Source: a virus. Taken from it: a DNA stretch of 39,250 nucleotides. Made by a program: the position numbers and the translations under genes. The notes below the pieces were generated by a model. The model made no database searches, had not been told where the DNA came from, and saw only the letters and a list, made by a program, of their open reading frames with translations. Where the stretch lies: the IMG/VR virus record IMGVR_UViG_3300035034_002256, positions 1-39,250 of that record; one strand, written 5' to 3'. Below, one piece after another: positions 1 to 39,250 of this stretch. Positions within the stretch are counted from its first letter, which is position 1. Each line of letters opens with the position of its first letter.

Positions 1-11
1 AATAAAATAGT

Positions 12-34
12 CTTTTTTAAAACAATACTATAAA
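12..34 (+). promoter_or_regulatory. Putative early-type promoter before the helicase cluster
   Basis: A C followed by six T and four A, then TATAAA 16 nt after the C. The same layout occurs before the sigma gene at 3435, the gp55-like gene at 22892 and, on the reverse strand, the SSB and GMP reductase-like genes. Inferred by comparison only. Confidence 0.4.
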
Positions 35-37
35 GAA

Positions 38-45
38 AATATATA
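38..45 (+). promoter_or_regulatory. AATATATA late-type box
   Basis: Exact AATATATA, 7 nt before the helicase ATG at 53. It lies downstream of the early-type element at 12-34, so this cluster may be read both early and late. Confidence 0.35.
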
Positions 46-52
46 ACGTTGA

Positions 53-1702
53 ATGAAATTATTAGATAAAGACCTCCAAGATTATAAGCTTCGTGACCTC
101 CAAGAAGAGTGTTTAGATTTTATGTTCGATACACTGAACCATGATGAAACAAAAAAATTCTTTCTGTTAGACCTACCTACGGGTACGGGTAAATCAATAT
201 TAGCATTAAAGTTTATCCAACAATATTTAAAAATGGATAGTGATTCTAGATTTGATTTATTAACAGAATCTAAGATATTACAAAACCAATACGCAGAGGA
301 ATTTAATTCTATTTCCAATCTTTGGGGAAGGAATACCTACCAATGTTCACAATTCAATTGTTCTTGTGAAGAAGGGAAAGAATTTCAGGTGATTTCTAAA
401 AGCAAATGCGAGAATTGTCCATATGATAATTCGAGAGAAGCTTTTATGAGTGGTAGGATATCATTGACTAATTTTCATATGTTTACATTGATGTCAATGA
501 ATAATCTTTTGGATAGAAGAGAAAGTAATATTCTTATAGTAGATGAAGCACACCAACTCGAAACGGTTGTGTCAGACTTCATTTCAGTAACTATTTCACA
601 TAATATATTAAACGGTGTTTTCGAAGATCCTGATAAGATCCTTAATAGTATGAAAGATTTAGTTACGATAGACGACTTTATAGAATATTGTAAAAATGTT
701 CTATTGAGAAAGGTTCAGACTAAAATGGGGCAATTGGAATTAAGTCTTAAAAAATCAGACAAAAGAGTATTACAAAGAGAACTTAACATTAATGAGATAC
801 TAGGAGAAGACGGCAACCAAGAAGTCGAAACAAGTAAGACTATCAATAAACTCAGATCTATTGAATCTAAATTATCTAACCTTATAGAAGAATATAACGA
901 CAACGGAGATAATTGGGTATTACAAACTGAATATGATGAAAAGAATAGAAGGAAGATAGTTATCCAACCTATATGGGCATATCCATTCTTCGATAAATAT
1001 ATTTGGAAGAAGTATGATAAGGTTATCTTAATGAGTGGTACTATACTTGATAAAAAAATGTTTTGTTATATAAATGGTATCAATGAAAATTTTGCAGCGT
1101 ATTATAGGATCAATTCGCCCTTTCTAGTAAAAAACAGACCTATATATTATATGCCAATTGGTAAAATGACATATAAAGAAAAACAAGATACTTTTAAGAA
1201 ATATGTACCTGTCTTGAAAAAAATACTAAGTAAGTATAAAAACAAGAAGGGTATCATACATACAGTTACGTTCGAAATACAAAATTGGGTAGTTGATGCG
1301 CTGAAATCACCAAGGCTTCTACCACATGATTCTTCACAGAAATCTAAGAAATATGCTTTGAAGCAACACTATACATCTAACCAAGCAACAGTATTAGTAA
1401 GTCCAAGTATGTCAACGGGTATTGATTTAAAGGATTCGAGAGCTAGATTTCAAGTATGTATGAAAGTACCATACCCATCATTAGCAGACTTCAAGAATAA
1501 GAAGAGAAATGAAACAAATCCCAATTGGTATCAATGGCAAACCATATGTAAATTTATTCAAATGTATGGTAGAGCGGTTAGAAACGAAAATGATAAATCA
1601 GATTTTATCATATTGGATCAGTCATTTTCTAATATATTATCTAGGGGATCACATTTTATCCCGCAATGGATACAAGATGCAATAAAAACAGTTAAACTAT
1701 GA
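53..1702 (+). CDS. XPD/DinG-type superfamily 2 DNA helicase
   Basis: ATP-dependent helicase of the Rad3/XPD/DinG group, expected to act in phage replication or repair. Walker A is PTGTGKS at residues 42-48 and the DEAH box is at 164-167 (VDEAHQLE). Between them Cys98, 103, 105, 119 and 122 sit where XPD/DinG enzymes carry a 4Fe-4S cluster. Later motifs are MSGTI, PSMSTGIDLKD and QMYGRAVRNENDKSDF (motif VI with the arginine finger). At 549 residues it is complete but shorter than DinG. The stop overlaps the next start as ATGA. Family assignment is firm; cluster binding is inferred from spacing, and the biological role is not visible. Confidence 0.9.
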   Translation: MKLLDKDLQDYKLRDLQEECLDFMFDTLNHDETKKFFLLDLPTGTGKSILALKFIQQYLKMDSDSRFDLLTESKILQNQYAEEFNSISNLWGRNTYQCSQFNCSCEEGKEFQVISKSKCENCPYDNSREAFMSGRISLTNFHMFTLMSMNNLLDRRESNILIVDEAHQLETVVSDFISVTISHNILNGVFEDPDKILNSMKDLVTIDDFIEYCKNVLLRKVQTKMGQLELSLKKSDKRVLQRELNINEILGEDGNQEVETSKTINKLRSIESKLSNLIEEYNDNGDNWVLQTEYDEKNRRKIVIQPIWAYPFFDKYIWKKYDKVILMSGTILDKKMFCYINGINENFAAYYRINSPFLVKNRPIYYMPIGKMTYKEKQDTFKKYVPVLKKILSKYKNKKGIIHTVTFEIQNWVVDALKSPRLLPHDSSQKSKKYALKQHYTSNQATVLVSPSMSTGIDLKDSRARFQVCMKVPYPSLADFKNKKRNETNPNWYQWQTICKFIQMYGRAVRNENDKSDFIILDQSFSNILSRGSHFIPQWIQDAIKTVKL

Positions 1703-1974
1703 GCGAGAGCGAAGTAACAAACTTATTATCAAAATATAATCAAATACAGATGTTAGTATGGTGGGTGAACCGATATACTAAGAATAAAGCTGCATCTAAT
1801 TTCGATGGTAGATCAGGTGAATTTATAATAAAAGTTTACGAAGATGCTCAATCAACAAAAGCAAAAACAATATATAAGATAGAGAACATGTGGGTTAAAG
1901 CAGAAAGTATTGTATTAAAAGAGATGCGAGATATAACCCAACAGTTACTCATAATAAAAGAACAGAATTCATGA
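1699..1974 (+). CDS. Hypothetical protein, 91 aa
   Basis: No recognised domain. The protein is small, polar and probably mostly helical, with two adjacent Trp in a LVWWVNRY stretch near the N-terminus. Its ATG overlaps the helicase stop and its own TGA overlaps the next ATG, so it is translationally coupled to both neighbours in a four-gene cluster. Co-transcription with a helicase and PRPP synthetase points to DNA or nucleotide metabolism, but function is unknown. Confidence 0.7.
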   Translation: MSESEVTNLLSKYNQIQMLVWWVNRYTKNKAASNFDGRSGEFIIKVYEDAQSTKAKTIYKIENMWVKAESIVLKEMRDITQQLLIIKEQNS

Positions 1975-2441
1975 ACATTTTAAAGTTTTTCAGGTGGCAA
2001 GGATTTAAGAAAGTTCCTAAGAAATACTTTACACAAGAATCGTTCGCTTATAGTGTTGAACACAGGGAATGTTGGAGTGAATATAACGGACTTCGAGAAG
2101 ATCTTAGTAAAATTTGGTTCGAAATAAAAGAAGTTAGTAAACGTGAAGCAGAAGGATATAGGAGAACAGCAAGACTCTTGTTTGATCCTGTTAGGCACAA
2201 TTGTCTTAGTTTACAACTAAACGAAAAGGAAATAGTATATATATTCTGTAATAATCAAATGTCATATTCTATATTAATGATAAATAACGAAGATGGGATT
2301 TTCACAAGGGCGTATGAATTTATGTTAGAAGATCACGGAACAGAAAACTCATTTAACAAAAATTTAAAATCTGTAATTGGTACAACAAGATACAGAGATT
2401 ATGTATTAACTCAAATTTTTAAAAAAGAAGAAAAGGTATGA
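1971..2441 (+). CDS. Hypothetical protein, 156 aa
   Basis: Unrecognised soluble protein, basic at the N-terminus (MNILKFFRWQGFKKVPKK), with alternating strand-like segments around residues 60-115. ATGA overlaps exist at both ends. It is the third gene of the helicase-PRPP synthetase cluster. No catalytic signature can be named. Confidence 0.7.
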   Translation: MNILKFFRWQGFKKVPKKYFTQESFAYSVEHRECWSEYNGLREDLSKIWFEIKEVSKREAEGYRRTARLLFDPVRHNCLSLQLNEKEIVYIFCNNQMSYSILMINNEDGIFTRAYEFMLEDHGTENSFNKNLKSVIGTTRYRDYVLTQIFKKEEKV

Positions 2442-3361
2442 ACACAAAGGTATTTAGTTTAAAGAATTCAAGAGAGATCGGAAAGAAGATCACAAACATC
2501 GATTTGATGACAACAAAACAATTCTCTGATGGAGAAATAAAAGTCGAAATCGAAGAAAGCGTTAGAAGTAATAGGGTGTTTGTTATTGGGTCACTAACTA
2601 CCTCTGATGATATTATCGAATTAATGATGGTGGGTGATGCTTTAAGAAGGGCAAGCGCAAAAGAAATTATTGCAGTCGTTCCTTACTTAGCCTATATGCG
2701 TCAGGATAGAAAGGATAAACCTAGAACAGCAATCGGTTCTAAAGTGATGGCAAATATGATCGAGATCTATTATGATCAAATCATCACTATGGATTTACAC
2801 TCAACACAAATCGAAGGATTCTTTAATATACCTGTTACGCATATTAATTGTGCTACAATATTTGAAATCTATATTAGAAAAAACTTTGACCTTAGTAACG
2901 TGATCATTGTTTCTCCTGATGTTGGGGGGGCAAAAAGAGCAAAGAAGTTGAGTTCAAAAATGGGGCTTCCATTGGCTATTATTAACAAAGAGAGAAAGAT
3001 AGCTAATGAAATATCTTCTATGGAATTAATAGGTGATGTTAATGGTAAAGATGTGATCATATTAGATGATATGGTTGATACTGCAGGTTCTTTATGTAAA
3101 GCAAGCGATTTGTTAATTGAAAACGGTGCGAATAAGGTTTGGGGTTGTGCAACACATGGTGTTTTATCAGGGGAAGCACATAATAGAATATTAAATTCGA
3201 GTTTAGAGAAATTAATTTGCACTGATACTATTAAGATAAAAGATAATGAAAAGATAGAGATACTAAGCTGTTCAGACCTAATTAAGAAAACTATTGAAAC
3301 TATTGAGAGTGGAAATAGTATAAATAGTTTAGTAAATGATGAAACTTTTCTCGTTAATTAG
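2438..3361 (+). CDS. prs: Ribose-phosphate pyrophosphokinase (PRPP synthetase)
   Basis: Makes PRPP from ribose 5-phosphate and ATP, feeding purine, pyrimidine and NAD synthesis. At 307 aa it aligns by eye with bacterial Prs throughout: FSDGEIKVEI, DALRRASAKEI, PYLAYMRQDRKDK, MDLHSTQIEGFF (catalytic His), the flexible loop INKERKIAN, and the ribose-phosphate loop ILDDMVDTAGSLCKA. Catalytic-loop Lys and Arg are present. A run of seven G near 2924-2930 is in frame. The stop is TAG. Alternative: phage Prs homologues of the NARP1 NAD-rebuilding pathway make ADP-ribose pyrophosphate, but no partner nicotinamide transferase lies in this window, and the conserved motifs favour ordinary Prs. Confidence 0.92.
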   Translation: MNTKVFSLKNSREIGKKITNIDLMTTKQFSDGEIKVEIEESVRSNRVFVIGSLTTSDDIIELMMVGDALRRASAKEIIAVVPYLAYMRQDRKDKPRTAIGSKVMANMIEIYYDQIITMDLHSTQIEGFFNIPVTHINCATIFEIYIRKNFDLSNVIIVSPDVGGAKRAKKLSSKMGLPLAIINKERKIANEISSMELIGDVNGKDVIILDDMVDTAGSLCKASDLLIENGANKVWGCATHGVLSGEAHNRILNSSLEKLICTDTIKIKDNEKIEILSCSDLIKKTIETIESGNSINSLVNDETFLVN

Positions 3362-3365
3362 TAAA

Positions 3366-3389
3366 CTTTTTTAAAACTATATATATAAT
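3366..3389 (+). promoter_or_regulatory. Putative early-type promoter of the ECF sigma gene
   Basis: C followed by six T and four A, with TATAAT at 3384-3389, 17 nt after the C. It lies just upstream of three AATAGCA repeats. Confidence 0.4.
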
Positions 3390-3396
3390 ATATGAT

Positions 3397-3425
3397 AATA
3401 GCAAATAATAGCACAAAAAATAGCA
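3397..3425 (+). repeat. Three AATAGCA repeats before the sigma gene
   Basis: AATAGCA at 3397-3403, 3407-3413 and 3419-3425, start spacings 10 and 12 bp. A similar array precedes the gp55-like gene and, inverted, the SSB gene. Possibly protein-binding sites on one helix face. Confidence 0.5.
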
Positions 3426-3434
3426 AAAAACCGA

Positions 3435-4295
3435 ATGAATAAATCCAACGAAAGTTATCTATTTAACATAGAACAAAAAGCAAGAATGTTCAAAGAAAAG
3501 ACAAAAAAGGATTTTTCGGATTTCTACGAAAAATATTTCCCTAAATTAGTTTTCTACAACAACAACATTTTAAAAGACGAAGAAGCAGCAAAAGACATCG
3601 CAACAGATGTGATGCTTAAATCTCTTTATAAAATCGATGATTATGATCCTAACAAAGCAAGGTTTTCTACATGGTTGTTTACCATCTCAAAAAACGAGTG
3701 TTTTCAATACAAAAAGAATCAAGCTGATAAATTAATATCAGTTGATAAATTTGTTGATGATGATGGAACTACTATTAAAGACTTCTTAAATGATTCATCT
3801 CTTGAAGACGAAGAAATATTCCAATCGAAAGAATTAGACGATAAGAAAGGGATGATTCTAAAGGAAAGAATAAAACAATTAAAAGAACCATATAGAGAAG
3901 TTATCTCTTTAAGAGAGATCGAACTTAGATCTTATAGAGATATTACTATTATCATGAGAGAAGAAAATGAAATCGAAATCGATGATTCTTATTTCATTAC
4001 TGATCATATATTACATATGGTAGACCCTGAGAAGAAAGAAGATAATGAGTTAATCAAATTTCATACTATCGATAGTGTATTGGATAAATACGGAGATCCT
4101 GTTGAATTCACTATATTAGATATAGATAAAGATGGTCTTATATCTTGTATAAAATTACCTAAGGGGGAATATACTATCATAGGTGAAACTCCATATAACA
4201 TTAGTACTATAAAATCTCAAATAAGAAACGGAAGGAAACTTTTACAGAACGCTGTAAAGGAAGAATTTGAAATCTTGGATAAAACATTTCAATAA
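3435..4295 (+). CDS. ECF-like sigma factor with interrupted region 4
   Basis: Sigma-70 family factor expected to direct host core polymerase to phage promoters. Region 2 spans about residues 27-96 (DFSDFYEKYFPKLV, KDIATDVMLKSLYKI, RFSTWLFTISKNECF). Region 4 begins normally at 145-174 (RIKQLKEPYREVISLREIEL, then SYRDITII). The second half of the helix-turn-helix comes only at about 252-275 (TPYNISTIKSQIRNGRKLL). The roughly 75 residues between are acidic and strand-rich, with no intein or nuclease signature. The frame is open, so this is an insertion, not a frameshift. It has its own upstream promoter-like region and a strong terminator. Confidence 0.85.
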   Translation: MNKSNESYLFNIEQKARMFKEKTKKDFSDFYEKYFPKLVFYNNNILKDEEAAKDIATDVMLKSLYKIDDYDPNKARFSTWLFTISKNECFQYKKNQADKLISVDKFVDDDGTTIKDFLNDSSLEDEEIFQSKELDDKKGMILKERIKQLKEPYREVISLREIELRSYRDITIIMREENEIEIDDSYFITDHILHMVDPEKKEDNELIKFHTIDSVLDKYGDPVEFTILDIDKDGLISCIKLPKGEYTIIGETPYNISTIKSQIRNGRKLLQNAVKEEFEILDKTFQ

Positions 4296-4331
4296 ATATT
4301 CTATAGTATTTTATTCTATCCTATCCAAGTA

Positions 4332-4363
4332 AAAAGACCCTACATTTCGATGTGGGGTCTTTT
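4332..4363 (+). terminator. Intrinsic terminator after the ECF sigma gene
   Basis: A 14-bp stem (4332-4345 with 4350-4363, one T-G pair) capped by TTCG. Its terminal T run flows straight into the AATATATA box at 4364, so terminator and next promoter are fused. Confidence 0.9.
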
Positions 4364-4371
4364 AATATATA
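4364..4371 (+). promoter_or_regulatory. AATATATA late-type box
   Basis: Exact box followed by AGCT and the ATG of the repeat protein, a 4-nt gap. Confidence 0.5.
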
Positions 4372-4375
4372 AGCT

Positions 4376-6142
4376 ATGTCAGAATTATCAAATATATATG
4401 ATCCAAATACGTTTATAAAAGAAGTTAGAGATAATCGTTATATACAGATCCAAGATGTGTATGGTGAGGTGGATTTTACTATTGATTACCTTTATTTTTC
4501 TTCTGCTATACCAAACGGTAGATTTTTAACAGTAATTAAAACAGATGAAACTTCTATAAAATTACAATTCACTTCAAGTTCAAAAACAATAACAGGGCTT
4601 AATAAACTATTAGACTTAATAGGAAAGCTCAAAAAGGGTACATATAATCCTACTCCTACGACATCTACAACCGAAACACAAGTTCTTGATTACTCTACTA
4701 TGTACTCTAGTAGTAACTTCATAAAAGAGATAGCCCAAGTCAAGTATATCCAAATACAAGATAGATTAGCATCAGAAGTAGTACATTCTATTGATTTTAG
4801 TAATGTAACAACTACTTTAACACAAGGCAGGTTTGTTTTTATATATCAGACTAATGTAGATCTGATAACATTACAGTTTATATCGAACTCAGAAGCAATC
4901 ACAGCACATAACATATTAAGGGAAACAATAGATCAGCTAAAAGATGGCACTTATGATAAAGTAAGCTCAACTACTATACACGAACCCACACCATTAGACT
5001 ACTCTACTATGTATTCTAGTAGTAACTTCATAAAAGAAGTATTCCAAGATAGGTATATCCAAATACAAGATAGATTAGCATCAGAAGTAGTACATTCTAT
5101 TGATTATAATATTGTTACTAGTACTTTATTACAAGGTAGGTTTGTAATAGTACAACAAACGAATATGGATTCTATATCATTACAGTTTATATCAAATTCA
5201 GAAGCAATTGCTGCACAAAACTTATTAAGGGAAACAATAGATCAACTAAAGGATGATACATATAGTAAAACTATCAGTGGGGCTACAACCGATACCATAT
5301 CATTAGACTACTCCTCTATGTATCATAGTAGTAACTTTATAAAAGAAGTATTCCAAAACCAATATATTCAAATACAAGATAGGTTAGCAGACCAAGTAGT
5401 ACATTCTATCGATTTTAATAATATAACAACCACTTTAACACAAGGTAGATTTGTGTTCATATATCAAACTAATGTAGATCTGATAACATTACAGTTTATA
5501 TCTAATTCTGAATCTATTACTGCTCATACTATATTAAGAGAAACAATAGATCAACTAAAGGACAATACGTATAATAAAACTTCTACTATAATTGGTGGTG
5601 TTTTATATGACCCTAATACTTTTATCAATCAAATAGAATTCGAAGACTATTCTGTACAGTTAAGTGATATAAAAGGTAACATAACAGATTCTATTGTAGC
5701 AAGACAAGTAACTACTGTGTTTACTAGTGAGAATTTTGTTAAAGTTAAATTTGAAGCAAGTGATGAATTAAAGAGTTATCAATTTGAAACGAGTTCTAAA
5801 GCAATAGAAGGGGCTGAGAAACTTAGAATAGCTATTAAAACAATCACTGATAAATTATCATCAGAGGGTGATGGAAGTGGGGTACAAAGTTACAGCGAAG
5901 ATTTCAATTCGAATATATGGAAATTAGATCCTCCTGTAGATTTCTCTATGAGTTCTTTTAATTTAGATTATTATGAATTAGTATGTCCTGATGGATCTAA
6001 TACTTGTGCCGATGCAGATATTGTGAAACAAAGGTGTAGGGGCTTAGTAGAGATAATAGGGAACGAAGATACTGACGTATTATCTTATATTAATATTTAC
6101 TTCAATCAAACAGTTAAAGGTAGAGCAATATTAATCGGATAA
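4376..6142 (+). CDS. Five-repeat protein, probable virion component
   Basis: 588 aa built from five related domains of about 83-90 residues at roughly 8-90, 106-193, 209-296, 311-400 and 411-494, on a period of about 100. Repeat hallmarks are NFIKEV, YIQIQDRLA, VVHSID, LTQGRFVFIYQTN, LQFISNSEAI and LRETIDQLKDGTY, joined by Thr/Ser-rich linkers. Repeats 2-4 are nearly identical even in DNA, indicating recent duplication; 1 and 5 have diverged. A unique tail of about 90 residues contains the only cysteines. Late-type box and repeat architecture suggest a structural or adhesive protein, but no family was recognised. Confidence 0.75.
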   Translation: MSELSNIYDPNTFIKEVRDNRYIQIQDVYGEVDFTIDYLYFSSAIPNGRFLTVIKTDETSIKLQFTSSSKTITGLNKLLDLIGKLKKGTYNPTPTTSTTETQVLDYSTMYSSSNFIKEIAQVKYIQIQDRLASEVVHSIDFSNVTTTLTQGRFVFIYQTNVDLITLQFISNSEAITAHNILRETIDQLKDGTYDKVSSTTIHEPTPLDYSTMYSSSNFIKEVFQDRYIQIQDRLASEVVHSIDYNIVTSTLLQGRFVIVQQTNMDSISLQFISNSEAIAAQNLLRETIDQLKDDTYSKTISGATTDTISLDYSSMYHSSNFIKEVFQNQYIQIQDRLADQVVHSIDFNNITTTLTQGRFVFIYQTNVDLITLQFISNSESITAHTILRETIDQLKDNTYNKTSTIIGGVLYDPNTFINQIEFEDYSVQLSDIKGNITDSIVARQVTTVFTSENFVKVKFEASDELKSYQFETSSKAIEGAEKLRIAIKTITDKLSSEGDGSGVQSYSEDFNSNIWKLDPPVDFSMSSFNLDYYELVCPDGSNTCADADIVKQRCRGLVEIIGNEDTDVLSYINIYFNQTVKGRAILIG

Positions 6143-6466
6143 TAGTTCATCTATCAATGCATCCCTTTTAATCTTAACGGGTAAACTATTTACTTTTTTA
6201 CAAAATCTATCATATGTATCCATATCATAATACCCTGATTTATAATAGTTCATATCTCTTTTACTTAACCAACCATATTTATTTCTTATATCGTTGAATT
6301 CATCATGATGGATAGAGTTAACAATAGTATATAAAAGCCTTAGCAAATCAATATGTTTATTGATCAATTCATCATTGGAAGTATTATATTTCTCGGCTTG
6401 TCTAATATAAGCCTTTATTGATCTTCTGTATTTATTCCAAAGTTTTCTTTTCTCTTGTCTGTTCAT
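6131..6466 (-). CDS. Hypothetical basic protein, 111 aa
   Basis: Unrecognised, helical and Lys/Arg/Tyr-rich (MNRQEKRKLWNKYRRSIKAY at the N-terminus). It converges on the repeat protein with a 12-bp overlap of the 3' ends. Upstream, TATATTTG at 6472-6479 lies 5 nt before the ATG, matching the Bacteroidota -7 element, although no clear -33 TTG is seen. Possibly nucleic-acid binding from its charge; that is only a guess. Confidence 0.65.
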   Translation of the reverse strand: MNRQEKRKLWNKYRRSIKAYIRQAEKYNTSNDELINKHIDLLRLLYTIVNSIHHDEFNDIRNKYGWLSKRDMNYYKSGYYDMDTYDRFCKKVNSLPVKIKRDALIDELLSD

Positions 6467-6471
6467 AAAGA

Positions 6472-6479
6472 CAAATATA
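6472..6479 (-). promoter_or_regulatory. TAnnTTTG element 5 nt before a start codon
   Basis: TATATTTG reading leftward, then TCTTT and ATG at 6466. Similar short spacing is seen at 12594-12601, 26083-26090 and, on the plus strand, 12615-12622. Confidence 0.35.
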
Positions 6480-6480
6480 A

Positions 6481-7215
6481 CTATTTTTTTGCTTTAATAA
6501 TAGTATCGATAAACGAATCTTTCATTTCCTCTCTTTTCTTTATGATCCTAAAGTCAAGGAATATATAAAACAGTAATAGTAATACTATCATAAAATAAGC
6601 AATTAAGTATGTTTTAAAATAAATATTCTGTGTTTGTATCTCCTCTTCTATTATAACAACTTGTTTATTGATATTGGATTCTATTTGGTTTAGTAATAAA
6701 TCAATGTTTTCCACAATAGTTATATTAACATACGGTGAACCTATAATATATTGATTAGTATATCCGTCATACTCTTTTAAGTGTAGTATATTAGTTAGGT
6801 GAATTTCCTTTCTTTTTAATAGATAATTAATGTTTTTAAGAATACTTCGATCTAAGCCCTTTGATATTTCAAAATCTTTTAGTAGGGATTTCCTGTACTT
6901 AGATACAACATATCTATAATTTGAGACTAATAATCTTTTGTTATTATATAACCCACCATCTCCGTTAGTATCATTATATAATATAGTTTGTTCTTTGGTT
7001 AAAAATAAAATAGATCTACTTTTAATTTCACTCATTTCACTATTAAGCCTGATTATTTCTTTTTGTTGAGCCTCAATTTGATTAACACTTCTATCATATA
7101 TCGTATTCAACACTAAGGTTGACGTAGAAAATACTACTAATAATATAGCTATTTTAACACTTAAAAGGTTCTTTACCCTAAGGTAATTCCTTATCTTTTT
7201 TATCCATTTTATCAT
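6481..7215 (-). CDS. Two-pass membrane protein, 244 aa
   Basis: Transmembrane segments at about residues 19-39 (LSVKIAILLVVFSTSTLVLN) and 205-225 (YLIAYFMIVLLLLFYIFL) flank a polar region of about 165 residues that starts with a coiled-coil-like stretch. The basic N-terminus suggests N-in, C-in topology with a large periplasmic loop. An AATATATA box lies 4 nt before the ATG. Candidate roles are envelope modification, superinfection exclusion or lysis control; none is shown by sequence. Confidence 0.65.
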   Translation of the reverse strand: MIKWIKKIRNYLRVKNLLSVKIAILLVVFSTSTLVLNTIYDRSVNQIEAQQKEIIRLNSEMSEIKSRSILFLTKEQTILYNDTNGDGGLYNNKRLLVSNYRYVVSKYRKSLLKDFEISKGLDRSILKNINYLLKRKEIHLTNILHLKEYDGYTNQYIIGSPYVNITIVENIDLLLNQIESNINKQVVIIEEEIQTQNIYFKTYLIAYFMIVLLLLFYIFLDFRIIKKREEMKDSFIDTIIKAKK

Positions 7216-7219
7216 ATAT

Positions 7220-7227
7220 TATATATT
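7220..7227 (-). promoter_or_regulatory. AATATATA late-type box
   Basis: Reverse strand; followed by ATAT and the ATG at 7215. Confidence 0.5.
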
Positions 7228-7242
7228 AAATTTGAAAAAAAA

Positions 7243-7273
7243 TTTGGTAATTAAATAAACTTTATTATATTTG
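7243..7273 (+). promoter_or_regulatory. Bacteroidota-type promoter of the tRNA array
   Basis: TTTG at 7243-7246 (-33 element), 19-nt spacer, then TATATTTG at 7266-7273, matching TAnnTTTG of the Bacteroidota primary sigma factor. Transcription should start near 7278, giving a leader containing the short ORF at 7312 and the terminator at 7403. This is the best host-type promoter in the window. Confidence 0.7.
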
Positions 7274-7298
7274 CACTCTATAAGGAAAAGAAAACTTT

Positions 7299-7306
7299 AA
7301 TATATA
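7299..7306 (+). promoter_or_regulatory. AATATATA late-type box before leader ORF 1
   Basis: Exact box 5 nt before the ATG at 7312, giving the tRNA leader a second, phage-type promoter candidate. Confidence 0.4.
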
Positions 7307-7311
7307 AGAAA

Positions 7312-7368
7312 ATGGTATTAGTATTTAAACATAAATTTTTTCATAACCACTGCAAAAGTAGAGGGTGA
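7312..7368 (+). CDS. Attenuator leader peptide 1 (Phe/Lys/His-rich)
   Basis: An 18-codon ORF, MVLVFKHKFFHNHCKSRG, then TGA. It holds three Phe (TTT), three Lys (AAA) and three His (CAT, CAT, CAC) codons, nine of them within residues 5-15. The tRNAs downstream decode exactly His, Lys and Phe. Its last codons include AAGTAGAGG (7356-7364), able to pair with the 5' arm of the terminator at 7403. Composition and position resemble bacterial hisL and pheL leader peptides. It is too short to expect a function as a protein; translation is inferred. Confidence 0.65.
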   Translation: MVLVFKHKFFHNHCKSRG

Positions 7369-7414
7369 GATTTTTATGTCTAAAAATTAAACCAAATGAT
7401 TAAAACCTCTACTT
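7356..7414 (+). promoter_or_regulatory. Antiterminator pairing of attenuator 1
   Basis: AAGTAGAGG (7356-7364), inside the leader ORF, is perfectly complementary to CCTCTACTT (7406-7414), the 5' arm of the terminator. A small hairpin at 7369-7388 (ATTTTTA, loop TGTC, TAAAAAT, plus a G-T pair) sits between them. A ribosome at the leader stop would mask 7356-7364 and allow termination. A ribosome stalled on the F/K/H codons would leave it free and favour readthrough. Pairings are visible; the mechanism is inferred. Confidence 0.65.
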
Positions 7415-7435
7415 GAATAAAGTAGAGGTTTTTTT
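7403..7435 (+). terminator. Intrinsic terminator 1 before tRNA-His
   Basis: A 12-bp perfect stem (7403-7414 with 7420-7431), 5-nt loop and a T run to 7435. It ends only 7 nt before the first tRNA, so it must be bypassed for the array to be made from the upstream promoter. Confidence 0.9.
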
Positions 7436-7442
7436 GTTATAT

Positions 7443-7515
7443 GGTGTTCGTAGCTCAGGGGAAGAGCGTCTGTTTGTGACACAGAAGGTCGGGATCTCGG
7501 AATTCCTCGAACACC
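7443..7515 (+). tRNA. tRNA-His (GTG), unusual T arm
   Basis: Acceptor GTGTTCG pairs with CGAACAC, with extra G(-1) opposite C73, the His identity pair. The anticodon stem TCTGT/ACAGA holds TTGTGAC, anticodon GTG. The T arm is abnormal: stem GGGAT/TTCCT with a T-T pair where 53-61 is normally G-C, and loop CTCGGAA lacking T54 and A58. Overall lengths are normal, so this is substitution, not deletion. CCA is not fully encoded. It may be degenerate or deliberately altered. Confidence 0.75.
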
Positions 7516-7525
7516 CAAAATATAT

Positions 7526-7618
7526 GGTGATTGTAGCTGAATGGTATGTAGTATCTGTAAGAGAACAAGCACTTGGTTGTGACCCAAGAGGATGTCGGTT
7601 CGAGTCCGATCTTTCACC
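7526..7618 (+). tRNA. tRNA-His (GTG) with enlarged D loop
   Basis: Second His tRNA. G(-1) and C73 are present; acceptor GTGATTG/CTTTCAC has two adjacent T-T mismatches. The anticodon stem CTTGG/CCAAG encloses TTGTGAC (GTG). The T arm is canonical (GTCGG, TTCGAGT, CCGAT). The D stem GCT/AGC encloses about 27 nt (7540-7566) instead of the usual 7-11, an insertion of roughly 18 nt. Unusual but with intact His identity elements. Confidence 0.75.
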
Positions 7619-7635
7619 CAAAATATAAATGAAAA

Positions 7636-7851
7636 ATGGAATATTGTTATATATGCTTTAATGGAACAGAAGAAGAAATGGTGTGTGATACATGTGAAGA
7701 ACATTATTGCGAAGATTGTTCGTATATCTTTTCATTACACTACCAATTTCAAAGAAGTAGGTGCTATGAGTGTGCTGATCAGAGTAGAGAATATCCATTG
7801 GATAAAGCTGAAATAAGAGAAAGAAAAATTAATATGTTATTAGAAGTATGA
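7636..7851 (+). CDS. Small RING-like zinc-finger protein, 71 aa
   Basis: Two interleaved zinc sites are suggested by C4-x2-C7, C17-x2-C20, H23, C25-x2-C28, H35 and C43-x2-C46, the spacing of RING, B-box or other treble-clef fingers. The C-terminal 25 residues are charged and helical. It lies between the His tRNAs and leader ORF 2, inside the tRNA transcription unit, and its TGA overlaps the leader ATG as ATGA. Such fingers bind protein or nucleic acid; a role in tRNA handling or in the regulation is only suggested by position. An ORF in another frame (7592-7816) is a shadow. Confidence 0.75.
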   Translation: MEYCYICFNGTEEEMVCDTCEEHYCEDCSYIFSLHYQFQRSRCYECADQSREYPLDKAEIRERKINMLLEV

Positions 7852-7940
7852 GAACAGTAAGTAAAAATATCAAAGGTTTTAAAAAGTTTTTTAAGAAGAA
7901 CTTTATTAGGGAAAATACATCCTGATCGGAAATGATTAAT
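7848..7940 (+). CDS. Attenuator leader peptide 2 (Lys/Phe-rich)
   Basis: A 30-codon ORF starting at the ATGA overlap with the zinc-finger gene. Its core KNIKGFKKFFKKNF carries six Lys (three AAA, three AAG) and four TTT Phe codons; a fifth Phe follows, and there is no His. All tRNAs after the next terminator read Lys or Phe codons, and both Lys codons have a matching anticodon there (TTT, CTT). Directly after the K/F run, TATTAGGG (7904-7911) can pair with the following terminator arm. Interpreted as a regulatory leader; translation is not proven. Confidence 0.6.
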
Positions 7941-7960
7941 AAATGTATAAGCCCTAATAG
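7904..7960 (+). promoter_or_regulatory. Antiterminator pairing of attenuator 2
   Basis: TATTAGGG (7904-7911) is complementary to CCCTAATA (7953-7960), with an extra G-T pair at 7903-7961. The 5' partner lies in leader ORF 2 just after its K/F codons; the 3' partner is the 5' arm of terminator 2. This repeats the arrangement of attenuator 1 with unrelated sequence. Confidence 0.6.
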
Positions 7961-7982
7961 AATATCTGTTAGGGCTTTTTTT
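7950..7982 (+). terminator. Intrinsic terminator 2 before tRNA-Lys
   Basis: Stem 7950-7961 with 7967-7978 (one T-G pair), 5-nt loop and T run 7977-7982. The first Lys tRNA begins 4 nt later, so this terminator also guards tRNA genes. Confidence 0.88.
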
Positions 7983-7986
7983 ATAT

Positions 7987-8060
7987 CCCCTCTTAACTCA
8001 GTTGGCTAGAGTACCGTGCTTTTAACACGGGAGTCGCAAGTTCGAGCCTTGTAGGGGGGA
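7987..8060 (+). tRNA. tRNA-Lys (TTT)
   Basis: Acceptor CCCCTCT/AGGGGGG (one T-G pair), D stem ACTC/GAGT, anticodon stem CCGTG/CACGG enclosing CTTTTAA (anticodon TTT), T arm GCAAG-TTCGAGC-CTTGT, discriminator A. Canonical, no encoded CCA. Confidence 0.92.
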
Positions 8061-8068
8061 CAAAATAT

Positions 8069-8157
8069 GCAGGTGTATCCGTAGTTGGTCGAACGGTCCC
8101 GCCTTTTAAGCGGATGAGTGAAAGCTCCAACGTGGGTTCGAATCCCACCACCTGCAC
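8069..8157 (+). tRNA. Class-II-like tRNA with TTT anticodon
   Basis: Acceptor GCAGGTG/CACCTGC and T arm GTGGG-TTCGAAT-CCCAC are perfect, discriminator A. The D arm (CCG/CGG) and a long variable arm (around 8114-8130, GAG paired with CTC) are typical of Leu, Ser or Tyr tRNAs. The only good anticodon stem is CCGC/GCGG, which puts CTTTTAA in a 7-nt loop and TTT at 34-36, with a C-A mismatch at 27-43. TTT reads Lys codons, a combination not expected for class II. A Leu-type identity with a distorted loop cannot be excluded. Confidence 0.7.
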
Positions 8158-8161
8158 AAAC

Positions 8162-8234
8162 GGTGATATAGCTCAGTTGGTAGAGCAGTGGATTGAAGAT
8201 CCACGTGTCGGGGGTTCAAGTCCCTCTATCACCA
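8162..8234 (+). tRNA. tRNA-Phe (GAA)
   Basis: Acceptor GGTGATA/TATCACC, D stem GCTC/GAGC, anticodon stem GTGGA/TCCAC with TTGAAGA (anticodon GAA), T arm GGGGG-TTCAAGT-CCCTC, discriminator A. Canonical structure. Confidence 0.93.
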
Positions 8235-8242
8235 CAACATAT

Positions 8243-8316
8243 TCCCTCGTAGCTCAGTTGGTTAGAGCTACCGACTTTTAATCGGTAAGTCACAGGTTCG
8301 AGTCCTGTCGGGGGAA
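8243..8316 (+). tRNA. tRNA-Lys (TTT), second copy
   Basis: Acceptor TCCCTCG/CGGGGGA, anticodon stem ACCGA/TCGGT with CTTTTAA (anticodon TTT), T arm ACAGG-TTCGAGT-CCTGT, discriminator A. Its acceptor and T arm resemble the Lys (CTT) gene at 8400, so those two probably arose by duplication; the Lys gene at 7987 is more distant. Confidence 0.93.
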
Positions 8317-8321
8317 CATAT

Positions 8322-8393
8322 GGAAACTTAGCTGAGACGGTTTAGCGGAAGGTTGAAGACCTTCAGAGGTGGGTTCGATCCCCACAGTTTCCA
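8322..8393 (+). tRNA. tRNA-Phe (GAA), divergent second copy
   Basis: Acceptor GGAAACT/AGTTTCC, anticodon stem GAAGG/CCTTC with TTGAAGA (anticodon GAA), T arm GTGGG-TTCGATC-CCCAC, discriminator A. The body is quite unlike the Phe tRNA at 8162; the D stem is essentially GCT/AGC. Confidence 0.9.
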
Positions 8394-8399
8394 CAATAT

Positions 8400-8473
8400 T
8401 CCTTCGTAGCTCAGTTGGCTAGAGTAACTGACTCTTAATCAGTGGGTCACAGGTTCGAGTCCTGTCGGGGGAA
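8400..8473 (+). tRNA. tRNA-Lys (CTT)
   Basis: Acceptor TCCTTCG/CGGGGGA with two T-G pairs, anticodon stem ACTGA/TCAGT with CTCTTAA (anticodon CTT), T arm ACAGG-TTCGAGT-CCTGT, discriminator A. Reads AAG, present in leader ORF 2. Confidence 0.93.
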
Positions 8474-8474
8474 C

Positions 8475-8511
8475 TAATCAGAGGTCGTGGGTTCGAATCC
8501 CACCGCCTGTA
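8475..8511 (+). pseudogene. 3'-half tRNA remnant
   Basis: Begins with TAATCAG, identical to the anticodon-loop/stem sequence of the preceding Lys tRNA (8436-8442), then continues as variable loop, a perfect T arm (GTGGG-TTCGAAT-CCCAC), acceptor half CGCCTGT and A. No matching 5' half exists. The T arm and acceptor resemble the class-II-like tRNA at 8069. Probably left by recombination between tRNA genes. Confidence 0.8.
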
Positions 8512-8565
8512 TTTATATTAAAGGTTGAAATAAAAGATTATAACGTAGATGAAAATTAAATAAGA

Positions 8566-9684
8566 TCAAATAATTATTATACCGTCTCTATTAGGCGAAA
8601 CGCTTAAGATTTTTATTCTCTGATGGAGATTATCTTGTATATAATTAATATATTGTCTAAAGTTAGGATCTTCTAAATCTGCTTTAACCCATGATTTGAA
8701 ATCATAATATTTACCACCACAATAAATTTTAAGTGGGGTTATATTTTCTAGTACATCAGATTTAGTCATAATTAAATCAGTTACTCCATTTAATTCTATA
8801 CTCTCTTTTAATTCATCTAAGTTTAACCAACCACATCTTCTTGGTCTGCCTGTTGTAGCACCAAACTCCCCACCTGCCTTCTGTATTCTTTCGCCAAGTT
8901 GATTTTTTAATTCAGTTTTCATATCACCATTACCAACTCGTGTTAAATATGATTTAAACACACCATATACTTTACCAACACTCTGAGGTGGCATTGCCAA
9001 CCCTACACATGCACCTGAACTTACTGTATTTGATGAAGTAACATATGGATAAGATCCATGATCAATATCTAACATAGTACCTTGTGCGCCCTCTGCTAGT
9101 ATTTCACCTTCTTGGTTTCTTAACCAATTAGACTTAACGATATTTAATGTTTTAAGAAATTCCATACCTACTCTAAAATGTTCGAACTCAAGGAATTCAT
9201 CTTGGTCTTTACCCATTAAATCAACAGGTTCTATATTTAGATCGTTTCCAATAAAATCCACAACTCTATAACCTTCTCGGTATATTTTATCTCGATAACA
9301 AGGTCCGATCCCCTTTGGGGTACTACCTATGGTTGACACATTCTCTTTATCTTCCATAAAATGGAAAGGAGTCACTACGTGTGCGTTTTCTGAAATGAAA
9401 ATTCTCTCTCTTGCGTTGGGTATATGTTCTTCAACTTCTTTTATTTCTTGCATCAATTGAAATGGGTCGATAACCATACCATTACCCAAAAAATTCTTTG
9501 TGTGTTCATGTACTATACCACTTGGTATTAAGTGTAAAACTATTTTTATTCCATTATGATATATCGTATGTCCTGCGTTTGCACCGCCCTGATATCTAGC
9601 AACAATATCATATTTTTTAGACAACATATCTGTTATCTTTCCTTTTCCTTCGTCTCCAAATTGAAGCCCTACTAATACGTCCAT
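8566..9684 (-). CDS. purA: Adenylosuccinate synthetase (PurA-like)
   Basis: Converts IMP, aspartate and GTP to adenylosuccinate, the first step from IMP to AMP. Motifs: GLQFGDEGKGK with the catalytic Asp near the N-terminus, ARYQGGANAGHTI, STPKGIGPCYRDK, LAEGAQGTMLDIDHGSYPYV, VGNGDMKTEL and GATTGRPRRCGWLNL. At about 372 aa it is shorter than bacterial PurA (about 430). The start is set at ATG 9684; a TTG at 9690 is also in frame. The intact GDEGKGK Asp argues against the PurZ enzymes of diaminopurine phages, where that residue is reported replaced; a PurZ0-like activity cannot be excluded. An 80-nt divergent spacer separates it from the next gene. Confidence 0.93.
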   Translation of the reverse strand: MDVLVGLQFGDEGKGKITDMLSKKYDIVARYQGGANAGHTIYHNGIKIVLHLIPSGIVHEHTKNFLGNGMVIDPFQLMQEIKEVEEHIPNARERIFISENAHVVTPFHFMEDKENVSTIGSTPKGIGPCYRDKIYREGYRVVDFIGNDLNIEPVDLMGKDQDEFLEFEHFRVGMEFLKTLNIVKSNWLRNQEGEILAEGAQGTMLDIDHGSYPYVTSSNTVSSGACVGLAMPPQSVGKVYGVFKSYLTRVGNGDMKTELKNQLGERIQKAGGEFGATTGRPRRCGWLNLDELKESIELNGVTDLIMTKSDVLENITPLKIYCGGKYYDFKSWVKADLEDPNFRQYINYIQDNLHQRIKILSVSPNRDGIIII

Positions 9685-9751
9685 AAACAATGATTATTTT
9701 ATTATTCTATTACTTTAGGGCATATATGTTTAAATAAAACTCTCTTATTTT

Positions 9752-9759
9752 AATATATA
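9752..9759 (+). promoter_or_regulatory. AATATATA late-type box
   Basis: Followed by ATAT and the ATG at 9764. Confidence 0.5.
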
Positions 9760-9763
9760 ATAT

Positions 9764-10435
9764 ATGATTAAGAACTTTAAACAATTTATGGAAGCAACTT
9801 CATATCATAAATTAAATGATGATGATGAATATAATATTACGAAGACTATAAGAGATGATGGACATAATTATCAATATTGTGATGGTATATTATACGAACT
9901 TTCGGGGAATGATACGAAGGTTAGTGTAGATGAAGTAGAACAAACAGAAGAAAATATGTTTTATTCAGATCAAATCAAAAGGTATATACAATATTTTAAC
10001 GAAGGTGGTATAACACAAACTTTCCCTGTTCAATCAAGTCCACTAGGCGACTGTACTAATTTAGAAGCTATGTTAGGGTATTTAGATGAACCTGATAATT
10101 TTGATATGGCTTGGGATCTTTTATCTAAATATCACAGGAAGTTATTTGATATGGATAAATTTGATATCGTAAGTGATCCTGATTCATTTGGGTTTAATGA
10201 TGAAATGAAGCTATCACAAATAACTAATATAAAAGATTTAGACGATGCTTATAATGAAGATATAATGGAAGATGAAGACAGAGAAGGTGACTATGATGAA
10301 GAATTGTACTTAGGGTTTAGTACTATATTAGAATATTGGAAAGAAAACAAAGAGTATACACTTACTGATTTTAATCATAGGTTCGCTGCTTTAGTAGAGA
10401 TGGGTAGAAAATATATACTAGTAGAAGAGGTATAA
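9764..10435 (+). CDS. Acidic protein with capsid-targeting-like N-terminus
   Basis: 223 aa, very acidic (Asp/Glu runs around residues 160-185), no recognised fold. It begins MIKNFKQFMEATS, closely resembling the T4 internal-protein capsid-targeting sequence MKTYQEFIAE, where the prohead protease cuts after the Glu. By analogy it may be packaged in the head, trimmed after MKNFKQFME-type residues and injected with DNA. The late-type box 4 nt before its ATG fits a virion protein. The packaging role is an inference from the N-terminal motif only. Confidence 0.7.
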   Translation: MIKNFKQFMEATSYHKLNDDDEYNITKTIRDDGHNYQYCDGILYELSGNDTKVSVDEVEQTEENMFYSDQIKRYIQYFNEGGITQTFPVQSSPLGDCTNLEAMLGYLDEPDNFDMAWDLLSKYHRKLFDMDKFDIVSDPDSFGFNDEMKLSQITNIKDLDDAYNEDIMEDEDREGDYDEELYLGFSTILEYWKENKEYTLTDFNHRFAALVEMGRKYILVEEV

Positions 10436-10467
10436 ATACCAAAAAAAGTAACAAAAAAAAACATTTA

Positions 10468-11655
10468 ATGGAAAGATAGATTAATGATATACTAAGGGAA
10501 CAAAGAGAAAAGAGAGAAGAAGAACAAAAGTTATACGAAGATAAATATACTGAACACCAAAAGTATATAGAGCATATCAAACCTTTAAGACGAATGTATG
10601 AATCTATAGCAGCAGCTTCAACTTCTAACGCAGGTGCAGGTGGTAGTAGAAAAGAATTAGTTTTAGTTGAAGTAGACCAAGCCGCTACTGATACATTTAG
10701 GTATCAACAACCAACAGAATATGATACGATAAACGATTTAATATACTTATCAACCTCTGACACAACTCACAATGATCCATTATATATTACAGAAAGCGAT
10801 GGACAAGGTAAATTTATCAGCTTTTTAGATACTGGCTATATAGTTCCAATAGCATTCCAAACTTCTTATTATAAAGCAAGTACACATAATTTTTATTCTA
10901 TGACCACAGAAGGTATTGTTGAGGTTAATATATCAGTTGATGATTTTGCTAATTCTTCAACATCAGCTACGATAAGCTCATATTTTGAGGATCAGTTATA
11001 TCCCGAAACAGGCATATTTTCAATACTATATGTCGAGGGTGATTTATTATATTGTGTGAAATCTTTAGAAAAAGCAGATATCCCAAACGAGTGGTTAGTT
11101 ATTGACAAATCAACAGGAGATATTATAAGCAGAACAAATACTACATATGTTGGAAACCAAGAGTTTCAAGCACCACGTGGGTATTTTGATCCTAATACTA
11201 ACAAGTATTATTTTATACACTTTGCTAACGAGACATCATATTGGGATATAGGTGATGTGGAAGCTTTTTTCCCACCACCAATTAACCCAACAGGAGTTTT
11301 CACATATAGAGTATTTGATTTTAATACTATGACAGAAACTACATATTCTACATTAGATGTTGGAGTAGCTAAGGAATATTACTTAGGTCGTATAAGAAGA
11401 ATTGTATCCGAAACTACTTGGGAATTATATGCAAATATCGGAACTACATTCGCTTTACTTACAATAGACATAACAACAGGTAAGGTAGTAAAAGAATTAG
11501 TTAGTGATAAAGAGTTTCCTACTAACACATCTAATTTTTCTGCTTATCTCACTACTAATCCAATTATATTCTTTAATGACGTTGGTAGAGGTTCTGAAAT
11601 TAAAGTTATTATGAATCAAACCGATTTCCGTGAATTAGCATTAGTATTAAAATAA
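10468..11655 (+). CDS. Beta-rich probable virion protein; N-terminal region interrupted by TAG
   Basis: The uninterrupted frame from ATG 10594 gives 353 aa, a series of strand-rich segments with Thr/Ser-rich stretches and recurring TYSTLDV- and VIDKSTGDII-like blades, suggesting a beta-propeller or tail-fibre-like protein. The same frame is open back to 10480 and encodes a coiled-coil-like stretch (residues such as REQREKREEEQKLYEDKY), preceded by TAG at 10477-10479 and ATG GAA AGA at 10468. No ATG, GTG or TTG lies between the TAG and 10594. The natural start may thus be 10468, with an amber at codon 4, or 10594. Family unknown. Confidence 0.65.
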
Positions 11656-11676
11656 TATTAACTAAGTTATGTTTTT

Positions 11677-11684
11677 AATATATA
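11677..11684 (+). promoter_or_regulatory. AATATATA late-type box
   Basis: Preceded by a five-T tract, 22 nt before the ATG at 11707, giving a short 5' leader rather than a leaderless start. Confidence 0.5.
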
Positions 11685-11706
11685 AGAAAAATAACCCCTT
11701 AGGATT

Positions 11707-12330
11707 ATGACAATATATGATTTACTAAAAGAATACGGATATGATGCAAATGACTTAAAAGCGAGATTTAAGAATAAGCAAATTGAATTGAATGGCGAAG
11801 TAGCGGATAAAAATGAAAAGATTGGTTTTGTAAAAGAAGTTTTTAGTCAAGGATTTTTTATGGAAAAGCTATATGAATTACCATTTTATCCTGATTTCTC
11901 AGATCAATTAATTTTTATCGGTATTGAAAATTTAATACATGGAGAAAGTAATATCAAAAATGAGATGACTGAATTCTTAAAAGATTATAATATGTTAAAA
12001 GTATCTAAAACTAAAGCTATTTTCTTTAGTACTTTTGATGAAAAACCTGAAGGTGATACAATAAAAATTCAATTCCATGTTGACACTAAAGGTAAGTATG
12101 AGCAAGAGTATGAAATACCTGAGGAAAAGGATGAATCAGAAGTTATCGATAAGCTAAAAGCTGATATCGATAAAGTAGAAAAACAATTATCAAACCCAGG
12201 TTTTGTTAACAACGCACCTAAGTTTAAAGTAGATGCTGCTAAGAACAGATTAGAAACTTTAAAGAAAAAGTTAGCTGATATGGGCGTAAATGAATCTAAA
12301 GGTATTAAGAGATTTAAAGACTTTAACTAA
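11707..12330 (+). CDS. S4-like plus ValRS C-terminal-arm-like protein with C-terminal tag
   Basis: 207 aa in three parts. Residues about 3-38 resemble an S4 RNA-binding domain (LLKEYGYDANDLKARF, then IELNGEVADKNEKI). Residues about 142-192 match the coiled-coil tRNA-binding arm of valyl-tRNA synthetase (Val_tRNA-synt_C), including the signature KQLSNPGFVNNAPKFKV. The last residues VNESKGIKRFKDFN combine a likely prohead-protease site (after Glu196) with a capsid-targeting-like tail almost identical to the N-terminus of the 13434 protein. The middle is unassigned. An RNA- or tRNA-binding, possibly packaged, protein is inferred; it has no synthetase catalytic core. Confidence 0.7.
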   Translation: MTIYDLLKEYGYDANDLKARFKNKQIELNGEVADKNEKIGFVKEVFSQGFFMEKLYELPFYPDFSDQLIFIGIENLIHGESNIKNEMTEFLKDYNMLKVSKTKAIFFSTFDEKPEGDTIKIQFHVDTKGKYEQEYEIPEEKDESEVIDKLKADIDKVEKQLSNPGFVNNAPKFKVDAAKNRLETLKKKLADMGVNESKGIKRFKDFN

Positions 12331-12351
12331 TATACTCAGGAGCATGTTTAT

Positions 12352-12588
12352 TTAACATCTTTCAGCAAATTCTATATTTCCCCCTTCTTCGTTTTCTTTA
12401 TTTAGATTCATACTGATCCACGTATTTTCATCGGGTTCAGATATATCCTTAGTTGTCTGTAATCTATTGTCTGTAATTGTAGGAGCATTAGTCCACGCAA
12501 GTTGTCTTCTAGTCCCTGCTTTGAATGCCTCTCTACATTTAATTTCTAATTCTTCTGAGGTATATACCTTTTTGTTTTTCGAATCCAT
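12352..12588 (-). CDS. Hypothetical protein, 78 aa
   Basis: Small hydrophilic protein with no recognised domain. ATG 12588 is preferred; an in-frame GTG at 12594 would add two residues. TACATTTG (12594-12601) lies 5 nt before this ATG. It converges with the S4/ValRS-arm gene and is divergent from the 12627 gene, sharing a 38-nt spacer. Confidence 0.6.
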   Translation of the reverse strand: MDSKNKKVYTSEELEIKCREAFKAGTRRQLAWTNAPTITDNRLQTTKDISEPDENTWISMNLNKENEEGGNIEFAERC

Positions 12589-12593
12589 AAACA

Positions 12594-12601
12594 CAAATGT
12601 A
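12594..12601 (-). promoter_or_regulatory. TAnnTTTG element 5 nt before a start codon
   Basis: TACATTTG reading leftward, then TGTTT and ATG 12588. No convincing -33 TTG at the expected spacing. Confidence 0.3.
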
Positions 12602-12614
12602 ATAATATTTTATG

Positions 12615-12622
12615 TACTTTTG
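12615..12622 (+). promoter_or_regulatory. TAnnTTTG element 4 nt before a start codon
   Basis: TACTTTTG, then TACT and ATG 12627. It favours that ATG over the earlier one at 12612, which overlaps the element. Confidence 0.3.
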
Positions 12623-12626
12623 TACT

Positions 12627-13085
12627 ATGACAGAAAATCAATTAAAAAATATCTGTAATTTTTCATTCATTTTTTTATCCTTAAATATTTATAAAGAGAG
12701 TGATATTTATATTTTAGGAAAGTGGAAAGCTATAATTGATGATGGGGATAGAATTATTGTTGATGATAAAAATAATCCTATTATATACGAAGAAGATATC
12801 GTTCCCCATTATATGTTCGGATCAGTAGATTTAGATTCGAAATTTATTTCTATTTTCTCTTTATTGTCTGATATAAAAGAGCTATATAGAGATGTCAAAT
12901 TTACTAGAAGACCATTTACATTAGATAACTTATTAGAAATTTATAGAAAATATATTGATATAGAGCTTGTCAATAACCATTATACTGATTTTGTTATTCA
13001 TGCGAATCTATTACAGTCTAGAAATGAGTGGTTAGAATTTCCTATTAATAGTAGAACATATACCTTAGAATTGTTTACTGATTGA
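12627..13085 (+). CDS. Hypothetical protein, 152 aa
   Basis: No recognised domain. An N-terminal hydrophobic stretch (NFSFIFLSLNIY) is followed by an acidic region with strand-like IIVDDKNNPIIYEED and helical segments. A start at 12612 would add five residues (MYFCT) but lies inside the putative promoter element. The 3' end overlaps the converging gene at 13075 by 11 bp. Confidence 0.6.
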   Translation: MTENQLKNICNFSFIFLSLNIYKESDIYILGKWKAIIDDGDRIIVDDKNNPIIYEEDIVPHYMFGSVDLDSKFISIFSLLSDIKELYRDVKFTRRPFTLDNLLEIYRKYIDIELVNNHYTDFVIHANLLQSRNEWLEFPINSRTYTLELFTD

Positions 13086-13434
13086 GAACTTTATTTAAGT
13101 GAGATAACCCGTAATATATCTCGGTTACTCTTACTTTTATAACAGCTTGCCTACCTTGGTTATTGTAATTAGCGTTCTTTTTCTTGATAAGTGCAGTTAA
13201 CCATATGTAATCACCACGACTAATATCTTTAGGTACAGACATATCAAAAGTAACTGCGGACTCATCTATTTCACTTTCTTCTAGGTTTTCTTTCTCACTA
13301 GTAGATGGATCTTCATCTAATACATCAATGATGTGATCGATTTCCCATTCACTAGGATCAAACTTTTCTCCATCTGACTCTTCTTCTGATAAAGAGAGGT
13401 CAAAGTCTTTGAATTTTTTAATATTATCTTTCAT
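13075..13434 (-). CDS. Acidic protein with capsid-targeting-like N-terminus
   Basis: 119 aa, starting MKDNIKKFKDFDLSLSEEE. IKKFKDFD matches the C-terminal IKRFKDFN of the 11707 protein and resembles the T4 capsid-targeting sequence. An acidic linker follows (residues 15-58), then a compact strand-rich domain (about 60-119: VTFDMSVPKDISRGDYIWLT, later AVIKVRVTEIYYG). A TATATATA box lies 4 nt before the ATG. Candidate packaged protein; fold not assigned. Confidence 0.65.
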   Translation of the reverse strand: MKDNIKKFKDFDLSLSEEESDGEKFDPSEWEIDHIIDVLDEDPSTSEKENLEESEIDESAVTFDMSVPKDISRGDYIWLTALIKKKNANYNNQGRQAVIKVRVTEIYYGLSHLNKVLNQ

Positions 13435-13438
13435 ATAG

Positions 13439-13446
13439 TATATATA
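13439..13446 (-). promoter_or_regulatory. TATATATA box (variant of late-type box)
   Basis: Reverse strand, followed by CTAT and the ATG at 13434; differs from AATATATA at the first base only. Confidence 0.45.
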
Positions 13447-13462
13447 AAAGATAGAAGGTCAA

Positions 13463-13852
13463 TTAATTATTTAATTCACCTACGTAATCTCTGATCTCTC
13501 TAATCAACTTAGATTCTTCTACGTTTGGATATTCTCCTTTAAGAGTTTCATATAGCTTGTTTTCTTCATCTCTTAGATTCTCTATTTTCTCATTAATGGG
13601 AATATAAATATGTTCAAGTTTCTTAGATTCTATCTCGAAGTCTTTTAGTTTATCCATGATATCTTCTCTGTATTGTTCATCAGAAGTATAATCATCAGTA
13701 TTATCTTTGATCTTAATAAGACCCTGTAATACTTCTTCGATGCCCGTTTTATTTTTTTCTAATTCTTCGGTTAAGTGTCCCATTTGGCTACTCAACTCTA
13801 AAAAATCTTTTTTAATCCTTTTGGCTTGTTCTAAATATTTCTTATTTATCAT
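13463..13852 (-). CDS. Coiled-coil protein, 129 aa
   Basis: Almost entirely helical and charged, with heptad-like patterns at about residues 5-50 and 65-110. No family recognised. Its ATG overlaps the stop of the gene upstream (13849-14784), so the pair is translationally coupled and downstream of the SSB gene on the same strand. Confidence 0.65.
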   Translation of the reverse strand: MINKKYLEQAKRIKKDFLELSSQMGHLTEELEKNKTGIEEVLQGLIKIKDNTDDYTSDEQYREDIMDKLKDFEIESKKLEHIYIPINEKIENLRDEENKLYETLKGEYPNVEESKLIREIRDYVGELNN

Positions 13853-14784
13853 GACTTACTATTTGATTTTCTGCTTTTAACATATTTTTCAATACTCTGC
13901 TTGATTTGATCTTCTAATATTTTAGGATCTTCCATTAACTTATTAAAGATATATCTACTATAATATTCAACAGGAGATTCATCGAAATCAAAGTTATCTT
14001 CCAAGAACTTAAATACTGTCTTATCGGGTATCTTTTCGTCAATTTTAAGATCTACTTTAAGGCTATGTGTTTTCTTAGCATTATCATATACTTTATTGCC
14101 TTTCTGAACTTCTTGTTGTTCCCTATCTAATCTTTGTTGTTCCCTATCTAATCTTTGTTGTTCAATTCTAGCATTTACATCTACTGCTTTAGGTTTTTCT
14201 TTTTTATCATATGCTAGATCTTCCAATGTAGCATCCGCACTCAGTTTTTCTTTTCCTTTAGATGGGTTTGGTGTTTGTTTCCCATACTTATTAAGAAGCT
14301 CTTGTTCTTGCTCATCAGGTGTTAACTGTCTAGGTTGATGTTGTTCAACAACACTTGTGTTACCAACATTAGGTTGGCGTTTTTCTACAACATTACCACT
14401 CATCTTTATATGTGATTGTTGACCATGTAGACCTAAATTAACAGGTGATAAATTAACATCTCCATCATCCCCAATAGAAATAGATCTATCATTAGTACTA
14501 GGGTTTGGGTTAGCGTTATTATTAACACTATTGTTGATACCTTCTAGCATTTGCTCGTATCTATTCTTAGGTGGATTTGGATCAGGGTTATGTCTTTCGA
14601 CTACTGATTGGCTTTCGTTTATACTTTGGTTGTTATTGGCTTCACTAATTTGTTTATAAAAACTAGAATCAGATAATCTCTCCACGGCTACTCGTTCACC
14701 GTTGTTTAATGTAGCGATATTGCTCTCTACGTTTTCAACTTTGACTACCCTTCCTTTACTATCTTCAAATTTTAATCCCTTCAT
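13849..14784 (-). CDS. Hydrophilic low-complexity protein, 311 aa
   Basis: A short N-terminal strand-rich domain (GLKFEDSKGRVVKVENVESN, then ATLNNGERVAVERL) is followed by a long Asn/Gln/Pro-rich region likely to be disordered. This includes a tandem EQQRLDR repeat, also visible as a DNA repeat near 14115-14160. A helical C-terminal domain (about 240-305) follows. It is in line with the gp32-like SSB gene, so a replication-associated or scaffolding role is possible. No family recognised. Confidence 0.65.
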   Translation of the reverse strand: MKGLKFEDSKGRVVKVENVESNIATLNNGERVAVERLSDSSFYKQISEANNNQSINESQSVVERHNPDPNPPKNRYEQMLEGINNSVNNNANPNPSTNDRSISIGDDGDVNLSPVNLGLHGQQSHIKMSGNVVEKRQPNVGNTSVVEQHQPRQLTPDEQEQELLNKYGKQTPNPSKGKEKLSADATLEDLAYDKKEKPKAVDVNARIEQQRLDREQQRLDREQQEVQKGNKVYDNAKKTHSLKVDLKIDEKIPDKTVFKFLEDNFDFDESPVEYYSRYIFNKLMEDPKILEDQIKQSIEKYVKSRKSNSKS

Positions 14785-14832
14785 AATTAAGGCTTTATTT
14801 TACTTATATAGAAAAAAACCACACTTTTGTTT

Positions 14833-14873
14833 AAAAAAATAAGGGAGAAATATAAAAATATTTCTCCCTTATC
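14833..14873 (-). terminator. Intrinsic terminator after the SSB gene
   Basis: On the reverse strand, ATAAGGGAGAAATA pairs with TATTTCTCCCTTAT around a short T-rich loop, followed by a run of seven T. It isolates the SSB transcript from the low-complexity gene. Confidence 0.85.
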
Positions 14874-14894
14874 AATTTTTGATGACTATTCTTA

Positions 14895-15998
14895 TTAAAA
14901 GTCTAGTTCATCGAAGTCGTCGTCACCGACAGTTACTTCATCATCATCAAAACTTTCTAATTCATCTGAATCACCACCATCATCCACATCATCAAAAGAG
15001 AACTCTTCGGGTTTTGTAGAGTCGTTAGAACTTGAACTACTAAAAGTTTTAGAAGATGCTTTTCCTGTTAAGAAATCGATAGCTTCTGATACTTTCTTTT
15101 GCATTTCTTCGTTCCATGCTTTACCTGCGAAAGATTCTAAATCAATATCTCTTGAAAGTAACATGTTAACGATCTTTTCTTGGTGTTCTTTCTTGAACTT
15201 ACCATCTTCCATAGGAACTCTGATGAATTTATATGATCCATCTTCTTCCTTAGCGATTGGAATAGTTGTTGTTTCATCATAGAATCTACTCTTAGTGTAA
15301 TCAGGAGCAGTAACTTCTTTGCCGTCTTGATTAGTGAAAGTATTCTCTTTGGCTAAAAGAACAAAGTCTTTGCCTGTTTTTGGAGAAAATACATCACATG
15401 GTACACCTGTTGCTTCACCTTCTTTCTCACTTACGATAATGTCTTTGATTTGCTTTCCGTAAGAGAAAACCATGATTTTACCAACTAATTCAGGTTGTTG
15501 CTCATCTTCCAATATTAATACGTAAGAAAAATATTTCTTTTGGTATTTAATCTGATTAGCTTTCTCTTTCAAGATTGCGTTATCTGATTTACTTAATTGA
15601 AAGTAAGTTGTCGCCAAAGGACCGTACTTATCAGTAGAGTGTGGCTTCATTGTTTTAGGGTTGATGTTCGTTGGATCATCATAATACCCTCTTACATGAG
15701 ACATTGCCTCGTTTTGGATATTTAGGTAGTGAGTCACTTTCTCAAAGTGAGCAGGACCTGATGCTACTTCCATATCCTCATTGTACTTATCACCCGCATA
15801 TGCTTTCATATACTCGTGGTTGTTTGTGAAGTTAGGTAGGAAACGCAATTTGGCTCTATAGCCCCTTGCTTTGTTTTCTGAACTAACTTTTTCTAGGTCT
15901 ACTCTATATAGACCATCTTGTCCCCTTTCGGTACTTTTCTCCTCAAAGGACGTTTTTTTGCTTAATTTTTCGTCATCGAATAAATCTTCTGAATACAT
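14895..15998 (-). CDS. gp32-like single-stranded DNA-binding protein
   Basis: 367 aa resembling T4 gp32: a basic N-terminal section, a core with YFSYVLILEDEQQPELVGKI, KIMVFSYGKQIKDII and CDVFSPKTGKDFVL (compare gp32 ANILVVKDPAAPENEGKVF and FRFGKKI), then YTKSRF. A Ser-rich linker leads to a strongly acidic tail (about 325-367) of the type that contacts replication partners. The zinc-binding Cys/His cluster of T4 gp32 is not evident. It should coat ssDNA in replication and recombination. An early-type promoter and phased TAGC repeats precede it and a terminator follows, so it is a single-gene unit. Confidence 0.85.
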   Translation of the reverse strand: MYSEDLFDDEKLSKKTSFEEKSTERGQDGLYRVDLEKVSSENKARGYRAKLRFLPNFTNNHEYMKAYAGDKYNEDMEVASGPAHFEKVTHYLNIQNEAMSHVRGYYDDPTNINPKTMKPHSTDKYGPLATTYFQLSKSDNAILKEKANQIKYQKKYFSYVLILEDEQQPELVGKIMVFSYGKQIKDIIVSEKEGEATGVPCDVFSPKTGKDFVLLAKENTFTNQDGKEVTAPDYTKSRFYDETTTIPIAKEEDGSYKFIRVPMEDGKFKKEHQEKIVNMLLSRDIDLESFAGKAWNEEMQKKVSEAIDFLTGKASSKTFSSSSSNDSTKPEEFSFDDVDDGGDSDELESFDDDEVTVGDDDFDELDF

Positions 15999-16020
15999 AA
16001 TTTAATTACTTTTTTTTTCT

Positions 16021-16054
16021 GCTAACTCTTGCTAGTTATGCTATTTATGTGCTA
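16021..16054 (-). repeat. Phased TAGC repeats before the SSB gene
   Basis: GCTA on the plus strand (TAGC in the direction of the SSB gene) begins at 16021, 16031, 16040 and 16051, intervals of 10, 9 and 11 bp. One unit reads AATAGCA as in the arrays at 3397 and 22814. Confidence 0.5.
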
Positions 16055-16059
16055 CTATG

Positions 16060-16086
16060 TTATATAGATTCTTTGTTATAAAGTTT
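16060..16086 (-). promoter_or_regulatory. Putative early-type promoter of the SSB gene
   Basis: On the reverse strand AAACTTT is followed, 16 nt after its C, by TATATAA; the phased TAGC repeats start just downstream. It matches the arrangement before both sigma genes. Confidence 0.4.
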
Positions 16087-16129
16087 AAAACTAACTCGTT
16101 AATTTCCAAATCCTTTAATATAACTTTTT

Positions 16130-16137
16130 AATATATA
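16130..16137 (+). promoter_or_regulatory. AATATATA late-type box
   Basis: Preceded by five T, 28 nt before the TTG start at 16166. Confidence 0.45.
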
Positions 16138-16165
16138 AGTAAATAGAAAAAAGTTTTAAAAAGAG

Positions 16166-16936
16166 TTGAAAATAATTAAAGAATTTTGGGAGTTTTCTAA
16201 AAACCTACACAACCACAACGGTTACGTAAAGAGATCACATGAGATGTTAGTTGATGTAATTGACAAGTTTGTCCCCGAAGAAGGGAAGTGGTTCGAAGAT
16301 AAAAACAAGAATGCTATCTTCATTAAAAAAGTAGAAGATGGTAAATATTATGGTCACAATAGAGATGGTCAGGATATTGAAGGAGACGTTCAAGATATCA
16401 GAAGTGAATTAACTAATGAATTATACATAGGGAATAATTTTGTAGTAAGTAAAAAATTAGATAATAAAAAGCTACAATATGTGGGGGGTGGATCAGAAGC
16501 TATTGGAATTTTTACCGATGGAGAATATGCTTATAAAATAATAAGACCTGATTTAGTTCCTGAAATAGATATTATTAAATCTAAATACGTGAATCTAGGT
16601 TGTCCATCCGTGATTAAAATACATGATGCGTGGTTAGAGGAAACAAGAGATGGTTGGGAAAATGTTATAATCAAAATGGAAGAACTAGAGCCTTTACCTT
16701 TAGAAAAAGTAAAAGATCAAGATGAATTAGAATGGGTAAGAAAAAGACTTTGGGAGTCACAAGACAACCAAGAACCCATTAAAGATTTAATACACGAAGT
16801 AAAAGATCCTGAAACCAAAAAGATGATACAAGCAATTATTGATGCCCAAAAATGTTTAGGACATTTGGATATTGGTTTACATAATTTAATGTATGATCCG
16901 AAAAATGATCAATATAAGCAAATAGATATCTTTTAA
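16166..16936 (+). CDS. Kinase-like protein ending at the metal-binding Asp
   Basis: 256 aa from a TTG start. The N-terminus MKIIKEFWEFSKN is capsid-targeting-like. Kinase motifs follow: Gly-rich loop YVGGGSEAIGIF (105-116), AYKII with Lys124, a hinge-like ENVIIKMEEL, catalytic loop HLDIGLHN (233-240), and QIDIF at the very end, where Asp254 takes the DFG position. The chain stops two residues later, so the activation segment and rest of the C-lobe are missing. Only 15 nt separate it from the next gene, leaving no room for a lost extension. It resembles APH- or ABC1-type kinases in its catalytic loop. Activity is uncertain. Confidence 0.7.
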   Translation: MKIIKEFWEFSKNLHNHNGYVKRSHEMLVDVIDKFVPEEGKWFEDKNKNAIFIKKVEDGKYYGHNRDGQDIEGDVQDIRSELTNELYIGNNFVVSKKLDNKKLQYVGGGSEAIGIFTDGEYAYKIIRPDLVPEIDIIKSKYVNLGCPSVIKIHDAWLEETRDGWENVIIKMEELEPLPLEKVKDQDELEWVRKRLWESQDNQEPIKDLIHEVKDPETKKMIQAIIDAQKCLGHLDIGLHNLMYDPKNDQYKQIDIF

Positions 16937-16939
16937 TTT

Positions 16940-16947
16940 AATATATA
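16940..16947 (+). promoter_or_regulatory. AATATATA late-type box
   Basis: Followed by GGTT and the ATG at 16952; it starts only 4 nt after the stop of the kinase-like gene. Confidence 0.5.
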
Positions 16948-16951
16948 GGTT

Positions 16952-19645
16952 ATGAAATTTATCAGAAGTAGAAACCAATTCAAAATATTAGAAAATGTAC
17001 AACAAGCGAAGTCAGTCTTAAAGAAGTTTGATTTAGGTACATCACACCAAGACTATCAAAAGTTAAGAGAACTTATAGATGATGAGTTTGGTAATTTAAA
17101 TTACTTGGGTCTTATGACTAAGTATAGATTCGAACAAGAGATTTCTATGGATGAATTAAAGGATATGTTACCTTGGTTAAAAGATAACGGTAATAGACTT
17201 CCAAAGAATCCACTTAAATACTCAGAATTCGAGGAATTAAAGGATGATATTATCACAGTAGACAATAAACAAAGAGTAAAAGAAATTTATGATCTATACC
17301 CAAGAGCGCAAAAAGACGTAATGAATATAGAAGATGAAGAATTACAGAATAAGTTTTTAAAAATACATGAGATTAGTAAGATAGACCAATTCAAACAAAA
17401 ACTATCTTCTTTAAAATCAGAGGAAGATATTAAAAGACATTTAAATGATTTCATTTCTAAATATTCTAAAGACTTAACTGAGTTCGGTACTATACAAAAA
17501 ATAAAGAAAACGGATTCTAAAATCTTATATAAGAAAGGCGAAATTATAGTAGCTGAGGTATTTGATTATCCTGCTTCACAAAAACTAGGATCTTCTAATT
17601 GGTGTATATCAACAGGAGAGGGTTCATTTAATTCTTATACTAGGGGAACTAAAAGACAATTCTTTATGTGGGATTTTTCTTTAGATCAAACTGATCCACT
17701 TTTCTTAGTGGGTTTCACTACTAACTCAAACGGAAGTATAACCAATATACATGATATGAGAGATAAGAGCTTAACAGGTAGTATTCCTGAAAAAGTAAGA
17801 ACATCAATGTCTTCTATGGATATTTCTATAAAACCATTTGAATTCAAACAGCAGATATTTGATAAAGTAGAACGAGAAGATGATTTAGAATTAATCGAAT
17901 TAGAAAACACTGATTACGTATTACTACACCTAAAAAGTAGTTTATACCTAAATGATATAGTATTTAATAGTCTTACTTCATATGATAAGAAAGCAAATAA
18001 CTATTACTTATATGACTTCAGTAAAGATTTAAATTCTAATGATTTCTTTTGTCATATTAAAACAAATGAACTAAAAAGTGTTAAGAATATGACTGCTCAT
18101 TATGGTACTGATACTAAACATTATGTATTAAATAACGGGAAAGTAACAACAAATGAATTCACAACAGAAGAGGACAAGTACATCTTATCTCTTTTCGAAA
18201 AAGAAATAACGCCTAAAGACTTAACAAAATATTATGAAGATAAGAAAAAGACCTATTTAGACCAATTGGAAGATTTACCCGAAGAGATGGAAAGTCATTG
18301 GGGAACATCAAAACTTATTAAGGACACAGATAATCAGTTTTTATACCAAATAGGACATGGTAGAGATATAGAAAAGTTCAAATTTGATACCGATTATGGA
18401 ATCAGGTATGACAATAAAAGACAAGACGGCAGCTCTATACATAGTTCTAATCTATATGTTTTAGTTAATAAGAATTTAGAGCCAATAGATAAAGATTTTA
18501 TACAAGTAATATATGCTAAAGAAGGAGAATCAACAGTATATTTCCATTCTACTGATGAAGTAAAAAGAACTATTCCTAATGTAAGTTTACCTAAAGAAAT
18601 AGGACAATTAATAGAGACGGGTGATATAGTACCTAAATCAGAAGCTGAGGTTAGAAAACAAATCAAAGAGAAACAAGACGAATTTTGGGCTGAGGTAGAG
18701 GAAAAATATTCAGATCATAGAATAGATACATACGCACAAGCATTATATGACTATTTAGTAGAAATAGATGAAATAGATACAGAAGATTACCCTGATTATA
18801 AAAAAGTAATCATACCTAATGATGCCCATTATGATTTATATCAGTTTTCTATTTATGATTATAGTTCAATGATATTAAATCAAAGATATAACGAAAGTAG
18901 TTATGCTATTGGTACAGACGATGAAATGGATAAAGCCGCATATGAATACCAAAGCCAATTATTAGATGAGTTAGGATATGAAGGAATAAATGGTATTGAA
19001 CAATTTATAAATGGTGAAGATGTTGCTGATAATTATTTATCAGGTGAACAAAGCTACTTAGAAGAAATGATTAGAGAAGACCCTGAGTATTATATAGAAA
19101 AGAAGAAAGTAGAAGGATATGATGAAAAATATGAAGCCTTAGAGAACCAAAAAGAGAAATTGGATGATCAAATATATGACCACGAACAAGATATTGAAGA
19201 ATTCGGAAGAGATATTGAATCGGGTGAATATGATGAAGATTGGATAAGTAAAGCAAAAGAAGACATCAAAACATTAGAAACTGAAATAGAAGAATATAAA
19301 ACCGAAATAGAAACCATTGATGAAACCATTGATGAAATGGATGATGAAGATAATGAAGAATATTGGGAATACAGAGAGGAAGATATCGAAGCTAAAGCTG
19401 AAGAGTTATATGATGAAAAATATGAAGAAGTAAAGAACGATCCCATAGAATATTTCAAAGAAATAGGATACGAAGAGTCTGCCTTAGCTAAAGAACTAGC
19501 ACCTTATATTGATAAAAAAGAAGTCATCGAATATATAATTGATAGTGACGGTAGGTCACACGGTTTAGCAGGATATGATGGACAAGAATATTATCATAAT
19601 TTCGAAGACGAAGATTATTATATCATAATAATTAACAAACACTAA
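16952..19645 (+). CDS. Large unknown protein (897 aa) with a WCIS motif
   Basis: Starts MKFIRSRNQFKILENVQQA, a loose version of the capsid-targeting-like motif. Around residues 205-275 is a compact domain with GSSNWCISTGEGSFNSYT, then FMWDFSL, FLVGFTTN and NIHDMRD. An invariant-looking Trp-Cys followed by strands is a pattern I associate with uncharacterised phage proteins, with no function I can name. The C-terminal 300 residues are extremely acidic, Glu/Asp/Tyr-rich and largely coiled-coil. Late-type box, size and N-terminus make a virion or injected protein plausible. Confidence 0.65.
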   Translation: MKFIRSRNQFKILENVQQAKSVLKKFDLGTSHQDYQKLRELIDDEFGNLNYLGLMTKYRFEQEISMDELKDMLPWLKDNGNRLPKNPLKYSEFEELKDDIITVDNKQRVKEIYDLYPRAQKDVMNIEDEELQNKFLKIHEISKIDQFKQKLSSLKSEEDIKRHLNDFISKYSKDLTEFGTIQKIKKTDSKILYKKGEIIVAEVFDYPASQKLGSSNWCISTGEGSFNSYTRGTKRQFFMWDFSLDQTDPLFLVGFTTNSNGSITNIHDMRDKSLTGSIPEKVRTSMSSMDISIKPFEFKQQIFDKVEREDDLELIELENTDYVLLHLKSSLYLNDIVFNSLTSYDKKANNYYLYDFSKDLNSNDFFCHIKTNELKSVKNMTAHYGTDTKHYVLNNGKVTTNEFTTEEDKYILSLFEKEITPKDLTKYYEDKKKTYLDQLEDLPEEMESHWGTSKLIKDTDNQFLYQIGHGRDIEKFKFDTDYGIRYDNKRQDGSSIHSSNLYVLVNKNLEPIDKDFIQVIYAKEGESTVYFHSTDEVKRTIPNVSLPKEIGQLIETGDIVPKSEAEVRKQIKEKQDEFWAEVEEKYSDHRIDTYAQALYDYLVEIDEIDTEDYPDYKKVIIPNDAHYDLYQFSIYDYSSMILNQRYNESSYAIGTDDEMDKAAYEYQSQLLDELGYEGINGIEQFINGEDVADNYLSGEQSYLEEMIREDPEYYIEKKKVEGYDEKYEALENQKEKLDDQIYDHEQDIEEFGRDIESGEYDEDWISKAKEDIKTLETEIEEYKTEIETIDETIDEMDDEDNEEYWEYREEDIEAKAEELYDEKYEEVKNDPIEYFKEIGYEESALAKELAPYIDKKEVIEYIIDSDGRSHGLAGYDGQEYYHNFEDEDYYIIIINKH

Positions 19646-19677
19646 ACTTTATTTTATTTATTAATATAAAAAGTAAA

Positions 19678-20091
19678 ATGAAAATAGATAAGAGCAATTA
19701 TAGCCTAGTATTAATGTTTAGTACTGAAGGCAATTACAATGGATCTTTCAACGTTGTATACAAAGACAGAATTTTTTCTAAAGAAACTGAAATATATGAT
19801 GCTTCATATATAACAGAAGAAGAAAAGGGTTATCCTCTTTCTGATACATTGAAAAAGTCTTTGAAACAAATTGGAGGAATAATAGGAAAGGAATTTTCCA
19901 AAAAAGGATATGTTGTTTCTAATATTCATCTAGAATATTCACCCAATAAAGGAAACATTAAAATAATGTTTGCAACAGGAGATAATACAAACGAAGTTTC
20001 TTTTTCACTAATGGAGAATAAGCAAGTGTGTAAAAAGGCATTAAGTCTTTCTAGAAGTATATCAAATTATATGATGAAGAAATTAAAGTAA
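19678..20091 (+). CDS. Hypothetical protein, 137 aa
   Basis: Strand-rich small protein (SLVLMFSTEGNYNGSFNVVY, later IHLEYSPNKGNIKIMFATGD) with a basic C-terminal helix. No family recognised. It follows the 897-residue gene by 32 nt and ends at a bidirectional terminator, so it is probably the last gene of that unit. Confidence 0.65.
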   Translation: MKIDKSNYSLVLMFSTEGNYNGSFNVVYKDRIFSKETEIYDASYITEEEKGYPLSDTLKKSLKQIGGIIGKEFSKKGYVVSNIHLEYSPNKGNIKIMFATGDNTNEVSFSLMENKQVCKKALSLSRSISNYMMKKLK

Positions 20092-20113
20092 GATTTGGCA
20101 AGGTGGTAGTAAC

Positions 20114-20145
20114 AAAAAAGGAGTAGATTTTTCTACTCCTTTTTT
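20114..20145. terminator. Bidirectional intrinsic terminator
   Basis: A 14-bp perfect stem (20114-20127 with 20132-20145), TTTT loop, with A and T tracts on both sides. It separates the converging 19678 and GMP reductase-like genes. Confidence 0.9.
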
Positions 20146-20189
20146 GTTTTAAACTGTTGTTAATAATATCTATGGGATTGTGCGTCATA

Positions 20190-21224
20190 TTACTTATTGA
20201 ACCTAATGAATGCGTTTTGTGTCATATGAACATATTCTGCCTTTCCTATAAATTCAACGAGATTGCGTTTACCACAATAACTCATTGCGCTTTTTAAATA
20301 GTCTCTGAAATTCTCAGTCCAACCACTAAGAGTATATTCTACTTTGCTATACTTAGTAATACCCTCACTAGTGGTTAGTTTTTTCTTTCCCCATTTCTTT
20401 TGAACTTCTTTAGTGGACATTCCTCTATAATATGAGAATATAATTTCTCCTTCTTTAAGAAGTTTTTCGGCTTTGTTGTTAGTTATCTCTATGTAGTTAT
20501 CTTTTTCTAATATGTATTTAGGTGTACATGATTCTAATGTTTTGTTTAGAATCCCACCTAACATAATATAATTTGCGCCAACCGCTAATGCTTTAATAAT
20601 ATCACTGAAGTTTCTAAACCCACCATCAGCTACTATCTTAGTATCATATCCTTTAGATCTCTTGATCTTAGCACACTCTTCTACCAATGATCCCATAGGA
20701 TAATGTACTGATGTGTTTGCACTAGTCGTACAAGCAGACCCACCGCCTATACCACAACGCACATAGTCTACACCTATTTTACCATATTCTCTAAAGGTTT
20801 CAGGGTTAGCTATATTACCTATCATTAATTCTTTATCAGGGAACTTCTCTTTGTATTCCTTGGATAGATCCAATAATTTTTTCATATGACCATTAGCAAC
20901 ATCTACTAATAATTTTTGTGGTGGGTTTTGGTTAATGCTAATAATATCTTCGAATTCTGATATACTGACAGAGATAAAATACTTATCTACGTCTTCGTTT
21001 TTCCATACACTATTAGTATCTTCTGTTCTTGGTATACATACCTCAAATCCCCTTTCTAAGAATTTATCATAGTTTTCCATATCTACTACTGTATCCATGG
21101 GTGATACGACTAAGGGTAATTTGCCCCCTTTATAGTAGATGTTTACTTCACTTCTAGATTCTATATCAGAGATTGCTGCAGGAACAATAGTAATATCATT
21201 CCAATCGAACTTTAAATTATCCAT
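20190..21224 (-). CDS. guaC: GMP reductase-like enzyme (IMPDH/GMPR family)
   Basis: A 344-aa (beta/alpha)8 barrel enzyme without CBS domains, the length of GMP reductase, which turns GMP into IMP with NADPH. Motifs: SPMDTV (41-46), LLVDVANGH (like GuaC DVANGY), IGNIANPETF, CGIGGGSACTTSANTSV with catalytic Cys165, SLVEECAK (like GuaC AVIECAD), IVADGGFRN, MLGGI and YYRGMS. YRGMS and SAMSYCG also recall IMP dehydrogenase, so the direction of catalysis is not certain; GMP reductase is favoured by overall length and the DVANG motif. The GIGGGS loop is atypical (usually GIGPGS). Confidence 0.8.
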   Translation of the reverse strand: MDNLKFDWNDITIVPAAISDIESRSEVNIYYKGGKLPLVVSPMDTVVDMENYDKFLERGFEVCIPRTEDTNSVWKNEDVDKYFISVSISEFEDIISINQNPPQKLLVDVANGHMKKLLDLSKEYKEKFPDKELMIGNIANPETFREYGKIGVDYVRCGIGGGSACTTSANTSVHYPMGSLVEECAKIKRSKGYDTKIVADGGFRNFSDIIKALAVGANYIMLGGILNKTLESCTPKYILEKDNYIEITNNKAEKLLKEGEIIFSYYRGMSTKEVQKKWGKKKLTTSEGITKYSKVEYTLSGWTENFRDYLKSAMSYCGKRNLVEFIGKAEYVHMTQNAFIRFNK

Positions 21225-21259
21225 ATTTATATTTTAGATTTTTCGGTATAACACCAAAT

Positions 21260-21287
21260 CTTATATAAATAGAAACAGAAAAAGTTT
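21260..21287 (-). promoter_or_regulatory. Putative early-type promoter of the GMP reductase-like gene
   Basis: Reverse strand AAACTTTTT, then TATAAG 18 nt after the C. It abuts the palindrome at 21287-21298. Confidence 0.35.
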
Positions 21288-21298
21288 CGATATATCGA
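21287..21298. promoter_or_regulatory. 12-bp palindrome TCGATATATCGA
   Basis: Perfect inverted repeat in the divergent spacer between the GMP reductase-like gene and the 21404 gene, directly upstream of the putative GMP reductase promoter. Possible operator; may be chance in A+T-rich DNA. Confidence 0.3.
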
Positions 21299-21310
21299 GT
21301 AAAATAATTT

Positions 21311-21318
21311 AATATATA
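21311..21318 (+). promoter_or_regulatory. AATATATA late-type box
   Basis: 86 nt before the ATG at 21404, the longest leader among the boxes; the intervening DNA is A-rich without an ORF. Confidence 0.35.
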
Positions 21319-21403
21319 GTTTAATAGACGAGACAATAGGAAATAAGAAAAAAGTGAGAAAAAAACAATAATATATATTATAGAAAAAATAAAAGAAATT
21401 AAT

Positions 21404-22693
21404 ATGATTAATTTAAAATTAGAGCTTTATAACTTCAAAAAAGGTCTAGACTTCGAAGAACAAGAGGATATTTCAAGAATAGTTGAAACACACTTCAACC
21501 ATGTAGGAAATTATTCTGAGAAACAAATAATAAGATCTCTTAATGAGAAATTATCAGTTCATACTTATGATAAGAGCGTGATATCTCTATTAGAGAACCT
21601 TAACACAGACTTAAAAAGTAATGAGTTAATTTATGACTTAAAGGATTTATTTAAGATCATTGAATCAAAAAACCAAGGAATGATTTACAGACAAGCACTT
21701 AATGTGTTGTTAGAAATCATTAACACTGAGGATGAATCAGATGTAAAGAATAAGATATTGAACGAATTGGCACTCCATGACTGGGTTCCTGAGATCAAAG
21801 TATTTTTACATAACTTACACAGCAATCCTGAAAAGAAAAACAACTTACTTAACGGTGGTGAAGCAAGCAACTTATTTACAATTGTAGAACAAGTTGAAAA
21901 CGGACACGTTGCTTTAATTGATAGCAATTGGTTTTTCTTAGGGGAAGACAAAGTAGAAAAAACATTATTAGAAAACCACATTAAGGAAGCTGATAAAGTT
22001 GCTACATTACGTCAATTACAAACAGCATTAGAATATGCTACTATCTCAGAACATAGAATTGATTTCAAATTAGATGAAAACATTACAGTTGGTATTTCAG
22101 TAGATGAAAACTCAACTTTCATTAATGAAGATAAATTAGAGAAGGAAACTTCAATTGAGAATTTATTTAACTCTCCAATTGTACCTATCGCTAAAAAGAC
22201 TTTCTTCCCATTAATTAAATCAATTTCTGAGAACAAAGATAAGATCGTTGATCTAGATGTTGTTAAACATGTTTCTAACGTAGGAAATCCATTTGTTGAA
22301 TGTTTTGCTTTTAATCATGGAAATGAAGTTTATCTATACAGAAAAGATTCTAGACAAGGAACAAGTTTCTACAAATATGAATCAGCGACTGAATTAGTAA
22401 ATGACGTGAAAAACGATTTACAATATGATCTAACTTATTTCTTTGAAAATAAATTAGACAAAGAGGTTATTAAACACAGAAAGTTAGAAGATAAGATCAG
22501 AGAGCTTGAAGTAAGCTTAGATGATATCGAAACTAATAAAGAAAAGGTTGACGCTAATATCAAAATGATAGGCGAAAGCGAAGTATTAGACAAAGCTTTA
22601 CAACTCTTAGAAAAAAAGAAAGAAGAAGTTACTTCTGAGCTTAATGCTGCTAAAAGAGTAATGTCTGATTCTAGAGAGAAAAGTTTTTCATAA
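21404..22693 (+). CDS. Unknown, probably abundant protein, 429 aa
   Basis: N-terminal two thirds are mixed helix/strand (for example ALIDSNWFFLGEDKVEKTLL and FVECFAFNHGNEVYLYRKDS). Residues about 345-420 form a strong coiled coil (KLEDKIRELEVSLDDIETNK onward). Codon use looks more like the capsid gene than neighbouring small genes, suggesting high expression. Its own box, a long leader and a strong terminator make it a single-gene unit. A structural role is plausible; no family was recognised. Confidence 0.7.
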   Translation: MINLKLELYNFKKGLDFEEQEDISRIVETHFNHVGNYSEKQIIRSLNEKLSVHTYDKSVISLLENLNTDLKSNELIYDLKDLFKIIESKNQGMIYRQALNVLLEIINTEDESDVKNKILNELALHDWVPEIKVFLHNLHSNPEKKNNLLNGGEASNLFTIVEQVENGHVALIDSNWFFLGEDKVEKTLLENHIKEADKVATLRQLQTALEYATISEHRIDFKLDENITVGISVDENSTFINEDKLEKETSIENLFNSPIVPIAKKTFFPLIKSISENKDKIVDLDVVKHVSNVGNPFVECFAFNHGNEVYLYRKDSRQGTSFYKYESATELVNDVKNDLQYDLTYFFENKLDKEVIKHRKLEDKIRELEVSLDDIETNKEKVDANIKMIGESEVLDKALQLLEKKKEEVTSELNAAKRVMSDSREKSFS

Positions 22694-22715
22694 ATCTTAA
22701 TATTAATCATCGAAG

Positions 22716-22743
22716 AAAGAGATAGTAACCTATCTCTTTTTTT
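22716..22743 (+). terminator. Intrinsic terminator after the 429-aa gene
   Basis: A 10-bp stem 22716-22725 with 22730-22739, TAAC loop, T run 22737-22743. Confidence 0.9.
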
Positions 22744-22777
22744 GTGTCTAATAGTCTGATAATCAGATAGTTATAAA

Positions 22778-22801
22778 CTTTTTTTAAAGTATTACTATAA
22801 G
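22778..22801 (+). promoter_or_regulatory. Putative early-type promoter of the gp55-like gene
   Basis: C followed by seven T and three A, with TATAAG 17 nt after the C. Confidence 0.4.
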
Positions 22802-22803
22802 TA

Positions 22804-22840
22804 ACAGCATATAAATAGCACATAATAGCACATAATAGCC
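22804..22840 (+). repeat. 10-bp-phased TAGC repeats before the gp55-like gene
   Basis: AATAGC begins at 22814, 22824 and 22834, exactly 10 bp apart (unit CATAATAGCA), with a weaker ACAGCA at 22804. The clearest of the three arrays. Confidence 0.6.
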
Positions 22841-22891
22841 CAAACGATTAAAAATCCCTTGTAGAAAGGAAGAAAAAAATTAAAAAGGACT

Positions 22892-23260
22892 ATGTACTTA
22901 TCATCAAAAAAATTATTCTGTGAGATCATCATTTCAAAAGCAAAAGGAGATCTTACTAGGAAAGCACAATCTATGCTAATATTATTAGCAGATAGAACAA
23001 TAGAGAAATTCACATACTATGACCCTGAAGATAAATTTGATTGTTATCAACAAGGGCTATACGATCTGTTTAAGAATTGGCATTTGTTTAATGAACAAAA
23101 ATCAGAGAATGCGTTTGCATACCTAACAGAAATATTTAAGCGTGGTGCTACACAAGGGCTGAATAAGATTCATAAAAGAAAGGGGTCTGATGGTACTAAT
23201 ATAAAAGTTTATAGTATAGACAGTATTAATGATGGGCAAGGAATGCATAATATCATTTAA
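22892..23260 (+). CDS. gp55-like late sigma factor
   Basis: 122 aa resembling the core of T4 gp55, the sigma-like factor for late promoters. YLSSKKLFCEIIISKAKG, AQSMLILLADRTIEKF, DKFDCYQQGLYDLFKNWHLF and AFAYLTEIFKRGATQGLNKI parallel gp55 NKELLQAIIDWK, LAIMLIAEGLSKRF, EMIADGIEASIKGLHNF and PHAYITQACFNAFVQRI. It corresponds to sigma region 2 and ends soon after. The hydrophobic sliding-clamp-binding tail of T4 gp55 is not apparent in the last 20 residues. It is likely to recognise the AATATATA boxes; that link is inferred. Confidence 0.75.
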   Translation: MYLSSKKLFCEIIISKAKGDLTRKAQSMLILLADRTIEKFTYYDPEDKFDCYQQGLYDLFKNWHLFNEQKSENAFAYLTEIFKRGATQGLNKIHKRKGSDGTNIKVYSIDSINDGQGMHNII

Positions 23261-23267
23261 ATATATA
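23260..23267 (+). promoter_or_regulatory. AATATATA late-type box
   Basis: Begins on the last base of the gp55-like stop codon and is followed by CTGT and the ATG at 23272. Confidence 0.5.
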
Positions 23268-23271
23268 CTGT

Positions 23272-23748
23272 ATGAAAATAATTAAACCATTCAGTAAATT
23301 TTTAGAATCACATGAATTTACATTAGACAAAGGAAGTAAATTTTTCGATAAAGTATACTTTCCTAATATAGCTATTCTCCCTAAAGAGAATGAGGTTTCC
23401 TTCTCATACCAATCTCCACATAATTATGATCTAGAAATCGATATTAGATTTGATATCAGAACAGGAAACTTTACAAGAGGAACAATCGGTCATTTAGTAA
23501 AAGGATGGTCATTTGATATAGGTAAAGGTCATAAAGAAATTAGTGGGTTCGAAGATGATAGTGAACATTTCGAAACACTAATAAAGATATCACAACAAGC
23601 AGTAAGAGAAGAGTTAAAACAATTACAAGAAGTAGCATCAAAAGAACCTACTTTAAAAGCAGAAGGTGATCTATATTATGATACTGACTTCTTGTTTAAT
23701 ACTACTGTTGATATAATCAAAACAAGTGCCTATAAAGGTATGTTTTAA
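23272..23748 (+). CDS. Protein with capsid-targeting-like N-terminus, 158 aa
   Basis: Starts MKIIKPFSKFLESHEF; FLE-S resembles the T4 site where the prohead protease removes the targeting peptide. The rest is a strand-rich domain (VSFSYQSPHNYDLEIDIRFD, then IRTGNFTRGTIG) plus a helical end. No family recognised. Its stop shares TTAA with the converging gene. Candidate internal head protein. Confidence 0.65.
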   Translation: MKIIKPFSKFLESHEFTLDKGSKFFDKVYFPNIAILPKENEVSFSYQSPHNYDLEIDIRFDIRTGNFTRGTIGHLVKGWSFDIGKGHKEISGFEDDSEHFETLIKISQQAVREELKQLQEVASKEPTLKAEGDLYYDTDFLFNTTVDIIKTSAYKGMF

Positions 23749-24377
23749 GTGGTTTCTAATTCTTCTTCCTCTTTCGTTAAATTAGGTATATAAAGGTTAG
23801 TTGGTTCGTCTTTTTTGACCTCAATACCACTATAATCACCCCTAAATCCACTAATATTAAAGGGTCTTACTATTAGGTGAATACCACTATTAGACTTCAC
23901 CTCAGTTACATATTTAGTAACATCGATAGGTTTATAATTTTCTAGATCTGCTTTTAATGTATCTAAGTTAAACATTGGGTCTTCTAAGTTCTCCTTATCG
24001 ATATCTATGATCCATTTAGTATCGGATTCAGCAGCATATCTTCCTGCACAAGAAGAAAACACCTTTGATAATCTATGGTAATTCTCGCTGTCTATTACAT
24101 CCATGATGTCTTTAGTCATCTTAGTTGCTAACTTCTTATAACTCCTTTTATTTAATCGGATAGTAACTCTTGCGTTATACTTCTCAGCATATTCAATCAT
24201 TCTTTCTTTTTTATTATCAAAGTACTCAAAACTATTTATATAATAATCTCTGATCACAGCCGTATCCTTGTCCATATCAGGGTTATCTTTTCTTCTCTTT
24301 AGTATCTGTACGTAATAAAAATCTTCTTTAGAGTCAAATGACATTAGTTTTTTAATGTCGTCAAAATTGTCAATCAT
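23745..24377 (-). CDS. Possible primase-polymerase (AEP)-like protein, 210 aa
   Basis: Two short motifs in the right order recall archaeo-eukaryotic primases: KWIIDIDKEN with the Asp125-x-Asp127 pair, and VKSNSGIHLIVRPF with the SGxH signature (Ser164-Gly165-x-His167). The N-terminal part (FYYVQILKRRKDNP and a Tyr-rich helix) is unassigned. A third acidic motif is not clear; IEVKKDE near residue 187 is a weak candidate. It could be a minimal primase-like nucleotidyltransferase or an inactive relative. It shares a TTAA stop with the converging gene. Confidence 0.45.
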   Translation of the reverse strand: MIDNFDDIKKLMSFDSKEDFYYVQILKRRKDNPDMDKDTAVIRDYYINSFEYFDNKKERMIEYAEKYNARVTIRLNKRSYKKLATKMTKDIMDVIDSENYHRLSKVFSSCAGRYAAESDTKWIIDIDKENLEDPMFNLDTLKADLENYKPIDVTKYVTEVKSNSGIHLIVRPFNISGFRGDYSGIEVKKDEPTNLYIPNLTKEEEELETT

Positions 24378-24450
24378 ATGTAATAAATTATTTTATATTA
24401 TATAACAAAGGTAGTTATTAGTTTTTGTTTTAGGGGAATAAAATTTATCA

Positions 24451-24458
24451 AATATATA
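24451..24458 (+). promoter_or_regulatory. AATATATA late-type box
   Basis: 20 nt before the ATG at 24479. Confidence 0.45.
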
Positions 24459-24478
24459 GAAAAAATATAAACGAGTAT

Positions 24479-25000
24479 ATGAGCATATTTCCCGATAGAA
24501 AAGATCTAGGTAAAATACAAGAAGTAGGATACCAAAGCGACCTTGTAGAACAGCTACATGATGCTGTTAAGAACATAGATTATGATAATCTAAACGATGA
24601 ACCTAATTTAAAAATAAACGAAGTTGAGAAATCTAAAACGTTCGTGTGGACAAGAGTTTATTTAAAGGAAGATAAAGAAAATATCAAAAAGGGGGATAAA
24701 GTATTCTTAAAATATATTCCAACAAATGAGGAAATCGAAATGATATTTGGCGCATATGAAAAATTAGGACTTAATAAAAACTTTGATGATGAAGTAACTA
24801 ACTATATCTCTGATGACGATAAGAAAATACTTTGTTGTATGATCGACCAAAATAGACTTAATAATGATTCAGATGATATACCTAATTTAAGAACGTTTTT
24901 TAGGAATTCAAGATACTATGAAGAAAATCTATTCTTTAAAAGAGATCTAGAAGTTTGGGTAAATGGTGAGCAATTAGAATACGCTTCAATTAGTTTTTAA
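24479..25000 (+). CDS. Hypothetical acidic protein, 173 aa
   Basis: No recognised family. It begins MSIFPDRKDLGKIQEVGYQS; the central part (VWTRVYLKEDKENIKKGDKV) suggests a small beta-barrel-like segment, followed by an Asp/Asn-rich helical region. The 3' end overlaps the converging membrane-protein gene by 15 bp, the largest such overlap here. Confidence 0.65.
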   Translation: MSIFPDRKDLGKIQEVGYQSDLVEQLHDAVKNIDYDNLNDEPNLKINEVEKSKTFVWTRVYLKEDKENIKKGDKVFLKYIPTNEEIEMIFGAYEKLGLNKNFDDEVTNYISDDDKKILCCMIDQNRLNNDSDDIPNLRTFFRNSRYYEENLFFKRDLEVWVNGEQLEYASISF

Positions 25001-25636
25001 TACACTATCGATAAAATCGTCTCTTTTTTTTGGATCTTTATTGTAAATACTTTTCAATATTTCCGATACTCCTTCTTCTATTTCTATTATAGAATTACCG
25101 ATATCTTTATATCTAGTTAATTTCTCATGACTTTTAGGATCTGTTATCTCGCTGTTTAAGTCATTTATGATATTAATTACCTGCGTACTAAGACTATTAT
25201 ACACAATTCTATCTTCTTTGTCTAAATATTTTGCACATTCATAAGTATATTCTTTTATCAAATCCATATATGCTTTAGTTATCCAAATGAAATAGCACAA
25301 TTTAACAGTTTTCACGTACATCAGGATATCATAATGTATTTTACTAATAGGAGTTAATATGATTCTCAATAGTATATCTACCTTTTTGTCACGATGATAT
25401 AAGTTATTTCCATAAACATCGTCTTTTATATCATAATAGATAGTAATTCCGTGTGAAATTAAAACGAAAAAAGCACCACATATAAGTAAAGTAATTCCTA
25501 TTTTTGAATGTACGGGGATTATAATAAACGAAAACAGAAATAAAAAAGTAACAAAGAACCTTATATAAAATAAACATCTGAGAGCAGAGGTAATAAATAA
25601 TGAGATTCTATTTGATGTTGTTATAGTTCTATACAT
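24986..25636 (-). CDS. Membrane protein, 216 aa
   Basis: Two adjacent hydrophobic segments near the N-terminus (about 22-44, LFYIRFFVTFLFLFSFIIIP, and 47-66, ITLLICGAFFVLISHGITIY), then a mostly helical cytoplasmic domain. Its start overlaps the end of the Nudix gene upstream on the same strand by 8 bp, so the two are likely co-translated. No family recognised. Confidence 0.6.
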   Translation of the reverse strand: MYRTITTSNRISLFITSALRCLFYIRFFVTFLFLFSFIIIPVHSKIGITLLICGAFFVLISHGITIYYDIKDDVYGNNLYHRDKKVDILLRIILTPISKIHYDILMYVKTVKLCYFIWITKAYMDLIKEYTYECAKYLDKEDRIVYNSLSTQVINIINDLNSEITDPKSHEKLTRYKDIGNSIIEIEEGVSEILKSIYNKDPKKRDDFIDSVLKTN

Positions 25637-26078
25637 CCCTTTTTATCTTACGTAATACTTCTATTTGCGTATCATGTAATATTTCAAACGCTTCTTCTAT
25701 TGATACCCATTTAAAATCATCACATTCAGGAAATGGTTCTTTTAATTTTTTACCACCTAAATATACTACCATAGAGGTACATTTGAATGGATACTCATAT
25801 AAAAAGCCATCATATTTATATAAGTATGATTTAAGTTGCTTCTTCCCACTTTTATATACAACGATGTCATATTCTTTGATATAAGAACATTTTTCTAGCT
25901 TTCTGATGTCTAGATCGGTTTCCTCTCTAAACTCTCTTATAGCAGCATCTAAATACGCCTCGTTGGGATCTGCGTTACCTTTAGGTATACTCCAAAGATT
26001 AGGATCATGATTAGTAGGGTGTTCTACTAATAGTTCTTTGTTTTTGTTAAATAGGAATATACCACATGTTGTTTTCAT
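25629..26078 (-). CDS. Nudix hydrolase 1
   Basis: 149 aa with a Nudix box at about residues 34-56: G-x5-E-x7-REFREETDL, with Asp in place of the usual Gly near its end. Upstream PNLWSIPKG is typical of MutT-like proteins. These enzymes hydrolyse nucleoside diphosphate derivatives such as damaged dNTPs, ADP-ribose, dinucleoside polyphosphates or RNA caps; the substrate is not predictable here. TATTTTTG lies 4 nt before the ATG. It is followed in the transcript by a membrane-protein gene. Confidence 0.88.
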   Translation of the reverse strand: MKTTCGIFLFNKNKELLVEHPTNHDPNLWSIPKGNADPNEAYLDAAIREFREETDLDIRKLEKCSYIKEYDIVVYKSGKKQLKSYLYKYDGFLYEYPFKCTSMVVYLGGKKLKEPFPECDDFKWVSIEEAFEILHDTQIEVLRKIKRDV

Positions 26079-26082
26079 GTCA

Positions 26083-26090
26083 CAAAAATA
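26083..26090 (-). promoter_or_regulatory. TAnnTTTG element 4 nt before a start codon
   Basis: TATTTTTG reading leftward, then TGAC and ATG 26078. No clear -33 TTG. Confidence 0.3.
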
Positions 26091-26096
26091 ACTATA

Positions 26097-26540
26097 TTAT
26101 TTGAATAAATAACGTATTAATTTCTTAAAATGTGGCTCAACTAAATCTAGTGCTTTTTTTCTTTTACAAAGTTTTACTTTACGTATCTCTTTTTTATCTC
26201 TTTTTCCCTTTTCTAAATCTTCATATTCTTCCTTGGTTACTTTGATAATAAAGACATGTAAGTTCTTCTTGATACCATTCTTCTTATACGTATACTTAAA
26301 AGAACTATCAACTTGTCTTAATCCTATATCAATACCCGTTTCTTCCCTCATCTCTAAATATGCATTATGAAATAAAGACTTATCTTCTTCGACATGACCT
26401 TTAGGTATCGAATACTTTTCGTCACCTTTGAACTTTTTGGGAAGGACTAAGCATATTTTTTTATTATCTACTATTAATGCTATCCCTGCTAGTTGATGTG
26501 ATTCTTCTTTAAACGTGTTATATTCCTTAATTATGTACAT
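26097..26540 (-). CDS. Nudix hydrolase 2 with capsid-targeting-like N-terminus
   Basis: 147 aa. The Nudix box lies at about 48-70, GHVEEDKS then YLEMREETGI; the first Glu and the Arg of the consensus are replaced (Lys, Leu) while the REEXG metal-binding core is kept. YSIPKGHVEED resembles diadenosine-polyphosphate or diphosphoinositol-type Nudix enzymes. The N-terminus MYIIKEYNTFKEESHQ fits the IKxFxxF-type motif shared by several proteins here, unusual for an enzyme. The basic C-terminus is Lys-rich. It is only distantly similar to Nudix 1, so the pair is not a simple tandem duplication. Confidence 0.82.
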   Translation of the reverse strand: MYIIKEYNTFKEESHQLAGIALIVDNKKICLVLPKKFKGDEKYSIPKGHVEEDKSLFHNAYLEMREETGIDIGLRQVDSSFKYTYKKNGIKKNLHVFIIKVTKEEYEDLEKGKRDKKEIRKVKLCKRKKALDLVEPHFKKLIRYLFK

Positions 26541-26544
26541 ATAC

Positions 26545-26552
26545 TATATATT
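26545..26552 (-). promoter_or_regulatory. AATATATA late-type box
   Basis: Reverse strand, followed by GTAT and the ATG at 26540. Confidence 0.5.
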
Positions 26553-26556
26553 TGTT

Positions 26557-26910
26557 TTAAAGTATGAATAATACTTCCCTATTTGATCTAAACTTAAGGG
26601 TGGGTATCTCTATACCTGTTACATAATTAGTCATTAGTTTTATCATCTCTGTTACTTCGTTATGTGGTAAATCATATTGTTGTTGAATAATATATTTAGT
26701 TTCTATATTAAAATTATAGACTTTAAAATTATTATAGACCTCTAATATCCATTCACCCATATCAGAATAATAACAAGTATATCCTTCTTTTTCTTTTTTG
26801 TTTTTATAAATGGATTTAAAATAATAGATCAATGTAACCGTACTATCCGAAAGGTCTTCTTTAATAACTTCTTGTAGCATAAGCTCCCTATTTAAATACC
26901 TTAGATTCAT
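26557..26910 (-). CDS. Hypothetical protein, 117 aa
   Basis: Small strand-rich protein (VTLIYYFKSIYKNKKEKEGY, then YNFNIETKYIIQQQYDLP), no recognised family. It is upstream of Nudix 2 on the same strand, 16 nt apart, but each has its own box. The 31-nt spacer to the divergent lipoprotein gene holds two back-to-back boxes. Confidence 0.6.
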   Translation of the reverse strand: MNLRYLNRELMLQEVIKEDLSDSTVTLIYYFKSIYKNKKEKEGYTCYYSDMGEWILEVYNNFKVYNFNIETKYIIQQQYDLPHNEVTEMIKLMTNYVTGIEIPTLKFRSNREVLFIL

Positions 26911-26914
26911 GTTT

Positions 26915-26922
26915 TATATATT
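26915..26922 (-). promoter_or_regulatory. AATATATA late-type box (divergent pair, left)
   Basis: Reverse strand, followed by AAAC and the ATG at 26910. Its 5' end is 8 nt from that of the opposing box. Confidence 0.5.
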
Positions 26923-26929
26923 AAAATTA

Positions 26930-26937
26930 AATATATA
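26930..26937 (+). promoter_or_regulatory. AATATATA late-type box (divergent pair, right)
   Basis: Followed by GTAT and the ATG of the lipoprotein gene at 26942. Confidence 0.5.
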
Positions 26938-26941
26938 GTAT

Positions 26942-27376
26942 ATGAAAAACTTAATCATAGTAAGCCTTTTACTATTAACATCATGTACTTTTAACAAAAA
27001 AGCTGACACTATATACGAATCAGAATATTGTATAGAAATCGAAAATACCGATAAAATAATTTGTTTCGATATGCCTGTTGACACTAATTCGACTTACATA
27101 TATGTGGACGAATTTGGAGTAAAGAACATATACGATAATTTATTATTACACTACATGATGGTTGTGGAAATCAAAGGGGATGTTGTAACTCTTTCTAATG
27201 CGATAAACTCTATATCAATAAAATGGGTAGGTGAATTACCTAAGATACAAGATATGTTTTATATCATAAGTAGTGAAAAAGTACTTGAAGAAACTACATT
27301 AATAACATACCCTGAATATATGATACCACAAGGTGAAGCAGTAGAAGGCGACGATGTTGATATAATTGAACCTTAA
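26942..27376 (+). CDS. Phage-encoded lipoprotein, 144 aa
   Basis: Signal peptide MKNLIIVSLLLLTSC with a lipobox (LLTSC) and Cys15 as the lipidated residue, so it should be exported and anchored in an envelope membrane. The mature domain is acidic and strand-rich (YCIEIENTDKIICFDMP, then VVEIKGDVVTLSNAINSISI). Phage lipoproteins such as T5 Llp block receptors or exclude later phages; that role is possible but not shown. It shares a TTAA stop with the converging gp4-like gene. Confidence 0.75.
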   Translation: MKNLIIVSLLLLTSCTFNKKADTIYESEYCIEIENTDKIICFDMPVDTNSTYIYVDEFGVKNIYDNLLLHYMMVVEIKGDVVTLSNAINSISIKWVGELPKIQDMFYIISSEKVLEETTLITYPEYMIPQGEAVEGDDVDIIEP

Positions 27377-27909
27377 CCTCCGTTAATATAACTTCTGATC
27401 ATTCTATCTACTTGTTCTTTTACGAGTATTTTAAATTCAATACCTTTTGGTTTACAGTATGCTATTGTGTGTTCCCATTTTGCCATATTCCTATTATATT
27501 CATCTATTGCCCACTTATAATTTTTAAGTTGCTTCTGAGTTAACCTACTAGCATCTTTCATTTTCGGTGGTCTAGTCTGTTCTTTCGGTTTCACCTCTAA
27601 TAATATTTCTCTAATGCTTCCGTCCTTCATCTTTAATTTATAATAAAAATCAGGATAATATCTATGTCTACTGATACTCACTATACCATGCTTATCAGGT
27701 TTCTTTAATTGATATGGTATTTCAATACACTCCGCACCCCATAATATAACATTAGGTTCGTTGTCAAAGTATTTCATAGCAGTTAATTCCCAAGAGCTTC
27801 TGTAATATAATCCACCTCTTTCGTTTAACTTATAAACCTTACTCGTATTAGTAGGTGTAAATAATCCCTGTCTGTAATTTCCTTTCCCGTTTGGAACGCT
27901 ATTTAACAT
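27373..27909 (-). CDS. gp4-like head completion nuclease
   Basis: 178 aa resembling T4 gp4 (gp50/4), needed to finish DNA-filled heads and carrying a TnsA/PD-(D/E)XK-type endonuclease fold. Key segments: YYRSSWELTAMKYFDNEPNV (Glu41), IPYQLKKPDKHG, RHRYYPDFYYKLK (Asp87), EILLEVKPKEQTRPPK (Glu105, Lys107), and an AKWEHTIAYCKPKGIEFKIL end. Order and spacing of Glu, Asp and E-x-K fit an active nuclease. It lies on the opposite strand to the downstream head genes. Confidence 0.85.
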   Translation of the reverse strand: MLNSVPNGKGNYRQGLFTPTNTSKVYKLNERGGLYYRSSWELTAMKYFDNEPNVILWGAECIEIPYQLKKPDKHGIVSISRHRYYPDFYYKLKMKDGSIREILLEVKPKEQTRPPKMKDASRLTQKQLKNYKWAIDEYNRNMAKWEHTIAYCKPKGIEFKILVKEQVDRMIRSYINGG

Positions 27910-27986
27910 AAACTTTTGTTGATTTTTAAGTATATAATAAAAAAGGGACTTTCCTATTTTAATAGATAAAAAAAATAAATTATAAT

Positions 27987-28682
27987 ATGTTAATTATTAA
28001 AGACTACAATGCAGTAACCATTAAGAATTTAAAAGAAAATGGTATAGAATACGAAGTAAACAAAGAATCAAAAATATTCACTTATCTAAAAAAGACCATC
28101 AATAAAATTTCTTTTGGTTATTTCTACAAAGAAGATACTAATATCATTGATCCATATAAAATAAGTAATCGGTTAGTAGAAGCTGATCCAAACAAAGAGA
28201 TATATAAGAATTTACCATTAGATGCCTTTGAGAATATAAGCGAAAAAACACTAGAAAATTATCCCGATAAGTTTAATTGGAATACTATCTCAAAATTAAA
28301 CTTATCAGAGCAATTCATACTCAATAATTTTTCTTTATTAAGCACAGAAATATTATCTAAAAAACCATTAGCCCCCGTTATTATAATAAATAAATATTTA
28401 GATCTAAATATAAGAACATTATTTGAAACCAACGATATGTGTAAAGTATATATCTATTTATATGATGTGATAGGAAAAAGAAAACTGACAGAAAAGGAAT
28501 TAGAATTCTTAACATACCTTAATGTATTTAATATGATCAAAAAATATGATCAGAGATTAATCGAACAAAACCGAGAGGATATAGTAAATGAGTTTATAGT
28601 TTCTGCTGATATGAAAAGAATTAAAGATATGAAAAGAATTAAAGATACATTTAATGAAAAAGTAACGGAAGATAATGAGTAA
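27987..28682 (+). CDS. Hypothetical protein, 231 aa
   Basis: Mostly helical, no recognised domain. The N-terminus MLIIKDYNAVTIKNLKENG is a weak relative of the IKxF/Y motif. Near the end an exact 18-bp tandem repeat (28608-28625 and 28626-28643) encodes DMKRIK twice, a recent in-frame duplication. The 3' end overlaps the next gene by 8 bp. Confidence 0.65.
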   Translation: MLIIKDYNAVTIKNLKENGIEYEVNKESKIFTYLKKTINKISFGYFYKEDTNIIDPYKISNRLVEADPNKEIYKNLPLDAFENISEKTLENYPDKFNWNTISKLNLSEQFILNNFSLLSTEILSKKPLAPVIIINKYLDLNIRTLFETNDMCKVYIYLYDVIGKRKLTEKELEFLTYLNVFNMIKKYDQRLIEQNREDIVNEFIVSADMKRIKDMKRIKDTFNEKVTEDNE

Positions 28683-28962
28683 TATCATTTTTGAACTAGT
28701 AGGTCTTATTTGTTTATCTACATTATCAGTAAACGCAACTCCTGTGTTATGGATAAGACACAAATTAGGAATATATCAAATGGATGACGATAATAGCTTT
28801 TTAAAGAATAAGTTAATTGAGTTATTGTCTTGTCCTATGTGCTTAGGGTTTTGGATAGGTTTTGGATTTCTGATCACGTCCTATTCCCTATTTGATACTA
28901 TTTTATTAGCAAGTATAATTTCTATTTTTTCTGAATTATTAAATAAGTTACTAAGAATGTAA
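28675..28962 (+). CDS. Membrane protein with CPMCLGFW motif (DUF1360-like)
   Basis: 95 aa with hydrophobic segments at about 4-24, 55-72 and 74-90. The central SCPMCLGFWIGF (Cys53, Cys56) is the pattern of DUF1360-type small membrane proteins found in phages and bacilli, of unknown role. Size and topology also allow a holin-like function. It overlaps the upstream gene by 8 bp. Confidence 0.65.
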   Translation: MSNIIFELVGLICLSTLSVNATPVLWIRHKLGIYQMDDDNSFLKNKLIELLSCPMCLGFWIGFGFLITSYSLFDTILLASIISIFSELLNKLLRM

Positions 28963-28968
28963 TATATA
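28961..28968 (+). promoter_or_regulatory. AATATATA late-type box
   Basis: Overlaps the stop of the previous gene and lies 20 nt before the ATG at 28989. Confidence 0.45.
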
Positions 28969-28988
28969 AAGAAAAAGAAAATGTAACC

Positions 28989-29210
28989 ATGGATGAAAAA
29001 GTAAAACACATTATCAAAGAAGTACACGCAAATAATGGTAAAGTGCCTGCTCATATTGTAGACCAAATGTTTGAAGTACATAACCAACTATTTCCTAAAA
29101 CAATGGAATTCAATAAAGGGTGTGGTACGTGTAGAAAAAGGACATTCGGAAGAATTCAAACATATTTTAATGATAACATAAATAACCTAGGTAATACTTC
29201 TTTTGGTTAA
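28989..29210 (+). CDS. Hypothetical protein with CGTC motif, 73 aa
   Basis: A short helical N-terminal half (MDEKVKHIIKEVHANNGKVP) and a basic C-terminal part with KGCGTCRKRTFGRIQTYF. The single CxxC pair could bind metal in a dimer. Unknown family. The ORF ends 10 nt before the next gene. Confidence 0.6.
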   Translation: MDEKVKHIIKEVHANNGKVPAHIVDQMFEVHNQLFPKTMEFNKGCGTCRKRTFGRIQTYFNDNINNLGNTSFG

Positions 29211-29216
29211 TATATA
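29209..29216 (+). promoter_or_regulatory. AATATATA late-type box
   Basis: Overlaps the preceding stop codon and is followed by GTTT and the ATG at 29221. Confidence 0.5.
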
Positions 29217-29220
29217 GTTT

Positions 29221-29928
29221 ATGTATGTACTAAAAGAGAAGATCAAAGAATTACTTAAAACGACATCTATCCCTAGTTTCTTTAAAGACAACTCGATGCG
29301 TTTCATGAAGTTATACCAAAGTCCCGATAACGATAATGTTAAAGCTGTTAATATGGCTAAGATACAAAAGGGTGGAATATACTTTATGTTGTATCAAGAT
29401 GAATCTAATTGGATGCAATACTCTCCTATACTATGTTGTGATTTCAGAGATAATAGATTAGTATTCGGTATAAACCTTAACTTCATTCCATTAGAAATAA
29501 GGTTAGAACTTTTTGATAATATCATAAATGATCTCGAAGAAAATAATAATCAACCAAACGGAACTACACCATTTAATTACATCACTTTCGAAAAGGCATA
29601 TAAAATGTTATTAAGATATGGGTATGAATATGCTATTGTTGAATATGAGATTAGTAGAATAGCACAGGTCTATGATATAAAATACGAAGAACTCCCATAT
29701 TGGATTTACTCTCAATACCCCACACTTAAATATGATCCTATAAAACTATATCAAATATGGGAAAGTAAATTAGCTAAAAGACCCGAAAGACATAAAGAGA
29801 TGATCGCTAAATTAGTTAAAGACTTCTATAACGTAACTGATGAATTGATCGAGAACAGCGATGCACTCAAAGGTCATCTACAAAGACTTAAAAGAAACTA
29901 TGATAAGTTTGGAGATAAGTTTAGTTAA
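29221..29928 (+). CDS. Unknown protein in the head-gene cluster, 235 aa
   Basis: A compact mixed domain (IYFMLYQDESNWMQYSPILC, DFRDNRLVFGINLNFIPLEI) followed by helices. No family name is certain. Position just before the portal gene, with a late-type box, suggests a neck, tail or head-assembly protein. The 3' end overlaps the converging 62-aa gene by 8 bp. Confidence 0.65.
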   Translation: MYVLKEKIKELLKTTSIPSFFKDNSMRFMKLYQSPDNDNVKAVNMAKIQKGGIYFMLYQDESNWMQYSPILCCDFRDNRLVFGINLNFIPLEIRLELFDNIINDLEENNNQPNGTTPFNYITFEKAYKMLLRYGYEYAIVEYEISRIAQVYDIKYEELPYWIYSQYPTLKYDPIKLYQIWESKLAKRPERHKEMIAKLVKDFYNVTDELIENSDALKGHLQRLKRNYDKFGDKFS

Positions 29929-30109
29929 TTTCCTTTAATAGTTCCTCTATCAATTTATCGATTTCCTCAGTAAACCCTAAGTTTTCTTCAAGCATAGACT
30001 TAAAAAATCTACTATAAATCTTATCAGTGAAAATGTTATTTTCATCTACTTTAGCGTACCCAAACTCTTTGATGTTATTGACTGCGTTTCGTATTAATCT
30101 CTCTTTCAT
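29921..30109 (-). CDS. Small hypothetical protein, 62 aa
   Basis: Helical and charged (MKERLIRNAVNNIKEFGYAK; IDKLIEELLKEIN at the end). It is inserted in reverse orientation between two forward virion genes, with a weak TATATTTA-like element and CTATATG start like other reverse genes here. Function unknown. Confidence 0.55.
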   Translation of the reverse strand: MKERLIRNAVNNIKEFGYAKVDENNIFTDKIYSRFFKSMLEENLGFTEEIDKLIEELLKEIN

Positions 30110-30154
30110 ATAGTAAATATAATAAATATTTTTTAGGGGATGGTTTTATTTATA

Positions 30155-30162
30155 TATAAATA
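30155..30162 (+). promoter_or_regulatory. TATAAATA, exact T4 late-promoter box
   Basis: TATAAATA, the T4 gp55-dependent late consensus, 18 nt before the portal ATG at 30181. It supports reading the related AATATATA boxes as late promoters. Confidence 0.5.
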
Positions 30163-30180
30163 AAATATTTTAAAATATAA

Positions 30181-31878
30181 ATGGCGAGCTATAATCCGAA
30201 TAACAGTCCAAGTTGGAGTAATAATAACACAGGAAATCAGGGATTTTTTTCGAGAGCGTTAAGAAACATCAGCAGTTGGGGCATGTACTACAATGACATG
30301 GTTTCTAAAAACAAAGTAACTATTGGTATAAATGAAGATCCTAATCAGATGTCAGGTAATGGTGGGATGTATGATTTCTTTTCACAGAGAGCCATTGCTT
30401 CTATATTAAGTCAAAAATCAGTTGCGTACTTAGATAAGAGCGTTAATGATAAAATAAGAATACTTAGAGAATATAGTATAAAAGACGAAATAAAAGATTT
30501 CGTAACTACTATATGTGATGAGGCTATTATTTATGATGATGAAAGAAGATTCTGTGAGCCTAAAAAACTAAAAGACGATTATCCACAAGAGGTAAAAGAT
30601 AGATATTATGAGATATTCGAAGAGGTGTATAACAACTTTAATTTCTCAAATGGAAAAAGAGCTTGGGATATATTCAGAAGATTCTTAATTGATGGATATG
30701 CTGCATATGAAATTGTATGGGATGATAAAGCACAGAATATAATTGGATATGAAGAAGTAGAACCTGTTACTCTAATGCCTGGCTATGAACCTGAATCGGG
30801 TACACATATTTGGATACAGTTTCCCGAAGACCCAACATTAAGAAGAGTGATATTAGATAGCCAAATCATATACCTTTCTTATAAATCTCATAACGAATAT
30901 TCGGAGATGTCATACGTTGAGGGATTAATTAGACCATATAACCAACTTAAAATAATTGAACAAAGTAAGATCATATTTAATATGGCTAATGCTACAATTT
31001 ATCAAAAGTATGTAATACCTGTTAAAGACCTACCTAGACAAAGAGCAGAAGAAAGTGTTGGTAAGATGATTGCTAACTATTCAGAAGAAGTGAGTTGGGA
31101 TGATACTATGGGTGTTCCTGAGATTAACGGAAGTAAGCATATACCTTATAATAAACAATTATGGTTTCCTGAGGGAGAAAGTGGTACGCCACAATTTGAA
31201 TTACTATCACCTGATGGTCATAACTTAAATGAAAACGATATGTTGACATGGTTTTATAATGCTTTAAAAAGAGCTAGTAATATCCCATTCTCAAGATTTG
31301 ATAAAGATAATGGTGGTGGAGCTATTTATGATAACAGTTCTGGAATGACTAACGATGAAGTAAAATTTGGAAACTTTGTAGGAAGATTAAGAACATCTTT
31401 TAAAGAAGTTGTTATTAAACCAATGAAACTTCAGATGCTTAGAGAATTTCCTGAGTATAAAGAAGACGCTAAACTATTAAATAGTATTGATGTAGAGTTT
31501 AATTCTAACGATCTATTCGAAGAATGGAAGCGAATTAACAACCTAAACAAACGTGTTGAAACTGTACAGAAATTAGCAGATGCTATTGAAATAGATGGAA
31601 GACCTTATTTCCATCCTGAGTATATAGTTGATAAATACTTAAAACTTACTGAAGAAGAAAAACAAGAAAACGAAGCATATTGGAAGAAGAAACCAATTAA
31701 AGGAGACGCAGGCGATGGATCAGGAGGTGGTGACAGCTTTGGTGGTGATGATGACTTTGGTGGTGGAGACTTCGGTGGCGATGACGATTTCGGTGGCGGT
31801 GAAGATCTAGGTGGAGAAGACCTAGGCGGTGGCGCAGATGAAGGCGGTGGAGAAGACGTTGGTGATTTCGAATTCTAA
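30181..31878 (+). CDS. gp20-like portal protein
   Basis: 565 aa. The portal forms the dodecameric ring through which DNA enters the head. Similar to T4 gp20 across its length: an N-terminal section with SINDEIKDFVTTICDEAIIYD-like sequence (compare EVDNAVSEIVSDAIVYED), IFRRFLIDGYAAYEIVWD, PVKDLPRQRAEESVGKMIAN, NMLTWFYNALKRASNIPFSRF and KFGNFVGRLRTSF. The last 55 residues are an unusual Gly/Asp-rich tail of repeated FGGDDDFGGG units, absent from T4. First gene of the conserved head module. Confidence 0.93.
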   Translation: MASYNPNNSPSWSNNNTGNQGFFSRALRNISSWGMYYNDMVSKNKVTIGINEDPNQMSGNGGMYDFFSQRAIASILSQKSVAYLDKSVNDKIRILREYSIKDEIKDFVTTICDEAIIYDDERRFCEPKKLKDDYPQEVKDRYYEIFEEVYNNFNFSNGKRAWDIFRRFLIDGYAAYEIVWDDKAQNIIGYEEVEPVTLMPGYEPESGTHIWIQFPEDPTLRRVILDSQIIYLSYKSHNEYSEMSYVEGLIRPYNQLKIIEQSKIIFNMANATIYQKYVIPVKDLPRQRAEESVGKMIANYSEEVSWDDTMGVPEINGSKHIPYNKQLWFPEGESGTPQFELLSPDGHNLNENDMLTWFYNALKRASNIPFSRFDKDNGGGAIYDNSSGMTNDEVKFGNFVGRLRTSFKEVVIKPMKLQMLREFPEYKEDAKLLNSIDVEFNSNDLFEEWKRINNLNKRVETVQKLADAIEIDGRPYFHPEYIVDKYLKLTEEEKQENEAYWKKKPIKGDAGDGSGGGDSFGGDDDFGGGDFGGDDDFGGGEDLGGEDLGGGADEGGGEDVGDFEF

Positions 31879-31879
31879 T

Positions 31880-32254
31880 CTAAGGTAAATATTCTTTAGC
31901 ATATCCTAAATCAATAAGTTCTTGGTTCAAATAAATTTGTTCTCCTGTTTCTTCATTGATATAATAAATCTTAGCAAGGTATCTACCATACTTACCTGTT
32001 CTATCTTTAATAGATTGTATAATAACATTTTTTTCAAGGATTTTAGATCTGACATAATCTCTCGATATTCGACCCTGTTCTAATTCTTCACCACGCATTT
32101 CAGGTGTATCTATTCCATATAACCTCAACGCTACTCCTTTTCCTTCAAGTCCGTTTTGTTTTATTCCGAACCCTAGGTCGAAATGACATCTAATAGTATC
32201 ACCATCGTAGACTGATACTACATATCCTCTATATACATATTCTGTTGTTATCAT
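31880..32254 (-). CDS. Staphylococcal-nuclease-like (SNase) nuclease
   Basis: 124 aa with the thermonuclease motifs: SVYDGDTIRC (calcium-site Asp), LRLYGIDTPEMRG with Arg44, Asp49 and Glu52, and GKYGRYLAKIYY with Arg91; these match Arg35, Asp40, Glu43 and Arg87 of the staphylococcal enzyme. It has no signal peptide, so it acts in the cytoplasm or virion. It sits backwards between portal and protease genes with its own box, and its stop is 1 nt from the portal stop. It looks like an inserted independent gene. Confidence 0.88.
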   Translation of the reverse strand: MITTEYVYRGYVVSVYDGDTIRCHFDLGFGIKQNGLEGKGVALRLYGIDTPEMRGEELEQGRISRDYVRSKILEKNVIIQSIKDRTGKYGRYLAKIYYINEETGEQIYLNQELIDLGYAKEYLP

Positions 32255-32258
32255 ATAG

Positions 32259-32266
32259 TATATATT
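32259..32266 (-). promoter_or_regulatory. AATATATA late-type box
   Basis: Reverse strand, followed by CTAT and the ATG of the nuclease gene at 32254. Confidence 0.5.
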
Positions 32267-32368
32267 TTTAATTAAATACTAATATGTGGTATATAGATAT
32301 AATATATAAGATAATTAAAGATAATACAATTATTTGCTGATTTTAGAAAAAAGGCGTTTTCTAAGGTA

Positions 32369-32376
32369 AATATATA
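32369..32376 (+). promoter_or_regulatory. AATATATA late-type box of the protease-scaffold gene
   Basis: Followed by GTATAAG and a 24-nt A-rich leader to ATG 32400. A second copy lies at 32301-32308, and a small inverted repeat (32343-32350 with 32357-32364) just upstream. Confidence 0.5.
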
Positions 32377-32399
32377 GTATAAGAAAAATAATATAACCT

Positions 32400-34646
32400 A
32401 TGAAAAACGTATTAATCATTGAACATAATCCTACTTCATTAAAACCCATTAATGAATCAGCAGGAAAAGGTCAAGAAGATAAGTATACATTAGGAGGCGT
32501 ATTTACAGAATTTGACAAAAAGAATAGAAACGATAGGGTCTATACTTGGAGTAAGTTCGAACCTGCATTAAACGAATTAAATGAAAGAATCAGCACAATG
32601 GGTGTATACGGTGAGTATGATCATCCCGATACTTTTGATACTTCATTAAAGAATGCATCACACATGGTTGAAACGGCTTCTTATGACGAAAAAAACAATT
32701 GTGTTACAGGAAAAATCAGATTACTTAATACTCAGTGGGGTAAAGAAGCAAAAGCATTGGTTGAAGATAATTCACCTTTATTCGTTTCTTCGAGAGCTGC
32801 AGGTATTACAGAAGGTAATGGTGAAGTAACACTTAAAAAATTATTCACATATGATATTGTGGCAGATCCAGGATTTTCCTCTGCTAGAATGCAATCATTG
32901 AATGAATCTATGGGCTATTCATCAAATTCCAACTTTCAAATATATGAAATGGATGATGAAACAAAAATTAATCAATTATTTGAAATGAACAAAAATGATA
33001 TGGTAACAAAACAGCAAATGGTAGATTACTCTGAGTATTTAGTAGAAAACATCAAAGAGGTGAAAGCTAAAATCAACGAATCTATCAAAACAGGTCAAAT
33101 TCAACCTAAAAAATTAAATGAATTAACACAGTATTACGAAAGAATGCTTGAAGAACAAAATAAGATGACTAAGTACTTAGATTACTTAGCTGAAAATTTA
33201 CAAGTTGTAGTAAAAGAAAACATAGAATTAAAAGAAAGTAATTCTAAGTTAGAAAAAACTACTAACAACCTTATTAAGCATAATGATTATTTAGCTGAAA
33301 ACTTAGAGAAGTCTATTGAATTCTCTGATTATATTGCTGAGGAATTAGATAAGTCTGTAGAATACAGTGAGTATATCGCTGAGGAATTAGATAAGTCTAT
33401 CCAATATGGTGAGTATATCGCTGAGGAATTAGATAAGTCTATCCAATATGGTGAATACATTGCTGAAAACTTAAACAAATCTATTGAATTCTCTGATTAT
33501 TTAGCTGAGAATTTAGATAACTCAATCGTATATTCTGAATATTTAGCTGAAAACATTGATACTAATATCAAGTACTCTGAATACATTGCTGAGAATTTAG
33601 ATAGCGGTTTAGCATACACTGATTATGTTGCTGAACAATTAGATAAGTCTATTGAATACAGCAAAATGATTACAGAAAAATTAAACGAATCATCTAGTAA
33701 ATTATTTGAAAGCGTTGAGGGCGAAGAAATGGATGGATTTCCATCACCTGATATCGTAGGTCTTTCTGAACTAGAAATGGATATGGAAGAAGATGAAGAT
33801 GAGGATGAAGATAATTTGGATATCAACGTTGATGTTGATGTTGAAATTGAAGGATCTGAGGATGACGTAAACTGCAGAGTAGTTTGTGATGATGACGAAG
33901 ATGTAAATATAGATGATACTCCCGAATTAGAAGAAGGTGAAACAGAAGAAATTATTTCTGATGAGCTTGATGAAGAAGAAGAGGAAATGGAAGAAAAGGA
34001 AGAATTAGAAGAAGCAATTTCTGAAGAAGTTTCACAAGAAGAAGCACACGACGAAGATAAAGACGAGTGTAAAGACTGTGAAGAAGAAAAAGAAGAAGAA
34101 GAAGAAGAAGATTTAATGATGGAAAATAATCTATCAAAATCTATCGACCAATTAATATTAGAAGCTAAAAAACGAGAAGCTTCTAAGACAAACGAACCTA
34201 ATTTCTTGTCGTTTTTAAATAAAGATCAGTTAGATTCATTCTACGCTTTAGAGAACGATGATAGAGAATTAGTTATTGCCCATATAAACGAGAAGGGTAA
34301 TTATTATTCTACAAGTGATGTACTAACTCTTATGAACGAAGCATTAGCTACGAAAGAGAAGAGTTTAGAGGAACGTTTAGTCGATGAAATGCCTGAGGAA
34401 GTTAAGGACAAATGGGAAAAGATTACAGAATCTGCAAAGAACTCAATATTGAGTCAAGCTAGATTACATCCTACTACTAATTGGAATGAAGCGACTATGG
34501 AGCATTTTTGGTTAACTCGTAAGTTCCCTGCGATCAGAGAGTCAAACCGTGAATTGATCAACAAAGAAGATAGATTAATCCTAGAGGATAGTTTATCAGA
34601 TGATGCGATGAATTCAATTATGGAGAAATTTAATTCAATTAAATAA
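32400..34646 (+). CDS. Prohead protease-scaffold fusion (gp21/gp22-like)
   Basis: 748 aa. Residues about 1-170 are a T4 gp21-type serine protease: YTLGGVFTEFDKKNRNDRVY, GEYDHPD with His75 (T4 NHP), PLFVSSRAAG with Ser130/131, and DIVADPGF. Residues about 205-440 are a long coiled coil with 14-residue repeats (YSEYIAEELDKSIQ-like); two units, 33369-33410 and 33411-33452, are identical in DNA. A highly acidic section (about 465-580) and a helical C-terminal domain follow. T4 encodes protease and scaffold separately. Likely self-processing sites are INE-S (19/20) and LNE-S (169/170). Confidence 0.88.
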   Translation: MKNVLIIEHNPTSLKPINESAGKGQEDKYTLGGVFTEFDKKNRNDRVYTWSKFEPALNELNERISTMGVYGEYDHPDTFDTSLKNASHMVETASYDEKNNCVTGKIRLLNTQWGKEAKALVEDNSPLFVSSRAAGITEGNGEVTLKKLFTYDIVADPGFSSARMQSLNESMGYSSNSNFQIYEMDDETKINQLFEMNKNDMVTKQQMVDYSEYLVENIKEVKAKINESIKTGQIQPKKLNELTQYYERMLEEQNKMTKYLDYLAENLQVVVKENIELKESNSKLEKTTNNLIKHNDYLAENLEKSIEFSDYIAEELDKSVEYSEYIAEELDKSIQYGEYIAEELDKSIQYGEYIAENLNKSIEFSDYLAENLDNSIVYSEYLAENIDTNIKYSEYIAENLDSGLAYTDYVAEQLDKSIEYSKMITEKLNESSSKLFESVEGEEMDGFPSPDIVGLSELEMDMEEDEDEDEDNLDINVDVDVEIEGSEDDVNCRVVCDDDEDVNIDDTPELEEGETEEIISDELDEEEEEMEEKEELEEAISEEVSQEEAHDEDKDECKDCEEEKEEEEEEDLMMENNLSKSIDQLILEAKKREASKTNEPNFLSFLNKDQLDSFYALENDDRELVIAHINEKGNYYSTSDVLTLMNEALATKEKSLEERLVDEMPEEVKDKWEKITESAKNSILSQARLHPTTNWNEATMEHFWLTRKFPAIRESNRELINKEDRLILEDSLSDDAMNSIMEKFNSIK

Positions 34647-34702
34647 GATCCAAAAACTATCACTTAAAGTTGAAAAACGGAAAAAACACGCTTTTTAATG
34701 TG

Positions 34703-34710
34703 AATATATA
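34703..34710 (+). promoter_or_regulatory. AATATATA late-type box of the capsid gene
   Basis: Followed by CTATAAG and a 24-nt A-rich leader to the ATG at 34742, closely matching the protease-scaffold promoter layout. Confidence 0.55.
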
Positions 34711-34741
34711 CTATAAGTGAAATAAAAAAAATAAAGTTAAA

Positions 34742-36454
34742 ATGATAAACTTAGACAAAACAGTAAAAAAATGGACTCCAATTCTAGAGAATATGGGAGT
34801 TGAGGGATCTGATCGTTTAGATTGGATGTCAGAGTACGCAGAGTATCATTCATTGAATGAAAATGCTTATGCAAACTTAGGTAATTTTAATGGCATGGGC
34901 GGTGTAGCTAACCCAACGGTAGCTGCTAACCCAGGTAATGCATTAGGAGTTACAGATTTCAGCAGAGGATACAATGCTGATGGAAATTCAGGCTCAGGTG
35001 ACTACGGTCAGCAATTATTGCCTGTTGCGATGAAAATTGCTGCACAAACAATTGGTTTAGACCTAGTAAGCGTAAAGCCTACACCTGGTCCAAAAATTGA
35101 TTTAATGTACATCGATTTCGCATACGATGATAACACAAACGAAACAAATGAAAGACCTCAGGTTTTTGCTATTGATTTCGGAGCTAATGCAGGTGCATTG
35201 GAAACTTTCCTTAATGCAGCTTCAGCAGAAGCAGGTGCTATCCAAAGAGTAGGTGGTTTAACTGAGAGAGTATATCTTTCATTAAATGACGCTGCGGCTA
35301 ACGCACAAACAGGTTATGATCCAGGTGTTGCACCTGTTGGATCAAAACAATCATGGGTTGAATTCTTAGGATACTCTCGTATCGATAGAAAGCCTATGTT
35401 CAGAATTTTCCGTCAGGCTAACGTAGCAACAGCTACTACAGGTTCTGCATGGGGATTTGTACAAGCTGATAACACTTTTACAACTGATGAGGTATTAACT
35501 ACTGTATTCGGTGGTGGATTTGGTGACACAGCAGGTGGCGCAACTTCTGCAACAGGTTCTAGCACAAGCTTAGAATTAGTGTCTGCATTAGAAGATCACT
35601 TACCTGCATTTGCAGCAAACTTTGCTTCTGACAAATATCCTCAAACAAGAGAACAAGAAGAAACTAATTACCCAGGAATTATTGCTCCTAGAGTACAATC
35701 TAAGACAATCCAAGCGGGAACATTAGAAATTTCTACTGCTCTTAAGAGAACTGAGATAGAAGATATCAAAGCAAACTTAGGTATCGATATCGTTCAAAAA
35801 ATGGAGTCAATCCTTGTGAACGAATTATCACAAACTATCTCTAAGCAAATAGTTGAAAAATTATTTGAAATGGGTGACTTAAACCGTCAGTCTGCACCTG
35901 GTTACACAACTGCAACTGCTGCTACAACAGTATTTGATTTAGACGTTGATGCATACCTTGGATCATCTGCTTCGCCAGGTGGTGAAACTTCTCACGCTGT
36001 ACAAAGAAGATTAGTGACTAAAATCCTTAATTCTTCTAACTACTTAGCAACAGAAGGTCGTGTAGGTCCTGCTCAGTTCGTAGTTACTAACGGACGTTTA
36101 GCTGCTGCTTTAGCTGACATCGCAGGTTATACAATTAACCCTGTGAAATCTAAAGTAAATGGTTCAGGTCAACTGTATCCAATGGGTACAATCGGAGACG
36201 TTCAAATTTACGTTGATCCTTACATGTTATATAATGATAACAGAATGTTAGTAGGACGTAAGAACAATCCTGACCAACCAGGTATCGTATTCGTACCATA
36301 CTTAATGGCTCAGTCAATCAGCTTATTATCTGAAGCTACATTCGCACCAAGAATGTTGTTAAGATCTAGATATGCGATTGCAGAGTTAGGATTTTATCCA
36401 CAAAAACAATATATGACAGTTAAAGTTGTAGATACTAATAATATCTTAGCGTAA
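34742..36454 (+). CDS. gp23-like major capsid protein
   Basis: 570 aa, HK97-fold major capsid protein of the T4 type. The N-terminus (VKKWTPILENMGVEG) parallels T4 gp23 LLNKWKPLLEGEGL. LLPVAMKIAAQTIGLDLVSV and KIDLMYIDFAYDD match the start of the gp23 core, and ISTALKRTEIEDIKANLGID, FVVTNGRLAAALADIAGY and LYPMGTIGDVQIYVDPYM match its later segments. A likely maturation site is LNE-N at residues 40/41 (T4 gp23 is cut after Glu65). Base composition is less A+T-biased than neighbours, as expected for the most expressed virion gene. A strong terminator follows. Confidence 0.95.
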   Translation: MINLDKTVKKWTPILENMGVEGSDRLDWMSEYAEYHSLNENAYANLGNFNGMGGVANPTVAANPGNALGVTDFSRGYNADGNSGSGDYGQQLLPVAMKIAAQTIGLDLVSVKPTPGPKIDLMYIDFAYDDNTNETNERPQVFAIDFGANAGALETFLNAASAEAGAIQRVGGLTERVYLSLNDAAANAQTGYDPGVAPVGSKQSWVEFLGYSRIDRKPMFRIFRQANVATATTGSAWGFVQADNTFTTDEVLTTVFGGGFGDTAGGATSATGSSTSLELVSALEDHLPAFAANFASDKYPQTREQEETNYPGIIAPRVQSKTIQAGTLEISTALKRTEIEDIKANLGIDIVQKMESILVNELSQTISKQIVEKLFEMGDLNRQSAPGYTTATAATTVFDLDVDAYLGSSASPGGETSHAVQRRLVTKILNSSNYLATEGRVGPAQFVVTNGRLAAALADIAGYTINPVKSKVNGSGQLYPMGTIGDVQIYVDPYMLYNDNRMLVGRKNNPDQPGIVFVPYLMAQSISLLSEATFAPRMLLRSRYAIAELGFYPQKQYMTVKVVDTNNILA

Positions 36455-36477
36455 TAACTACATAAATATATTACAGA

Positions 36478-36511
36478 AAAAACTCTTTGGTTCGCCAAAG
36501 AGTTTTTTTTT
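36478..36511 (+). terminator. Intrinsic terminator after the capsid gene
   Basis: A 13-bp perfect stem (36478-36490 with 36495-36507), TTCG tetraloop, nine T (36503-36511). It marks the end of the head-gene unit. Confidence 0.95.
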
Positions 36512-36525
36512 GTTTATATTTGTCT

Positions 36526-36533
36526 AATATATA
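36526..36533 (+). promoter_or_regulatory. AATATATA late-type box
   Basis: 6 nt before the ATG at 36540; a TATATTTG lies just upstream (36515-36522), so host- and phage-type elements adjoin. Confidence 0.4.
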
Positions 36534-36539
36534 AGGTAC

Positions 36540-38162
36540 ATGGAACAAAAGTTACTTGAAATATTTGAAAGTCCTCATAGGATGAGGGAAACGTATGTTA
36601 AAAAACATCACCCAAGTCTATATGATAGTATTATATCATATGTGGATTTTGACATTTCTTTCAAAGAAAAGCTTTGGTATTACTATAATAAACTAGAAGA
36701 AAAAATTACATGTAAGTGTGGTAAGGAAACTACGTTCAATAAGAATTTTAAAGACGGTTATAAAAAATATTGCTCTGCTAAATGCGCACAGACAGCCGAA
36801 TCTACTAAAGAAAAAAGAAAGAAAACTACTTTACATAAATATGGTGTTGATAATGTAGCTAAAAGTCAGAAAATTAAAGACAAGACCGAAGAAACCAATA
36901 TCGAAAGGTATGGTCATAGATCTACGTTTCAAAATAAAGAAGTTCAGAGCAAATGGAAGGAAAATATTAAAAACAAATATGGCGTTGATCATATCTTCCA
37001 ATCAGAGGAAGTAAAAGGAAAGATACAAGATACTATGAAGGAAAGGTATGGTGGACATTATACCAAAACCGATCATTATACAGATAAGCTTGGTGAAATT
37101 GGATTCAAGGAACTAATAAGGAAAAAGAAGTTAGATAAACACAAAGATTTTTTTAAAACACATGGTTATGAGTTTATAGAAATTAAAGATTATAGGAAAT
37201 TCACCATAAAAAAGGATGATGATATATTCGAAATATATTGGGAAACTTTTATAAATAGGCTAGAAAACGGATATGAAATATCTACTAATATAAACCCATT
37301 ATATTATACAGGTCAAAGTGAAAAGGAAAAGGAACTCATATCATGGATTAGGACATTGGGTGTAGAAATCGATGAATCTAATAGAAAAATACTAAATGGT
37401 AAAGAAATAGATATATTTCTACCTGAATATAAATTAGGAATAGAATTCAATGGTTTATATTGGCATAGTGAAATGAATAAAGAAAAGAAACATCATATAA
37501 ACAAAACAAAACAGTTAAATGAATTAGGAATTAGTTTGGTACACGTATGGGAGGATGATTGGGATCATAAAAAAAATATAATACAATCTATTATTCTTAA
37601 TAAGTTAAATAAAATATCTAATAAGATATATGCTAGAAAGTGTATTATAAAAGAAGTAAATAGTAAGGAAACTAATTCCTTTTTAGATAAAAACCATATA
37701 CAAGGTAAGTCAAAGGCTAATATTAAATTAGGTCTATATTATAGAGATGAATTAGTTAGCCTAATGACGTTTGGTTATCGTAATATAAACGGAACTAAGC
37801 AATATGAACTGATTAGGTTTTGTAATAAAATAAATAATATTGTCGTTGGGTCAGCTTCTAAATTATTTAAATATTTTATTAATAATTATAATTATGATAA
37901 CATCTTATCATACTCTGATATAAGTATGTTTGATGGCAAATTATATGAAATGTTAGGATTCGAAAACATGGGGGAAACTTCTCTAAACTATTGGTGGGTT
38001 GTTGATAAAAAGAGGTATCATCGGTTTACATATAATAAGAAAAAGTTGATCAAAGAAGGACATGACCCAAACTTGACAGAAAAGGAAATTATGTATTCTC
38101 TAGGTAATTATAGAATTTGGGGATGTGGTCAAATTAGGTGGGTATATAAAAAACGATATTAA
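36540..38162 (+). CDS. Free-standing homing endonuclease (EDxHD/Vsr-like)
   Basis: 540 aa, modular. Residues 58-82 carry a CKCG...CSAKC zinc motif. Residues about 94-170 hold three to four copies of a 23-residue helical unit (TTLHKYGVDNVAKSQKIKDK, NIERYGHRSTFQNKEVQSKW, NIKNKYGVDHIFQSEEVKGK) probably reading DNA. A Vsr/PD-(D/E)XK-like nuclease follows at about 285-345 (GKEIDIFLPEYKLGIEFNGL, YWHS, VHVWEDDW). The last 180 residues look GNAT-like (ELIRFCNKINNIVVGSASKL). Such proteins cut phage genomes lacking the gene and spread by repair. Its place beside the capsid gene is typical of homing genes. Confidence 0.8.
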   Translation: MEQKLLEIFESPHRMRETYVKKHHPSLYDSIISYVDFDISFKEKLWYYYNKLEEKITCKCGKETTFNKNFKDGYKKYCSAKCAQTAESTKEKRKKTTLHKYGVDNVAKSQKIKDKTEETNIERYGHRSTFQNKEVQSKWKENIKNKYGVDHIFQSEEVKGKIQDTMKERYGGHYTKTDHYTDKLGEIGFKELIRKKKLDKHKDFFKTHGYEFIEIKDYRKFTIKKDDDIFEIYWETFINRLENGYEISTNINPLYYTGQSEKEKELISWIRTLGVEIDESNRKILNGKEIDIFLPEYKLGIEFNGLYWHSEMNKEKKHHINKTKQLNELGISLVHVWEDDWDHKKNIIQSIILNKLNKISNKIYARKCIIKEVNSKETNSFLDKNHIQGKSKANIKLGLYYRDELVSLMTFGYRNINGTKQYELIRFCNKINNIVVGSASKLFKYFINNYNYDNILSYSDISMFDGKLYEMLGFENMGETSLNYWWVVDKKRYHRFTYNKKKLIKEGHDPNLTEKEIMYSLGNYRIWGCGQIRWVYKKRY

Positions 38163-38167
38163 TTTTT

Positions 38168-38175
38168 AATATATA
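38168..38175 (+). promoter_or_regulatory. AATATATA late-type box
   Basis: 30 nt before the ATG at 38206, preceded by five T. Confidence 0.45.
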
Positions 38176-38205
38176 CTTTAACAAAAAAATAACTTACTGA
38201 TACTG

Positions 38206-38451
38206 ATGGAAAAAATAATTAAATCCTTTGCTACCTTCGCAAAATCTATTAAAGAAAATGTAGAAGAAGAGATGTTATCAACATGGACACTTACTGTATA
38301 TGATGAAGATGATAACATTAGACATCAAGAAGATATTGATTCTGATGACGAACTCAAAGCTGAAACAACTGCTAGAAAAATGGTAGATAATATGGATGAC
38401 TACCGTGACGGATGGGATTGGACTTTAATGCCTAAAGAATTCTTTGCTTAG
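38206..38451 (+). CDS. Small protein with capsid-targeting-like N-terminus, 81 aa
   Basis: Starts MEKIIKSFATFAKSIKENVEEE, another IKxFxxF terminus. The remainder is an acidic small domain (WTLTVYDEDDNIRHQEDIDS) with a Trp-rich end. The stop is TAG, overlapping the converging membrane-protein gene by 4 bp. Candidate packaged protein; function unknown. Confidence 0.6.
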   Translation: MEKIIKSFATFAKSIKENVEEEMLSTWTLTVYDEDDNIRHQEDIDSDDELKAETTARKMVDNMDDYRDGWDWTLMPKEFFA

Positions 38452-38753
38452 ATATAAGACTTAAATACATATATCCAAATAGATATAACACCCACTAATA
38501 TCAGTAGTGATATAACATATTCTTTTTTAGTAGCTTCATATTTCCTCCCGAATCCCACTGTGTTATCCATAGATAAAAATATTGCTGTACTCATAACTAA
38601 AGATAAAAGTGATGAATTCAAATTACTCATTCCCGTGTACCCAAATGATATACCTATAATTAACCAAAGACATATTAAAAATACAACACTCGAACTTAAT
38701 CTCATAGTAGATTCCGTGTCCGTTGGCTTAAATGTTCTTAAATAATTTCTCAT
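38448..38753 (-). CDS. Small three-pass membrane protein, 101 aa
   Basis: Hydrophobic segments at about 21-40 (SSVVFLICLWLIIGISFGYT), 47-62 and 81-98 (VISLLILVGVISIWIYVF). Its ATG overlaps the stop of the NADAR gene (ATGA), so both are translated together. Holin-like size, but no family was recognised. Confidence 0.6.
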   Translation of the reverse strand: MRNYLRTFKPTDTESTMRLSSSVVFLICLWLIIGISFGYTGMSNLNSSLLSLVMSTAIFLSMDNTVGFGRKYEATKKEYVISLLILVGVISIWIYVFKSYI

Positions 38754-39250
38754 AATTTTTCTCTTGTTTTCATTAATACTTTTCCTAATCTATTTTCACC
38801 TGTCCAATTTTCTTCAAATAATATCTGATCATCCGAGGCTGATATACCCACCCCCCATTTATTATCATATGGAGAAGCTTCGACAAGTGTTCTATCACCA
38901 CTATCAACTAATGTTTTGTGGGCTTCTTTATTAAAAGTATATTTATGTAGACATACGTTATACATTACACCAAAGCTAATTTTATCCCATTTCTCAGCAT
39001 CAAAGTTGGGTATAGATCTACCTATATTTTTAACTTTCTTAGGATCGATTTCATTAATACATTTCTCGGCTAGTTCTAATTGATTAAAGAACATACACTT
39101 CTCAAACATATAAGCTTGCTCTGAATTATTAAAAAGGTACTCTTGTGTAATTTCCCCTGTTAATATATCATTCACTTTCTTTCTATATAAGAAAGGAGCA
39201 GGGTAGAAGTTTGAAAAAACATCTGCTACCGAAAAGAAATATATGTGTGT
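38750..39250 (-). CDS. NADAR/YbiA-like N-glycosidase (partial, runs off the right edge)
   Basis: At least 167 residues in frame up to base 39250. A GTG at 39175 would start a shorter protein, but the frame continues upstream with YFFSVADVFSNFYPAPFLYR, the hallmark N-terminus of YbiA/NADAR proteins, so the true start lies beyond the window. Further motifs: NNSEQAYMFEKCMFF, and WGVGISASDDQILFEENWTG followed by NRLGKVLMKTREKL. NADAR enzymes cleave N-glycosidic bonds; some remove ADP-ribose from guanosine in DNA as antitoxins to DarT-type enzymes, others act on riboflavin intermediates. Here an anti-defence or NAD-related role is plausible. It overlaps a membrane-protein gene downstream. Confidence 0.85.
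   Translation of the reverse strand, partial: THIYFFSVADVFSNFYPAPFLYRKKVNDILTGEITQEYLFNNSEQAYMFEKCMFFNQLELAEKCINEIDPKKVKNIGRSIPNFDAEKWDKISFGVMYNVCLHKYTFNKEAHKTLVDSGDRTLVEASPYDNKWGVGISASDDQILFEENWTGENRLGKVLMKTREKL

Follow-up and report, generated by a model that had tools for sequence, protein, structure and literature searches.

It is a standing question what tRNA arrays do for phages and how such arrays are controlled. Like the clusters of T4-like phages, mycobacteriophages, vibriophages, Lak phages and other huge phages, which supplement the host tRNA set, the array considered here groups several tRNA genes. It lies in a window of 39,250 nucleotides (the whole stretch of DNA that was analysed), the source of which is a mega-phage with relatives of 462–735 kb, Lak phages among them. 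The hosts of the huge phages carrying the units described below are Bacteroidota-type bacteria. In bacteria, the his, phe and trp operons employ leader attenuation tuned to amino-acid supply, and a sequence-only reading of the window had claimed that the phage array is governed in the same manner, sensing the very tRNAs it encodes. That claim is well supported by the recurrence of the arrangement, the covariation of leader codons with tRNAs, the pairing of leaders with their own terminators and a predicted 1:2 hairpin. On this basis, each phage tRNA block is very probably subject to ribosome-mediated attenuation of transcription, as are the thr, his and phe operons of E. coli.

All features of the locus lie on the plus strand. 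A Bacteroidota-type promoter at 7243–7273, composed of TTTG (7243–7246), 19 nt and TATATTTG (7266–7273), stands upstream of leader 1. Across the collected leaders, the promoter motif TAnnTTTG occurs at most 90 nt upstream in 28 of 52 cases, compared with 8% of random positions. The 90 nt upstream of leader 2 contain no promoter of Bacteroidota type, and leader 2 is therefore probably an internal attenuator transcribed from promoter 1. The array begins with two tRNA-His (GUG) genes, both anticodons being taken from the covariance-model alignment. The one at 7444–7516 (RF00005, 44.9 bits) has an atypical T-arm without the TTCRA motif, and the one at 7527–7619 (RF00005, 51.6 bits) has an insertion of about 21 nt in its D-loop. 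A 71-aa ORF with CxxC motifs (zinc-ribbon-like) lies within the operon at 7636–7851; its stop codon shares bases with the leader 2 start codon (ATGA). The remaining genes are tRNA-Lys (UUU) at 7987–8061 and 8069–8157, tRNA-Phe (GAA) at 8162–8235, tRNA-Lys (UUU) at 8243–8317, tRNA-Phe (GAA) at 8322–8394 and tRNA-Lys (CUU) at 8400–8474. From 7444 to 8474, as had been noticed earlier, only His, Lys and Phe anticodons occur (His GUG twice, Lys UUU three times and CUU once, Phe GAA twice).

Leader peptide 1, MVLVFKHKFFHNHCKSRG, is encoded at 7312–7368 with F/K/H sensor codons at codons 5–13, and its counterparts in relatives begin with MRTINKHKHFSKLNKWFSNH and MTTNSTHKNFSKSHKWFSN. Its final codons comprise competing (antiterminator) arm 1, AAGTAGAGG (7356–7364; region 2), which is complementary over 9 bp to CCTCTACTT at 7406–7414. 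This duplex of -14.5 kcal/mol ranks second of 54 leaders against intrinsic terminator 1 (7402–7437; regions 3:4), which has a 13-bp stem at 7402–7432 followed by a U-tract. Leader peptide 2, MRTVSKNIKGFKKFFKKNFIRENTS (7848–7925), has K/F sensor codons and no His. Its competing arm 2, TATTAGGG (7904–7911), pairs with the 5' arm of intrinsic terminator 2 (7949–7983; 13-bp stem at 7949–7977, then a U-tract), being complementary over 8 bp to CCCTAATA at 7952–7959; the duplex of -12.9 kcal/mol ranks first of 54 leaders against that terminator. The earlier description of the locus is thus borne out: the U-runs end about 7 nt before the tRNA-His at 7444 and 4–5 nt before the tRNA-Lys at 7987, within the 4–7 nt it had given; the codons of each leader match the tRNAs beyond its terminator; and each ORF contains an arm able to compete for the terminator 5' arm. 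Among the 315 short ATG ORFs (14–40 codons) that the two strands of the window contain, with the two leaders counted in, the K+F+H fraction of leader 1 is reached by 0.3% and the K+F fraction of leader 2 by 0.6%. Moreover, without a ribosome the leaders fold with z-scores of -5.4 (leader 1) and -3.8 (leader 2) against dinucleotide shuffles.

More than 15 phage genomes carry the same unit of short ORF, terminator and tRNA block, and the tRNA partitions among them, at least 15 distinct ones, cover all 20 amino acids. Its anatomy and modularity can be read directly from these genomes. Carriers include the mega-phages LR745206, LR756501, LR756502, LR756504, LR756500, Lak-A2 and Lak-B5, further IMG/VR contigs, and the smaller cultured phages phi38:1, phi4:1, Calle_1 and Panino. 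In phi38:1, which like phi4:1 infects Cellulophaga baltica, the U-tracts of the units lie at about 35411, 36912 and 38133. Recurrence in related phages with leader codons that follow the array anticodons was what the sequence-only reading had made its claim depend on, and relatives keeping the tRNAs while losing leader ORFs or competing arms would have spoken against it; the opposite is seen. The tRNA arrays inspected in Salmonella phage CRW-SP2, Acinetobacter phage Acj9, crAss001 and PAU are not preceded by such a unit. pT24 has tRNAs and a terminator with no matching leader, and no tRNA exceeds the threshold in Tenacibaculum PTm1 or Chryseobacterium MA9V-2. The 20 MCP-bearing contigs examined contain no tRNAs and are uninformative on the unit, since the capsid gene and the tRNA arrays are widely separated. 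Furthermore, a poly-Gln leader pattern, searched blind, had tRNA-Gln in 19/19 loci with a nearby tRNA; the gap in the pattern was set from the known geometry, and a shorter-gap version matched six loci without tRNAs. An example of a poly-Gln leader-terminator unit is MTTSFQQQQQQQINRTD. Among the matches listed for genome contigs, no leader with tRNA-Gln was found in the loci examined, so that this single motif gives no indication of the device on bacterial chromosomes.

The correspondence between leaders and tRNAs was quantified with 54 leaders chosen by a composition-blind rule, all of which enter the main permutation test. Five of these picks are clearly not leaders (either long and overlapping or placed before a single tRNA); in the analyses after the main permutation the five were removed by eye, and one was swapped for the ORF nested behind it. 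The fraction of residues matching their own tRNAs is 0.343, compared with 0.157 (sd 0.013) for swapped leaders and 0.171 when swaps are confined within a genome; in either case the observed match was attained in 0/10,000 shuffles. The K/F/H enrichment is hence not ordinary under shuffling; an ordinary enrichment would have told against the earlier claim. With one unit per tRNA set (n 15–20), p < 0.0005 was obtained in 200 of 200 draws. With mis-picks removed, the match holds from codon 4 to the competing arm (446/834, 53.5% vs 16.7%) and is gone past the arm (81/478, 16.9% vs 16.7%), so that codon-tRNA matches are limited to this sensor segment. Each of the 20 amino acids is enriched in leaders with a cognate tRNA downstream. 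For instance, His codons occur in 14/14 leaders with tRNA-His and 3/40 without, and Trp codons in 11/11 leaders with tRNA-Trp and 5/43 without. The device is general for all 20 amino acids and not special to His, Lys and Phe.

Competing arms show specificity for the terminator of their own unit. The duplex between a leader and its own terminator 5' arm averages -13.2 kcal/mol, compared with -8.2 (sd 0.31) after swapping (0/10,000), and weak or ambiguous arms occur in some leaders (e.g. phi4:1 1422, G006 3302). In this duplex comparison leaders 2 and 3 of phi38:1 were placed with an offset of one base, which alters the outcome little. Additionally, 1:2 pairing reaches 0.60, whereas changing the order of the codons lowers it to 0.36 (p = 1e-8). 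A 1:2 protector hairpin predicted to form without translation, though not in every unit, would round off the classic four-region attenuator. In a ribosome-position model the terminator 5' arm is sequestered at 0.62 with the ribosome at sensor codons and at 0.09 with the ribosome at the stop, a profile shared by the positive control E. coli thrL (0.82 and 0.00); hisL, a known attenuator, fits this simple model only partially. The antiterminator is exclusive of the terminator and lies where a ribosome at the stop codon would mask it. For the full-length transcript at equilibrium, the terminator is still favoured (0.95) with the ribosome stalled, and antitermination must therefore be kinetic; the corresponding values for thrL and hisL of E. 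coli are 0.96 and 0.97.

In the proposed mechanism, polymerase would start at a phage promoter and a ribosome would enter the leader ORF, transcription-translation coupling in the hosts being assumed. When the tRNAs for the sensor codons are plentiful, the ribosome would reach the stop and mask the competing arm, allowing the terminator to form and leaving the tRNA genes silent. A shortage of any sensed tRNA, its lack of charging or its destruction would make the ribosome stall within the sensor segment; the competing arm would capture the nascent terminator 5' arm, and polymerase would enter the tRNA block. If translation is absent, the sensor segment and the competing arm would form the 1:2 hairpin and the terminator would again form. 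In the window, leader 1 (F/K/H) would gate the entire array and leader 2 (K/F) would re-gate its Lys/Phe part. Leader translation, stalling, readthrough and the physiological input belong to the predicted part of this scheme.

The units resemble thrL, hisL, pheL, ilvL and trpL in their codon-rich leader, the arm at the ORF end, the intrinsic terminator that separates the leader from the first gene, and the 1:2/2:3/3:4 pairing. As in those attenuators, the short upstream ORF is rich in codons for the end product. Unlike the enterobacterial attenuators, they precede tRNA blocks and not biosynthetic enzymes; the genes downstream are tRNA genes, and none for amino-acid biosynthesis was found there. 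They would sense and make the same tRNA species, address up to about nine amino acids per leader, and are phage-borne, with several per genome jointly covering most of the code. T-box leaders, found mostly in Bacillota, similarly sense the state of tRNA and control a terminator, but they lack a leader ORF and act through direct binding of uncharged tRNA. A T-box riboswitch was ruled out, as the window matches tRNA families only and no T-box family.

As regards what the leaders sense, depletion by host anticodon nucleases such as PrrC or the PARIS effector is one plausible input, and ordinary tRNA supply homeostasis in infection is at least as likely. In the PrrC/T4 and PARIS/phage tRNA-Lys systems, the phage replaces or repairs tRNAs destroyed by the host; tRNA supply in these systems is not known to be induced by tRNA loss, whereas the present units encode a predicted inducible sensor. 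That the leaders serve as counter-defence sensors, switching on replacements when PrrC- or PARIS-effector-like nucleases cut tRNAs, is possible but rather doubtful. Such a role is compatible with the unit geometry, phages of this kind have tRNA-ligation genes (PMC7162821), and the phi38:1 annotation includes a tRNA splicing ligase. However, all 20 amino acids are sensed, some without known nuclease targeting, and general supply homeostasis fits equally well or better. It is unlikely that the attenuators are sensors of general amino-acid starvation with tRNAs merely as the regulated output, even though amino-acid sensing is what bacterial leader attenuators do and the ribosome reads the level of charged tRNA either way. 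Leader codons agree with the anticodon box of the downstream tRNA for Arg (CGN/AGR, p = 2.6e-4) and Ile (AUA/AUY, p = 1.5e-4), a choice that an amino-acid sensor does not need and which indicates that isoacceptors are read, not amino acids alone; moreover, an output tRNA cannot relieve an amino-acid shortage. Control of translation or of processing (e.g. RNase processing of the tRNA precursor) instead of transcription termination is very improbable. A clear U-tract is missing from a few internal hairpins that precede tRNA-Lys blocks (e.g. L041 7130–7200, MKTKLKYKR), as processing control would allow, but in almost every unit a strong hairpin with at least 6 T in the next 9 bases stands directly before the tRNA, and it is the 5' arm of this hairpin that the competing arm specifically matches. 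Finally, K and F codons are frequent in AT-rich genomes, yet a chance occurrence of AT-rich short ORFs upstream of tRNA genes is refuted by the swaps within genomes and among de-replicated units, as well as by the abrupt end of the match at the competing arm.

No description of phage tRNA attenuators was found in the literature searched, which excluded subscription papers and preprints and leaves priority unproven; in PMC7162821 and PMC6784885, the strings "leader" and "attenuat" are absent from the main text. Under the attenuator reading, leader attenuation would reach beyond amino-acid synthesis: it would also govern tRNA genes, operate in viruses and embrace all 20 amino acids. As each leader spells the codons that its array should serve, the idea of codon supplementation or tRNA replacement becomes one of readable and testable switches. 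The mechanism can be tested, since several carriers are cultured phages with laboratory hosts. Furthermore, the modular switches are potential codon-specific tRNA sensors, and leader composition could serve to predict the tRNAs that are limiting when uncultured hosts are infected. Taken together, the units may even constitute a genome-wide, isoacceptor-resolved tRNA surveillance, with a codon-spelled sensor for each tRNA operon that replaces exactly the tRNAs the host withholds or destroys. This wider interpretation is tentative, with somewhat less than an even chance of being right; if true, the phage would gauge the whole decoding system during infection.

The window belongs to a very large phage, whose major capsid protein shares 47.7-58.1% identity with its counterparts in metagenomic phages of 634-735 kb (LR745206, LR756501, LR756502 and LR756504) and 28% with those in the Prevotella Lak phages; the region is present at 99.9% identity in G001, an IMG/VR contig of 270,756 bases. 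The sequence-only reading had placed two leader ORFs, each followed by an intrinsic terminator, ahead of His, Lys and Phe tRNA genes, and its coordinates were borne out, every part being found in place. The order is a promoter (TTTG-N19-TATATTTG), leader 1 (7312-7368; Phe, Lys and His codons), terminator 1 (7402-7437), two tRNA-His genes, a 71-aa ORF, leader 2 (7848-7925; Lys and Phe, no His), terminator 2 (7949-7983) and six Lys/Phe tRNA genes. A tRNA relic, namely a 3' half with an anticodon-stem remnant, the T-arm TTCGAATC and an acceptor end, adjoins the last tRNA-Lys at 8475-8511. Putative genes of purine and nucleotide metabolism, judged by eye, flank the array: the ORFs at 2438-3361, 8566-9690, 20190-21224 and 25629-26540 resemble ribose-phosphate pyrophosphokinase, adenylosuccinate synthetase (GDEGKGK motif intact), an IMP dehydrogenase/GMP reductase-like enzyme and two Nudix proteins. 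Additionally, 4376-6142 encodes a 588-aa protein with at least four repeats of about 100 aa each (YSSSNFIKE, then YIQIQDRLASEVVHSID).

The arrangement recurs widely. A second array in the same phage carries Asn, Leu, Ile, Thr, Val, Met and Cys tRNAs behind a leader beginning MKNLNLNINLNNLNTCVMNITVNRN. In tRNA regions from seven relatives and further IMG/VR contigs, nearly all terminators directly before a tRNA block have a short ORF upstream whose residues name the tRNAs downstream, its stop codon lying about 15-35 nt upstream of the hairpin. For instance, MTTSFQQQQQQQINRTD precedes four tRNA-Gln and MKTTIKNTSSRSRSSKSGEVRLYS Arg and Ser tRNAs, while leaders beginning MKTINVNIAPVNPQPQDQDPMRK, MNTITNIASYESYYEEGN and MKNLNNISIAVIGNGAGAIRE precede Pro and Asp, Glu and Tyr, and Ile, Gly, Met and Ala tRNAs, respectively. 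In the window, the array has no tRNA-Trp and the leader no W; in relatives whose unit includes tRNA-Trp, W appears in the leader. The device is also carried, under a different partition, by Cellulophaga phages phi38:1, phi4:1 and Calle_1 and by Maribacter phage Panino: Pro/Glu/Gln/His/Leu/Arg (leaders MKIQRLHLQELEQP, MNVTLLHQEPLEQLRLP and MKTQRLHQELEQP, initial residues), Ala/Lys/Ile/Gly/Met/Asp/Thr/Val/Arg (MKTIMNIATDIRTKGVK, MRAATGIAIIGRTKDK) and Tyr/Ser/Asn/Trp/Phe/Cys (MKTNMTYNNFSWYSNCSFSSY). No such unit was seen at the tRNA arrays of crAss001, PAU, Salmonella phage CRW-SP2 or Acinetobacter phage Acj9. All carriers with a named host infect Bacteroidota, few other phages having been examined, and restriction to this phylum is not claimed. 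In Lak-A2 and Lak-B5 (loci L068/L160), one ORF beginning MRQFNNIYKNNVDIYADSFNWYEQ names most tRNAs across about 10 kb downstream, and a single attenuator may gate this very long region. Mini-leaders MKTKLKYKR (L041, 7130-7200) and MKTKRKYKR (L051, 5590-5660) precede tRNA-Lys blocks and are followed by a hairpin that has no clear U-tract; they may represent a reduced version of the switch or a different one.

The match was quantified with a composition-blind rule (the longest ATG ORF with 8 codons or more whose end lies 8-50 nt upstream of the terminator), which gave an ORF at 54 of 59 terminators. Leader residues matched the tRNAs of the downstream set at a mean fraction of 0.343, compared with 0.157 (sd 0.013) after shuffling leaders across the full collection of units and 0.171 (sd 0.018) after shuffling within genomes; neither shuffle reached the observed value in 10,000 permutations. 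When similar tRNA sets were each represented by a single unit (15-20 units), the match was 0.357 vs 0.163, never attained in 2,000 permutations for each of 200 draws. Each amino acid was enriched in leaders whose unit encodes its cognate tRNA, relative to the other leaders; His occurred in 14/14 leaders with tRNA-His vs 3/40 without, and Trp in 11/11 vs 5/43. Along the leader, the match was 10% at codons 2-3 (swapped 17%), 53.5% from codon 4 up to the competing arm (swapped 16.7%) and 16.9% from there to the stop (swapped 16.7%), a modularity that is difficult to account for except as a sensor with a switch behind it. Furthermore, the whole IMG/VR collection was scanned with a DNA pattern of a poly-Gln leader and a terminator end at the right spacing. 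Any tRNA within 250 nt downstream was present at 19 of the 90 loci, in each case including tRNA-Gln; many of these leaders are near-identical, and they represent about five distinct types. In one additional locus, L228 (minus strand, ~9480-10180), an HNH-like gene, apparently a homing insertion, parts the poly-Gln leader and terminator from tRNA-Gln. Four of the retrieved lineages contained new partitions with the expected leaders, such as one beginning MKYNMNICESYRNINININDDENI ahead of Glu/Asp/Asn/Tyr/Cys/Ile/Met (observed match reached in 62/10,000 permutations, n = 7 units).

The competing arm usually falls within roughly the last ten codons of the ORF, a position that would be masked by a ribosome at the stop. 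Between a leader and its own terminator 5' arm, the strongest duplex averaged -13.2 kcal/mol (54 units); swapped leaders gave -8.2 (sd 0.31; own-pair value reached in 0/10,000), and leader sequence after shuffling gave -7.2. In a simple model hiding all RNA up to 14 nt past the first base of the A-site codon, the 5' arm was sequestered with probability 0.62 with the ribosome at sensor codons and 0.09 at the stop, when the terminator forms (0.95). The positive control, E. coli thrL, gave 0.82 and 0.00; hisL was only partly consistent. The finished terminator is computed to be favoured at equilibrium, as in thrL, and thus switching has to operate kinetically. Pairing of the sensor segment with the competing arm in naked RNA was 0.60, vs 0.36 with codons reordered (p = 1e-8); this pairing, the 1:2 state of classical attenuators, is seen in both window leaders. 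Translation, stalling, termination and readthrough at the phage leaders are predicted steps. In phi38:1 and phi4:1, a TAnnTTT promoter element ends a few bases upstream of the leader ATG (L186, 36729-36744 and 37972-37987; L077, ~450-462), and translation of these leaders may therefore use leaderless transcripts. The canonical T-loop TTCRA is missing from several array tRNA genes, frequently the first of a unit and frequently one for His, Asn or Ile(UAU) (window 7444-7516; L041 6555; L043 7899; L175 4129 and 9577; L178 4199); they share alternatives such as GGGATCGTTACCC (which looks like an exchange of positions 54 and 58), GAGATATCGTAATTCTC or GGGATCTCGGAATTCC. The counts are 17/49 first tRNAs (some regions with no tRNA detected included) vs 44/246 others.

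The machine appears to be that of known attenuators; the difference is its application to phage tRNA blocks, which was found nowhere in the literature searched, including the main texts of the papers describing these phages (most subscription papers and preprints lay outside its scope). Units with CGN-box tRNA-Arg have 15 CGN vs 3 AGR leader codons, and those with AGR tRNA-Arg 11 AGR vs 2 CGN. Similarly, units with tRNA-Ile(UAU) have 15 AUA vs 7 AUY codons, and those with tRNA-Ile(GAU) 18 AUY vs 2 AUA (Fisher p = 2.6e-4 for Arg and 1.5e-4 for Ile, optimistic values as orthologous units were counted separately). Since Arg and Ile codon choice follows the box of the encoded tRNA, the leaders appear tuned to isoacceptors. 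Ordinary codon demand, amino-acid shortage and tRNA destruction by host defence are candidate inputs; such tuning argues that the tRNAs themselves are sensed.
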